Below, piece by piece: positions 1-64,000 of a stretch of DNA of 64,000 nucleotides (the stretch's first letter is position 1; each line of letters opens with the position of its first letter). Under the pieces are notes generated by a model. The model saw nothing but the letters and a program-made list of their open reading frames with translations. It was not told the DNA's origin and did not search any database. The DNA comes from Zygnema cylindricum (Eukaryota > Streptophyta > Zygnematophyceae > Zygnematales > Zygnemataceae), in assembly GCA_037447655.1 (NCBI GenBank), contig JBBHKE010001760.1, forward strand, positions 137,646 through 201,645. The letters are read 5' to 3'. Made by a program: the position numbers and the translations under genes.

Positions 1-566
1 GTTACAGTAGGAAAAGTACAATAGAGTATATTGTACTTTTACAAAGACACGTGTCGGCAATAGAACGTATGCAGGTTTTACGGAGTGGTGTCGACAGTCA
101 GCCTCACGGGTCACGCAGTTGACTATTGGATTCACAAGATCGGACGAACGAAATGAGAACCGGGTATTCCACAAAATTATGGTACGGTTCGACCGTACCA
201 TCGTCGATTGAATTTGTTCCAACGGACGCGATTCACCTAGGACCATAAGCGTGATTCATGAGGGACCAGAAGCATGATTCACGAGGAACCACAAGTGAGG
301 AAGCACTCAAGTGCTTCGTACTACATGACCACAGTCAGCTGGACTTTAGCAACTGCCGCTACTAAGCATCTGGAACGTTTTGTGTATCATTTTACTCTGT
401 TGTGTATCATTGTGAAAAAATTGAGGCATATTGGCATTTTTTGTCATATTTTGTGTAAGCTGAAAGTTGGCTGTTATGTAGGTGCTTGATAGCTTCTTAT
501 GTTTTCCATGTCTACTTCCACTACTACTGTCGGTCCTCCTGCTGCAGCAGTGGTTCTAGAACAACA
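1..566. mobile_element. 3' part of an LTR (family H), left end outside the window
   Basis: The segment 475-566 closely matches 8905-8996, the right end of the complete LTR at 8166-8996. Shared features are GATAGCTTCT, an ATGTCTACTTC run, a CTCCT/GCAGCAG tract and the terminal AGAACAACA. The sequence after 566 (ATCTC...) is not a primer-binding site, so this is a solo LTR or the 3' LTR of an element lying to the left. Homology left of 475 is weak by eye, so the extent is uncertain. Confidence 0.45.
12..40. repeat. Perfect 12-bp inverted repeat (hairpin)
   Basis: AAAAGTACAATA at 12-23 is followed by a 5-nt loop and its exact reverse complement at 29-40. It lies in LTR-like DNA at the window edge. 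No function can be assigned. Confidence 0.6.
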
Positions 567-799
567 ATCTCAAGTCAGGTGAACCCGTAAGCTAAGACTG
601 GGCGGTATATCCTAGAGACTGGACAAGATGTGAGCAGACAGGAATTAAATCTTGGTCTGGTCCAAGGTAAAGGCTTGAGCTTTTTGTTTTACTAGCCACA
701 AACTGGAAATTGTTATAGTCTGTTGGCATGTAAATTGACAGTTGTCCGATCAGAATGAAACTAGATGCCGGACCCTACTTAGGATAAGTGTGCAATTGC

Positions 800-1128
800 C
801 AACTGCCAGATCTAACAAACCACAGTGGAAGTCTTTAAATTCACGCTAACAGACACCCACGCAAACAGGCACGCCCCCCCCAACGATTCAATCTATTCTG
901 TATCACCAGGTTTAGTCTAATCATGAACCCCCTAACAAGGCTTTTCAAAGCCAGATCTAAGAAATACCACAATAAGTCACTTCAAGCCACTCCAAGAAGA
1001 AACATGTCACTTATGCAAGGCCACTTGTGGCCAGATTTAATAAAACAAGAAACTATTCAAGGCCCACAAGGCCAGATGTTATAAAACACGAAACTGTCTA
1101 GGGCTAACAAGGCCAGATGTAATAAACA
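800..1128. repeat. Degenerate short repeats with GGCCAGAT(N)TAATAAA core
   Basis: The core recurs about five times (near 807, 950, 1031, 1071 and 1111). The last three copies are spaced about 40 nt apart and share an AAGAAACT or ACGAAACT segment. The array ends just before the solo LTR at 1135. It could be decayed retrotransposon DNA. No gene is visible here. Confidence 0.45.
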
Positions 1129-1134
1129 ATAAGT

Positions 1135-2296
1135 TGTTGATATTTGGGTATTTTCTAGGTCTTTACTAGATAGAAAAAGAGTAGAGGCAGTCTGCCTCTG
1201 ACCCCCTTCTCCAAGCCCCCACACTTTTGTAGTCACTGAAGGCTGGGTAGGGCGATAGAGCCATGGCTGTCTAAAGCTTTGTAGCAGACACGTAGCAGAA
1301 AATAGATGGGTTTACCAAAAGTATTAACGGGCCTAAGAATTGATCCTGGAACTTGCCGTCCGTCAATGTAGTCGTTACCTTTGTCCGTTTAGTCTAGGAC
1401 TAGTGCTAGGATATATCGGGTTTGATAATTGTATAAATAGGTACGCGCAGACGAATTCATTTAACGGCGCGTATAGATCTTTAGTACATAGAAACAGTTT
1501 AGAGTATTACGGTTTACGCGAAACTAATACCGCGCATTTGTTTCGACGGCGAAACAAATACCGCGCACATATTTTCGACGGGTAAGAATGAATACCGGTT
1601 TTAATCGACGGCCGTGGTGGTAGCCGAGATTCCGGAATGGCCGCCTTGGCGTTTTTTGATGCCGCCACTCCGGATGACACGTGGAAATACGCTGGAGGAT
1701 TGCGGAATCTCCGGAGCGCAAGATAACAAATTTGGATGTGACATTTGTCACTTGTATGGTCCTGCGGTACAGTTGCCGTACAGAAAGTTCTCCGGCGCCT
1801 GTACTTTTATGTATGGTACAGTCCTGTGATTAGCGCCGTACATCAGTAGAAGGGGTTTAGAGAGGGACTAGAACTTAGAATATTTCTGGTAGGTAGCTGA
1901 CTCTCCAAGAGAGCACCTTGTATAAATGGCAAACTTTGGCCAGCCATAACAATCAATTCAGTTGACCAAATTCAGTGATTCTTGTTGATGCGTACTCAAG
2001 GGAGTCCAGGCTACACAGGGGTGTAGTCGGTTAGAGTCTTTGCTTGCCTGGGTGGCTGCATTTCTTAGGGAAAGTCAAAGTGGGTGAATGTGTCCAAATC
2101 TAATATTCTAACTTTGCATTCTATGGTGGAACTGAGCACACAGAAAGTGTTATTTCACAAGGGTGAAGCTATATTGGGGTTCTGATTGTCAAGGGGTCAG
2201 TCATTTGGTTTTATATCAAGTTGGAGTCGGCACTATCTAGATTAGCTTCCTTTGGACCTGCGAATTCTGTGTGGCAATGGAGCCCATAGAATTTCA
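1135..2296 (+). mobile_element. Solo LTR, family D (copia type), with TAAGT target duplications
   Basis: The LTR starts TGTTGATATT and ends GAATTTCA. The 5 bases on either side are identical (TAAGT at 1130-1134 and 2297-2301), as expected for a 5-bp target-site duplication. There is no internal region, so it is a solo LTR left by LTR-LTR recombination. It is a sister of the minus-strand LTR at 22424-23612, sharing the GTCTGCCTCT tract, the GTATTTTCTAGG start segment, the TACCGCGCA motif and the tail. A TATAAATGG box at 1921-1929 is a plausible LTR promoter. A tRNA-like antisense module lies at about 1325-1405. Confidence 0.85.
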
Positions 2297-2301
2297 TAAG
2301 T

Positions 2302-4680
2302 CGCTATCTTAGACCAATCACAGTCAGATCTAAAGAAAATGTGACAACATGAAATATACGAACAGAAGGCTTAGCCTTCGGTCTATTATAAATCCCCCTA
2401 AACGGTTGCACTTATCAACTTACTTCGCGCCTGCACCCACAAGGACCCGGCTTCTCACTTTATAGCGATAGCCCCACTATGGTTCTATGAATGTCTCCCA
2501 TTGGTGTTCCGACTCCTCTCCAACTCGAAATGGTCAAGAAAACACCACAACTCAATTACCAACTTAGGTAATAGCCTGTTAATCCACTCGTATCAACACT
2601 ATGCCACGCTCAGCTCGTTAATAAAGCAACGATAATTCGATGTTATAATTCGTGCAACCTAATATATATTGAGGTTTTTTTGTTTTAAGTTTTAAGTTGT
2701 AAGTTTTTAAGTTTCCTAGGTGTTCTGAGTGAGTTAATGCGGTAGGAAGAAAGAAGAGAAAACAATAGTGTACAGTTCAGCAATCTCAGATTCAACAACT
2801 CAAAAGCACACTTGACAACAAATGAAATGAAAACCAAGCACAGCAGAATATTTGTTTTTTTTTTTTTTACCAACAAATTAAAAATAAACTAGCCAAACAA
2901 AAACCATTGACAGAAGGAATAAAGAAAATTAGAAAAGAAACAAATTAAGTACGGGAATATTTGCGACTGTAGCCACTAGGCCTTTAAATCATCAATATTC
3001 CCTATAGGAGTCCAACCAATAGGTAAGAAACCTTCCTTAGCCAGATGAAAGAGCCGAGATAACCGGTATTCCTCCAAAGCCAGACAAGGTGAGCACCAGC
3101 CCGCAAGGTCGGCGTCCAGACAGCAAGAAAACACCAAGTCCACAGACACAATTCACAAATCACAGCAAATAGAAGACAGTGTGGAGGGAAACCTTGCATG
3201 TTGGCTTGCGCCCGAAGATTAGGTAAGGTCTTAGTACAAAGAGAAGGAGAAGCTCAGAACTAATTAGTAGCATAGACTATGGGTTTGAAAAGAAAAACCC
3301 TAACTCTAAACTAGCCTGTCACTAAATTTTAGGTGGAAATCCTAAGATCACAATGTTCGACAAATCCGAAGAAAAAGCGTGCCTGAAAACGACAACCTTC
3401 CAATGTTGGATTCCCTTACTTAATTTGCAAAAGTTCCTATCTTGCCAAATGGCATTTATCCTATGCTTTCACTTATTCGTACAGTCACACTAATTCCTAT
3501 ATGTTTCTGAGCATGCAGGTTTTTTATGTTAAACGGTGTCAGTTTCTTAAAGACGACCGCTGCGTGGCCGACTCATAATGCCCTACATCTACACCTGGAG
3601 GATGAAAACCCTTCCTAAGCTAAGCAAAATAATGCATGAACCTCCAAGGGTTCACGACTTCAAGCATCTGTCAAATTTAGAGTCGTTCGAGTTCCTTACA
3701 TCCGATGTCGTACCGCATTCAAGTTCCACGCTGACTCTATATCGTGTTCCTACTGCGCATACAAGAGTATATTTTGATATTGGTCCCTCCGTACTTCGAG
3801 CTGTACTCTCGGATATGCACCTACGTCACCTGTATGTCAATTAGTATACGGCCTTGTAATAATACCTGTTGACGTCTCACAGCATGACATCATCACCATC
3901 ATCATCATCAGCCCATCTTTCACTAGGAGTAGACAATGTTCTAGAAAAATTAGCATTCCAAATAAGAAAAACATTATCAAAAAATTATTGCAGCAACACG
4001 AACTTCACCACAACTGCCCCAAACTTTATCAACACACATATAGGTTTGATAATGATTGAAGTCTATAAATTGAATTCCATGTTCACAACTAATAAAAATA
4101 GCATGCTCATCCCTATGACAAAATAAATAACTAATATTACATCTTTTACATAAGAATATTTATACTCAGAGCTAAACCATTTTAGGGAAAGAGCACGAAA
4201 AAACAATTCCCATCACTAGTAACATTTAATCGAAAAAGAGGAATTCGTGTTATAGTAAACTTACCTAAAATAGAACTCCCAAAAGTCAAAAAAATAATAA
4301 TTACACCTGAATAACAAAAAATAAATAAACATTAATAAACAAATGAAAAAACAAAACAATATGATTTTAATACAAAGTTACCCAAACATGTAAAAATAAG
4401 GAAATAGACAAACAAAATAGGATTTGTTTAAAAAGTAAAACAAAAAACATACATTAAACAAAAACAAAAGAAACATTAGATAAACTTCACACAAACCACT
4501 ATAAATCATTTAATATGTACAAAACCACTTACCGAATATTTCAAGCCTTCGCAAATGAATGGAATGAGTGACAATTCGTAAAGTATAAAGAAAATTAAAA
4601 ATAGACGAGGAACATGATCAAATAAAATGGAAAAAAAAAATGGGAGGTAATGGTATTCTCTATACAAAAAAAATTATGAA
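2302..4680. other. AT-rich intergenic DNA without a supportable gene
   Basis: Only short unsupported reading frames occur (for example 3578-3844, 88 codons, no recognisable domain). Many A/T homopolymer runs suggest old, decayed repeat or intergenic sequence. I see no RNA gene or splice-coherent exon here. Confidence 0.5.
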
Positions 4681-4683
4681 CTT

Positions 4684-4965
4684 AGATTCTTTGTATGCTT
4701 GACGGTCGGTTCGAAACCGCTTCAATACAGTACAGATCACGACAGTTGACCCGTAGCCGACGACGTCAAGGTGGCCACGACAAGGTACCAAGATGTCGTC
4801 AATGTGAGTTAGCCGTACCAAGTAAGTTGAACGATATCACAGCAACGACAACGATAGATTCTTTGTACGCTTGACAGGACGTTTTGAAACCGCTACCTTA
4901 TAGTATAGCGACGACGATAAAGTGATCGCGACAATTGACCCGCGGTCGACGACGTCAAGGATGGT
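4684..4965. repeat. Two diverged direct repeats (~100 bp)
   Basis: 4684-4775 and 4855-4962 share, in order, TTAGATTCTTTGTA or TAGATTCTTTGTA, GCTTGAC, a GAAACCGCT segment, GACCCG and GTCGACGACGTCAAGG or GCCGACGACGTCAAGG. The second copy has an extra segment in its middle. Nothing coding is visible. Confidence 0.6.
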
Positions 4966-5039
4966 TTGGTACGGACGGATTTGAGTCATCGGCGCTTAAT
5001 CGTACGGCAAGATGAATCACATCGCGACGTTTTTGTTGA

Positions 5040-6691
5040 CGTAAGTTGACGTCAAGGGCGATTCACGTCCAAACAAAAAAAAATAACATTAGTTTCCTCA
5101 TCTCATTCATCATCCATTTATAGTGTGAATGCAGCAAATATACATGGTAATGTACAAAACCGAAAGGCCCTTGGCAACCAAAGGGCAAAGCACCGAGTCG
5201 CCCGCGACTATTATTTTACTTGCCTTTGGTTTCTCCATTGGTTTCCCACAACAAAAAAATCGAGGGTAGATGAGACAATTGTCATACCCGTATTGTACCT
5301 CCTTAATTATTGCAGCCAACTGCTATAATTTTGGCGACATCTGATTGGGTCGATTCCAGAGGTACAGGCGGGCCGATACAATATTCACCTACATAATCCT
5401 AAAGTTTGAATTCAATTATTCCCTTAAGAGGGAGTCAGTTAGGCCTGTTCTCTGTTAGGCGGTCTCAGTAAACATGCGGATAAGTCTATTTCTCATGTTT
5501 ACTAGCACCGCCTTCATCATGTCGTTTCTTAATTATGATTGGCGCCACATAGGCTAATTTTTAAATTCTTAAAATCTAGAAATATTCTTCAACCTGAAAA
5601 TCTGTACATAATATTTGTACAGGCGGAGGTAGTTAATGATTCGTACGAAAATTTTGCTACCAGATTTTAATTTTGAAATTGAAAATCAAAATTCCGAAAC
5701 GAAATGTCAAAAAGGCGCCGCAAATTTTTAAGGTCAGCGGATGTCAAAAGAAGCGTGCGAAGATATTCCGGTTGACCTTCATACACGGTGGCAAAAGGCA
5801 CACGGCATGTACAACGTGTTCGATTTTCATTGCTTATCCGCTGTGGATTTTTTTTTAGTTTTCACGTGTACCAATGGTACGCAACCAGTTTGAAAAAACT
5901 CTCCTCGCCAAGGAGAGTCTCTTCAAACTAGACAAAGCACGCGATTGCTTCTCGAATCTAAAGAGGTGAAAAACAAACGATCGATACTTACGCCTATAAT
6001 ATTGGAGCCATTCAGTAGACATGTTTCGTCATGTTTTGTCAAACAAAAAAATATTGGTACGAATTTGTACAAAATAGTACGGCATCCTGTAAACAACCAC
6101 ACTTTTCCTCTAATGGAAGTTCACCCTTTAGGCCACTTTTCGGGTCTTTCATGACTGTTGCCCGTGATTCGGCTATTTCAGACAGTCCAGATTCAATGTC
6201 CCAAAACTAGCCTACCAGCCTCTATGATTGTGTACATTTTATGTTTTATCAAAAATGATAAGAGGACCGAAATCAGCTGTACATGTCCCATATCTTACAT
6301 GCAGACTCTTCCAACCTCGCCGTACAATCTTGTTATTGAAAATACGGTAGATCGACTGTGTGAATTTTGATACGTCCTCATGTCGCTTGGTATACAACAA
6401 GCCTGCAACTCAATTCGTCAGGGGTACTAGGTACACTTAATAAGGCCACTTCTTTATCAGGCGCTGACAATAATGTTACAGATAGGTTTACAGGCACTAA
6501 TATTCCGTTCACTTCTCCATCACCTCGTGTCAGCAATAGAACTATCGCGTACGTGCTTTCTTTCGATTGGATGTACGTAGATTCCTGTTTTGACAGCGAG
6601 CATCGTCAAAGATTCCAAAAGCAAATTGTCTAATGTAGTATTTGTACAACAAGCTGCAAAATAAAATACGCTAATGTACATTTTGTACGTT
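5040..6691. other. Intergenic DNA, no supportable gene; one long hairpin
   Basis: Reading frames are short and unrelated to known domains. Part of 5095-5150 (CTCATTCATCATCC...AGTGTGAAT) resembles 42718-42745, so this is repeat-derived at least locally. The region ends at the CGTGT target duplication of CopE. Confidence 0.5.
5887..5929. repeat. Long imperfect hairpin
   Basis: The arms AGTTTGAA...ACTCTCCT and AGGAGAGT...TTCAAACT pair around a short CGCCA loop, with a few unpaired bases between the two stem blocks. The total span is 43 nt. It could be a small MITE remnant or a structured RNA; there is no other evidence. Confidence 0.5.
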
Positions 6692-6696
6692 CGTGT

Positions 6697-7670
6697 TGCA
6701 ATTGTGTGTCCTCCATTGGACTACAAAATTCAAGAAGCCTCTAGATAGCTTTTATCTAACCCACTTCAAGCCACAACCACGGCTGATCAAGATGACAAAA
6801 TGACAATGTGGTTGCTTCCCTGTGCAGCCTAGACTTCTCTGAGTCCGTAGCAAAAAGAATCACTAAAAACGTCCAACAAGCGGATAAGTTATGAGGTGGC
6901 AAAGATGCAAATTTATACAAAGCTCCCAATGGAGAGATAACTGTCTAAAAAAATGCTACGTCCTATTTCCCACTCACAAACCATATCTACTAATGTACGA
7001 CCAATCACATAACTGTAAAGTATAGAAAGGTACTACAGCCGGAGTCCTTTCTGTACGGCCTGTGCACAACAATGCCACTGAGTGGACGCGTGTCAACCTT
7101 TCACGCGTCCCTACGCTCCTCGGAATTCCTACAACCAAATGTTAACCCTCCACATGGCGCCAGGTCATGCTATGTCTATAAACGCCAAAGTGACCATTCC
7201 AAGATCTCGGCAGCAATGTATGCCGTAGGATTAAATCTAACATTAAATTTTAGTCGTCGAAACAAATGTATAATTCATTTGTTTTGTGCGAAATGACGTC
7301 CGCACTAAACTTTAACGAGTTGTATGTTCCTTCGTTCATATTTTAGTTAATCGGTTAAAGTGACCATACACAAGTTTAAATAGATTTTAAACCCTATGTA
7401 TTTTAACGAACTTCCACGACAGACTGGTTAGAGCTAACAACTATGCCGCGCTCTATCGGTCGAAGGTTCGAGTCCCGCCGGACTCAACCTTTTGTTGAGA
7501 GTGACTTATGTCACTCTTTGGCTCCATCACTTTCTCTCTGGTTCAGTGACAACAACAAGTGTGGGGACTAGAGAGAAGGGATGGAGGTAGGCTGCCTGCA
7601 CCTTTTTGCCTTTTTCCACTAATCTATTTAGACCTAAAAAAATACTCAAATAAAACTAGTTATCTCAATA
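6697..7670 (-). repeat. CopE 3' LTR
   Basis: 974 bp, the same length as the partner LTR at 23632-24605. On the minus strand it starts TATTGAGATAAC (partner TGTTGAAATAAC) and ends TGCA. It is preceded on the minus strand by a purine-rich tract (7671-7683) right after the pol stop codon. A tRNA-like segment on the plus strand, antisense to the LTR, spans about 7425-7490. Confidence 0.9.
7425..7490 (+). promoter_or_regulatory. tRNA-like A-box/B-box module inside CopE 3' LTR (antisense to the LTR)
   Basis: ACTGGTTAGAGC resembles an RNA polymerase III A box, and GGTTCGAGTCCC about 50 nt later matches the B-box consensus GGTTCGANNCC. No complete tRNA cloverleaf forms by eye. The same module occurs in the partner LTR (24335-24400). 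Confidence 0.5.
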
Positions 7671-7683
7671 CTTCCTTTATTTT

Positions 7684-8165
7684 CTAGTCTAACTTCAACT
7701 TTAGTTTTAGTCCACACTTTTCTCTGCAATATTTTACCTTGGGAAATGGCACTGGTTTTGTCATCTTATCAGCCACCATTTCCTCATCAGATCTATATAC
7801 AAGATTCGCAATCTTATTCTCAACTTTTTCTCTCACAAAACTCAATCTTATGTCCATATGCTTAGCTTTGAAATGATGTTTTGGATTAGCAGCAATTGCA
7901 ATGGCAGCTTGATTATCACAAAACACTTCATGCATTCCCTCCTTCATATACCCCGGTTCTTGCAACAAGGACTTGACCAACATCAACTCTTTCACAGCCA
8001 ATCGAGAGGCCATATACTCAGTCTCAATAATAGACTGAGCAACCACCTTTTGTTGCTTGCTGCTTTTACAACAAACACCTTCCCCCACATACAATACATA
8101 CCCAGAAGTGCATCTTCTCAAAGGTGCATCTCCATAACTGGCATCACTCCAAGTAGTGATATTAG
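7684..8165 (-). pseudogene. CopE RNase H, C-terminal part
   Basis: Copia RNase H. The minus-strand frame contains the SDASYGDAP motif (first catalytic Asp), an SIIETEYMA motif (second acidic residue) and CDNQAAIA (third Asp), followed by HHFKAKHMDIRLSFVREKV, which is typical of the end of copia pol. The stop codon at 7684-7686 lies directly next to the polypurine tract. The N-terminal half of this domain is at 9005-9290. The two are separated by the solo LTR at 8166-8996. The region would normally degrade the RNA template during reverse transcription; here it is broken. Confidence 0.85.
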
Positions 8166-8996
8166 TGTTGTCTTTTTGGAAAGCTTTCAGTCTCAGAGCA
8201 GCGCAGCAGCGCAGCAACTATACAGACAGCAGCGCAGCTGCTATACGGAAGAGCAGCGCAGCTGCTATACAGCAGAGCTGCGCAGCAGCAGAGCAGCGCA
8301 GCAGCAAAGCTGCGACACAGACAGGACAAACGCAGCTGCGGTTACTTTGGATAAGATCCGTACGGACAACGCAGCTGCTACTATCTTGGATATGATTTGG
8401 TGTAGGACACCGCAGCCGCGGGTGATGTAAATGTGATCCGGTACGGGACAACGCAGCTGCGATTGATATGAATCTAGTCAACGGACAAGATTCATAAGAG
8501 TATCACAAGTGACTTAGCCGACAAGTATTTGTACAAACACTTAATCTAGATTCTGAGTAATATTGACTGTACAATGATAGATTAGGTTGGCACGATCAAG
8601 GACACGTAGATCTCAGTAGGTAGGTTGATTTTGGACGTATCTCTCAGGTACACTGTTATCGGCGGTAGAACACCGAAAGTATAAGACTTAGGACTTAGAG
8701 CATTTTTATGTATCCAGACTTCCAAGTAGTAAAACTGCAGACAGTTTTTGGGAAACTTCTGAGTATTATATCTTGAGTGTTGTTGGGTCAATTGTGCTGA
8801 AACTTTGGGAGTTGTCAGTGTTTATGCTACTCTATATTTTGATAGAGTTTTGTGGGGTTTGGATGCTTGTATAAGAATTGGTGAGCACTTAAGAACAGCT
8901 GGTTGGTAGGATTCTTGATAGCTTCTGAGAGTGTATCATGTCTACTTCTACTACTACTGCTGCTCCTCCACCTGCACCGGTGGTTGTAGAACAACA
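8166..8996. mobile_element. Solo LTR, family H, inserted in CopE RNase H (ATTAG duplications)
   Basis: It starts TGTTGTC and ends ACAACA, and is flanked by ATTAG at 8161-8165 and 8997-9001. Removing it rejoins the CopE reading frame (HLGGEHTN to NITTWSD). The left third holds many GCAGCGCAGC and GCAGCTGC units. A second, partial copy ends at 566. Both ends begin TGTTG when read inward, so polarity cannot be decided. Confidence 0.8.
8196..8470. repeat. CAGCTG-rich imperfect tandem array in the solo LTR
   Basis: GCAGCGCAGC and GCAGCTGC recur more than ten times. From 8325 the pattern becomes roughly 40-nt units: GGACAACGCAGCTGC (or a close variant) followed by a TTGGATA or GATCCG segment, about four times. 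Such arrays in LTRs are often promoter or enhancer repeats; that role is inferred. Confidence 0.6.
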
Positions 8997-9004
8997 ATTA
9001 GTGT

Positions 9005-9311
9005 GTTCCCCACCCAAATGCAACCATAACTCTCTGGTTCCTACCAGATATCTCATGACTCTCTTGGCTACCTCCCAATTTATTTTCCTATGATCGATAA
9101 GAATCCTACTGAGGACTCCTACTGCTGCAGCTATGTCCGGCCTTGTACAGTTCATAAAATAGATCAAACTTCCTACGACTTGTCTATAACGAACAGACTT
9201 CATAAACTGTCTTTCCTCTGGACTCATCTGGTCATCTAAGATTATAACTCCTCCTTCTACACTCCCATCACTTACTTTCTTCAAGTCCATGGGAGTGGCA
9301 CAACCGTTTGC
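9005..9311 (-). pseudogene. CopE RT/RNase H connection
   Basis: The minus-strand frame reads MDLKKVSDGSVEGG, then a YRQVVGSLIYFMNCTRPDIA motif and RYLVGTRELWLHLGG. These are standard for the segment of copia pol that joins reverse transcriptase to RNase H. It is cut at 8997/9005 by the solo LTR and separated from the upstream RT frame by a stop near 9310. Confidence 0.85.
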
Positions 9312-10096
9312 CTAATCCATCTGGAATTTCTCAACCACATTACCTATTGTTTCTTTCTGAGTAAGTCTAATAATCCTTTTTCCCCTATCTCTCTCCATTT
9401 GGATCCCCAAAATATATCTTGCCTCCCCTAAATCCTTCATATCAAATCTGCTTCTAAGATCTTTCTTTAACTTATTGATCTTTTCCAAAGACTTACTTAA
9501 CAAAAAGAGATCATCCAAATATATTGCAATAAAAATCACACCATTCTCATTTTCAAACATATAGATGGAATGGTCAGAGCTGATCCGGATATATCCCACA
9601 CCGGTGAAAAACTCATCTCGTTTCTTATTCCACTGTGGGGGAGCCTACTTAAGTCTATATAAGGACTTTATGAGCCTGCAGACTTTGCTCTCTTCCCCAT
9701 TCTCCACGAATCCCTTTGGTTGCCGCATGAAGATTTCTTCCTCTAACTCACCATTGAGAAATGTGGTCATAATATCCATCTGAAGAATTTCCATGTCTCG
9801 AGCTGATGCTAGACTGATGATAATCCTTACTGATCGGAACTTAACAACTGGAGCAAACGTCTCCTCATAGTGAATCCCCTCTTTTTGGGTGAACCCCTTT
9901 GCTACCAAACAAGCTTTATATCTTTCAATGGTATTATTTGGGTTCAATTTTAGTTTAAATACCCATTTACTACCAATATGTTTTCTGTCTGGAGGACAAT
10001 CTGCTAGTTCCCAAGTATTTGTTTCCATGATAGAAGCCATCTCATCATTTATGGCTCTAATCCATCTGTCTTTTTTGGGCTATTCACTGCCTCCTA
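9312..10096 (-). pseudogene. CopE reverse transcriptase
   Basis: Copia RT. The N-terminal part (9645-10040) has the EANTWELADCP-like motif, KWVFKLKLNP, YKACLVAKGFTQKEG and ETFAPVVKF, followed by the QMDIMTTFLNGELEEE segment, where the first catalytic Asp of copia RT lies. The C-terminal part (9312-9599) has the active-site YLDD (usually YVDD). Stops separate the two parts near 9644 and 9600, so no full enzyme can be made. Confidence 0.9.
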
Positions 10097-11150
10097 TTAT
10101 GACTGAGGCTCATCAGGATGAGATAGCTTAGTTACCTTATGAGCAGTTTGTTTCTCTTGTATCCTTTTGCTCCTCCTTCTCCCTTCTTCAAACTTCGAAG
10201 CTGGAATGGAAGGAAGTCTCGGGTTTCTCCTTACTCTCTCATCAGCTCCCCTATTTATGGAAGCCGGTTCCACTTGTTTCTCTTCTATCTCCTCGAAGTC
10301 CATAAGAATATGTGAGGTGTCCAGTAGATCTCCTATATCTTTGATCTCCCCTAAATTTGCAATCACTGTTTCACTCATTTCCTTTTCGGGAAAGGGTTGA
10401 ATCTCCTCGCTTTCATACTCAAAATGGATTTTTATCTTCTTAATATGTTTCAATGGGTCAAATGACTTCCCTTCATCCATGATTACTAGGTGTTTGACCA
10501 AAATAATATCTTGCTTTCCTAAGTCATAGACTCTATATCCCTTGACATCCACATCATATCCTACAAAGTATCTAGGTTTGCCCTCAACATCTAGTTTCCA
10601 GTTTTTCTTATCCGTATCAAGACTGTAAACTTGGCTACCGAATACCTTAAAGTGTGAGATATCTGGTTTCCTTCCAACCTAACTCTCATAAGGTGTCATT
10701 CCTTTTACGGCTGAGGTAAGGACTATATTTTTAATGTAGTTGGCACAGTTCATGGCTTCTGCCCGAAATCTCTTTCCTATTTTCTTGTCAGCTAACATAC
10801 TACATACACTATCTCCTAATGTTTGGTTCAATCTTTTAGCCACCCCATTTTGCTCCGGGTTATATGGTATAGTTTTTAGGTGCTGAACTCCCTCATCTCT
10901 CAAGTATTCCTCAAACTTGTTAGAGGCATATTCTCCCCGTTTATCACTCTTTATTCTCTTAATGGGGGTTCTAGTGCAACTTCTCACTCCATGCTTTATA
11001 TTCTTTGAAGTAAGTTGGTGTTTCAGACTTTGTTTTTAGGAAGTAGACTCTAGAGTACCTAGACCAATCATCAGTTTTTGTTAACATAAACCTCTTCCCT
11101 CCAACCGAAGGTACACTTGCAGGTCCCCAGATATCTATATGGACTAGATC
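10097..11150 (-). pseudogene. CopE integrase
   Basis: The catalytic core is partly open at 10679-10987: a SDKRGEY motif with the second Asp, then PEQNGVAKR, where the third catalytic residue, normally Glu, is Lys. The downstream frame 10097-10552 covers the C-terminal part (GYRVYDLGKQDIILVKHLVVMDE) and the charged linker before RT. The first catalytic Asp region (10990-11150) is out of frame. The family inserts cDNA into the genome; this copy is inactive. Confidence 0.85.
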
Positions 11151-11152
11151 TA

Positions 11153-11702
11153 TTACCTTTTCCCCCCTATATGTGGCGGCTTTGGGAAAAGAAGTCTGTG
11201 AGCTTTTCCTTGAGCAGATCCACTACAATCATCCACCATTTTATTATCACCAAACTGAATTCCTTCTACTACACCTAACTTCTTCATTTCCCTCAACCTA
11301 TCAAAATGCACATGCCCCAACCGCTTATGCCAAATCATCAATTTTGTAACACCAACATAATAAGCGTTATTCTTTTCATTACTCGGGTTAAGCTTAAACA
11401 TGCCTTGGCTACCCTTATCTTCCGTGAAGTAGACTTCATCTCCATACTTAGATGTGAAGACTCCCTTTGTAGTGAAGGTATCAAACTCTTTGTTATCTAA
11501 CACAGATGCAGCGAAAAGATTTTTACTCAACTGAGAAATGTAGAGTTCATCTGAGAATGTGAGTATAGAAGTCTTACCCTCCACTAAGACATTCAGATCC
11601 ACTGACCCCACTAGATTTGTAGTAACCACTCTCTCATCCCCATACTCTATCTCTACAGTAAGCATCTTTCTTTTTTTAGTGAAGAGTTGCTTAACACGAC
11701 AC
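11153..11702 (-). pseudogene. CopE protease C-terminal part and GAG-pre-integrase domain
   Basis: The frame begins inside the protease (HMCRVKQLFTKKRKMLTVEIE) and runs into the GAG-pre-integrase domain with MIWHKRLGHVHFDRLREMKK and a DDCSGSAQGKAHRL segment, where a canonical zinc-binding CxxC is missing. The protease active-site DSGAS is at 21294-21340, on the far side of CopB, which is inserted two codons downstream. Confidence 0.85.
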
Positions 11703-11707
11703 ATATG
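11703..11707. repeat. CopB left target-site duplication ATATG
   Basis: ATATG immediately precedes the CopB 5' LTR (TGTTGAAAAG). The identical ATATG at 21289-21293 follows the 3' LTR. Removing CopB plus one copy restores the CopE protease frame across DSGASMHMC. Confidence 0.9.
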
Positions 11708-12600
11708 TGTTGAAAAGAAGTAATTATTATTCACTTCTTAATTTAGACTCTAGAGTGAAGAGAGAGAGAGAGTCACCATGGTTGCCGCCATAGTCAGAAA
11801 GAAACAATCATACAAATTTATAGATTACCAAAATGTTGCCTTTAATAGGATTTGAACCTTGGTCTGCAAAGTAATATGTAGAGATACACCTTAACCATTT
11901 AGGCGTTCATGAAACGATACACGTATGTGGTTCGGTAATTAATTAAAGTGTTACGCAAAACATCACTTTCACTTGAACATACCAAAATTGACGAAACGTC
12001 ATCTGTAATCAAACGACGCTCGGGGACGCGAATCTAACTGTGTTAAATACATTATCGGACCAATGTTATCACCCTCGCCAAACCCGAATGAATCTTCGGC
12101 GGCTTTCAGACATAGCGGCGCGCTTTGCCATGTGGCGCCGCGTCATTGGACGCCGGAAAGGAGGGGAGGAGGAACGATGGCTCCCAAGTTGGCAAGTGTC
12201 AATTAGAAGGCCATGTTGTACAAAGGTGGTAGAAGAAGTACAATCCGTCACTATACTTTCATGTACTATACACTTTTTTGATAAGCCTAGGGTAGAGTAG
12301 TTAGTAGTTGTGAGTAGAAGTTAAGGGACTTAGCGTGTTTGAGGCTTCTCTCTCCAGATGACCTTTTATATTTATAGGCCATCTTTGGCCAGCAATAATT
12401 TACTACTCAGGGGGGCAAATTGAGTGATTCTTTTTGCGTTTCACACAGAGGAGTCTTCTCCTCACAAGGGTGAGGGTGGTCAAAATATTTTTGTGCCTGG
12501 GCGACACTTATTGAGTGAGAAAGTGAAAGGGGAAAATATTATCTTAAGGGCTTTACATAGGTTGCTAATTTTGTGGGTTAATGGAGACCACAGAATTTTA
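11708..12600 (+). repeat. CopB 5' LTR
   Basis: Starts TGTTGAAAAGAAG and ends CAGAATTTTA (the partner ends TAGAATTTCA, so the terminal CA has mutated). It is colinear with 20387-21288 throughout, including GAGAGAGAGAGTCACCATGG, CGGCGGCTTTC or GGCGGCTATC and the TATATTTATAGGCC box at about 12365. An antisense tRNA-like module lies at about 11835-11910. Confidence 0.9.
11835..11910 (-). promoter_or_regulatory. tRNA-like A-box/B-box module in CopB 5' LTR (antisense)
   Basis: On the minus strand TAAATGGTTAAGG resembles an A box and GGTTCAAATCC is a near-consensus B box about 50 nt downstream. The 3' LTR carries the same pair (20525-20600) with GGTTCAAATCT. Confidence 0.5.
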
Positions 12601-12613
12601 GGTTATGGGCCCA
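12601..12613 (+). promoter_or_regulatory. CopB half-tRNA primer-binding site
   Basis: GGTTATGGGCCCA directly follows the LTR. It is the reverse complement of the anticodon-arm segment of plant initiator tRNA-Met (UGGGCCCAUAACC). This is the site type used by Drosophila copia, which primes with a 5' half-tRNA. The embedded ATG (12605-12607) is the complement of the CAU anticodon. Confidence 0.75.
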
Positions 12614-13626
12614 ACCTAGGGTGCCCATATTTAATGGATCTTGCTTTCTTTATTGGGAAATGATGATGGAGGGAGAAATTTTTGAGAAGCACCTATGGGG
12701 CATAGTGTCCTGGCAAATTCGATGTCCACCTCCACCTAGGTTTGGAGGAACAAGTTTTTTTGGCGCCTCCACCACCACAGCCACCATCAAGAATGATGAA
12801 GTGGAAGGGGAGGAGATAATCATGGAAGGAGAAAAGGGAGGAGTTGCTTCTCAAGGGACTCCATTGTCAAGGACGATACCGGCAGCATCCCCACCAACAA
12901 TGGTGACAAGGAGTCAGACCAAACAATCAGAATATGAAAATTGGAACTATAACGACAAGGTGGCTAAGCTCTTAATTCTTAAAAGTGTAGTGAAAGGTAT
13001 TGCCATTTCTCTTATGCATGTTAGATCTTCCTCTCAGATCTGGGTATCTCTTGTAAACAAAAATAAGAGTGGGTCATTCCAACAGCAACATTTGGCAGAA
13101 AAAAAAGATTTTAGCTTATACTTACAAGGGAGGAAGTATGAATGATTATTTCAATGACTTAAGAGCATTGTTTGGAGAACTAGAGAGCGCACGTAACTCA
13201 TGGTCTGAGAGACAAAGAGTAAATACACTGATAATCAAACTACCTGAAGAGTATGAGAATATCATTAATCGGTTTGAGGATCTAGGTGATAGCGATTGGA
13301 ATTGGGATAATACAGTGGGGATGATTTTTGTGAAAGAGAGTACCATTGAACTTAGGAGAGGAAGTCCGAGTGTTCAAGCATTGGCTGGAGGATCTGATTG
13401 GCGGAAGCGTGATGAGGAAAAGGGAAAGGATCCCTATCGAAACTTTGGAATAAAAGGACAAGGAGGTGGCAGATTTGATCGATAGGAAAGAGGAGCTCCT
13501 CGAGGTGGATTATGTCACTTTTGCAAGAAACCGGGACATTATATGGTAGATTGTGTCAAGCTTGCGGATCTCCGACTGAAATAAAGACAAGGTTCCTAAA
13601 AATATGGAGGAAAGAAAAAGGCTTTT
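12605..13626 (+). pseudogene. CopB gag with zinc knuckle
   Basis: Capsid-like gag in several frames. An N-terminal part (12621-13145) has PIFNGSCFLYWEMMMEGE and FEKHLWGIVS. A second frame (13069-13485) has YTYKGGSMNDYFNDLRALF, INRFEDLGD and MIFVKESTIELRRG. The nucleocapsid zinc knuckle CHFCKKPGHYMVDC (CX2CX4HX4C, all ligands present) lies at about 13510-13551 after an in-frame stop at 13483. Compared with CopA and CopC, a small deletion just after the primer site destroys the ATG-initiated frame. Gag would package RNA in virus-like particles; this copy is broken. Confidence 0.85.
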
Positions 13627-14378
13627 GTGACTCAAGTTCATGACGAGGAAGAAGATGACGTAAGCGAACCGGAAGAGGAGCTTGAGGAGCTTTTTCTTAA
13701 ACCAAAAACCACTAAGAAGCATGCAAACATTCTACGGAGACAAAAGTGTGCCTTCGGAGGTAAGAAGGATCCACCTGAGGATGGGTGGATCATAGACTCA
13801 GGGGCCTCAATGCATATGTGCAAGGATAAGAGGTGGTTTACTAAATTAAGAAAAATTACAACAGTTGAGATAGAGTATGGAGATGGTAGAGTATAAACCA
13901 CAAACCTTGTAGGATTGGTTAAATTAAAAGTTATAGTTAATGAAAAGGCATCAATTGTAACACTCTCAGATGTTCTTTACGTTCCACATCTTAGCAAGAA
14001 TCTAGTCTCTACAGCCGTTCTAGTTGAAAAAGAGTTCGAAACCGGAACTAAGAAAAGAATCTTCGCAGCTAGCTTTGATAATGAGGTTTATTTCATAGCT
14101 GAAAAGGGTAGTCAAGGAATGTTCAGAATTGTAATTTGCAATGAAAAAGGTGTTCTCTACTCGTTTGAAAGTGATATGATGTTTTGGCAAAAGAGGTTAG
14201 GGCATGTGAATCTAGATAGATTAAAGAAAATGAAGAAAAAGGGAATAGTGGATGGAATTGAGTTTGGAGATGATGAGACCTCAGATGATTGTAGTGGATC
14301 TGCCCAAGGGAAGATACATAGACTTCGATTCCAAAGGCATCCACATTTAGAAGAGAGAAAGTATTAGATCTAGTTCAC
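13627..14378 (+). pseudogene. CopB protease and GAG-pre-integrase domain (copy 1)
   Basis: The aspartic protease motif GWIIDSGASMHMC is at about 13784-13822, with the catalytic DSG intact, followed by KDKRWFTKLRKITTVEIE. A stop at 13894 interrupts it. The next frame (13915-14367) reads VTLSDVLYVPHLSKNLVST and then the GAG-pre-integrase FWQKRLGHVNLDRLKKMKK and a DDCSGSAQGKIHRL segment. The stretch from about 13817 is present again at 17192 onward with roughly a tenth of positions changed, judged by eye. Confidence 0.85.
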
Positions 14379-15232
14379 ACTTATGTTTGGGGACCAGCTA
14401 GGTATGTTTCACATGGGGGGAAAAGATGGATGCGAACCATTACAGATGATTGGGCTAGATACACTAAGGTATATTTTCTTAGGCATAAGTCAGAGGTACT
14501 AAGATGTTTCAAAGAATACAAAGCATGGAGTGAAAAATTACATAAAACCTCAATAAAAGAGATAAGAAGTGATAATGGGAAAAAATACACCTTAAAGGAA
14601 TTTGAAGAATTTCTTAAAGAAGAAGGAATCCATCATGAAAAAACAATTTTTTATAATCCGAAACAAAATGGAGTAGCAAAAAGAGTGAATAGAACTTTAG
14701 GAGATATATCCAGAAGTATGCTAACTGATAAAAAAATAGAATTGCAGTTTTGGGTTGAGTCTATGAACTATGCTTACTTTATCAAAAATAGAGTGCTAAC
14801 TTCGGCAAATAAGGAAGAAACTCCGTATGAAAGGTGGACGAGAAGAAAACCAGATTTGTCTAGTTTAAGAGTGTTTGGAAGTCAAGTCTACAGTTAGGAT
14901 TCCGATAAGACTACATGAAAGTTAGAGGGAGGCAGGAAACCAGGATCTCTTGTAAGATATGATGAGAGCACAAAAGGATATCAAGTATATGACTTGAAAA
15001 AAAGAGATATCATTTTGGTAAAACAAATAGTGGTGATGAATGACGTAAAGTCTATTGATCCATTCAAATATAACAAAGAAGTAAAAATCAAATTTGAATC
15101 TGGTCAGTATTCTGACTTTGACTTGGGAAATAGAAAGAAGGAAGACGAGGAGAAAGAAAAATCTACACATGTGCCAAAGAAGGACGAAAAAACAACATCC
15201 GAGGTAACACCACAATACGAAGTGGAAAGCGA
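14379..15232 (+). pseudogene. CopB integrase core (copy 1), ends at the CopA LTR
   Basis: ITDDWARYTKVYF, then IRSDNGKKYTLKEFEEF (second catalytic Asp) and NPKQNGVAKRVNRTLGD. Counting 35 residues from the Asp places Lys where the catalytic Glu should be. The C-terminal part (KKRDIILVKQIVVMND) and the acidic/lysine-rich linker run to 15232, where an LTR starts with TGTAGAAATT. Stops at about 14896 and elsewhere break the frame. Confidence 0.85.
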
Positions 15233-15998
15233 TGTAGAAATTAAAGGTTATTTTAGTATTTTCTAGGTTTTGTAAAATGCAAAAAAAAACAGAGGTAGTC
15301 TGCCTCTAACTCCTCTCTCCAGCTCCCACACTTGTCGCAGTCACTGAAAGTTGGAGAGGGAGATAGAGCCATGGCCGCCTATGCTATCCCGACGGGGACA
15401 GATATTAGGTTAGAAGATTATTACAAAATAAACTTGACGGGCACAAGATTTGAACCTGATACCTACCGTCTGCCAAAGTAGCCGATAGCTGGTAGCCTTA
15501 GCCAGCTAGTCTAAACCAACGATATATGATATAGGGTTTTATAGTTATTTAAAGGTTAACACATTGGCTATCTTCATTCAACGAGATATTAGGCATAAAT
15601 ACAGTTTGTAGTGTACGGCGTACAGCACATCCAAAACAAATACCGCGCATTTTGTTTCGAAGGCGAAACAAATATTGCGCAAGTATTTATGACGGCCACG
15701 ATTGTCATCCGCCTTAATCGGACGACCACGAAGCATGTCGAGATCGCTCAATGGGTTTTTCGCGGTTTGCGATCGACATCATATCCATCGCCACGTGGCA
15801 CAATCACATAGGATTACAACATCTCCGCGGATTCCACGATTGAATCCAAAAATGACATGTGTCGACTTTTTGGCCATGTCGTACAATGGCCGAACATAAA
15901 GTACAACGGCATTGCTGAAACACAAAGGGGTCAGGGTTATCCTAAAGGCTTCGTGTGAGCTGCCTACTCTGAGGTCCTATGGAGGTCTCAAAGTTAGA
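15233..15998 (+). repeat. CopA LTR inserted in CopB
   Basis: Starts TGTAGAAATT (compare TGTTGAAATT of the CopC 3' LTR) and ends just before GGTTATGGGCCCACC at 15999. It shares the TATTTTCTAGG, GTCTGCCTCT and ATACCGCGCA landmarks with LTR families C and D but is shorter (766 bp). The five preceding bases are AGCGA. No matching right-hand LTR or duplication follows, so only the left part of CopA remains. Antisense tRNA-like boxes (GGTTCAAATCT) lie at about 15440-15520. Confidence 0.8.
15440..15520 (-). promoter_or_regulatory. tRNA-like module in CopA LTR (antisense)
   Basis: On the minus strand TAGCTGGCTAAGG (A-box-like) precedes GGTTCAAATCT (B-box-like) by about 45 nt. The position within the LTR is equivalent to the modules in the other LTRs of the window. 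Confidence 0.5.
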
Positions 15999-16013
15999 GG
16001 TTATGGGCCCACC
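15999..16013 (+). promoter_or_regulatory. CopA half-tRNA primer-binding site with embedded gag ATG
   Basis: GGTTATGGGCCCACC abuts the LTR end and complements GGUGGGCCCAUAACC of plant initiator tRNA-Met, whose last two bases extend past the anticodon loop. ATG at 16003-16005 opens the gag frame MGPPSRVPIFNG. Confidence 0.85.
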
Positions 16014-17191
16014 ATCTAGGGTGCCCATATTCAATGGAGCTAGCTCCATATATTTGGAAAGTAAGATGACAGGTGCTCTATGTGAGAAACGGTTTTGGGG
16101 AATAGTGAGTGGACGGGTGAGGCGTCCATCCAGTCTTGTGATACCTCCAAGGTTTACAGGAGGTAGATTTACTAGAGATGCACATCCATCTTCAACGGAG
16201 GAGACAAAGCAAGGAGATGTGGTGGACAAAGGAAAGGAGAAGGAGACGGTCACACCAATAGCAACCGGTTCGGCATTCATGTCACCTATTCCGAGGAACG
16301 AGGAGCATGATATCGATACCTGAGACTACAACAATATGGCGACTAAGCACTTCATCCTCCGCCATCTTACAGAACGGCATGCATCTCCCCATTTGCAGGT
16401 AGAGAGGGCATCCGATCTTTGGGTGGCTCTCATAGAGATGTACCGAAGTGGTACGATTCAGCAACAACAGTTGGCTGATCTGAAAAATTAAGGAGTATGT
16501 ATACAAAGGGGTGAAGATGTTGGATTCTTGCAATGAGCTTGCTACACTTTGAATGGAACTAGAGAGTGATGGAAAAGTATTTAGTGAAAATGAAAAGGTT
16601 AACTGTTAACGGATGAAGTTACTCGATGAGTTCGAGAACATAGTCAACCGTGTGCAAGACTTGGCGGACTCAAGGTGGATATGGAATTCAGTGGTAGGGA
16701 TGATTCTCGTTCGGGAGAATACAATTGAGATCCTAAGGGGAGGAAATAGTGGCCAAGCTCTGGCAGCTGGGACCGATTGGAGAAACAATGATTCTTGAAA
16801 ACATGTTGGAAATTATCGAGGGGAGGGGCAAAACAATCAGACCGAGGAGTTCGGACCAAAGACTCCCATGGGTTTGTGCCATTTTTGTAAGAAACCGGGG
16901 CACTATATGGCTAAATGCACTAAGTTAACCGAGTTGCAATTAAAGGAGAGGCAGACCGGTGGACCCTCAACGGGTAAGAAAAAGGCCCTTGTGACACAGG
17001 TACATGAGGCAGAATCCGAGGACTAGGACGATGAACTCCTATTAGATGAGGAGTTGGAAGCGAAAATTGAGGTAGAAATTCCACCAAAGAAAAAATGTGC
17101 TTTCGGTGGATTGAAAGGTGAAACAGGCTGGATTGTAGATTTAGGTGCATCCATCCACATGTGTAAAGATAAACACCTGTTCACTAAGATA
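16003..17191 (+). pseudogene. CopA gag and protease start
   Basis: The gag frame opens inside the primer site: MGPPSRVPIFNGASS, then a GALCEKRFWGIVSGRVRRP motif, and stops at 16321-16323. Later frames give NMATKHFILRHLTERH, VERASDLWVALIEMYRSG, a VNRVQDLADS segment and the complete zinc knuckle CHFCKKPGHYMAKC at about 16876-16917. The protease motif appears as GWIVDLGASIHMCKDK: the catalytic DSG reads DLG, a Ser-to-Leu change that should inactivate it. At 17190-17192 the sequence jumps to CopB-like protease. Confidence 0.85.
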
Positions 17192-17200
17192 AGAATATGT
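17186..17200. other. Mosaic junction CopA to CopB
   Basis: CopA protease (CATGTGTAAAGATAAACACC, ending ACTAAGATAAGA) is followed directly by ATATGTGCAAGGATAAG, the equivalent position of CopB protease. The MCKDK codons therefore occur twice within about 45 nt. There is no LTR end or target duplication here, so the joint looks like template switching or illegitimate recombination rather than insertion. Confidence 0.75.
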
Positions 17201-18650
17201 GCAAGGATAAGAGATGGTTTTCTAAATTAAGAAAAATTCCAACAGTTGAGATAGAGTGTGGAGATCGTACAGTAGAAACCACAAACCTTGTTGGATCGGT
17301 TGAATTAAAAGTTCTAGTTGATGGAAAGGCTTCAATTGTAACACTCTCAGATGTTCTTTACATTCCACAGTTTAGCAAGAATCTAGTCTCTACAGCCATT
17401 CTAGAGGAAAAAGAGTTCGAAACCGGAACTAAGAAAGGAATCTTCGCAGCTAGCTTTGATAATGAGGTTTATTTCATAACTGAAAAGGGTAGTCAAGGAA
17501 TGCTCAGAATTGTACTTTGCAATGAAAAATTGTTCTCTACTCGTGTGGAAGTGATATGATGCTTTGGCAGAAGAGGTTAGGGCATGTGAATCTAGATAGA
17601 TTAAAGAAAATGAAGAAAAAATGAATAGTGGATGGAATTGAGTTTGGAGATGATGAGACCTCAGATGATTCTAGTGGATGTGCCCAAAAGAAGATTCATA
17701 GACTTTCATTTCCAAAGGCATCCACATTTAAAAGAGAGAAAGTATTAGATCTAGTTCACACTGAAGTTTGGGGACCAGCTAGGTATGTTTCACATAGGGG
17801 GAAAAGATGGATATTAACCATTACAGATGATTGGTCTAGAGACACTAAGGTAAATTTTCTTAGACATAAGTCAGAGGTACTAAGATGTTTCAAAAAATAC
17901 AAAGTATGGAGTGAAAAACTACATGAAACCTCAATAAAATAGAAAAGAAGTGATAATGGAAGAGAATACACCTCAAAGGAATTTGAAGAATTTCTTAAAG
18001 AAGAAGGAATCCATCATAGAAAACAATTATTTATAATCAAGAACAAAATGGAGTAGCAGAAAGAGTGAAAAGAACTTTAGGAGATATGTCCAGATGTATG
18101 CTAACTGATAAAAGAATAGGATTGCAGTTTTGGGCTGAGTCTATAAACTATGCTAACTTTATCAAAAATAGAGTGTTAACTTCGGCAAATAAGGAGGAAA
18201 CTCCGTATGAAAGGTGGATGGGAAAAAAACCAGATTTGTCTAGTTTAAGAGTGTTCGGAAGTCAAGTCTAAAGTTTGGATTCCGATAAGACTAAATGGAA
18301 GTTAGAGGGAAGAGGGAAACCAGGATATCTTGTAGGATATGATGAGAGCACAAAAAGATATCGAGTATATGACTTGAAAAAGAGAGATATCATTTTGGTA
18401 AAACATATAGTTGTGATGAATGAAGTAAAGTCTATTGATCCATTCAAATATAACAAAGAAGTCAAAATTAAATTTGAATCTTGTCAGTATTCTGACTTTG
18501 ACTTGGGAAATAAAGAAAAGGAAGACGGGGAGAAGGAAAAATCTACAGATGTGCCAAAAGAGAAGGACGAAAAGACAACATCCGAGGTAACACCACAATA
18601 CGAAGTGGAAACCGACGAGGAACTTGATCAAACACCAAAATTGGAATAGG
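17192..18650 (+). pseudogene. CopB protease/integrase (copy 2)
   Basis: Repeats copy 1 at 13817-15232. It contains KDKRWFSKLRKIPTVEIE, VTLSDVLYIPQFSKNLVST and the GAG-pre-integrase region. The integrase begins near 17745 with LVHTEVWGPARYVSH (His-Thr-Glu in place of His-Thr-Asp, changing the first catalytic Asp). The third catalytic position is intact here (QNGVAERVKRTLGD). Stops and a frameshift (for example at 17940 and about 18030) break the frame. The C-terminal linker ends with EVETDEELDQTPKLE, beyond the point where copy 1 is interrupted. Confidence 0.85.
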
Positions 18651-19735
18651 GGAGATGAAAATATTCCTAAACGAAACCCAAGAATGTCTTCATACCGGCG
18701 TCAGATTTTGAAGGAGGAAAAAGAATTAGTAAACGGCTTCAAGAAAGAAAAATAAATAATAAACTCACAAAGATGTCTCACCCAAAAGAACCTCAGACAT
18801 ACTTAGAGGCCATAAATACCCCAAAAAGCAGCCGGTGGATCACTACCGTCAATGAAGAAATGGCCTCTATCATGGAAGCCAATACATGGGAGTTGGTAGA
18901 TTGTCCACGGGACAAAAAACCGATTGGATGTAAGTGGGTTTTTAAGCTTAAAATAGACCCAGATAACACCATTGAAATATATAAGGCTAGGTTGGTTGCT
19001 AAAGGTTATACTCAGAAATAAGGAATAGACTATGAAGAAACCTTTGCACCCGTAGTCAGATTCCCTTCTGTCAGAATCCCCTTAAGTTTTACAGCAGCTG
19101 GGGATATGGAAATACACCAGATGGATATTAAGACCACCTTCTTACACGGAGAGTTCGAAGAAGAAATATATATGAGGCAACCGGAAGGATTCATGGAAAG
19201 TGGAGAAGAAAGCAAGGTGTGCAAACTGATAAAATAACATCATGGCCTTAAGCAAGCCCCGCAGCAATGGAACATAAAACTGGACGAATTTCTGACAAGT
19301 TTGGGATACATTAGAATAAGTTCAGATCACTCCATATATATATTTGAGGATGAAAATGGAGTGATATTTGTTGCTTTATATGTAGATGATTTGTTAGTCT
19401 TAAGCAAGTCCTTAGATAAAATTAACAAACTCAAACAGGATATAAGAAGTCGGTTTGACATGAAAGATCTCGGCGAAACAAAATACATTTTGGGGATTCA
19501 AATGGAGAGGGATAAAGGGAATAGAATTATAAGACTTACTCACAAAGAAGTTATCGGTAATATGCTAGAAAAAATTCAGATAGAGAAAGCAAATGGGTGT
19601 ACCACTCCCATAGATCTAAAGAAAGTATCAGAGGGGAGTGAAGAGGAAGGGATATTGATGTTGAATGATGAGATGGATGAGGAAAAAAAGAGGTTTATGG
19701 AATGAATTCCTTATCGGCAAATCGTAGGCAGTTTA
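18651..19735 (+). pseudogene. CopB reverse transcriptase
   Basis: Starts MSHPKEPQTYLEAINTPK, then EANTWELVDCPRDKKPIG, CKWVFKLKIDPDNTIE, KARLVAKGYTQK and a stop (19018-19020). It continues with ETFAPVVRFPSVR, EIHQMDIKTTFLHGE (catalytic Asp), a stop near 19236 and the YVDDLLVLSKS active site at about 19378-19410. LGIQMERDKGNRIIRLT is the usual thumb segment. At least two internal stops mean no functional RT. Confidence 0.9.
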
Positions 19736-20372
19736 ATTTACTTTATGAATTGTACACGTCCGGACATAGCTGGAGCTGTAGGTGTTCTCAGTAGAAGTCT
19801 AAATGAACCCAAGAAAAGAGACTGGGAAGCAGCCAAAAGAGTGATGAGATATTTGGTGGGAACAAGGGAATTATGGTTTCATTTGGGAGGGGAGCACACT
19901 GAAATCACCACTTAGAGTGATGCCAGTTCTGGGGATGTGCCTTTGAGACGATGTACAACTGGATATATTTTGCAAATTGGATCTTGTGCATGCTGTAAGA
20001 GTAGCAAACAACAGAAAGTAGTTGATCCGTCCACTATGGAGGCTGGATACATGGCTTCGTGTGCTGCGACTAAAGAATTAATGTGGGTAAAATCTTTACT
20101 CGAAGAACTAAGGTTGATGAAAATTGGAACTCAGAATGTCTTTTGAGATAATCAAGCTGCTATCGCTATCGCAGCTAATCCAAAACACCATTTCAAAGCT
20201 AAACATATGGATATAATACTAAGTTTTGTCAAAGAGAAGGTTGACAATAAAATAATTAAACTGGTTTATAAAAGTGATAATGGGATGATTGCAGACATGA
20301 TGAAAAAATCGGTGCTTCTCCTAAATTAAAATTTTGCAGAGAAAATTGTGGACTTAAATTAAAAGTTGACTA
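19736..20372 (+). pseudogene. CopB RNase H
   Basis: VGSLIYFMNCTRPDIAGA-like connection, VMRYLVGTRELWF, a stop in the TTWSDAS motif (19915), then PLRRCTTGYILQIG. STMEAGYMASC has Gly where the second residue of EAEY is normally Glu. DNQAAIAIAANPKHHFKAKHMDI completes the domain. The pol stop TAA at 20370-20372 is followed at once by the purine-rich tract and 3' LTR. Confidence 0.85.
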
Positions 20373-20386
20373 AAAATTAAGGGGAG
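20373..20386 (+). promoter_or_regulatory. CopB polypurine tract
   Basis: A purine-rich run ending AAGGGGAG lies between the pol stop codon and the 3' LTR start (TGTAG). This is the usual plus-strand priming site. CopC has the equivalent AAAAAAAGGGGAG at 30335-30347. Confidence 0.7.
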
Positions 20387-21288
20387 TGTAGAAAAGAAGT
20401 AATTATTATTCACTTCTTAATTTAGACTCTAGAATGAAGAGAGAGAGAGAGTCACCATGGTTGCCGCCATAGTCAGAAAGAATAGGCACACGGGCAAACA
20501 GATTGATATATTACCAAAATGTTGCCCTAAGAAAAGATTTGAACCATGGTCTGCAGAGTACTATGTAGACATACACCTTAACCATTTAGGCGTTAATGAA
20601 ACGATATACGTATGTGGTTCGTTTATTAGTTTAAGTGTTTCGCAAAACGTCACTTTCACTTAAACATACCAAAATTGACGAAACGTCATCTATAATCAAA
20701 CGACGCTCGCGGACGCGAATCTAACCGTGTAAAATACATTATCGGACGGATGTTGTCGCCCCCGCCAAACCCGAATGAATCTTTGGCGGCTATCGGACAT
20801 AGCGGCGCGCTGTGCCTCGTGGCGCCACATCGTTGGACGCCGGAAAGGATGGGAGGAGGAACAATGGCTCCCAAGTTGACAAGTGTCAGCTAGAAGGCCA
20901 TGTTTTACAAAGGCCATACAAGAAGTACAATCGACCATTGTACCTTCTTGTACTATACACTTTTTTTGATTAGCCTAAGGTAGAGTGGTTGGTATTTGTG
21001 AGTAGGAGTTAAGGGACTTAGCGTGTTTGAGGCTTCTCTCTCTAGATGACCTTTTCTATTTATAGGCCATCTTTGGCCAGCCATAACTTACTGCTCAGGG
21101 GAGCAAATTCAGTGATTCTTTTTGCATTTGACTCAGAGGAGTCTTTTCCTCACGGGGGTGAGGGTGGTCAGATCATTTGTGTGCCTTGGTGGCACTTATT
21201 GAGTGAGAAAGTGAAAGGGGCAAATATTATCCTACAGGCTTTATATAGGCTGCTAATTTTGTGGGTTAATGGAGACCATAGAATTTCA
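20387..21288 (+). repeat. CopB 3' LTR
   Basis: Starts TGTAGAAAAG (TGTTG in the 5' copy) and ends GAATTTCA, followed by the ATATG duplication at 21289-21293. It is about 9 bp longer than the 5' LTR and differs at many positions, showing an old insertion. A tRNA-like antisense module lies at about 20525-20600. Confidence 0.9.
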
Positions 21289-22418
21289 ATATGCATGGAT
21301 GCACCTGAGTCAATGATCCACCCTGTTTGTGGAATTTCCCGAATTGCTCCAAGGGCACACTTCTATCTCCAAGGGATCTACTTCTCCTCTAGAGACTCGT
21401 CAAGAAAAAATCTCCCCATCCTCCTCAAAGGACTCGTCCTCGGTTTCTCCTGTCACTTTTGTGATCACAAGTGCATTTTTCTTCCCTTTGAAAGAACCCC
21501 CTCCACGGTTCTCTTGGAGCCTCAGCTCCAAGAGCTTGACACAATCTGCGATAAAGTGTCTTGACTCTTTGTAAAAATGACAAAGGCCCTTTGGGGGGCT
21601 TGGTCCTCCAAACTGATCTCTCTCTTTTGAGTGTTTTCTTTGGATCCCTCCCCCATCGATTTCCTCTTGCAAATAGAGATTGGTTGCTCTTCCCCCCCCT
21701 CTTAATCTCAATTGTGATCTCTTACACAAGTATCATTCGGACCACTGTGTTCCACTTCCGTGAACTGCTAATCATTTCCTGTACTCGGTACACTATGTTT
21801 TTATACTCGTCGGGTAACTTCATGATGAGAGTGTTAACTTTTAACTTCATTGTATCTATCCACCCGGCACTCTCCATCTCCATACACAAACAAGGGAGAT
21901 CATTACAATAGTCTAACATTTTTCCCCCTTTGTAAGTATAATTCCCCAACTTTTGTTCGACCAACTAAAGCTCCTGAATTGTACCAGCTCTAAAGATTTC
22001 CACCAAACTCACCCACAACTCCTCAGCCTTGTAAATGTGAAGATAAGGGGTTGCCAAAGCCTGAGTGAGGTGTCTTAGAATGAAGTTTTTGGCAGCCATG
22101 TTGATGTCTTCCCACGTTTGGGTGTCGTTCTCCGCGGTCTTCACGGTCGCCGCTCCGGGTGCCGTGGTAATAGGAGCAATTCGAGTAAGAGGCGTCTCCT
22201 TCTCCTTCCTCTTTTCGGACACAGTGTTGTCCCCATCATCTGTCTCCTCTGTTGCGCAGAAGTTGCTGCAGCAAACCTTATTCCACCAAACCCTAGTGGA
22301 ATTCTTTGAGGTGGACGTTTCACTTGTCCACTAACAATAACCCAGTATCATTTTTCGCACAAAGACCCCATCATCATGGCTTCCCAATAGATGAACCCTG
22401 ATCCATTGAAGGTGGGCA
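21289..22418 (-). pseudogene. CopE gag and protease active site (continuation beyond CopB)
   Basis: On the minus strand from 22418: TFNGSGFIYWEAMMMG-like start, then NMAAKNFILRHLTQALATPY, HIYKAEELWVSLVEIFRAG, MLDYCNDLPCLCMEMESAG and VNTLIMKLPDEYKNIVYR. The zinc knuckle is decayed (CHFYKESRHFIADC: second Cys is Tyr). The protease motif GWIIDSGASMH ends exactly where CopB is inserted. Stops near 21964 and frameshifts are present. Confidence 0.85.
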
Positions 22419-22423
22419 ACCTA

Positions 22424-23612
22424 TGAAACTTTGTGTGCTCCATTGCCCACAAAAATCGCAGATCTAAAAGAAGCTTATCTAGATAGCGCCGACTCCAAGT
22501 TGATATAAACCCCAAATGACTGACCCCTTGACAATCACAAACCCATTATAGCTTCACCCCTGTGAAATAAGACTTTCTGTGTGCTCAGTTCCACCACAGA
22601 ATGCAAAGTTAGAATATGAGTTTTGGACACATTCACCCACTTTGACTTTCCCTTAGAAATGCAGCCACCCTATCGGGAAAAAACTCTTACCAACTACACG
22701 CGTGTGTAGCCTGGACTCCCTTGAGTGTGTAGCAAAAAAAATCACAGAAAATGGTCAAGTAAATTGATTGTTATGAATGGTCAAAGATGACCTTTTGAAC
22801 AAAAGCTCTCTCAGAGAGAGGGTCTTATCTTCCAATTTTTTCTAAGTCCTATCTCCCTCTAAAACTCTATCTACTGAAGTACGGCACCAATTAAAATACT
22901 GTAACGTACAGAAAAGTAAAGGTGCCGGTGTACTTTCTGTACGGCCATCGTACGACATGGCCAAAATGTCGACACATATCATATCCGGATTCGTTTCCGT
23001 TATCCCCCGAGTTGCCGCAATCCAATATGGTTTTGCCACGTGTCATTCGATATGGCGGTGATCGCAAACCGCCAAAATCCTATTCCGCAATCTCGGCATC
23101 CTTCGCGGCTGTCCGATCAAATCCGGATTTCAATCGTAGCCGTTATAAATACTTGCGTGGTATTCTTTCCGATGTCAAACAAATTGCGCGGTATTTATTT
23201 CGTAACCGTACCATATTTCGGACTTTACGCAACTGTTTCTATGCATTATGTATATAGTTCCCGTTAAATGAATTAGTCTAAATGTAACTATTTATATAAC
23301 TATCATACCCCATATACTATATCGTATGACCTAGACTATTAGGTTAAGGTAACCGGCTACCGCGAAATTGACGTACGGTAGGTACCACGATCAAATCTTG
23401 GCTCCTTCAATCTCCTTTTTAGAAAACCCAATGAATCTAGTACCTGTATCTCTCTAGACAGCACAAGCAGCCAGGGCTAACTCCTCCTCCAGTCTTCAGT
23501 GACTGCGACAAGTGTGGGGACTTGAGTGAGGAGTTAGAGGCAGGCTGTCAATATCTTTTATTTGCTTTTTATTTTGCAATCTCTAGACCTAGAAAATACT
23601 TGAATTCTAACA
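22424..23612 (-). mobile_element. Solo LTR, family D, in the CopE leader
   Basis: Read on the minus strand it starts TGTTAGAATTCAAG and ends AGTTTCA, colinear with the LTR at 1135-2296. It sits between the CopE primer site (23619-23631) and gag. The flanking plus-strand pentamers are ACCTA (22419-22423) and ACCCG (23613-23617), a plausible duplication altered by two transitions. A tRNA-like plus-strand module at about 23325-23400 is antisense to it. Confidence 0.8.
23325..23400 (+). promoter_or_regulatory. tRNA-like module in the family D solo LTR (antisense)
   Basis: TATTAGGTTAAGG resembles an A box. GATCAAATCTTGG about 50 nt later occupies the B-box position. The equivalent region of the LTR at 1135-2296 is about 1325-1405 on its minus strand, with a weaker B box (GGATCAATTCT). 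Confidence 0.4.
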
Positions 23613-23618
23613 ACCCGA

Positions 23619-23631
23619 GGTGGGCCATAAC
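23619..23631 (-). promoter_or_regulatory. CopE half-tRNA primer-binding site
   Basis: Minus strand GTTATGGCCCACC abuts the 5' LTR end (TGCA at 23632). It differs from the intact GGTTATGGGCCCACC of CopA and CopC by loss of one G at each of two places. The embedded ATG is still present. Confidence 0.75.
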
Positions 23632-24605
23632 TGCGGTTTTGTCCTCCATTGGACTACAAATTGAAGCCTCTAAATAACAACTTCCCATGATACAACACTC
23701 TTGATCAAAGGAAAAAATAGGTGTAGTGCAACCACAATTACGGACTCCTGAGTCCGTATCCAGATCACTGAAAACGGCCACCCAACCGATAAGTTATAAG
23801 GTGGCAAAGATGCCAATTTACACAAAGCTCCCAAGGGAGAGGTAACTGTTCTAAAAATACGTTAAGTCCTATTTCCCTCTCACAACCCCTATCTACTAAT
23901 GTACGACCCAATCACATAACTGTAAAGTACAAAAAGGTACTACGAGCGGAGTCTTTTCTGTACGGCCTGTGTACGACAAGATCGATGAGTGGACGCGTGT
24001 CAACCTTTCACTCGTCCGTAGGCTCCCAAGAATTCCTACGACCAAATGTTATCCCTCCACGTGGCGCCAGGTCATGCCACGTCCATAAACGCTAAAGTGA
24101 CCATTCCGAGATCACGGCAGCGATGTATGCCTTAGGATTAAATCAAACATTGAATTTTAGTCGTTGAAAAACAAATGTCCAATTCATTTATTTCATGCGA
24201 AATGACATCCGCACTAAACTTTAACTAGTTATATGTTCCTTCGTTCAAATTTTAGTTAATTGGTTTTAGGACCGTACACAAGTTTAAATAGATATCAAAC
24301 CTTATCTATTTTAACGGACTTCCACGACTGACTGGTTAGAGCTAACGACTACGGCGCGCTCTGACGATCGGAGGTTCGAGTTCAGCCAGACTCAACCTTT
24401 TGTTGAGAGTGACGTAATTCACTCTTTAGTCCTCCCTATGGAGCTGAGGCATCCATGGCTCCATCACTCTCTCTCTACTTCAGTGACTACAACAAGTGTG
24501 GGGGCTAGAGAGAAGGGATCAAGGTAGGTTGCCTGCACCTTTTTGTCTTTTTCTCTAATCGATTTAGACCTAGAAAATACCCAATTAAAACTAGTTATTT
24601 CAACA
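23632..24605 (-). repeat. CopE 5' LTR
   Basis: 974 bp, starting TGTTGAAATAAC on the minus strand, followed at 24606-24610 by the CGTGT duplication that matches 6692-6696. It is colinear with 6697-7670. A tRNA-like plus-strand module (ACTGGTTAGAGC, GGTTCGAGTTC) lies at about 24335-24400. Confidence 0.9.
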
Positions 24606-24610
24606 CGTGT

Positions 24611-24971
24611 TTTGTCGTTTTACCAGCGTTGTACAATTTCTACGTTCATGTTTTGTAACCAAATTGGAAATTTTGAAAAGCAGGCGCAGCAAATTCTGGT
24701 TGACGAAGGATGGTAGTGGAGGCGTCACGACACATTCTTCAACAAACTTTTTGTGGTGGTTATCATCGTATCTGATTCCCGCCTGTCTGAAGGCGCGTGG
24801 CATATGCCCGAAAGCGCGCGGCTCGTATGTGACCTTTCCACGCGTACACGTTTTACACGTCCGGTAAATGGCCTGAGGACAATAGCCATTTACCGAACGA
24901 AGTGACCTTTTGCTTCGAAAAACTCATAATCGGACGGTCGAAGTTTTGGCCCAAAGGTTTGGAGAATCTAA
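24611..24971. other. Short non-element spacer between CopE and CopC
   Basis: About 360 bp with no recognisable coding sequence. It should be the DNA that originally continued from 6691. It does not contain the CopF reverse transcriptase sequence that would be expected at the left side of CopC. Confidence 0.5.
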
Positions 24972-26022
24972 ACGAATCTTTTATATATTTCTAAAGTATT
25001 TTCTAGGTTTTAATATGTTAATATAAAAGGTAAAGAAAAGGACGGGCAGCCTGCCTACACCTCCTCTCTCTAGCCCCCATACTTGTTGTAGTCAATGAAA
25101 GATAGAGAGGGTGGTTGATCCATGGCTGCCTTAGTTCAAAATGGCAGTTATTTTTAGTAGGTTACTAAAAATATTCCTGACGGACCCAGGATTTGATCTA
25201 AGTACCTACCGTTCGTCAAGTTGGCAAATAGCTGTCAACTTTATCTTATTAGACTAGGACCAATGCTAAATGCTATAGTATGTGATAGATATATATATAT
25301 ATATATATATATTTAGAGAGGAAAAAATCCATGTAACTAAAATTGTATATGGCATGCATAGATACAATTTTATGAAAGTACGAAGTACAATACTATTTCA
25401 AAACGGATACCACGCATTTTGTTCTGGCAGCGAAACAAATGTCGCGCAAGTATTTATAACGGCTAAGATTGCATCTCGCTGCAAATCCAACGGCGCACCT
25501 CATCGCCGAAATCCCGGAGTGGTCACTTTGGCGTTTTGTGACATGGCATTACCTGGAGGCACCTGGAGAGATGGCATTCGGTCATGAGAATTCTGACGAA
25601 TGTACGGACGAGTGAAAAGTAGACACGCGTCCGCTAAATAGCCTTGTCGTACGCAGGTCGTACAAAAGGTTCACCCGCAGTAGTACTTTTTGGTACGGTA
25701 CAGTAATATGATTGGTCCGTACTTCAGTAGATAGAAGTTATTAGAGGGAATCAGGACTTAGAAAATTTTGGTAGGTAGTCACCTCTCTCTTTGAGAGTTT
25801 GTGCAAATTGGCATTTTTACTGCCTCATAACTTATCGGTTGGTTGGCCGTTTTCAGTGATTCTTTTTCCTACGGACTCACGGCAGTCCAAGCTGCATAGA
25901 AGTGCCAGTCAAACTGTCATTTTGCCTTAATGAATATCAGTGGTTGTGGCTTGAAGTGGGTTAGTTGAATACTATCTAGAGGCTTCTTGTATTCTGTGGT
26001 CCAATGGAGGACACATATTGCA
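24972..26022 (+). repeat. CopC 5' LTR (left end approximate)
   Basis: Colinear with the 3' LTR (30348-31377) from ATTTCTAAAGTATTTTCTAGG onward and ends TATTGCA before the primer site. The expected TGTTGAAATT start cannot be recognised, and no ATACC duplication is found to its left, so the first bases are altered or missing. It contains a (TA)n run at 25288-25313 and antisense tRNA-like boxes at about 25185-25262. Confidence 0.8.
25288..25313. repeat. (TA)n microsatellite in CopC 5' LTR
   Basis: About 13 TA units. The 3' LTR has only a short ATATATATCTATA at the same place (30656-30668), so the run expanded after insertion. Confidence 0.9.
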
Positions 26023-26037
26023 GGTTATGGGCCCACC
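26023..26037 (+). promoter_or_regulatory. CopC half-tRNA primer-binding site with embedded gag ATG
   Basis: GGTTATGGGCCCACC directly after the LTR terminus TGCA, identical to the CopA site. ATG at 26027-26029 starts the frame MGPPSRVPTFNGSG. Confidence 0.85.
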
Positions 26038-26971
26038 CTCTAGGGTGCCCACCTTCAATGGATCTGGGTTCATCTATTTGGAAGCCATGATGATGGGAGC
26101 TTTGTGCGACAAACGACACTGGGTATTGTTAGTGGAAAAGTGAAACGTCCACCTTCGGGAACTCCACCAGGATTTGGAGGAGTAAGGTTTCCTGCAGCAA
26201 CGGCTGCCTCAGCGGAGGAGGCAGATGATGGGGACAACAGTGTGTCCAAAAAGGGGAAAAGGATGGAGATACCCCTTACTCCTATTGCCATTGTACTGCG
26301 AGTGAAGACCGTGAAGACCGCGAAGAACGATACTCAAATGTGGGAGGATGTAAACATGGCTGCGAAGAACTTCATTCTGAGGCACCTCACTCAAGCTTTG
26401 GGCACCCCTCATCTTCACATTTACAAGGCTGAGGAGTTGTGGGTGAGTTTGGTGGAGATTTATAGAGCTGGAACCATTCAGGAAATCCAGTTGGTTGAGC
26501 AAAAGCTAGTGAGTTACAAAGGAAGAAAGATGTTAGATTATTGTAATGATCTTTATTGTTTGTATATGGAGATGGAAAGTGCCGGGTAATGAAAATGAAA
26601 GTTAACACTCTTATCATAAAGATACCAGATTAGTTTGAGAACTAGTGTACCGAGAACAGGAAATGCCTGATAATTCATGGAAATAGAACACAATGGTCGG
26701 GATGATACTTGTAAAGGAAAACACAATGGAGATTAGGAGAGGAGGGAAGAGCATTCAAGCTCTAGCAGCAGGAGGGGACCGATGGGGGAAGGACCCAAAG
26801 AAACCTTACAAAGGGGAAAGAGATCATTCTGGGGGACCGAGGCTTCCAAAGGGTCTTTGTCATTTTTGCAAAAAGCTAGGACACTTCATCGCAGATTGTG
26901 TCAAGCTATTGTAGCTGAGGCTCCTAGAGAATCGTGGAGGGGGTTCCTCCGGAGGGAAGAAAAAGGCACTT
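26027..26971 (+). pseudogene. CopC gag with zinc knuckle
   Basis: The ATG-in-primer-site frame reads MGPPSRVPTFNGSGFIYLEA and stops near 26141 because one G is missing after GALCDKRHW. The continuing frame (26104-26589) has NMAAKNFILRHLTQALGTP, HIYKAEELWVSLVEIYRAG and MLDYCNDLYCLYMEMESAG. After a stop, 26693-26914 has MVGMILVKENTMEIRRGG and the intact zinc knuckle CHFCKKLGHFIADC. It is the best preserved gag in the window but still frameshifted. Confidence 0.85.
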
Positions 26972-27696
26972 ATGGTTACAAAAGTGACAGGAAAAACCGA
27001 GGATGAGTCCTTTGAGGAGGATGGGGAGCTTCTTCTTGACGAGAGTCTGGAGGAGAAGGAGATCCCTCGGAGACAGAAGTGTGCCCTTGAAGCAATTTGG
27101 GAAGCTCCACAGGAAGGATGGATTATCGACTCAGGTGCATCCATGCATATGTGTCGTGATAAAGAACTCTTCACTAAGCTAAGAAAGTTCCCTACTGTAG
27201 AGATAGAGTATGGGGATGGGAGAGTGGTTACTACAGATCTAGTGGGATCAGTAGATCTGAAAGTCTTAGTGGAGGGTAAGACTTTATACTTACATTCTCA
27301 GATGTACTCTACATTCCTCAGCTGAGTAAAAATCTTGTCTCTACGTCTGTGCTAGATGACAAGGAGTTTGATACCTTCACTAGAAAGGGAGTCTTTACAG
27401 CTAAGTATGGGGATGAAGTTTACTTCATGGCAGATAAGGGTAGCCAAGGAATGTTTAGGCTTAACTTGAGTAATGAAAAGAAGAATGCTTATTATGTTGG
27501 TGTTCCTAAGTTGATGATTTGGCATAAGCGGTTGGGGTATGTGCATTTTGAAAGGTTGAGGGAAATGAAAAAGCTTGGGGTAGTAGAAGGCATTCAGTTT
27601 GGGGATAATGAAATGATGGATGATTCTAGTGGTTGTACTCAAGGTAAGGCTCACAAACTTCCCTTTCCCAAAGCCGCCACATATTGAGGTGAGAAA
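26972..27696 (+). pseudogene. CopC protease and GAG-pre-integrase domain
   Basis: The protease motif GWIIDSGASMHMC (intact DSG) lies at 27118-27156 in the frame 26972-27325, followed by a frameshift in the TLTFSDVLYIPQLSKN-equivalent region. The frame 27349-27687 holds MIWHKRLGYVHFERLREMKK and a DDSSGCTQGKAHKL segment, the integrase N-terminal region, where one Cys of the zinc-binding pair has become Ser. A stop before 27697 separates it from integrase. Confidence 0.85.
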
Positions 27697-28944
27697 GTGT
27701 TAGACTTGGTCCACACAGATATTTGGGGACTAGCAAAAGTACCTTTGGTTGGAGGAAATAGGTTTATGATGACAATAACTGATGACTGGTCTAGATACTC
27801 CAGAGTCTACTTTCTGAAAACAAAGTCTGAAGCATCAACTTACTTCAAAGAATATAAAACTTGGAGTGAGAAGTTGCATGAAACCCCCATTAAGAGGATA
27901 AGGAGTGATAATGGGGGGGAATATACCTCTAACCAGTTTGAGGAATATCTGAGAGATGAGGGAGTACAACACCACAAAATTGTACCATATAACCCGGAAC
28001 AAAATGGGGTAGTAAAGAGGTTGAATCGAACACTAGGAGATAGTGCATGCACTATGTTGGCAGACAAGAAAATAGGAAAGAGATTTTGGGCAGAAGCAAT
28101 GAACTATGCCAACTACATTAAGAATAGAGTCATTACGTCAGCTGTAAAGGGAGTGACAGCTTATGAGAGATGGGTTGGAAGGAAATCAGATATCTCACAC
28201 CTTAAAGTATTCGGTAGCCAAGTTTATAGTCTTGACACGGATAGGAAAAACTGGAAATTAGATGCAAAGGGAAAACTTGGATACTTTGTGGGATATGATG
28301 AGGATGTTAAGGGATATAGAGTCCATGACTTGGCAAAGAAAGATATCATTCTGGTCAAACACTTAGTTGTCATGGATGAAAGGAAGTCATTTGACCCCTT
28401 CAAATATACAAAGAAGATAAGAATCAGATTTGAGTCTGAAAGTGAGGAGAACTCAGTCGTTTCCGAAAGGGACACGAGTGAACCTGTGATTGCAGATTCA
28501 GGGGAGATCCAAGATACAAGAGACTCACCGGAAACCTCACGTACTCCTATGGACTTCGAGGAGATAGGAGAAGTGGGACAAGAACCGACTTCCATTGATA
28601 GGCAAGCCGATGAGACAGTGAAAAGGAATCCAAGACTTCCATCCATTCCAGCTTCAGAGTTTGAGAGAGGAAGGAGGAGCAGCAAAAGAGTACAGGAAAA
28701 ACAAATTGCTCATAAGGTAACTAAGCTATCTCACCCAGATGAGCCTCAATCTTACTCGGAGGTCGTGAATAGTCCACAGAAAGAAAGATGGATTAGAGCC
28801 ATAAATGATGACATGGCTTTTATCATGGAAGCAAATACTTGGGAACTAGCAGATTGTCCTCCAAATAGAAAACCTATTGGGTGTAAATGGGAATCTAAAC
28901 TAAAACTTAACCCAGATAATACAATTGAGAGATATAAGGCTTGA
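27697..28944 (+). pseudogene. CopC integrase, long open frame (415 codons) lacking catalytic Glu
   Basis: The longest open frame in the retrotransposon part of the window. It has LVHTDIWG (first Asp), MTITDDWSRYSRVYFLKTKS, IRSDNGGEYTSNQFEEYL (second Asp) and PEQNGVVKRLNRTLGD, where Lys replaces the third catalytic residue exactly 35 residues after the second Asp. It continues through FWAEAMNYANYIKNR, the HLKVFGSQVYSLDTD segment, GYFVGYDEDVKGYRVHDL and the linker into the start of RT (EANTWELADCPPNRKPIG). It ends at TGA 28942-28944 in YKA*LVANGF, an apparent Arg-to-stop change. Confidence 0.9.
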
Positions 28945-29739
28945 TTGGTAGCGAACGGATTCACCCAAAAGGAGGGGATTGGTTATGAGGAGACCTTTGC
29001 TCCAGTTGTTCAGTTCCCATCAGTAAGGATTCTCCTCAGTTTGGAAGCAGCGGAAGACATGGAAATACACCAGATGGACATTAAGATTGTTTTTCTTAAC
29101 GGTGAGTTAGAGGAAGAAATTATCTTGAGACAACCCGAGGGGTTCATGGAAGAAGGAGAAGAGAGCAAAGTCTGCAGGGCTCATAAAGTCCTTATATAGA
29201 CTGAAGCAGGCTCCTCGACAGTGGAATAAGAAACTAGATGAGTTTCTCACCGATCTCAGATATATCCGTATCAGCTCTGACCATTCTATCTATATTTTTG
29301 AAGATGAGAATGGTGTCATTTTTATTGCAATTTATGTGGATGATCTGTTTGTGTTAAGTAAGTCTTTGGAGAATATCAATAGGCTAAAGAAAGATCTTAG
29401 GGGCAGATTTGATATGAAGGATTTAGGGGAGGCAAAATATATTTCGGGGATCCAAATGGAGAGAGATAGGGGGAAGAAGATTATCAGACTTACTCAGAAA
29501 GAAGCAATAGGAAATATGCTTGAGAAATTCCAGATGGAAAATGCTAACAGTTGTACCACTCCCATAGACTTGAAAAAAATAAGTGATGGGAGGGTAGAAG
29601 GAGGAGTGATGACCTTAGACGATCAGATGAGTCCAGATGCGAGAAAGTTTATGAAGTGTATCCCATATAGACAGGTCGTAGGAAGTTTAATCTATTTTAT
29701 GAAATGAACCAAGCCGGACATAGCGGCAGCAGTTGGAGT
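28945..29739 (+). pseudogene. CopC reverse transcriptase
   Basis: MVANGFTQKEGIGYEETFAP, then EIHQMDIKIVFLNGELEEE (catalytic Asp), a frameshift at about 29190, KAPRQWNKKLDEFL-like sequence and YVDDLFVLSKSLENINRLKK (active site, at about 29335). LRGRFDMKDLGEAKY and IQMERDRGKKIIRLTQKEA follow. A stop at 29705-29707 (after IYFMK) breaks the connection. Confidence 0.9.
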
Positions 29740-30334
29740 ACTCAGTAGGAGTCTTAATGATCCAAGGAAGAGAGACGGGGAGGCAGCCAAGAGAGTCATG
29801 AAATATCTGGTTGGAACCAGAGAGTTATGGTTGCATTTGGGAGGGAAGCACACTGATATCACCACTTGGAGTGATGCCTGTTATGGGGATGCACCTATGA
29901 GAAGATGCACTTCTGGATATGTTTCGTATGTGGGGGAAGGTCCTTGCTGTTGGAGCAGTAAGCAGCAAATGGTGGTTGCTCAGTCAACTATGGAGGCTGA
30001 GTATATGGCGTCTTGTTCTGCTATAAAAGAACTAATGTGGATGAAATCATTGTTGCAAGAACTGGGATATATCAAAGAGGGAGTGCATTAAATCTTTTGC
30101 GATAATCAAGCTGCAATCGCACTTGCAGCCAATCCAAAACACGATTTCAAAGCAAAATATATCGACATAAAATTATGATTCGTAAGAGAAAAAGTTGAAA
30201 ATAAAATTTTAAATCTTGTGTATAGACCTGATGAAGAAATGGTGGCTGACATGATGACCAAACCTGTGCCCTCTCCCAAATTAAAAAATTGTCGTGAAAA
30301 ATGCGGGATGAAAGAAAAGTTAAAATTAGACTAG
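29740..30334 (+). pseudogene. CopC RNase H
   Basis: VMKYLVGTRELWLHLGG, TTWSDACYGDAPMRRCTSGY (first Asp), SKQQMVVAQSTMEAEYMASC (second acidic), then a premature stop at 30089-30091 and CDNQAAIALAANPKHDFKAK (third Asp). The end reads EKCGMKEKLKLD with TAG at 30332-30334. All three catalytic acids are present but the frame is interrupted. Confidence 0.85.
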
Positions 30335-30347
30335 AAAAAAAGGGGAG
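30335..30347 (+). promoter_or_regulatory. CopC polypurine tract
   Basis: AAAAAAAGGGGAG runs from the pol stop codon to the first base of the 3' LTR. Confidence 0.8.
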
Positions 30348-31377
30348 TGTTGAAATTAATAGATTTCTAGAGTATTTTCTAGGTTTAAATATAAAACAAA
30401 AAGAAAAGGACGGGCAGCCAGCCTCCACCTCCTCTCTCTAGCCCCCATACTTGTTGTAGTCACTAAAAGATAGAGTGGGTGATTGATCCATGGCTGCCTT
30501 AATTCAACATGCATTAATTTTTAGCAGGTTACTAAAAATATACCTGACGGACCCGGGATTTGATCCCGGTACCTGCGGTTCGTCAAGTTGGCCGATAGCG
30601 GTCAGCTTTATCCTATTAGACTAGGACCAGTGCTAAATGCTATAGTATGTGATAGATATATATATCTATAAGGAGGAACAAACTCATTTAACAAAAACTG
30701 TATACGGCTTGCATAGATACAGTTTTATGAAAGTACGAAGTACGACACTTTTTCAAAACGAATACCACGCATTTTGTTTTGACAGCGAAAAAAATATCGC
30801 GCAAGTATTAATAACGGCTAAGATTGCGTCTCGCTGCAAATCCAACGGCGCACATCATCGCCGAAATCCCGTAGTGGTCGCTTTGGCGTTTTGTGACATG
30901 GCATGACTTGGAGCCACGTGGAGAGATGACATTCGTTCATACGAATTCAGAGGTATGTACGGACTAGTGAAAAGCAGACACGCGTCCGCTTAATAGCCTT
31001 TTCGTACATAGGCCGTACAAAAGGTACACCAGCAGTAGTACTTTTTGGTACAGTATAGTAATCTGATTGGTTCGTACTTCAGTAGATAGAAGTTATTAGA
31101 GGGAATCAGGACTTAGAAGATTTTGGTAGGTAGTCACCTTTCTCTTTGAGAGTTTGTACAAATTGGCATTTTTACTGCCTCATAACTTATCGGATGGTTG
31201 GCCGTTTTCAATGATTCTTTTTGCTACGGACTCAGGGGAGTCTAGGCTGCATAAGGGTGCAGTCAAACCGTCATTTTGCCGTGCAGGACAGCAGTGGTTG
31301 TGGCTCGAAGTGGGTAAGTTAAATACTATCTAGAGGCTTCGTGTATTCTATTGTCCAATGAAGGACACAAAATTGCA
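30348..31377 (+). repeat. CopC 3' LTR
   Basis: Starts TGTTGAAATTAATAG and ends AAATTGCA. The next bases (ATACC...) continue a CopF reverse transcriptase frame on the minus strand, so CopC was inserted into CopF. Antisense tRNA-like boxes lie at about 30545-30632, with a perfect 5-bp T-arm-like stem CCGGG/CCCGG around the loop ATCAAAT. Confidence 0.9.
30545..30632 (-). promoter_or_regulatory. tRNA-like module in CopC 3' LTR (antisense), with T-arm-like hairpin
   Basis: The minus strand has TAGTCTAATAGG (A-box-like) and, about 45 nt later, GGGATCAAATCCC (B-box-like), which can fold as a 5-bp stem with a 7-nt loop like a tRNA T arm. No paired acceptor stem is visible, so this is not a tRNA gene. 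The 5' LTR copy (25185-25262) has lost stem pairs. Confidence 0.5.
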
Positions 31378-31815
31378 ATACCTTCCTTCTGCTGGAAGCC
31401 CTTACATACTAACCGTGCCTTATACTTAAGAATTTCTCCCGAAGCTCCCGTCTTTGTCTTAAAAACCCACTTTGAGACTATCGCCTTCTTACCAACTAGT
31501 AAATCTATTTCTTCAAAACACATATTTGATTTTACACAATTAAACTCTTTGATAAACGTCGGTTTCTACTTCTCCTCCCATTTGTTCGAGTCTCGAGCCT
31601 CTTGATATGATTGAGGATATGCCAAACGAATTTAGGTTGTTGCCTTTCATAAGAGTATATATTCTCCCCTTCCTTCTCTAATTTCGGAGTTTGCCCTCTG
31701 GTAGCTGGTTTGCTTTTTATATTATTGTCCCAGTGAGAATTATTCCGGTGCCTTCCCTTTAGTGGATCTATTACTTCTCCGTTAATCTTATGCAAATTCT
31801 TTATCCAAATCACTG
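31378..31815 (-). pseudogene. CopF integrase/RT linker and RT N-terminus
   Basis: The frame 31326-31523 contains KAIVSKWVFKTKTGASGE, ILKYKARLVCKGFQQKEGI (start of copia RT) and then runs into the CopC LTR, so residues past KEGI are not CopF. The segment 31532-31813 is a basic, asparagine-rich linker (PKLEKEGENIYSYERQQPKF). No RT catalytic motif remains. Confidence 0.8.
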
Positions 31816-31886
31816 TTCTCTATCTTGTCATCCTCCTCCTTTTGTAGGGGTTTCTCCTCTGATGTCACATTGTGAGTGCCAATGGG

Positions 31887-33140
31887 TTATTCTCTAATGA
31901 CCTTGTCTCCTTGTGATTTGGTGCCGCTAAGTTTAGGTGTCAAAACTTTCTCTAAAGGTTTCTCAACAAATCTCACCTTTTTCTTTGTCCCTACCTCTAT
32001 CAAGATGTCCTCTTCTTCCTCCTCCTCTCTAGTGAACTTCTCATAATGACTCTCCTCCTCATAATCTTGAGCTCGTTTGGACTCATTAGCTCCTTTCCCC
32101 ATCCATTCCAAGTTCTCATTAAACTCCACATTTCTAGACTCTTTAACCCTTTTAGTAACTGGGTTGTAAATCCTATACTGCATAGAGTTCTCACTATATC
32201 CCACAAAATATCCTTCCCATGACCGTGCAGCAAACTTTCCCTCCCGATTTCTTTCCTCTATGTATCCTATAGCCTCACATCCCCAAATCCTTAAGTGTTT
32301 TACCGTAGGTATTTGTCCACTCCAAAGTTCCTCCGGTGTTTTGTTGCCCAAAGCAGAGTTTATTCTCCTGTTGGTAATATGGTTAGCTGCCCTGATTGCT
32401 TCTCCCCAAAGACGATGCGTGAGTTTCGTCGTATGGAGCATGGCTCGTACCATCTCTTGCAATGTCCGATTCTTCCTCTCTACTATTCCATTCGATTGTG
32501 GGTAATAAGGAGCTCTGAACTGCAGGTTAATACCCGTCTCTTTACAATAATCAGCAAAAACAAGAAATTCGCCTCCGCGGTTCGAGCGTAACGCCTTTAC
32601 CTGCCTCCCACTTTCCCTTTTAGCCATGACCACAAAGTCTTTAAATGTTTCAAGAGCGTATGACTTAGCCTTTAAAAGATATACCCATGTCTTCCTGCTA
32701 AAATCATCAACTATCACCATAATGTATTTATGTTTTCCAATGGTTTTTAGATGTTTATCCCCACAAAGATCTACATGGACTAGATTTAGAGGGGCATTCA
32801 CTTTGAATTGAAGATCTTTGACCGGATGAGGATTCCTTTTATGTTTCCCTTTTGTGCATCCAACACATCCAATGACCTTCTCTCTTGTTGCCACATCTAT
32901 TCCTCAAACTGCCCCATGACGAATCATCTCCTTAATGTTACTATCTGAAGTGTGACACATACGATGGTGCCACAACGTGAGGTCCTCCTTGTTGACCTCT
33001 GCCGAATGGAGATGACCTTCTTCATCCGCTGTCATATTTTCTGGTTTTCTCCAAATCAACCTACTTTGCATATTTTCAGTCACAATGCCTTCTACAAATG
33101 GTCGTGTTTTACTACTCAAAATGATTCTACCTCCTTCCAA
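31887..33140 (-). pseudogene. CopF GAG-pre-integrase and integrase
   Basis: LTLWHHRMCHTSDSNIKEMI (32904-33140), then the 335-codon frame 31887-32894: CVGCTKGKHKRNPH (zinc-binding Cys pair), NLVHVDLCGD (first Asp), MVIVDDFSRKTWVYLLKAKS, LRSNRGGEF, where Asn replaces the second catalytic Asp, and QSNGIVERKNRTLQEMVRAM (catalytic Glu intact). LRIWGCEAIGYIEERNREGK and GYFVGYSENSMQYRIYNP complete the C-terminal domain. A stop separates the first and second segments at about 32900. Confidence 0.9.
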
Positions 33141-33181
33141 GCATGTGGCTCTTCCTCCTTTCTTTTGAAGTTGTGGGACAC

Positions 33182-33745
33182 TTAAAAGATTAATGCACCC
33201 CCCGGATTATAAAGCATATTGTTAAAGCGTACTCTATTGACTCTAGTTTTCCCTTCCCTATCTTGTGTCGGTAGATCCAACCGTACTGTTCCCACTGTAT
33301 CGATGACCATCATCGAACCATTAGCCACTATGATGTATTTTGGTATAGTGAGTTTTCTAATGTCACTGAATAGTCCTGAATCTGAACACATGTGATGTGT
33401 GGCACCTGAATCTATGATCCAACCATTAAATTTTCCCTTACTCTCCTTGGCTCGTGTGTGAAATAGGATATCCTCCTTTTCCTGTGAATCCTCGATAAGT
33501 GAAACGAAAAATTCTTGATCTTGTCCCATTGGCCCATCCCCAACAAAATCCCCTCTACCAGTTGTGCTACTTCCACTCCCTCCATTTCCTCCACCTCTGA
33601 ACTGTCCCCCTCCGCGACTGTTTCCCTTGTTTTGATAACAACCGCGACTAGTGTGTCCCCATTTATGACAGATGTTACACTGTTTGCTCTTGTCTGGGCA
33701 TTCAAATGAGCCATGCCCAATCTCGTTACAATTGTAGCATGTCAT
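33182..33745 (-). pseudogene. CopF nucleocapsid (two zinc knuckles) and protease
   Basis: CYNCNEIGHGSFEC and CNICHKWGHTSRGC are two consecutive CX2CX4HX4C knuckles. A glycine-rich stretch follows, then the protease motif GWIIDSGATHHMCSD with an intact DSG, and VANGSMMVIDTVGTVRLDLP. This frame is open for 188 codons. Confidence 0.9.
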
Positions 33746-34761
33746 CTGAGAGGTATCACGTTGATATGAGCCTCTCCCTAGGCCCTGTGACCTGCCTCCT
33801 CGTCTAGGAGGTCCACCTCCTCCTCCCCTAGATCCCCTAAAGTTGAAAGCTCCTCTGTGAGCTTCCTCCTGGTAACTCGGATAAGATGACCCGTATTTTT
33901 TTCTTTCGATGTTGCCTTGTCCTTCTTCGTACTCTTCAAGTGGTTGATAGTGTATGCTATTGTCAGTTTCTCTCGCCCCTTGATGACCTCTTTTGCTACC
34001 TCAAACTTGCTTGGAAGACTCCTCATAAAAACAAACAACTTTTTTTTTTCTGTAGGGAAGTTATTGAGTGAGTTGAGATGTTCCATGATAACATTAAACC
34101 TTTTGACTCCATCATCAATGTACTCATTCTTCTTCATTCTAAACCCAATATACTCATACAAAATAATAATTTTCATTTGCCTCAAATCCATTTTCAAACG
34201 CATTTTGCAAAGGGGTTCAACAATCATAAGCCCTATCATGAGTTAGAAGATGTTCATGCATAGAACTAGCACAACTATGTATTATTGCGGTGGAGGCCGC
34301 CATATCTTTCTTCTCCCACTTCTTTGCATCGGCCGGATCCTCGGAAGGATTCGGTTGTGTTTCTTCCCCGATACCGATGTCCCAAAGTTTTTCGGTGTGA
34401 ATGCTCTTCGAATGTATCTCTTCCATATTGCATAGTTAGAACCCGTGAAGACAATGGTCATATTAATCACCTTAAGATCATCATCGTCCCTCTCCTCCTC
34501 TTCCTCATTTAGTTTAGATTTCCCCTTTTTGTTCTTTATATTCTTTGAATTGCGTGAGTCTCCACTTACTCCTCCATCTCCATCATCTTCTTTTGTTTTG
34601 AGAAACTCTTGAAAGCATTCAAACGTTCCTTCGTCCATCATCACATATTTCTCCCCCCATTCTTCATACTCATTATATTGTGTCCTTGTAACTTCTCCTC
34701 CACTAACTCCCCCACTGGCTCCTCCACTAGGTTCCACCGAGGATTTCCCTTTCTCCGCCAT
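33746..34761 (-). pseudogene. CopF gag
   Basis: The probable start ATG is at 34761 (minus), 21 nt after the primer site: MAEKGKSSVEPSGGASGG. FTGSNYAIWKRYIRRAF is the standard copia gag N-terminal motif. After a frameshift near 34410, KLWDIGIGEETQPNP and KKDMAASTAIIHSCASS follow. The frame 33778-34239 contains GFRMKKNEYIDDGVKRFNVI and LPSKFEVAKEVIKGREKL. It is frameshifted at least twice. Confidence 0.85.
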
Positions 34762-34782
34762 ACTGACAAATGCTGCCAGTAA

Positions 34783-34797
34783 CCCGCTCTGATAACA
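34783..34797 (-). promoter_or_regulatory. CopF primer-binding site (initiator tRNA-Met 3' end type)
   Basis: The minus strand reads GTTATCAGAGCGGG, close to TGGTATCAGAGC, the complement of the 3' end of plant initiator tRNA-Met. It lies 21 nt upstream of the gag ATG. This contrasts with the anticodon-arm primer sites of the other copia elements here. Confidence 0.75.
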
Positions 34798-35367
34798 ATT
34801 CAAAGATTACATACCAAATAATATACACACAAAACAATGGTGTTTTTTTAAAAGCATTCAATATATTAAGCACAATGCAAATACAACTCCTTTTTTTTCT
34901 TCATTTTACTTCTGACCTTTCTACGCCTCCTCAACAAGCTACGCCTCCAAAAGATTGATAACCACTAAGTCCCAACAAGTATATATATGTACACAACTAA
35001 TACGTGTAAGAGTCAACGCCCCGAAACATACAACCGAAAAACTGCGAACCGGTTGAACAACATGGTAAGACTCGAAAAGGTCAACCGTGAACCAACTTGA
35101 TCTACACGGTACGACTAGACTTTACGTGAACCAAAACGAACAAATTATTTCTATGTCACTTGTAGGGTACGACCAAAACTTGCGTGAAACGAAACGAACA
35201 AACATTTTATACGTCACTTCAAATATCCAGCGACGAAACTACTTCATCGCTAACTTCTACGTCAATTCAAATATTTAGCAATGAGACTAATTTCGTCGCT
35301 AGTTGTCGCTGCTTTAGCTACGAGAATATCTTGTCGCTAAGTAAGTGCTCAGTACAATAACCTAACA
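34798..35367 (-). repeat. CopF 5' LTR (probable)
   Basis: Placed between the primer site and TGTTAGG (minus strand, ending at 35367). The outer end is chosen only by its TG start; no second LTR is available for comparison. It contains repeated CGTGAA(A/C)C(A/G)AA(A/C)CGAAC segments at about 35100-35200. Confidence 0.4.
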
Positions 35368-35499
35368 ACTTACAGTAAGAGTTATGTAGAAATTAGAGAG
35401 TTTTGTATATTTTTATGGTAAGCTGAGTGAGAAAATTTCAAAAGATGAAATCTGTAAAGCATGGCAACAAATTTTTGAATCACTGATATTGTCGTTGTC

Positions 35500-36370
35500 A
35501 CAATTGAGCATGGCGTCACAATGTCAAAAAACCCTAAACATCTATAATGTCACATAAAACTAGACGTCTATAGTCCTCGTTGCATTTGTAGACGTCGTCA
35601 ATTCTTGTAATTTTTGTAGTCTTAATCGTCACAAGATGTACTCACGTCTACAACTATCACATTCCAAATTTTTTATTTCATTTTGGCACATGGGGACGCT
35701 CTTCACACTTGTATAAAAAGTCTTCACTACAGTCTAAAATAAGTCTTCAAAGTATCAATTACATAGGGAAACCCCATTATACTGTTAAATATTTCAAAAC
35801 GATTGACCTTTAGTAAGTAAAGACTCTACACGAAAAGACAAACCTACCTTAAAATAAAAGTAAAATCCTTGTTGGCAATCCAATTATTGCCTTTGAAACA
35901 TTTCACACAAATTCAGAGTGCAACAAAGCAGCGAAAGCATTCTTAAAATTTAGAAGAGAGAGAGCACTCCAGAGAAACCAATATTTTTTATAGTATTTTT
36001 TCCCACAAAATCTAAGTTACCCTCTCCCTCTAAGATTAAATAAATAGTGGTTCAAATGCGACATAACTACTTCAAACTAAATAACCAAACCAAATATAAA
36101 GTGCGCACTAAGAGCCTACTAATTAAATATCATCTACAATCCAAACAACATAGTTATAAAGTACTAAACCAAACGTACAAACAATACGTACACGCTGAAC
36201 AAATTCTACACAACCAACAAGTGAACTTGAGCGTTGCCAATCCGAATCTGCGCAAAACAAAGAATCTTCAAAATAATCTTAAACTAAATCAAACCAAACC
36301 CACAAATTTCGTAACAACAAAGTAGACGGCCGCGCGATAGACCGTGAGGTCCAATTACTATTTTGAACCT
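35500..36370. repeat. Dispersed repeat R1, copy 1
   Basis: Two modules in order. Module a (35500-35720) is rich in GTCACA and GTCTACAA, with AAACCCTAAACATCTATAATG and GACGTCGTCAATT. Module b (36230-36370) has CCGAATCTGCGC, AAAGAATCTTCAAAATAA and TAGACGGCCGCGCGA. Both modules occur in the same order at 41865-42250, and module a also at 40610-40830. Nothing coding is recognisable. Confidence 0.6.
35975..36050. repeat. ~75-bp direct repeat flanking CopG, left copy
   Basis: ACCAATATTTTTTATAGTAT through TTACCCTCTCCCTCTAAG and AAATAGTGG is matched at 38052-38128 (GCCAATACTTTCAATAGAAT ... TTACCATTTCCCTCTAAG). The pair brackets the CopG relic and may be decayed LTR ends. Confidence 0.5.
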
Positions 36371-36419
36371 AAAAACCCCTCTCTCAAAGTTGTAATCATT
36401 ACATCAAACTTAATTTGAG

Positions 36420-37990
36420 TCTCCTCCTGTAAAACAAATCATAAACCGCAACATTTGTCAACATATGAGCAGCTTCTTCCAATGAGGAAACGCACAAAAA
36501 CTCAATCTCCTTGGTTGCAACTAAATTGAGTAAAAAATGCTAATGAATCCTGATATGTATTTTAATTTTGAGAAAGACAAGATTCTTCACCAATTCCATC
36601 AAACTCATACTGTCTAAAGAGATTTTCAAACAACCAATCGTTATCCCCAATTCGCCAAGTAATTTTTTTATCCAAATCGACGCTTTATAAGTGTGACATG
36701 CGCCATATACTCCGCTTCTGTTCAACTTAATGCGATAGTCGGCTGAAAACGTGAGCTCCAAAAAACTGCCACGCCGGCAAAAACAAATGTTTCTTTGCAA
36801 TATTGCGCGTGGGACAATTTAATATCTCCATTATTGTACCTTAAAACTCCCACATTAAAAATATATCGTTAGTCACCCAAGCTTATGACTTTAAAACTTT
36901 CTTTAAAATGTAGATGTAGGTACTCCTTGAATTCCGCGATTCTCTTCAACTTGTCAAATATCATCTAAAAGTCATCCACGTAGATAGAAAATATATTTTG
37001 ATCCTCCCCTTCACCTTTTACGTAAACTCCAGAGTCTGAAACTGTTCGGTAGAAATTCAAATTTAGTGAGGACTTTGTGTAAACGTAATTACAAAGTCCT
37101 CAACGCTTGCTTAAGTGTGTACAAGGACTTTCGCAGTCGCCCTACCTTCCCTCCTTTGACACTACCCGTTTCCGGAACCTTCATGTAAACCTCCTCTACA
37201 TCAACATTGAAGAACGCTACATCTACATCCATTTGGTATATATGCTTATTGCATGCTTATTGCCAACAACGCCAATAGCAATAATCATCCTCAAAGAATC
37301 GAACTTCACTACCGGTGCTTATATTTCCGTATAATTTAATACTTCCCTTTGTTGAAAGCCCTTACACAAAAATTTAGTCTTATGCTTCACTATTTCCCCC
37401 GTTGCACCACTATTAGTTTTAAATATGCACTTCGCACTAATAGCATTCTAACTGTCCAGTAGGCTAACCTCCTCAAATGTATGCTTTTGGATAATAGAAT
37501 GAAGTTCTTTCTCCCACGCCGGACTCTAATGCTTCTCGTAATCACATGACTTTCGTGCTTCAGCATACGATTGCAGATCGCCCGGCTTATTTTCACTTAG
37601 TGAATACTATAAAAGGAAATCATCCTCTCTCACCGCCAAAATAAAGTAATACAAATTTTCCACATTTCCCTCACCATAAAAAAAGAGACGAGCCTGTTTC
37701 TTTCCTTTTTTTTTTGGCATACTTCTCCTCGGCACGAATTCTTTTTCCTCCTTTTCCGATTTCTTAATGAAATTCGGTCCACTCAATTTAGAAGACGACT
37801 ATTTCCGCGTGTCTGAAGACATGCATGAATTTTTTATTCGTGAATCCCCACCAGTGTTATCAAATTTTACATTTTCTACATTTTTTCCTTTCCCTCTTTT
37901 GACATTGGAGGTGGATTCCGGCTCAATTATGAAATCCGAAACCTCAATGTCACTAATGTCCCCAATGTCAAATTCCTTGTGAAAATCAAG
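36420..37990 (-). pseudogene. CopG: relic copia RT/RNase H
   Basis: Minus-strand remnants, heavily decayed. An RT start is recognisable at about 37350-37560 (QKHTFEEVSLLDS, AKCIFKTNSGATGEIVKHK and CKGFQQRE-like in shifting frames). An active-site FSIYVDDF lies at about 36970-37000. RNase H lies at 36540-36800: RSGVYGACHTYKASIWIKKL, KLLGELGITIGCLKISLDSM and MELVKNLVFLKIKIHIRIH correspond to the EAEY-AxKE-DNQSAxxLxKNPVFH-KHIDI region. Most catalytic residues are lost. Confidence 0.75.
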
Positions 37991-38125
37991 GTTAGATTAT
38001 AGCTTGGCCGACCAAGAAATCGTAGATAATTAATCCTCGTGAAAATCCACTGAAGCCAATACTTTCAATAGAATTTTTCCCCACAAAAGTTGAGTTACCA
38101 TTTCCCTCTAAGCTTTAATTGATAG

Positions 38126-39250
38126 TAGTGTCGCGTGTCGGGTAAATTCATATCGCGATAATTTTGATATTCGATATATCAAATATCAATCTAGCAGGCT
38201 CCTCGATATATTGTACCGAGACCAACATAAATTATCGTGAAATAATAATTTTTTAAATTTAATATTTTATATACCATGTTATTTTATAAAAAAAACAAAT
38301 GTTGTGATATGCCACGTACGACATGAATTCAGTTTTAAAATACACGCCGTAAAATGTAACAGAATAATAATTACTAGTTCTGTAATTCACATAATCACTT
38401 ATTTATGACGTACAAAACATCACTTACAAAATGTTCACACTAATTTAGTCAAAAGATAGTCTGATAAAAAAAAATTGCACACAGCATGTTTCAGGTTTTC
38501 AGCCAATAAGTGTTTTGCATTTTTTGAAGTGAAAAAAAATGAATTTTTATTACTATTTTTATTAATTTTGAGTAGCAGTAGGTAGAACCACCAGCCAATT
38601 GCTCTAGTTTAAGCAGTAGCGGCACCAATACTATATCGTGAATCGCTATTAGCGTTCAGTCGCTATTTACGGACCCCTTTTTTTTGACCGGAATTTTCAA
38701 ATATAATTGTTAATTATGTGTTGGAAAACCCTAAATTCCTTATTAGTTTTAATGATTTCTTTTAAATTCCCGAAATTCCCAAAAAACGTTCAAAACGCTA
38801 TTTATTTCATTATGCTAATAACGATTCACAGTGTACTAGCAGCACCACTAATATTAGCACTAGTACATCGCCAATCGTTATTATTGTATAAGTTTTTTTA
38901 GCGTATAGGAATAGTTACCGTTTTTAACGTTAATTAGGCATTTGGAAATATTCAAAAAAATCATGTACCCTAATTAAAAAATTTGGTTTTTTCTAAAAAG
39001 CATAGATAATTCTATTTGAGAATTTGAGAAAAAATTGGGGGGAACCGAATTAGTGTTCAGTACGCTAATAGCGATTGGCGGTGTAGCACGAATAGTTATA
39101 AAAAGGAAAAAAGTGAGTTTCGATATATCGCGATACGATAATATATTGCGATATTTAGTTTTTCCATACTTCAAAGCGAAATCGATTATCGGGTACCTAA
39201 AATTAGATACACATTGAATATCGGCAAATGGTCCTCGATACCCATCACTA
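38126..39250. mobile_element. Candidate hAT-like non-autonomous element with degenerate terminal repeats
   Basis: The left end TAGTGTCGCGTGTCGGGTAA and, inverted at the right end, TAGTGATGGGTATCGAGGAC match at most positions, followed on both sides by GATA/TATC-rich sequence with TATCGCGATA. The CAGTG/TAGTG-(N)GGGTATCG-type end is reminiscent of hAT superfamily terminal repeats. No transposase is present and I cannot find a clear 8-bp target duplication. Confidence 0.35.
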
Positions 39251-39289
39251 ACAAATAATACTTCAAATGTGACGTAAATACTACAATCT

Positions 39290-39660
39290 AAGGGTACTTT
39301 CGCATTTGCTAAAGTTACAGTTATATTTTGTCGTTTTCCTTCATAACTTAAAAAAAAACGAGAAATTTCGCAACCATACCAAAAAATTGAAGTAACCACT
39401 GTACAAGTCGCGTTACCTCGAAACTTTATGCGTACAGTAATTTTTGTAAAGCGCAATGCAATTTGTCGTCTAGCGCATTTCGACCCATTTTCGCGTCCTT
39501 CCAGCACATGTTTAAACTTTACATCAAATCACCTCGCGAGGTGATTTTAAATATAGTCCAATAAGGTGAGCGAGTAGGTAAATGCTTTCGCACGTGTCGG
39601 AAGTTTTTTCAATTTTTGTGCGCGGAGTAAAAAAAAATATAAAAATCCCCCTTTGCACAT
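39290..39660. repeat. Direct duplication R2, copy 1 (contains a 22-bp perfect palindrome)
   Basis: GGGTACTTTCGCAT, AGTTACAGTTAT, TTTGTCGTCTAGCGCATTTC, a palindrome centred on CCTCGCGAGG at 39526-39547, and CGGAAGTTTTTT recur in the same order at 39927-40270. The duplication offset is about 640 bp. Confidence 0.75.
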
Positions 39661-39926
39661 TTCCAGCTTGTGCGTACTGCTTTCCGTGCGCTAATTTCGG
39701 TACAGTGGACGTCTCTTTCAAACACAAGTGTCGTCACACATACGGCGTAGGAAAATTATTGGACACTTGTCGGCAAGTGGGAAGACGAAAAACGAAACCG
39801 CATTTTTGTGCGACAACGGAAGGTATTTTGGTGTTTCCACACGTCGACAATGTGGCGCACGGACATTACGAAGTCACAAAAAATATATAGTGAGCGGAAA
39901 GACGCCTCAAATTGAAGCCGAGTGTA

Positions 39927-40270
39927 AGGGTACTTTCGCATGTGCTGAAGTTACAGTTATTTTTTGTTGTTTTCCTCCATAACTTAGAAAAAATGAGAAA
40001 ATACGCAGCTGTACCAGAAAAATAAAATTAACACCGTACAAGTTGCGTTACCTTACAACTTCAAATGTACTGCAATTTGTCGTCTAGCGTAAAGCAGTTT
40101 GTCGTCTAGCGCATTTCGACCCAATTTCGCATCCTTACAGGTCATCTTCAAACTTTATATAAAATTACCTCGCGAGGTGATTTTAAATAAAGTTCTATGA
40201 GGTAAACGAATGGGCAGATGCTGTCGCACGTGCCGGAAGTTTTTTACAATTTTTGAGCGCAAAGTACCAA
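39927..40270. repeat. Direct duplication R2, copy 2
   Basis: Second copy of the 39290-39660 segment. It has an internal extra TTTGTCGTCTAGCG unit at 40075-40110. The palindrome at 40162-40183 keeps its centre but has one changed arm base (T for C). Confidence 0.75.
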
Positions 40271-42469
40271 TAAAAAACCCACCGCATGTTTCCAATCCGC
40301 GCGTGACTTTTTTACGTGCGTTTTTTTCCGTAAAGGGGTGGTGGAGGGGGTTCCGACCAACGGAAGCCATTTCGCAAAAGCGAAGTTCTTGAAAACGCCT
40401 CTCTCTCTCTTTCTCCCACTAACGGCTCTATCTTACAATTCTTGCAATGGAAGAAGGCAAGAAAGGTATCAAATGAAAGATCTTTAAAAAATATTTCTTT
40501 TGGCTGTCTTTTAGCTTTTTGTGGTGGCAAGTAGAGTGAGAATGGACTAAAAAAAAAAATCGAGAAACCATGGCGTAATTTTTTGGAATTTGTGACGTCG
40601 ACGCTATCATAAAAACGGGTGACGTCAAAATGCCACAAACCCTAAACATCTACAATGTCACAAGTATCTATACGTCTACAATTGTCTCTACTTTGTAAAC
40701 GTCATCAATTGTCGTGAGTTTTGTACGCGTCTACAATCGTCACAAATTACACCCACGTCTACATCCGTCACAATCTAAAGTTACAATTTCAGTTCTTTAC
40801 CTACGAATGCTCTAAAAGTTGTACGGAGAATCTTCGCTAAAATACAAAGTAACAAGACTAAGTTTTGGTTACATGCGAAGGTACCCTAACACTATCGAAT
40901 GTTTACCCTCGAAATCGTAAATTCGTACAATTTTTTATTGTAAATTTAAGTACAGTCTGCCCTAAATCTTGATGGTCCACCCTCGACATTAGTGACAAAT
41001 TTCTTCAATGTCACACCTCAAAAGTGTAATGACCTTGAATATCGTAAGAACCACCTCCTCTCACCTAGATCAATTCAACAACTACGCCAAGTTCCATCAG
41101 TCGAAAAGTGAGGTAGTTTACAAAAATCCGCACATATTCATTCCAAGGCGTACTACCTAATTTATTTTATACGTGAAACAACATTATAGAGAATCTTGCC
41201 AATACTCTTCAAAGATTTGGGAGGTAACACTGGCTGTCGGATATTCATTCGCGAGGCGTTCGCTTCATTTTTTTCTATAGGTAACAACCCTACATCTTTG
41301 CTGTAGGAGGTGGGTTATCCAGTCAGCTACATAAAAATTGAATCACGATACGTTGGACGATTAAGCTACGTGTGACGATGGACAACCAATGAAAAATCAC
41401 AAGATTTGTACATGGTATGTACCTTTCAAAATGCAATTGAAAATAAAAAAAAGTAATCTCGAAACGGTCATTCGTCGCGCTGATTCTGGCAACGCTCTTT
41501 CGTCACACTATTTCCAGCAAAGGATTTTGTCATGTTCGAAAAGAGGAACCCTAAAAAATGAGTTGGCGTAGAAGCCTGGCGTTTGCAAAAAGTACACAAG
41601 GTTTGTCGTATTATGACTTGGTTACACAGGTACATGGTACGCAAGTGAAGATTTGAAGTGAAATTTGTCGGTGAAAAAAAAATAAACGATATTCAATATT
41701 GGATCGTAGTTTACGTAGTGCCACTCAATTTAAAACACGTGGTTTACAAGCTTTACGTTGCAGGGTCTAAAGGTTCCGATGCCATTTCACGTCGAGCCGA
41801 CAATAGACGCGAAGTCAAAACGCATCTTCTTCAACCGTGAAACGGCACAGGCTGGAGGGCGGTAGGTCTACAATGTCACGAAAAGTCACGCGACGTCACA
41901 AGCAGTTACTAAAAATGACGTGGGTCATCACAGATTGTAGACGTTGACATCCGTCACGGGCATTGTTGACGTATACAATCGTCACGCCCTTAAGTGACAA
42001 TTTCGTTTGGTACACATAGGGACACCCGAAATCCGGGTCCGCCGGATCTGCGCTAAAAAACAAAAAAAATCTCTAAGTTTGAAGTACATAGAGACGCACC
42101 ATTAGACCGTCCCCAAACCGAATCTGCGCGGGACCAAGAATCTACAAAATAACCCAAAAATAAATCACACCGAGACCACTCACTTCGTAATCATAAACTA
42201 GACGGCCACGCGACAGACCGCGACGGCCGATTACAATTTTGAAGCTAACAACCTTTCGGTCAAAGAAAAGGCACGTGCCAAAAGCGTCAAACGGTCAAAG
42301 ACATGCTGAGTGTACTACAGTAGTGGAGATTGTACAAAAGGAACATGCTGACTGTACATATTGCGGGATACGACTTCATTTTTCTTCTAAATCGGAAATC
42401 TGCATTCCGAAAAGGGTTTCCGGAAAAGAAAATGACTTACCACAGTTGTCAAAATTTGACGCACTTGAC
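40271..42469. other. Intergenic repeat DNA without a supportable gene
   Basis: Contains further copies of dispersed repeat R1 (40610-40830 and 41865-42250). Short reading frames such as 40312-40638 have no recognisable domain and cross low-complexity DNA. Confidence 0.5.
41865..42250. repeat. Dispersed repeat R1, copy 3 (modules a and b)
   Basis: Same two modules as 35500-36370 but closer together. TCTACAATGTCAC, GACGTATACAATCGTCACG and ATAGGGACACCCG precede CCGAATCTGCGCGGGACC and TAGACGGCCACGCGACAGAC. Confidence 0.6.
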
Positions 42470-42666
42470 CGTATGTTTTGTCCGCCGCTACGCTCCAAAA
42501 AGTGTATTTTGTCTGTCGCTACGCTCCAAAAAGGTTAGACAGCCGAGCCGGTCGAGCTGTTTGGCGCCGTATGTTTTGTCCGCCGCTACGGTCCAAAAAG
42601 TGTATTTTGTCTGTCGCTACGCTCCAAAAAGGTTGACAGCCGAGCCGGTCGAGCTGTTTGGCGCCT
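42470..42666. repeat. Two near-identical 97/98-bp tandem units
   Basis: 42470-42568 and 42569-42666 both run from CGTATGTTTTGTCCGCCGCT to GAGCTGTTTGGCGC. Each unit itself contains two copies of a CGCTACG(C/G)TCCAAAAAG motif. The two units differ by one substitution and one indel, so the duplication is recent. Confidence 0.9.
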
Positions 42667-43081
42667 CTGTTTTTTGTTTTTTTGCGAAATGAATGGTACG
42701 GGAGCATTCATTTCGTCATCTCATTCACCATCCGTTTCTAGTGTGAATCCTGCAACTAACAGCGATACACGGTGTACCGTACATGTGTACGGCATACCAC
42801 TCCAGTCAATGGAACATCGAACGGTCAATTTTGGGCCAAAAAATATTGCGATTTATCCTGCGCTTTCCGATATTCAGCCGATATATGTTGAACTGCCATA
42901 CCGAAGGAAGATCGACACCTTGCTGTACCTTAAAATTTCCGTACAATTTAAGTACTGGGCAATAGTAATTACTAATTAGTAAACCGTGCCAAAGTCGGCC
43001 AGGGAGCTTCAAAATTTTCCTTCGTGCACACACACAGTCACAAAGCTTTCACTGCGCATGTGAGGGAAAGAAAGAAAACGT

Positions 43082-43192
43082 TTTTCCACAGTTTAAAAAA
43101 AAGATTTTTTTTTTCCACAGTTGTAAAAAAAGAAAAAAAAATTCCACAGTTTTCAAAAAATTAAAACGATTTTCCACAGTTTCCACAGGATT
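43082..43192. promoter_or_regulatory. Five TTCCACAG(T) motifs upstream of the host gene
   Basis: TTTTCCACAGTT recurs at about 43083, 43115, 43142, 43172 and (TTTCCACAGG) 43183, separated by A-rich spacers, 70-180 nt before the start codon at 43260. This is a candidate promoter or 5'-leader element, or a simple local repeat. No TATA box is obvious. Confidence 0.5.
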
Positions 43193-43259
43193 AAAAACCC
43201 TAATCGATACAGATCTTCACAAGCTTTTGCGACCGTGTGACGTGACCAGTTCGTACGCC

Positions 43260-43356
43260 ATGGCTGCCACCACTATTACCACGACATTCTTGATCTTAGC
43301 GTGCCACGTGGCACTTTCACTGGGAGACTACGTTGGAACCATGCCGGAGCCAGACA
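43260..43356 (+). CDS. Exon 1: signal peptide
   Basis: ATG at 43260 opens MAATTITTTFLILACHVALS, a short polar start plus hydrophobic core, followed by LGDYVGTMPEPD. The donor ACA|GTAAGC gives phase 1. An upstream in-frame ATG at 43227 would add 11 residues before the hydrophobic core and is less likely. Confidence 0.65.
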
Positions 43357-46300
43357 GTAAGCCTTCCCCTCCTTCGACCTTCATTCCACACCCAGTTTTC
43401 GGTGTGCACTCCAGATTTTCACACGTGTGAGCGGTGTCTCCAATTCCCTCATCTGACGCGTCTGTCCGTACTTTCCGTACTTTCCGTACTATCCGTACGG
43501 CTGTTGTAGAGTCGACTCTGAAGGCGGTGCGGGCGGCCTTCAAGTACAAGGTGACGTTTCCGGCGATAAAGTGTTACGGGGGAGGCGACGTCTGGTCGGA
43601 TCCCTTGAAATGCGACGATTCCGGTCGCGTGTACTCCATGTCAGTGACTGTCGCTGCGTGCACTCTTTGCTGCGACAGTACCGCTCCTTCCCATCCACTC
43701 TCCCTTCTTTCCCCCTCCCTTTCCCCCTTTCTCCCTCTTCGTTCCTTTCGTCCCTAGGAGGGGAAGACGGAGGAGCGGAGGAACAGGGAGGAGGGGAGGA
43801 AGAGGGAGGAGGGGAGGAAGAGGGAGAGGGCGAGGGAGGGAGAGAGAGAGGGAGAGTGGGAGATAAAGAGAGAGACAGAAACATTTTGATGTCCAAAGAA
43901 AACTAAGCTAGTAAATAATTTGTTTTTTTTATCTTTTACCTTTCTTGACCAAAAGTACAGCTGGTGATCTTGAAGACAGTGGGTTTAAAGAAGAAGGTAC
44001 AATCATACCGCCTTAAAAATTTTACAAAGTTTTTTTTTTTTTTTTGGTCCTAATGTCTCATTTGGGTTTATTTAATTTTTGTTTTTTTGTTTATTTGTTT
44101 GTTTGTTGTGTTTTGTTTTGTTTTTTTGTTTGTTTTTTTTTTTTTTTTGATTTTGGTTTCCTTATGCCCAATTATTGAGTATGCTATTTTTAATGGTTTT
44201 TTAAAATATTCTATGCCCCATTTTAGGTTTTTTAAACCTTGAAAACTCTAAAAGACCCTAAATCACTCTAAAACCTTGAAACCTAGATTTTCTACTGATT
44301 GAAATGTGCGTTTTCTTTTTTTTTTCTTTCTAGAAATTATAACTAAGATTATTATTGTTAATTATTTTATTGTTGTTATTATTGTTGTTAATTATTTTAT
44401 TGTTGTTATTATTATTATTTTAGTATTATTATAATTATTATTGTTATTATATTATTAATGTTATTATTATTGTTGTTATTGTTACTTTTATTATTATTTA
44501 CATATTTATTTATTTATTTATTTTGCATTTTCTTTGCAGATGTGGGAGTTTCAAAGCCGGAGAGTTGGACATCGGAAGACGAAAAAACTCCCCGTAAGTC
44601 TTTTTTTTTATTGCTTTTGAGTAGTTTAACATCGCACGACAAAAAATCTCGCATTTTTTATTTTATTTTATTTTATTTGTTTATTCACATTGTTTTTTTT
44701 TTGTACTTGTGGACTGAATGTATGTGTTTTACAAAGACGATTTTGTTTCTGAAATTATAACATGTATTTGTTATCTTGTAATATATAATTATAAAATGTA
44801 ATATTTTCATGTAATATAAAATTATAAAATATATTATTATCATGTAATATATAATTATAAAATAATTTTTTATCATGTAACATATAATTATGAAATATAT
44901 TTTTATCATGTAATATATAATTATAAATGTATTATTATCCTTTACTATATAATTATAAAATGTATTATTATTATCATGTAATATATAATTATAAAATATA
45001 TTATTTATAATAGATTTCTTTATGGTTGGTTATGGTTATTAAATTGTGTATTTATAAATATAAATTTAGTATCACATAATAGTGCCTAAAAAATAATCTT
45101 AATAGTATAAGATATTCTGTAACAACAAATCAAAAATATAGAGGGGGAAGGAGAGGGAGAAGGAGAGGGAGAGGGAGAGGGAGAGGGAGAGGGACGGGGA
45201 NNNNNNNNNNAACGAAATATCCCCAGTAAGATAAAATTAATTAGACTTTTTGCTTTTTCATTTCTTGAATTTTTCGTAATAGGGTTTTTGCTCCTTTTTT
45301 TTTGGGGATTCTTATCACTTCCCTTTGATGTCAACGTTTGTTTTAGTTTGATGTACCCAAAAACACTGGTAGGAGGCCGGAAAGAAAGGTAGTTTTTTTT
45401 AAAGTTAAGGCAATTTCAATATAGAGATGTGATTGAGGAAGAAGGGGGCAAAGGGATTATCGTTTACATAGATATGGTGTGGAAGCATTAAATTTAACAT
45501 TGTCTGTTTTTCCTCCTATTTTTTTGCGGGTGTTTTTTTTAAATTAGTTTTGCGGAAATTTTTTTTGATGGAAAGAAAGGCCGGAGGATGGTCACAAAAA
45601 CCCATGTAGTTTGATTTTGTTTGCAACTGTAGTTTCCCTTCACTATTCTTAGGGGTTTTTTTTTCCTCGTTTTTGGGATAATGCTTTTTAAGTTCTTTAC
45701 TTTTTCGTTTTTCAGATTAATTAAAATAGAATGACCCCTATAAAGCAAGGGAGGGAAAGCAAAGGGGAGATGGGGAGATAGAATATAAACATCCATGCAT
45801 GAAAATTATTCATATATATTTGTAGATGTACATATAGAGAAGCGGCGAAATGGATATGTACCTTTTGTTTTAAAATTTGGCATTATTATAAGGAAGCATA
45901 TGCATTTATATAATTTGTGTTATCCATATTTGATTTTTTTTCATATTTTTAAGTGGTTTTAATTGGTTCCTTTGACTTCACACTACCGTATTTTTTAAAT
46001 GAACCATGAAAATATTGTTTTATAAGCTCTTATAAAAAAAAATGATATTTCTTTTTCAATATGAACCGGAATAAGTGTTACGATTCGCAAATTACAAATA
46101 GTAAAATGGTAGAGTATTTATGCAACTAGCAAAGCCACGCGTCAAAATGAAAAGGTATATGACAATGCTCAAATAGAAGCACCTGACGCTATAAACGGAA
46201 ATCAAGAAGAATCAAGCGGTATCAAAGCACTCCGGATTCGTCAGGGTAGTCACACTCAAAGGGGCAAATTAACACCGCCGGAGAAATCGCACCGAACGAT

Positions 46301-49300
46301 CACAAATCTACGTTTTTTTATGGACCACTTTTGTATTACTAATCGATGTCAGCGCAGCTTTTTGTACATAGTACGGTCACTTGACTGTGTATTAACTTTT
46401 AGTGTGTATAGGCGGCGAATCCTCTAATGGTAAATCTAGTGTTGGCCGTATTAGATTACCGTAAGTACGATACAGCGCTCCTATTGGGTAACTAGGTGGA
46501 AATTGAAGCCGTGAGTGTAAAGTAGGACTTAGATTTTTTCTTTTATAACTTTTGAGAAAGGGTTCACTTTTAAAAGAGGAAAGCGTTGCCAAGAGGGCAA
46601 CTTTGAAGGCCAGTTTCTAGGTGATGAATTAATCATTTTGTTCGATTATGCTTGTGTAAAGTGTGCTATAGCCTATTAAGTCATAAGGTTTGTAGCCAAG
46701 ATTCCATACTGTAGGACTAACTGTTGAAGGCCTAAGTAGTTTGAAAAGTGTCTCTCTCGAGTAGTATTCCGCGGTTTAGAGATGTCTCAAGAGTCAGAGT
46801 CATATAGAGTGGCAAAAGGGATCTCAAAACTAGAATAAATTGTAAAATAGAGTGAAGAAATGTAAGACAACTGGGTCAGGGGAGTGGCAATATGCAAACA
46901 AATACGATCTTTTATGGATATTAAGTGTGCAAAAATCAAGCCTGTCAGCTATAACAGCTTTATTCAAAAATTACGTTTATTATTATTCTTATGTGTGACG
47001 GTGGACAAAAGCCCGTGAGATTTATTCCTAAGAGTTTGTACCCAAATTTTATTTTCATGATTTGTAACCTTGTACCGCATACTAACTTGGATACACTTGG
47101 TGGGTGGGATGGTGGTCGGTGGGGTGGGAATGCTCGCTATCACAGAGGTCTATCTAACAACCAGTTGAGTGGAAACATTCCATCGTCTATCGGTCAATTA
47201 ACATCCCTCAAAGAATTGTAAGACACGTGGCACTATGGATCTGTTTTGCATCAAATGATACTTTAAATGGTTATGGTTTGTTGCGGAAAATATTTCACAG
47301 AATTTTAGGTTGTGGATCATCATTTTTTACTACTTGACAATTGGCACAAAAAATGTAAAGTTTATAAATGCATTTTGTTGTTTTATTTATTCCATTTTTT
47401 TATTTGGAAAACACAAATTCAAACTTTTAAACATTTGGAAATTATTGTTTTACAAATGTCTAATTAGCATCCTAGGTTGTAGTAATTATTATAATAAGAA
47501 CAATACAAATAATAATATTGTGATAAAAATAACAATACTAAAGAAAGAGAAAGAGAAAGAGAAAGGGAAAGGAAAATCAACAGAAAAAATAATAAAAAAA
47601 GGATAAGGAAATCGTGTTAGTAAGAATAAGATTAATATTAAAAATCAAATGATTTATAGTGACAATAACAATGATATTGATAAGAAATAAATAATAAATG
47701 GTAAAAAATAGTAAACTATAAAAACAACGAACTGTAAATAATATTTAAAATTGTAAATAAGAAAGACAAATAATAAATAACGTTGATAAAAATACTGATA
47801 ATCACGATGAATAATAACAAGTAATAATAAACTGAGTTCATTAATAGCAAATTACACTCATATAATCATTGTTTTTTTCTTTTACTCAATTAGTTAAGCT
47901 GGAAATTAGAGTGAGAAATAGACAAAGACAAAGGGGGGGAAGTGTGTTTGCAAGTTTGATCGTAGGCAAATATGTGTTATAAAAGAGAATCAACTCAAAA
48001 TAATGCTTATCATTTTTATTAAGATGTAGACACCTTTTCGATGTATCTTCTAAGACTTCACACATTTAATTTCTGGTTTATAACCTTGAAGCTTTTTCTG
48101 GTTTATAACCTTGAAGCTCATACTAAATTGGAAGCACTTGGCGGGGGGAGGGGGCGGTGTCCGATGTCACAGATATCTACATCAGAACTTGTTGAGTGGA
48201 AGTATTCCATCATCCATTGTTAACCTGACATCCCTCCAATACTTGTAAGACGCATCACACTATGGTTATGATAGATAGTGTACTCCAAAAAGTTATGGTT
48301 TGTGATGGGGGATGAAGTGATGAGTGCTGTCAAGAAGGGAGCCCAAATAACAACTTCATAGTAATAATAATGGCATAACCATGTGAAGCAAGGAAGGCTA
48401 AAGGTAGGAGGGTGAGAGATAGGATGTAAATATGTATATATCCATATGCATATGTATATATAGGGAAGAGATTAGGTGAACATGAGTATTTCGTTTAGTA
48501 ATATGACTTGATTATAATATATTTTTTTTGTCACGTTATTTTTCGAAGTTGTAAATTAGCTTTGTTGAATGCATGTTTTTATTATTTCCATCATTAGAAA
48601 AAGCAAGTAGCCGAATGTAAGAAATCTGTGGGGAGGGGGTGCGTGATGTGGTAGAGGGCGTGAAGGATTGAAACCAAATAAGATTTTGTGTGTATATTGT
48701 ATGTGCAAAGGTCATATTATTAATTATAATAAAAGATCAAGACAAATGTGCGTTCCTCATTTTGCGATAAACATGTTGCCTTTTAAATTTACTTACTAAA
48801 TATTCACACTCTTTTTTTTCTAACTTTCTAGCCCATACTAACTCGGAGGCTTTTCTCCCTCTCTCTCTCCTTCTACCTCTCCGTCTCCCTCTCCTTATCC
48901 CTTTCCGTCTCCGTCTCCCTCCCCCTCTCCTTCTTTCTTCCCATCCCCCTACCTCTCCTTCTCCCTTTTTTTAACCTCTCCCTCTCCCTCACCTTTTTCT
49001 TCTTCCTCTCCCTCTGCCTCTTTCTCTCCATCTCTCTCTCCCTCTCCCTCCACCTTTTCCCTCTCTCCCTCTCCCTCTCCCTCTGCCGCTCCCCCTCTCT
49101 TTCTCTCTCGCTCTCCTACGCACTGGGCTGGGGTTCGTGGGGATGCCTGGCATCATAGATGGCTAGCTAACAACCAATTGAGTGGAAGCATTCCATCATC
49201 CATTGGTCAACTGACATCTCTTCTATCCTTGTGAGACTCAAAATACTATGGTTATGTTACTTATCAAAAGTGTATTTTAGATGGTTATATTTTGTGATGG

Positions 49301-52300
49301 CGGAAAAGAGGAGGGGTTCGTAAGGGTTCATGGCAAAAACTCCAATAATAAATATCAATAACAACGCTAATGATATTTCTTTCATATGTCAAATTGTTAT
49401 AAATTAGTTTTGTTGAGTTCATGTTATGTATGTACATGATCTTTTTTAAACAAATCATTTAAATGAGGAAAGAGTGAAGAGGTGCAAATGGGGTTTCATG
49501 TGAGTAAAAGTGATTTGTGTGTGGATATTGTGTTTGCGAAGATCGAATCTAACAGGTACAACACAAAAAATCATATTTAACTTATGTTAATTATTTTTCC
49601 TAAATAAAAAAAGTGAATTTACAAAGAATTCATTCTTATTTTTTTGTTTATGGCCTTCGCCACACTAACTAGAGGGACGGTTTGGTTTTGGGGGTGGGGA
49701 TACCCACTTTATTTTATTTGTCTTTATTATTTGAAAGTAGGTACACTAGTTGAAAGTATTATGATTGCTTTTTTATTTTTTTGGGGGGGGGGTTCATTTT
49801 TAAAAAATGCAATCCAACTTTTTATCGTTTAAGCGATCACATATGATAATAATATAAAATAATAAAGATATTAATGTCCATGGAATGAATTAAAATAATC
49901 ATAAAATAATAACAATAAGAATAAAATGGTGTTAACAAAATAATATTAACGTTTATAAAACAAGTAAATAAACAATAACAGCAAATATGTCACATTAAAT
50001 GATAATAAATGATTATAAGTAATAATGTAAAATAATTAATAGCAAGAAATGATAAATGATAAATTATCTCAACAAAAAGTAACAAATAATATTGTCTATT
50101 ACATGATAATAAATGTTTATAATAGCTGACAACAATAACTAGCAATTAATATCAATAAATAACAACAATAAAATATATATAAAAAAATCATTGATGAATG
50201 GTAATAACAATGATATTATAATAATGATTGCAATCAACAATGAGAAAATTACAAACATTGACATCAAAAAATAAGATAAAGAAACATCGATAGCAAATAT
50301 TAATGAGAATGACAGATAATAATGAGAAAATTTTAAATAATGATAGGAATAAATAATGATGGCAAATAATAATATTAATAAACAAGGACAAATAATCAAT
50401 AAAAATAATTAGCAATAATAACTAATAATAGAAAGAAAAAAGATAAACAACAGGAATTAATACAAAATTTACAGAATAAATAATAACAACAATCATCACA
50501 ATAACTATAATAATAAATCACAAAATGTAACAAACAATATTAACAAATAATAAAAATAAAAAATATGGTGATCAATAGTATTAGTTAATGTTAAGAATTT
50601 AACAATGTATAATTATGTTAATTGATAGGTCCTCAAAAATGACCTTTTCACATGTAATGAGGAAAAACACAATAAAGCAAATTTATCTTTCTAATTTTTT
50701 ATCGTTAATGTTATCGGCTTTTCTTTTTGTTTCCGAAGTATTTTCCTTCTGTATAATTAAGCTTCTTTATTTTATTTTCGGCGTATATCTAAGAGAATCT
50801 ACTTGTTCATATTTAAGTGGCACGATAGAGGAAGAGGGAGGAGGGAGGGTTGTGATTGAAATCATTATGGTGCGGAAACCTAAAAAAAAAAAAAAAACAG
50901 TATATAACAGTTGGGTTATTTTCTTTTTTTTTTTTTAGCTAGGTTGTTTTCAGATGCTTATTTTCTTGTGGTGGGGGGTGGGGTGAGGGGGATGGTGACA
51001 AAAGCCATGTGGTGTGAAAACATTTTACTTTGCAATTTTCTTCTTTACGTTCTTTTGGTTTTTTTTGCAATAGATTTGCTGTTTTTTTTTTTTTTTTAAA
51101 CATTTCGTATAGAATATTTGATAGGGGAAAGAAGAAGACGGGGTCCAAAAGACACAAGACATAAGCATAGAAATAATTTAAATATTTATTTTTCGTATGC
51201 ATATATATATATATATATGTATGCGGGAGAGATCAGACAAACATGTTTCATTTTTTTTCAATTGATATGGTTATAACCATTTTCTTTTTGTATCCAAATT
51301 TGAAACATCTCCGTATTTGAAAAAACTAAAAAAAAAATGGTTGGGTTCATTTTATTACATTTTTGAAAATCAATCATATACATTGGAAAAATCAAGTCAT
51401 GTGATGTGAAAAACCTCGAGAGGGGAGAACACCGGAAAATCTATTCGATACTGCTTATAATTTTTAATAGTGGTGGTAGATTAAAAGCTTTTAGATGTAT
51501 GTGCTAAGAAATCGCACTACTTGTTTTTGGTTGTAACCCTGTATCTAATACTAACAAAAAGGTAGAGGGGGGGGAGGGTTGGTGGGGTGGGAATGCTCGG
51601 GTCACAGATGGATATCTAACAACCAGTTGAGTGGAACTATTCCATCTTCCATTGGTCAAATAGCATCCCTCCAATTACTGTAAGACACACAACACAATGC
51701 TTACGATAAGGATCAAAAATGTACTCTAAATGGTTATGTTGCGAAAACCCTAAAAAACCCCAAAAGATCCTGAAAAACCCTAAACCCTAAAAAACACTAA
51801 ATAGCCTAATAAACCATAAAAGATGTGTGAAGGTCAAAGATATTAGTTAAGATAGGAAATTAATTAAACATTCTTTATAAAATTTTGAGTGTGATGGAGG
51901 ATTAAAACACTTTCGATGTATTTAGTAAGAGTTCTCAATCAATTTGTTTTTGGTTTAAAACCTTGTATCTCATACCAACAAAGAGGCACTTGGCGGGGGA
52001 GGAGGGTGGAAAACCCCTAAAAAACCCTAGAAAACCCAAAAAAACCCTAAAAAATTCACTTTGTGGGGTGGGAATTCGGTCACAGATGGATATCTAACAA
52101 TAAATTGAGTGGAATCATTCCATCGTCCATCAGTCAATTGACATTCCTCCAATACTTGTAAGACACATGTTTGTATGGTTATGACGTGTCAAAATTGTAC
52201 TTCAAATGGTTATAGTTTGTTGTAGAAAATGTTTTACTGCATCGGAAAGTAAGAATCATAATTCTTTGTTGGTAGAGAGTTGGCACAATCATTTAGAAAA

Positions 52301-55300
52301 ATGTTTTTTTTTATAGTAATTTTATTATTTTTTTGTTTTTCATTTTGAAAATGTAAGCTCAGTTCAAAGAATTAGGACTTGTTTTTCAAATGTCAAAAAA
52401 AGATCATAGCTAATATTAATAATAACAATAAACTAAAATAAAATAATTATTTAAAATAATAATATCGATAACAAAAGAAAAAAATAACAGTAAAAGCAGT
52501 AAAAAAAAAACGATATAAATTAACAAAACATAAACAATCATAAACATAAAAGTAATGAGAAATAATTACTGAGTAATGATAATAAGTGTTATAATTAATC
52601 GAAAAAAAAATAATAGGAACTAATAAATAAGATATTAATCAAACACAAGTAATAATAAATAAATACAAATAATATAAAATACACTTGTCATTCAACAAAG
52701 ATTACATGAAATGTTGAGCTGGAAAAACGAAGGCATAGATATTATTAGGGACCTTTTAGTTGTGTTAACTTTGAATTGGAGGAGGCAGCATATTTCTACA
52801 TTTTGCTAAGGGTAAAGCATTAATTTTTTCGTTATGCTACGTTTCTGATGTGCATGAAGCTTTTATGATTGATGGGGAGCAATGCCATTTTTTACTATGC
52901 ATTTGTTGTTGCAGAGACATGTCATCTAACAAATTGTTGGGAATCATACCCCCAAGTTTCAGTGTGCTTCAAAATTTGCAAGAATTGTGAGTAAGCCACG
53001 GACATTCTAAGGTTCATGGACCTAAGGCATCGACGGATCGCCATTATTGATCCTCGTGCTAGTTATTCGCGATCTTTTAAAGCAATAAAGGATTTAAACA
53101 TCGCAAACTTTGGGTCATATCAATCACCTTTTGCTACTTCTGGTTTCTTGTATTGCCCATCTTAGCCTTAAGATTGTAGGCTACCTTAATAACATGGTTG
53201 GAGCATAAAGACATTCACATGACGGCTAACATTTTTCATCAAAACATAGAAGGTGAAGGTGGTGACGTCGACACCTGGAAAGCATTTTGAGCAAAGCAAT
53301 ATTAAATTTACCCATAAGGACATCTATATCCATGAAAGGAAACCTAGATTTAGAAACATGTTTTTTTACATGTCGGTCATGTAGCCAATGTTCACACTTA
53401 GCAAGAAGTCGACCGGTCCAACAGAAAAAGCCGATGAATAGCGCCTTTTCGAATAAACATCAGATTCCGGTACGGGAAAATTACAAATTTTGATTGCACG
53501 TGTGCATTTTGGAACCAGCTTTTCCAGGCTGTGAAAAGCCAGACTTTGTCGCAACTGGATTGTTACACCGTTTATCGCTAGTGGTGTTGATGTTTTTTGT
53601 GTGACTTAAAACATCTTTTCTTCGTACACGCTAGTCAGATTATGGATCTGACGGTTGCGATTGAAAGCCAAGATTCTCACCTTTCCATTGGCAGTCTCCA
53701 TGTGAAAATCGGACAAGTGTGTACGGAGAAAAGATGTTTTAAGTGACGAAAAAATTATTAACACTAATAGCAATACACGGTGTAGTTGCGCCATGCGGCG
53801 TAACAAGTGTCCAAGATAGTATGGCCGGTCAATTTTAGAGTTTCGCGGACGGCGAAGATCTTGGTCCTTGCACGTGCGGATTTTTTACAAGATGTTGGCG
53901 AAACAATGAGTTTTCTGGTGCGCCAACTGGATAGAAAACTATGGGTGACCACGTGGACCGGATTATTGAAATTTGGCAAATCATAAAGTAGACGAGGTTG
54001 GTCAAAGCAAACAAAAAAAAAAGATAAATAAATAAATAACTTATGGAGTTTTGAAGTTTCAAACATGAAAAAAAAATCAATTTTGGTCCGTTTTTCTGGT
54101 AAAGTTGATTTTCTGGCCTGTCTTGGCAAAGAGCAAACGCCACTTGATCACGAAGGTCCGGAAAAACTTAATCCGCATTTTGTTACTGCAAATTATTGTT
54201 TTGCCTGACACGTTAACTTTTTTGTACTACACCGTGTACCATTATTAGTGTTAATAATCTTTTCGCCACTTAAAACATCTTTTCTACGTACACACTTATC
54301 CGATTTTGAACTTGACACCGCCAATTGGAAGGTGAGAATCTTACCTTTCAATCGCAACAGAAAGATCCACAATCCAACATGTGTGTACGGAAAAAAGTTG
54401 TTTGAAGAGACGAACAAAACATTAACACTAATGGCGATACACACTGTACCTTTCGGCAAACCAATAAAAGCGTTTAATTTGCCAACGTCGTTAAAACTTC
54501 CCACGTGAGAACACCAAGATCCTGGCCGTCCTCAAAAATAAAAATGAAATGGCCACTAGATCTTAGAGCCAACATTACACGTGTGGCGTAACCTGCCCCA
54601 CCATAAAAGACAAAGATATGTTTTTACAACTTTGGATTGTATTATATGAAACACCCACGTGTATTTTATTTCTGGATTTATCCCATTACCGAAATTAAAA
54701 GCTATTGAAAAGGAACCTTTCTTTTCAATTTCGAGCCTACTTTTTCTTCTTTTCTGTCAGATCGGTTCATTTCTTCCTCTAGTGCTAATAGTGTGAAACA
54801 TTTTGTTCTGGATAAGATAGGAAAATTTGCAATGTTTGCATACTCACACTTTTAATTATGTTTGTTTACCAACATGGTTTCAATTTCCAATTGTCAGGTA
54901 ACGATATCCTTCGTCATGTATCTTGTGTTCATATGTGCACGAGAGACGTTGTTAAACAGAGAATCAATTCTAACAATTATATATTTTTTCCAGGAATTTA
55001 CAAAACAATTTATTGACAGGCCATGTCACTCTTCTTTTTCAAACTATAGGAAACTTAAATGTGCAAGTGAGCAACAACTTTTTGTCAGGAACGACCATCA
55101 TTGACAATGGCAAGCCAATATGTTTAAACAACGCGAACAACTGTTTTGTTTCCAATTCCAACGAATCAATATGTTTTGCTAAAAATCAAACTCGAAGATC
55201 TATTACAGAATGCTCGGGATTTTGCAATGCATCACAACCCGGGAGTGTCTGTGGAGGCCATGGCATATGTACCGCACTTGATGCGCCATGCATTTGTGAT

Positions 55301-58300
55301 GAGGGATACTTCACGATTGAGAAAGGCAATCCTTGCACTTTTGGTGAGCCCCAAGTGCCACGATTTATGGCATAGACATGTCTTATTCAAACATTAATAC
55401 CATCAAATAAGTGTAAATGACTGCCACAACCCATATAGACTTTAATAGAAGGTACTAGCAAGCTTTGCATTGCGAAGATGCTCAGCCATTATCGCTAAAT
55501 TTCAAAATTTATGTTTAGGGTACAAGCTATAATTGCTTTGTTTCAAGGTGAATCCTTTTGGGTTGGTCAGCATCAATAGCATCAATACCATTGACGCTTT
55601 TCCACTGTGTGCTTCATATTTCAGACGATCGCGGTTTTGGGTTGGAAATGTCTTCACAAGTAGCTTCAAAGAAAATGAACAAATACTTCCGTTACGCGAG
55701 CTCGGGATACTTAGTTCCCGATGAGGACAACAACCCATCATGGATGGTGGCGACCAACTGGAATTGGGTGAAACGGCAAGCTGTTACAGCCATAAGGGAC
55801 CAGCAAAGATGTAGTACGTGCACACCCTACCATTTTACTTGAGAATTCTTATGAAAAAATTATAAAGTGTCTCTTCACCATTAGAGTTCGAAATTGACTG
55901 ATTCGACCGGAAAGCCATTGAATTCGGCTTGGATCCAAACTGATAGCGCTTTTTCTAATAGCTTTGATTTCTGTACGGGGGAAATACAAAAAAAAATCAG
56001 CATGTGTGTTTTGGAATCGGTAACACGGCAAAAAACAAATTTCCGTTGTAAGCGTTTGCTAGTTACGGGGAGCGGCAAAACATTGACTCTAAGATCGTAT
56101 GGCCTTCCAATTTTACATGGGTCTCCACATGTGGGAAATTGCATACAAAAACGCTTAAAAACGATTCGTTCTTATTCGTTCACCAATCAATATTATGGAA
56201 ATTGAAGGTTCGCGTTATGAACTAGAAAGAAAAAAGAGGGAGAGGAAAAAAAAAAGAGAGAAAAAGGAAAATAGGATTAACTTTTTTGGACTTTCATGAC
56301 CAGATGAGACCTTATTTTTGCCACATCCGCCAAACAACAAATCGGCAAAAACTAATGCGCGAAAAATGGTTTTTTTAATTGTTTGAAACTTTCATGTCCT
56401 ATAACTCTTGTTAAATTATGTTTTTCTGTCTTTTTTTTTTTTTTTTTTTTTTTTGGCGTTGTGTCACATTGTTCTTCTACAATTCAGATATTTTCGAGGT
56501 GTTTTTTTTTTTTTTTGTTCACGTTCCAAAATGTGCATTTGTCATCTGTCACTTTGAAAGGCTATAACTTCACCGCTTTTTGCAGGATAAAATCTGATTT
56601 TTTCTTTTCACAAGTACTTAAGTGGTTTTCTGCCATGTCACAAAAATTAAGGTTTTTTTTCGTGAATACTGACCAAGATATTCAAGGTGCAAACTGGACT
56701 GATTTGCCTAGTGAACTGAAAATTTCAGTTCATTCACTTCCAACACTACACCGTGTATCGCTATTAGCGTTAGTATTTTTTCCGCCGATTAAAACATCTT
56801 TTCTTTGTACACACTTGTCCGATTTTCAATTTGAGACCGTCAATGGAAGCTGAGAATCTTACCTTTCAATTGCAACCGTCAGATCAACAATCCGACAAGT
56901 GTGTACGGAAAAAATACGTTTTAAGTGGCGAAAAAAACATTAACACTAATAGCGATATGCAGTGTAGTGTTAAACCTGTTCATTGCTTTACTTGAGAATT
57001 GTTCATGAAGAGACGAGTAATTCTTTTAGCATTTGAAGCAGTGAAACTGAAATGGAACCAAAATTATCAGCAAATCATCAACAACATAACGAGCAGTATC
57101 CATTTTCAAACACCGCAGATGACAGCTTTAGGCCGGTTGCATTCATTTTTCGACTTATTTCAACGGTTCCCTGTATCCTTTTCCTCTACTGATTTCACCG
57201 TTACATCTATGATCCTGATCTACTTATTTAAATGGTTGTGTCTTAGCTTCTATATCTTCTTTGACCAAAAGTTTGTAAAATTTTATTTTGCTCTATTGTT
57301 CCAGACACATGCTGGATTTCTGCATCCGTTTCAGCGATCGAAAGTGCCCTCTACATCGCCGGAGCCGGAAACTCGCCTGTTCCCACCATTGCGGAAGGCC
57401 AATTTTTGAACTGTTCTAGCTTGAAGCTTAATTGTTCTGTTGGGGGCTGGCCTTCTCAAGCCCTTGACTATGCAGCCACTAACACTCTCATTTTGGCCTC
57501 TCAGTACCGTCCAGGCATGTGTGGAGGACGACAAGTAAGTTGCACTTCACATGGCTACCGTATTTAAAGGCAAAATCAAAAGACAAACTGAACATGGTTA
57601 AATGCTTGTGATGAACTTTCTCGATCCTTGTTTTTAAGCACGTAGATCTCGGTCTTTTCCGAAAATAAAATAGTTTTGTTTTTGACTGGTTGTATGTGCA
57701 GGTTGGTAGCAATTTGACCATAACATATTTTGAGAGAATCTGGATGAACGGCTGGCTAGGCTTGCTTTTAGCTCTACAACAACAGCCGTCGATTGTGAGC
57801 ATAGAAGCAAGTGGAAGCAGTTTTTTGAATTATGATCCCAATATGGTAAGTAATTTGATTAAACAGTAATAATGTCTGGCTCTATGGTTAAAACCATGGG
57901 CCTTTTGGGTCACCTTCCCAAAAGATGCATGTGACGTTATGCAAAAGCTTACACGTCAAAAAATATTCTGGACAGAGATCAAGGAAACACCGTTGGATAA
58001 GCATTTAGAGTCGAAAATGAAAGGTCATACTTAGACAAGAGACCCTTTAAGCCACCTATGTATATATTTTGTAAGCTATTTTACAAATTTTACATGATTT
58101 TTTATGTTAATTTTTATTTTTTAACTTTGCCAGGACTAAAAGAAAATGTAAGTGGGTTTTGCAGGGAGTGTTTGATGACGAGGATTGTTTCGCAAATGGA
58201 GTGGATCATGTCGTAGTTGTCGTTGGATATGACTTGACTGCTACTCCGCCCTATTGGCTCATCCGCAATTCTTGGGGCACAAAATGGGGAGACAATGGAT

Positions 58301-61300
58301 ATATGCGTATGAAAATCACAGGAGGATCAGGAATTTGCGGAATAAACACCTTGCCTGCCCTCATACCTATAGTGAATGCATCCGGTAATGTACATCATTT
58401 ACTGTTGCTCACTAAAGCCAGATGTCACAAAAACATGTATTTATCACTTAAGCAAAACACATGTGTCTTTTTGTGTGAGATTTGATGAATAAACCTTTGC
58501 GATATGCAAGCAAACAACTATTAATCATGCAAACTACTTTTCAGCACTAGAACGACGCATAGACCTTGTTTCCTTTTTACTTTTTGCTCGTTATTGAAAT
58601 TGACCAACTCATAACTCGAGGATTTGTTTTGAAGAGCCTATAGAATCGGTATTGATTGTTAAAAAATTTCCTTCTGTGACATAGAGTACGCTTGGTTCCT
58701 TTTTGAAATAAGTTGGCTAAAAGTTTTATCAGCTCATAAAATTGGAAAGAAATGTCAACCAAAAAGTACCTATACTCATAGTATCATACAAATAGGAAAA
58801 TTGCCATATCCACACACCTTAACTCAACTTGCAATTTCTTACCGTGGGTGTTTTTTATCTTACTTTAGCGGATCCTTGCCGTGTCAAAAATTATGCGACG
58901 AACCAACTACAAGTGACGAATGGCCCGGGTGTCATGAATCCGTGTGGCAATGGCGTGTGTACCCCATTAGGCAAAACCAACACTTGCCAATGCAGCAAAA
59001 ACTTTGTTCCTGTCAAGAACACGGACGGCACCCAAACTTGTACACCAGGTCCACATGGAAAACTTTTAAAATCATGGAAACTTTATGAAATGCATCACAA
59101 TAACCATCTTTCTACGCAAGCCAAATAAAGTATACAACAGATCATGTACTATAGATCAACGGATGTAAATATATCTCCCTTTTTTTTTTTGCATTGTAAA
59201 TAACTTGTGCACATCGATTTTACCCATATCGCTGTTTTTTTTTTGTATTTATGTTTTTTCTTTGCTTCGGCTTGTAATATACTTGCAGTACTTTGTCCAA
59301 CTAGACAGATACTAATGCATAGATACTAATACGAATGAACGCTTGGCAATATGACACTGCAGGAAATCCTTGCAAATTCTATTCAAAAAATCCATGTGGT
59401 CTCGGCACCTGTGTGAATTCTGTAGTGAATCCGGGCTCATATCTTTGTATTTGCCCCATGGGCTATTCGGCTTATGAGTCTGAAAGCCCTCTTACATGTG
59501 TACCGAGTAAGTAATGAGATGTATAGCAACTCATGTCCCTCGTATTTGAAATAAGTAGGAAAAATAAGCTGGAAGTTGAAAAACATTTTTTTTTGTTCTA
59601 CAATGCCCATTGTTTTTAGTGCAAGGAACTTGGCAGATTGTTGTCCACTCCCTTAAATTTTTTGTTAACACTATTTTATGATTTTCGGTCATCAAAAGTC
59701 ACAACTAACTTAGTGTTATTAACTTTAATAACAATGGGCGGTGTAGCCAACCCATCATGGTCATGTATCACCGTAAATATTACAGCAGTCTTAGTTTTAG
59801 TTTTAGATTTTTTTTTATTTTTTTTTCGATTTATCTCGTGTGAATCTCCTCTTTGGCATTGTGGTGTCTCAAGAAGCCTAATTGCTCGTCTCATCCGATG
59901 CATTATTGCCCACTGTCTTGGATTACAGGTAATATTCTTGGAGGACCAAGTTACTACATTGTACCAGAAAATAGCACCGTGACATGTCGTGATATTCGGA
60001 ATGCTTACGGGATAGTTGAAGCTAACTTTACGAAACAAAATCCGGTATTTTTTTCCTCTTTTAAGTATATGCGTAAATCTTTTTCTGTGGTCTTTCATGT
60101 CCAAACTTGAAAGCTTACGGTTTTGTGGACAATATATGCTTCCTGTCTTACATTTCTCATGGAGAACACGTTACGCCGCTTCCTTTTCTACAACCTCCCG
60201 TCAAGAAACAGTTACGGATATATCAAGTATTCCTCAAACCGTAAAATTTGCCATAATAGTACCAAAAACATAGTCGCCAGAAAGAGTCACAGTTACACCC
60301 AATCGGTCAGATATAACCACATATTGCCAGAAAAAGGCGACGTTACTTCAGATCTAATCACTACACCGTGTATCGCTATTAGTGTTAATATTTTTTTCTT
60401 CTCTTAAAACATCTTTTCTCCGTACACACATGTCGGATTGTGGATCTGGCGGTTGCGATTGAAAGGTAAAATTCTCAGCTTACGATTGACTGTCTTAAAT
60501 TGAAAATTGGACAAGAGTGTACGGAGAAAAGATGTTTTCAGGGGCGAAAAAGTTATTAACGCTAATAGCGATGCACGGTGTACCTCACGGTTTGTTTTTT
60601 AGTGTTAACCACCTAACAACCCACATTGCCTATTGAGCATGGCAGAGTTTAAAGTGCGGTTTGCCACTGCCGGCACAAACAAGGGTGGACGTAACGGCAT
60701 ATCGCAACTGTTCATTAATCTATTCCACAAATGAGGTCAGTGATTAAAAAAAAATTATTAGAAATCGGAAGCATATTGGAGGGCTGCCAAGAAAACCACA
60801 AATGCATTTGAAATTGCTTAGAGGACATGGGTGATGCTTGATACACCCGCTAGTCATCTCTTTTGTTTCCGTTTTCAAAATGTTTTCTGAGGGTTATGGT
60901 CAAGACCACTTATTCCATCTTGGATTAGCTTCTCCTTTATTTTACAGGGTGACAGTTGCAAATCGATTCAATCTATGTTCAATTTGGCAAAAAACCTCTC
61001 TGGTTTAGGATCGCCTAATCCGGACCTCAACTGCTCCAGTCTTCAATCATACCAACAGGTGCAAGAAATCCAATAGGGCATTCAATCCACCATTCTGTTC
61101 TTTTCCCTTCCCTCCTCTCGCGACCTCATTTCCCTATACCATCCCACTATTTGCACATCCTCCCCTTCTCCCTTTCTCCTTCTCTCACACTCTCTCTTCC
61201 CCTCACCTCTTCAACAGTTTTCTCATTATTGGACCGTCCCCCGTCCACCCCACCTTTCTCAACTTCCCTTCACCTCCCTTTTTCTTGCGAGTATGAACCT

Positions 61301-63133
61301 TTTATTTTCAGCTGAAATTGATGTAGATTCAGTGTTAAAATGCTCGTAAAAACTGTTTAAAAAACTTATTTTTTCGTTATATCACAACAACCTGCGTTAT
61401 TTGTTTTGTGGTTTTGTTTTATCACTCAAAAGTGAAAACAAAAACAGAATTTATTCCGACTGTCTGGATTTTCGAGCTCTACAACTTTCTTTATACCTCA
61501 CAATTTCCGGTTTGATTCATTTTTTTTCAAGCTATTATTTTCTATGTTTATTACGTGCCAAAATTCGAAATTTTCCTCAAACTCATTTTCGCGCTAATTT
61601 TCTCAATGTTCAACCCTTCGACGGGCATTTAAAAAGTAATAACTTTGTTAATCTTTTTGGGAAAATTCTGGCATTCGGTAAAAGGGTAATTCTATGTCCT
61701 ATGTCAACAAGTCATGAAAGTTCGAATTTCCTCGGAGAAACCAGTTTTTACATATGCCTTGCAAAATGCACCGACGGAAAATAAGCAAAAATACAAATTG
61801 CCAAAGGAAAAAAAAAAAAAATGCCAAAAAAAAAAAAAAAAAAAATGAAATTGAAATGCTCTGATGAGGTCCTTATCCATTGCTACAACTCCAGATGGTT
61901 GACATTATATACCAAAGGCCCACCTCTTCTGATGATGTGAATACCTTTGGATTTGCTCAACTTATGCAGTCATAACTCCATAGAACATACCCATATAGCC
62001 ATCATAGCACCATAGTACATTCACAATTCATCATATCATAATGAAACTTAAACTTTCTTGGGACACTGGTTTGGATTCTCCTATAATCTTTTGCTCTCTT
62101 CAGGTGTGCATCAAGACAGGTCCCCCTCCATATCTCCCGCCATGTGTTTTTTTGTACGCGATTCAGCAGAATGACACGTGCAACTCGATTATTGCCACAA
62201 AGATGAACGGCAATGCGTCGAAATTCTACACCCTGAACCCTGGAATCCGTTGTAGTCTTATTGTGCTTTCAAGAAACTCTCTCATTGGTCCAAACGCGGA
62301 GGTACCTCTCCCTCCCCCTCCCCCTCCCCCTCCCCCTCCCCTTAAGTGCTCCATTATTGCTCATGATACATCCTACCTATGAGGTTATATGGGCAAACCC
62401 CTTTGTCCTGGCTGTGTTGAACTTGTATTCTAAAACCTATTAAAAAAAAATAATGTTATAATATGTAGTTCTGTAAAAGAAACAATAGTACGGAATGCCA
62501 ATCATGCACAGGCTTCCATGCAATGCTTATGACAACATTTGATGCGAAGCACAATAGTACGGTGCAATGTATATGACGATATTTAGTGCGAACACAAATA
62601 GTACGGTATGCCGCTTTCCATGCAGTCTTATGACGATATTTAGTGCGAACACAAATAGTACGGTATGCCACTTTCCATGCAATTCTATGACGATATTTAG
62701 TGCGAACACAAATAGTACGGTATGCCACTTTCCATGCAATTCTATGACGATATTTAGTGCGAACACAATAGTACCGTATGCCGATTTCCACGCAATATTT
62801 ATGACAATATTTAGTGCGACCCCATAGTGCTGTATACATTCCGTGCAATTTTTACGGCGTTATGGGACCGCGTTGTTTTTGGTGGTTCGCATGCAGGTGT
62901 GTTTGGAAGCCGGGGATTTGGGAAGCGGCGCATCATTTTGCTCAGGAAAGGACCGTACGGTTTTTCCATTCCCTAAGGAGGCCAATTGCAAAAGTTTACA
63001 AAAATATTACACAAAAGCTCTGACATTCAAAAAGGCAATGGGGTTTGCATGCACAAATAATGTTCTTAGAACCATCAAAGTTAAAAATTATAAGATTTGT
63101 GTGGCTAAGGCAAAAGTACCTAAGGGGTTTTAA
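43260..63133 (+). CDS. Secreted LRR - EGF - papain protease - EGF - LysM mosaic protein (22 exons, modelled)
   Basis: Assembled from 22 exons with GT/AG borders and compatible phases (3000 nt including stop, 999 residues). Order: signal peptide (about 1-22), LRR N-cap (about 70-102), LRRs (about 121-300), EGF-like (about 345-380), papain domain (about 425-640), EGF-like (643-700 and 703-749), four LysM-like modules (about 755-995). Papain-type residues are all seen: oxyanion Gln440, nucleophile Cys446 in NTCW, His583 in VDHVVVVVGY and Asn603 in RNSWG. No I29-type propeptide is visible between the EGF and protease parts. No transmembrane segment or kinase domain is seen, so the product should be secreted. 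Inference: LysM modules bind N-acetylglucosamine polymers, LRR/EGF bind ligands, and the protease cuts a substrate. The weakest parts are exons 1-3 and possible missed exons between 44594 and 47145. Confidence 0.8.
43432..43639 (+). CDS. Exon 2: LRR N-terminal cap
   Basis: Contains STLKAVRAAFKYK and WSDPLKCDDSGRVYSM, the usual end of plant LRR N-caps (Trp...Cys...SGRV). The acceptor (TGTGAG|CGG) is chosen because it skips the stop at 43428 and keeps frame. The donor AT|GTCAGT leaves phase 2, matching all downstream LRR exons. The intron before it would be only 75 nt. Confidence 0.6.
43684..43880. repeat. Pyrimidine tract followed by purine tract (mirror/hairpin prone)
   Basis: 43684-43756 is CT-rich (CTCCCT and TTCCCCC runs) and 43757-43880 is GA-rich (GAGGGAGGAGGGGAGGAAGA-type units). 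They could pair as a long imperfect hairpin or form triplex DNA inside intron 2. Confidence 0.7.
44335..44470. repeat. ATT/GTT trinucleotide-rich microsatellite in intron 2
   Basis: A run of TTATTATTG and TTGTTATTA units ends about 70 nt before the exon 3 acceptor. Confidence 0.8.
44540..44593 (+). CDS. Exon 3 (54 nt, tentative)
   Basis: Bounded by TTTTCTTTGCAG| and |GTAAGT, both strong. The 54-nt length keeps phase 2. The translation in the phase-compatible frame (CGSFKAGELDIG...) is not a clear LRR, so this exon is supported by splice signals and frame more than by domain similarity. Confidence 0.45.
44773..45012. repeat. AT-rich tandem repeat, ~35-40 bp units
   Basis: TATCATGTAATATATAATTA plus TAAAAT(G/A)TATTA recurs about seven times within intron 3. 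Confidence 0.85.
45140..45200. repeat. GGGAGA simple repeat next to the assembly gap
   Basis: A GGGAGA/GGAGAA array runs directly into the N run at 45201-45210, which probably marks an unresolved continuation. Confidence 0.9.
45201..45210. other. Assembly gap (10 N)
   Basis: Ten N bases inside the large intron before the first recognised LRR exon. The true gap size is unknown, and LRR exons could be missing here. Confidence 1.
47146..47217 (+). CDS. LRR exon a (72 nt)
   Basis: One 24-residue plant LRR, GLSNNQLSGNIPSSIGQLTS plus LKEL, bounded by ATCACAG| and TT|GTAAGA, phase 2 on both sides. Flanking intron sequence matches that of the next four LRR exons. Confidence 0.9.
48173..48244 (+). 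CDS. LRR exon b (72 nt)
   Basis: Reads YLHQNLLSGSIPSSIVNLTS plus LQYL in the phase-2 frame, with ATGTCACAG| and TT|GTAAGA borders. The other two frames have stops, supporting this phase. Confidence 0.9.
48850..49125. repeat. CTCCCT polypyrimidine array upstream of LRR exon c
   Basis: About 270 nt of CTCCCT, CTCTCC and CCTTCT units lie inside the intron and separate the conserved cassette start (CATACTAACTCGGAGGC) from exon c. The array appears to have expanded inside the cassette. Confidence 0.9.
49159..49230 (+). CDS. LRR exon c (72 nt)
   Basis: Reads WLANNQLSGSIPSSIGQLTS plus LLSL. The acceptor is CATCATAG| and the donor TT|GTGAGA, a variant of the GTAAGA used by its neighbours. Confidence 0.9.
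49850..50620. repeat. AAT/ATAA-rich low-complexity intron DNA
   Basis: Nearly pure A/T trinucleotide-type sequence (AATAATAA, ATAACAAT). Similar tracts are at 47500-47870 and 52430-52680. No exon is visible. Confidence 0.8.
51608..51679 (+). CDS. LRR exon d (72 nt)
   Basis: Reads WISNNQLSGTIPSSIGQIAS plus LQLL. Borders are GGGTCACAG| and CT|GTAAGA. Phase 2. Confidence 0.9.
51740..51800. repeat. Telomere-like CCCTAAA tract in intron
   Basis: Contains AAACCCTAAAAAACCCC and AAACCCTAAACCCTAAAAAA, variants of the plant telomere unit CCCTAAA. A second tract lies at 52012-52058. Confidence 0.6.
52012..52058. repeat. Telomere-like CCCTAAAA tract upstream of LRR exon e
   Basis: AACCCCTAAAAAACCCTAG and AAAAAACCCTAAAAAATTC interrupt the conserved G-rich cassette just before the acceptor of exon e. 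Confidence 0.6.
52086..52157 (+). CDS. LRR exon e (72 nt)
   Basis: Reads WISNNKLSGIIPSSISQLTF plus LQYL. Borders are GGTCACAG| and TT|GTAAGA. Phase 2. It is the most similar neighbour of exon d, sharing the ATGGATATCTAACAA start. Confidence 0.9.
52915..52986 (+). CDS. LRR exon f (72 nt)
   Basis: Reads DMSSNKLLGIIPPSFSVLQN plus LQEL, with TTGTTGCAG| and TT|GTGAGT borders. Its intron flanks do not match the a-e cassettes, so it is an older repeat. Confidence 0.9.
53566..53782. mobile_element. MITE copy 1 (217 bp, TA-flanked)
   Basis: Inverted ends CACCGTGTATCGCTATTAG-type with AACATCTTTTCT and CGTACAC further in; TA on both sides (53564-53565 and 53783-53784). The left end has two changes (CACCGTTTATCGCTAGTGG). 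It lies in the intron between LRR exons f and g. Confidence 0.85.
54230..54446. mobile_element. MITE copy 2 (217 bp, TA-flanked)
   Basis: The left end is CACCGTGTACCATTATTAG and the right end, inverted, is CAGTGTGTATCGCCATTAG, flanked by TA. The internal inverted segment TTAAAACATCTTTTCTACGT is shared with the other copies. It lies in the same intron as copy 1. Confidence 0.85.
54994..55343 (+). CDS. Exon g: last LRRs and first EGF-like module (350 nt)
   Basis: The acceptor TTTTTTCCAG| and donor G|GTGAGC change phase from 2 to 1. It encodes NLQNNLLTGH, LNVQVSNNFLSGT (LRR ends), a Cys-containing cap (KPICLNNANNC), two candidate N-glycosylation sites and the EGF-like SVCGGHGICTALDAPCICDE with regular Cys spacing. 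Confidence 0.9.
55625..55813 (+). CDS. Exon P1: start of the papain domain
   Basis: Encodes a short lead-in (DDRGFGLEMSSQVASKKMNK...) and WNWVKRQAVTAIRDQQRC, the equivalent of DWR..GAVTPVKDQGxC. It provides Gln440 (papain Gln19) and Cys443 (papain Cys22). The donor splits the Asn codon before the nucleophile (A|GTACGT, phase 1). Confidence 0.9.
56749..56964. mobile_element. MITE copy 3 (216 bp, TA-flanked)
   Basis: Best preserved left end CACCGTGTATCGCTATTAGC; the right end inverted is CACTGCATATCGCTATTAG. TA on both sides, within a longer inverted context AACACTA/TAGTGTT. It lies in the intron between exons P1 and P2. Confidence 0.85.
57305..57534 (+). CDS. Exon P2: papain nucleophile and core (230 nt)
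   Basis: After TTGTTCCAG|, the exon completes Asn444 and encodes TCWISASVSAIESALYI: the nucleophile Cys446 with Trp447, corresponding to CWAFSAVAAIE. It continues with EGQFLNCSSLKLNCSVGGWP, the equivalent of SEQELVDC...GCxGG, and ends CGGRQ|GTAAGT in phase 0. Confidence 0.92.
57702..57845 (+). CDS. Exon P3: papain central part (144 nt)
   Basis: Encodes NGWLGLLLALQQQPSIVSIE and ASGSSFLNYDPNM, matching the ...MLAVAQQPVSVAIEASGxxFQFY region of papain-family enzymes. The acceptor is TATGTGCAG| and the donor |GTAAGT, phase 0 on both sides. Confidence 0.92.
58165..58384 (+). CDS. Exon P4: papain His/Asn catalytic part (220 nt)
   Basis: Starts GVFDDEDCFANGVDHVVVVV with catalytic His583, then YWLIRNSWGTKWGDNGYMRM with Asn603 and the NSWGxxWGxxGY signature, and ends SGICGINTLPALIPIVNAS. 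The spacing from Cys446 to His583 is 137 and to Asn603 157, close to papain (134 and 150). Confidence 0.95.
58869..59048 (+). CDS. Exon: second EGF-like module (180 nt)
   Basis: DPCRVKNYA, then NPCGNGVCTPLGKTNTCQCS and TQTCTP: six Cys in EGF-like spacing without an obvious calcium-binding motif. The donor G|GTCCAC is weak but keeps phase 1. Confidence 0.85.
59363..59506 (+). CDS. Exon: third EGF-like module (144 nt)
   Basis: NPCKFYSKNPCGLGTCVNSV followed by NPGSYLCICPMGYSAYESES is a full EGF-like unit with the GSYxCxCPxGY ending. It is bounded by CACTGCAG| and A|GTAAGT. Confidence 0.9.
59929..60044 (+). CDS. Exon: LysM-1, first part (116 nt)
   Basis: SYYIVPENSTVTCRDIRNAY and GIVEANFTKQNP fit the LysM pattern Y.V..GDTC..IA..YG...-NP. 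It joins in phase 0 to NPSLKCGLPLPAQTRVDV in the next exon. Confidence 0.85.
60364..60580. mobile_element. MITE copy 4 (217 bp, TA-flanked)
   Basis: The left end is CACCGTGTATCGCTATTAGT and the inverted right end CACCGTGCATCGCTATTAGC, flanked by TA. It lies in the intron between the two LysM-1 exons. Confidence 0.85.
60646..60735 (+). CDS. Exon: LysM-1 end and LysM-2 start (90 nt)
   Basis: In the phase-compatible frame: SLKCGLPLPAQTRVDVTAYR, NCSLIYSTNE. CGLPLPAxTxV is the usual LysM end, and the following Cys-Leu-IYSTNEGDSC spans the junction into the next LysM. The acceptor ATGGCAG| lacks a strong pyrimidine tract. Confidence 0.8.
60948..61058 (+). CDS. Exon: LysM-2 (111 nt)
   Basis: GDSCKSIQSMFNLAKNLSGL and NPDLNCSSLQSYQQ are the GDTC..I...F......NP.LNC core of LysM. 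Borders are TTTTACAG| and |GTGCAA. Confidence 0.85.
62104..62301 (+). CDS. Exon: LysM-3 (198 nt)
   Basis: VCIKTGPPPYLPPCVFLYAI, QQNDTCNSIIATKMNG and FYTLNPGIRCSLIVLSRNSL form a complete LysM-like unit with an N-terminal VCxxxG spacer. The donor G|GTACCT runs straight into a CCCTCC repeat. Confidence 0.88.
62302..62342. repeat. CTCCCC simple repeat at a donor site
   Basis: GTACCTCTCCCTCCCCCTCC and further CCCTCC units start right at the splice donor after LysM-3. Confidence 0.9.
62529..62855. repeat. 57-bp tandem repeat in the last intron
   Basis: Units begin TATGACGATATTTAGTGCGA at 62572, 62629, 62686, 62743 and 62800 (exact 57-bp spacing), with a shorter diverged unit at 62529. Because 57 is divisible by three, reading frames stay open across the array on both strands, but they have no start context or domain and are not genes. 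Confidence 0.9.
62897..63133 (+). CDS. Last exon: LysM-4-like end and stop
   Basis: VCLEAGDLGSGASFCSGKDR, EANCKSLQKYYTKALTFKKA and TIKVKNYKICVAKAKVPKGF then TAA at 63131-63133. It follows the VCxxxG-spacer pattern and has a diverged NCKSLQKYY core, so it is a degenerate LysM. The acceptor is GCATGCAG|. A possible AATAAA signal lies at 63419-63424. Confidence 0.85.
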   Translation: MCLEAGDLGSGASFCSGKDRTVFPFPKEANCKSLQKYYTKALTFKKAMGFACTNNVLRTIKVKNYKICVAKAKVPKGF

Positions 63134-64000
63134 GGTTTAACGGAATCTCAACGGAAACAGTTTCCGCTATCGCTAACGGAGAACGGTCGGAAAACATGGA
63201 TACGGTAACGGAGGCAGTTTGGGAGTTTTCCGTTGAAATACAAAAGTTTAAAAAGGTTTCAGAGGAGACGTATGAGGAAGCTTTAGAAGTTTTTGAGGAG
63301 GGAGTGATGGATATTTTGGGTATAAATGGGTATTATACTTTTTTGTTATAACTTTTTTTTATGAATGCGGCGAGAAAGGAAAGACCGGAAAGTTTGGCAA
63401 GTCTTTTAAAACCCATTTAATAAACCCTTTTTTTTATGCCTTATTTATACGGAGAATTAACTTTAATGTTGGTACTATTTGCTGCGTACTATTGAGGGTA
63501 CCATGAAAATCGTACAATTTGGAGAATCGTACAATCGAATCGAATCGTACATTTCGGATGTTTTAGTTTTTCCACTCCCAAATACGATAACATAACTGTT
63601 ATAATGACAAAATAGTGTGGTGAATTCTGGATATGGACGTCAATTGGATTTGCGCTGAGATACTTCCGGGTGCAAATAATGAATTCTAAGATAGTTGAAA
63701 TAGCGGCTTCCATTCTATACTATTTATTTGCGGCGTTGAATTCTGAAAAGGGTACAAGGCTTGACTTCATTTTCAGTATGTGAATGTTTTTTGCTTTCTA
63801 CGTTTGCTTTTTTTGTTAGGTTTTCTATCTGGTTTTCTTTGTGTTCTTTTTTTGTTTTTTTTTTTGCTCTTTTTTTGTTCTTTTTTGTACCTTTTTTTTG
63901 TTCTTTTTTTTGTCCTTTTTTGTACTTTTTTTGTTATTTTTTTTGTTCATTTTTTGTTACATGAGAGTTGACATGCTTAGTCAGCGCCAGGTCACCACTG
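63134..64000. other. 3' flank, no further gene recognised
   Basis: Contains the putative 3' UTR of the host gene and, from 63805 to 63960, a T-rich TTTTTTTGTTC-type low-complexity tract. The short frames over that tract are compositional artefacts. Confidence 0.5.

What the first reader, a model, noticed from the sequence alone, without database searches (positions are those of the whole stretch)
43260..63133. Undescribed domain architecture: secreted LRR - EGF - papain protease - EGF - EGF - LysM protein
All parts are readable from the sequence. The exons splice with GT/AG borders and consistent phases to a single 999-residue frame. LRRs and LysM modules are the two main extracellular recognition folds of plant immunity and symbiosis receptors, and papain-like enzymes are typical secreted plant proteases. 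I know of no family that joins all three with EGF modules in one secreted chain. A one-protein glycan sensor, ligand binder and protease could act in defence, microbe perception or cell-wall remodelling. The biological role is inference.
Basis: partly seen in the sequence, partly recalled or inferred. Interest (0 to 1): 0.95.

Follow-up and report, generated by a model that had tools for sequence, protein, structure and literature searches.

The report
Secreted LRR–papain–LysM protease of algae
A genome that looks like that of a green alga related to land plants carries a gene, one of many alike, for a secreted protein that joins a recognition module (leucine-rich repeats), a papain-like protein-cutting enzyme and sugar-binding LysM modules in one chain, a combination I did not find described and that may let the cell aim a protease at microbes or at its own wall.

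Summary
Two complete single-transcript proteins (EukProt, species not shown) have the same order (38-39% identical). Seven of ten fetched paralogue loci repeat it. A near-copy (C1470) keeps 16 exons without stop or indel over 735 codons (dN/dS 0.21). Family size is large but not counted: 150 of 150 scored C1 exon places pass the cut-off, ordinary papains included. 39 of 43 database hits are Closterium; one Closterium clade also carries a legume-lectin domain. LRRs are almost all 72-nt phase-2 exon cassettes whose number seems to differ between close copies; changes concentrate on the concave face, without proof of positive selection. C1A+LysM fusions were already in print; the LRR-EGF-C1-EGF-EGF-LysM order was in none of the papers found. 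Best mechanism (inferred): a secreted, glycan-anchored, LRR-targeted protease, probably for defence; wall or mating roles are not excluded. Organism unnamed; Zygnema-like by assembly size only.

The parts
43260..43356 (+). Exon 1: start codon and signal peptide (MAATTITTTFLILACHVALSLG)
   Evidence: same exon in paralogues g6 (C39) and g9 (C1991); highest hydropathy in the protein lies here
43510..43639 (+). Exon 2: LRR N-terminal cap (..FPAIKCYGGGDVWSDPLKCDDSGRVYS)
   Evidence: counterpart in g6 and g9
47146..47217 (+). LRR exon 1 (72 nt, phase 2)
   Evidence: near-copy g8
48173..48244 (+). LRR exon 2 (72 nt, phase 2)
49159..49230 (+). LRR exon 3 (72 nt, phase 2)
51608..51679 (+). LRR exon 4 (72 nt, phase 2)
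52086..52157 (+). LRR exon 5 (72 nt, phase 2)
52915..52986 (+). LRR exon 6 (72 nt, phase 2)
54994..55343 (+). Last LRR, Cys-rich linker and EGF1
   Evidence: tblastn match in 8 of 10 paralogue loci
55625..55813 (+). Linker FRYASSGYL and start of papain domain (oxyanion Gln396)
57305..57534 (+). Papain exon with catalytic Cys402 (TCW)
57702..57845 (+). Papain exon, GWLGLLLALQQQP motif
58165..58384 (+). Papain exon with His539 and Asn559
   Evidence: (PF00112 E 3.9e-16 here)
58869..59048 (+). EGF2 exon
59363..59506 (+). EGF3 exon
   Evidence: Pfam EGF 6.7e-4
59929..60044 (+). LysM region exon a
60646..60735 (+). LysM region exon found by paralogue comparison (SLKCGLPLPAQTRVDVTAYRNCSLIYSTNE)
   Evidence: conserved in near-copy g8
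60948..61058 (+). LysM region exon b
62104..62301 (+). LysM region exon c (best Pfam LysM match)
62897..63133 (+). Last exon: final LysM-like unit and stop codon

Best explanation
The locus is an intact member of a large multigene family of secreted, enzyme-armed recognition proteins. Shown here: a signal-peptide-like start and no other strong hydrophobic segment; a short plant-type LRR solenoid; a papain-type C1 domain with all four catalytic-site residues and no Pfam I29 propeptide; EGF modules on both sides; a C-terminal stretch of about four LysM-type units. Inferred: the chain is exported to the wall or mucilage. The LysM units (with a legume lectin added in one Closterium clade) hold it on N-acetylglucosamine or other glycans. 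The LRR concave face, which differs from copy to copy by substitutions and by gain and loss of 72-nt exon cassettes, picks a protein ligand. The papain domain then cuts proteins at that site, with neighbouring modules replacing the usual propeptide in controlling activity. The most likely purpose is defence against chitinous or bacterial microbes.
For: One-frame 20-exon model with consistent phases. Same order in two complete single transcripts (P0001, P0002) and in 7 of 10 fetched paralogue loci. No stop, indel or lost splice site over 735 codons against g8, dN 0.0235, dS 0.114. LysM region profile hits chitinase-A LysM chains in the PDB (4.6e-10, 5.6e-8) and Extracellular protein 6 (3e-6). 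AlphaFold model of homologue P0002: LRR superhelix like plant receptor ectodomains (best E 7.8e-20), papain fold (TM 0.89 by target length on bromelain), four beta-alpha-alpha-beta units at the end. Amino-acid changes between close copies are enriched at LRR positions 1,3,4,6,22,23: N:S 10:3 versus 5:12 elsewhere (window-g8, Fisher p 0.025) and 27:8 versus 18:16 (g4-g6, p 0.045), rounded counts. Large family (exon places). Desmids are attacked by chytrids (PMC9896892, abstract read).
Against: No expression, localisation, ligand or activity data for this gene. dN/dS on the concave face is 0.57 and 0.73, below 1, so positive selection is not shown; variable concave positions are normal in LRRs (recalled). 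The position set was fixed after the entropy table was seen, and the p values are uncorrected. The LysM units of this copy are weak (19.9 bits, under cut-off) and their ligand is unknown. 6 of 39 homologues with a residue there have Ser for the catalytic Cys, so proteolysis is not always the point. A large LRR family also fits mating or wall roles.
Confidence: 0.45

Rival explanations
1. Same protein, other purpose: a protease anchored in the alga's own wall or mucilage that remodels matrix proteins during growth or sexual conjugation, with the LRR recognising self proteins or the partner.
For: Secreted architecture with glycan-binding and protease parts; family present in Closterium, a conjugating alga (conjugation recalled); a large diverse LRR set also suits self/non-self or species recognition.
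Against: LysM profile resembles chitin-type LysM; no tie to mating or wall genes seen; nothing here tests expression.
Confidence: 0.25
2. Recognition protein or decoy in which the papain fold is a scaffold or inhibitor trap and catalysis is not essential.
For: Catalytic Cys is Ser in 6 of 39 homologues while His is kept in 40 of 40 and Asn in 39 of 40 (40 of the 43 hits aligned).
Against: The window copy keeps Gln, Cys, His and Asn; 33 of 39 homologues keep the Cys.
Confidence: 0.12
3. The window copy is a decaying duplicate: intact parts of a real family but no longer expressed.
For: Weak LysM score of this copy; transposon-rich surroundings and four MITE-like insertions in its introns.
Against: No stop, indel or splice loss in 16 exons shared with g8; dN/dS 0.21.
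Confidence: 0.08
4. Artefact: neighbouring LRR, protease and LysM genes wrongly joined.
For: Long introns and no transcript for this locus in hand.
Against: Same order in two single transcripts and in paralogues matched exon by exon; consistent phases throughout.
Confidence: 0.02

Closest known systems
C1A peptidase + LysM proteins of non-vascular Archaeplastida (PMC6362431, section 12 part 1 of 2 read)
   Same: Papain-type protease with LysM modules in one chain; the paper says C1A-lectin combinations were not retained in vascular plants
   Different: The part read mentions no LRR in these proteins and does not itemise the lineages; here an LRR solenoid and three EGFs are added and the family is expanded
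Closterium C1 proteins, unnamed or hypothetical (39 of 43 hits; 26-43% identity over the matched part)
   Same: P0011, P0019 and P0034 have LRR, C1 and LysM over cut-off in the same order; P0007 and P0010 have LRR, Lectin_legB, C1 and LysM over cut-off
   Different: Many carry Lectin_legB, ahead of the protease in 6 of 6 scanned that have it, which the window gene lacks; others show no LRR or no LysM; none is described in a paper I found
Plant LRR receptor proteins (LRR-RLP/LRR-RLK ectodomains; FLS2, MIK2, PSKR)
   Same: Plant-type 24-residue LRRs with N-cap; best PDB matches. 72-nt LRR exons also occur in some plant LRR kinases (recalled)
   Different: No transmembrane segment or kinase; fused to a protease and LysM
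Papain-like plant proteases (bromelain, actinidin, ficin)
   Same: C1A fold and catalytic residues
   Different: No Pfam I29 propeptide match at E<=1; protease sits mid-chain between EGF modules
Chitin-binding LysM proteins (chitinase A, Ecp6)
   Same: LysM profile match
   Different: No chitinase or fungal-effector context

Membership tests
Peptidase family C1A (papain) | Peptidase_C1 domain over Pfam cut-off | tested here: met
   129.3 bits, E 2.9e-37
Peptidase family C1A (papain) | Catalytic Cys-His-Asn and oxyanion Gln | tested here: met
   C402, H539, N559, Q396 read from the model and alignment
Peptidase family C1A (papain) | I29 inhibitor propeptide, usual for plant C1A zymogens (recalled) | tested here: not met
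   No I29 in the Pfam list at E<=1
Peptidase family C1A (papain) | Protease activity | not testable with these tools
   Needs purified protein
LysM domain proteins | LysM over Pfam cut-off in the window protein | tested here: inconclusive
   19.9 bits against 20.9, E 7.4e-4; none at E<=1 in the 925-aa version
LysM domain proteins | LysM over cut-off in close relatives of the same order | tested here: met
   Paralogue g4 34.0 bits (hand-joined piece); P0001 36.7, P0002 36.2 bits; profile hits PDB LysM
LysM domain proteins | Binding to GlcNAc glycans | not testable with these tools
   Needs binding assay
Plant LRR-RLP/RLK | Plant-type LRRs with N-cap | tested here: met
   LRR_1 5.2e-21 with six stretches; PDB matches. 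N-cap by eye only in the window copy: LRRNT_2 is over cut-off in P0002, not listed for the window copy
Plant LRR-RLP/RLK | Transmembrane segment (and kinase for RLK) | tested here: not met
   Hydropathy peaks at the N-terminus; the only other window among the top 12 is 1.33 from residue 580, the end of the papain domain; no kinase in Pfam
EGF modules | EGF over Pfam cut-off | tested here: inconclusive
   20.3 bits against 21.5; over cut-off in P0001, 22.0 bits; Cys positions conserved
C1A-LysM proteins | C1A and LysM in one chain | tested here: met
   At family level; in the window copy alone LysM is under cut-off

The most novel reading that the evidence does not exclude
A soluble, enzyme-carrying counterpart of plant LRR receptors: a large algal repertoire in which 72-nt phase-2 LRR exon cassettes are duplicated, lost and possibly alternatively spliced, giving many targeting heads on one glycan-anchored protease body. 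Close copies already seem to differ in cassette number (6 in the window gene, 10 readings in the near-copy, whose first exons were not found), and any cassette can be skipped without shifting the frame.
Probability: 0.2. Interest if true: 0.88.

Novelty: new variant of a known kind. Interest (0 to 1): 0.66.

Why it matters
[quoted passage not shown] PMC11096116, abstract start). Little is known about phytoplankton defence against chytrids (PMC9896892, abstract). A large family that physically joins the LRR and LysM recognition folds to a protease is a concrete, testable candidate for an extracellular defence or self-recognition system, and shows that these folds were combined outside the receptor-kinase design.

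Tried and rejected
Exon near 44540: left out, not conserved. First 19-exon model lacked one LysM exon; corrected. A first model with wrong splice offsets gave stops and was discarded. Alleles instead of paralogues for g8: synonymous divergence 0.114 and 84-90% identity over most of the long intron-spanning blocks argue for a paralogue, but a divergent haplotype is not formally excluded. E1/E2 of g8: not found within 10 kb upstream; that stretch holds four further LRR exon readings. Positive selection on the LRR face: not shown. Naming the organism through rbcL (PF00016): not completed. PMC11096116 (passages by find): LysM and EGF occur 0 times in the main text and the Peptidase passages shown name other families (S15, S8, M1, S53); its Lectin_legB 'in 26 combination architectures' may include relatives, but the supplement could not be read. 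PMC10834447 (passages by find): protease occurs once, peptidase never. My second notebook entry says 8 of 10 paralogue loci have the full order; the recount is 7 of 10.

Full report
1. Gene model. Reading the plus strand, I built a GT/AG model first with 19 exons and then with 20 after paralogues revealed a missed LysM exon at 60646-60735. It starts at 43260, stops at 63133, and has 955 residues in one frame with 15 N-glycosylation sequons and 46 Cys. The only strong hydrophobic segment is the N-terminus, so the product is predicted to be secreted and soluble. The mature chain is about 101 kDa, pI 8.5, if cleaved after residue 22 (cleavage site assumed).

2. Domains. Pfam on the 925-aa version gave Peptidase_C1 (2.9e-37) and LRR_1 (5.2e-21) over cut-off, EGF just under it, and no LysM. 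With the extra exon the C-terminal 249 residues score LysM 19.9 bits against a 20.9 cut-off, and an approximate paralogue piece 34.0 bits. A six-row profile of this region finds chitinase-A LysM chains (4.6e-10, 5.6e-8) and Ecp6 (3e-6) in the PDB. The AlphaFold model of homologue P0002 (40-row alignment, mean pLDDT 73.3, pTM 0.53, so relative domain placement is not reliable) shows LRR-type repeats, a papain-like domain and four beta-alpha-alpha-beta units in the LysM part (units read by eye). Its best PDB matches are plant LRR receptor ectodomains and plant papains; no LysM entry is among the 50 rows shown.

3. The chain is real, not a join of neighbours. One search of residues 265-925 returned 43 proteins: 39 Closterium, two EukProt transcripts, one each from 'lgn' and 'jgi'. 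P0001 and P0002 are complete ORFs of single assembled transcripts (species not shown) with LRR, C1, EGF and LysM in the same order (EGF in P0002 is under cut-off). They align with the window protein through EGF1, protease, EGF2, EGF3 and the LysM region. In G000, the window's assembly, I fetched ten loci around C1 places, chosen's list mainly near its top, plus strand only. LRR, EGF1, C1, EGF2, EGF3 and at least one LysM exon were found in order in 7 of 10 (g1, g3, g4, g5, g6, g7, g8; the LRR cassettes of g5 and g7 come, and g3 matched two of the four C1 exons at this threshold). g2 showed no LysM exon, g9 has signal and cap exons but no LRR or EGF1, and g10 only a distant C1 exon and one EGF. 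Exons 1 and 2 were found in 2 of 10 (g6, g9); for others the fetched stretch may not reach them. L004-L008 match exon by exon, breaking at about the same residues; L001-L003 match only at the C1 end, without EGF (L004, L006 and L008 are the same genes as g2, g3 and g4).

4. Functional constraint. The near-copy g8 (C1470) shares 16 exons from LRR1 to LysMb: 735 codons, 701 identical residues, no stop, no indel, AG/GT kept at every border, dN 0.0235, dS 0.114. The last two exons were not found in the stretch of about 1 kb before its contig ends. The exon with the last LRR and EGF1 has dS only 0.013, which suggests a recent conversion event (inferred). g8 shows ten 72-nt LRR exon readings against 6 in the window gene; the four extra lie upstream and are not proven to belong to the same transcript.

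5. Family size and history. PF00112 in G000 gave 303 candidates, of which 150 were scored and all 150 passed the cut-off. This counts exon places and includes ordinary papains, so it is not a gene count. PF01476 gave 29 places, 13 of them within 4 kb downstream, on the same strand, of one of the 150 C1 places (my count). A tree of the C1-EGF-EGF core has 46 rows: the window, g1-g9 and 36 of the 43 database hits. P0023, P0032, P0035, P0037, P0041 and P0042 fell out by the length filter, P0043 by choice, g10 as too short. The ten sequences of this genome form one clade (100/99). P0001 and P0002 are next to it (94/85, not starred). A Closterium clade of 24 rows (100/100) holds all 21 tree rows with Lectin_legB; none of the 12 other database rows has it; the six length-dropped rows also carry it. 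LRRs occur on both sides of that split, so the LRR-protease-LysM order probably predates it. Some rows sit on long branches and their place is unsure.

6. LRR cassettes. With a pattern that allows 66-78 nt, 47 of 48 distinct LRR exon readings in the ten loci and the window are 72 nt in phase 2; one in g1 is 69 nt, and five further rows are alternative ends of the same exons. Many share an intron end (TGTCACAG) and a GTAAG donor. In 41 cassettes (g8 left out), the most variable positions are 22, 1, 4, 23, 3 and 19, with 6 next; Asn5 is fixed by the search pattern, and Gly9 did not vary although Arg and Ser were allowed. Positions 1, 3, 4, 6, 22 and 23 are the concave, solvent-exposed side (recalled). 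Between close copies, amino-acid changes are enriched there, but dN/dS stays under 1, so this is a tendency, not proven positive selection. The set was fixed after the entropy table; counts were rounded and p values are uncorrected.

7. Catalysis. The window copy keeps Gln396, Cys402, His539 and Asn559. Across alignment A1 (40 of the 43 hits), Cys is kept in 33 of 39 rows with a residue and is Ser in 6; His in 40 of 40; Asn in 39 of 40; Gln in 35 of 38. No I29 propeptide is seen.

8. Literature. PMC6362431 (section 12 part 1 of 2; [quoted passage not shown] it reports EGF with GNA and ricin-B lectins. PMC11096116 (passages) reports Lectin_legB in 26 combination architectures in Zygnema and an assembly of 359.8 Mb in 3,587 scaffolds for Z. 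cf. cylindricum. G000 is 352.8 Mb in 2,689 contigs. That is the only basis for calling it Zygnema-like. PMC11289646 and PMC10834447 (passages) show no such fusion in the passages seen. The held library lacks most subscription papers.

9. Mechanism. I commit to a secreted, glycan-anchored, LRR-targeted protease, most likely defensive. The parts are shown; export, anchoring, targeting and purpose are inferred. Chytrid parasitism of desmids and the protective role of mucilage (PMC9896892, abstract) make defence plausible but do not test it.

Noticed in passing
53564-53784, 54228-54448, 56745-56966, 60362-60582: Four copies of a roughly 220-bp MITE-like element with long terminal inverted repeats in the introns; the copies at 54228 and 56745 are missing at the matching places of near-copy g8, so they inserted, or were lost, after the two copies split.
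   Followed up: partly
62563-62819: Tandem array of a 57-bp unit, 4.5 copies, 92% match, in the intron before the last exon.
   Followed up: no
7687-34806: Copia-like retroelement open frames on both strands (integrase and reverse-transcriptase motifs recognised by eye, recalled; no family search run), printed. I noticed no other gene among the frames of 130 aa or more there, but did not search for spliced ones.
   Followed up: no
54994-55343 against L023 (g8): Last-LRR/EGF1 exon has 3 mismatches in 350 nt (dS 0.013) while LRR1-6 have dS 0.17 and the C1-to-LysMb part 0.12: looks like gene conversion.
   Followed up: no
L025-L026 (C1991): Paralogue with signal and LRR-cap exons followed by protease, EGFs and LysM but no LRR or EGF1 exon found.
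   Followed up: no
Closterium proteins P0003, P0005, P0013, P0018, P0021, P0035: Catalytic Cys replaced by Ser: likely inactive or altered proteases within the same family.
   Followed up: no
P0039 (664 aa, source 'lgn'): C1-EGF-LysM protein without an LRR match and with a weak ricin-type lectin match at its start: possible relative of an ancestral core, on a long branch.
   Followed up: no
L030 (C1470:400646-406645), about 191 and 1386: Two LRR exon readings with identical translation 1.2 kb apart (DLSNNQLSGSIPLSFTNFTSLQE) upstream of the shared LRRs: looks like a recent cassette duplication.
   Followed up: no
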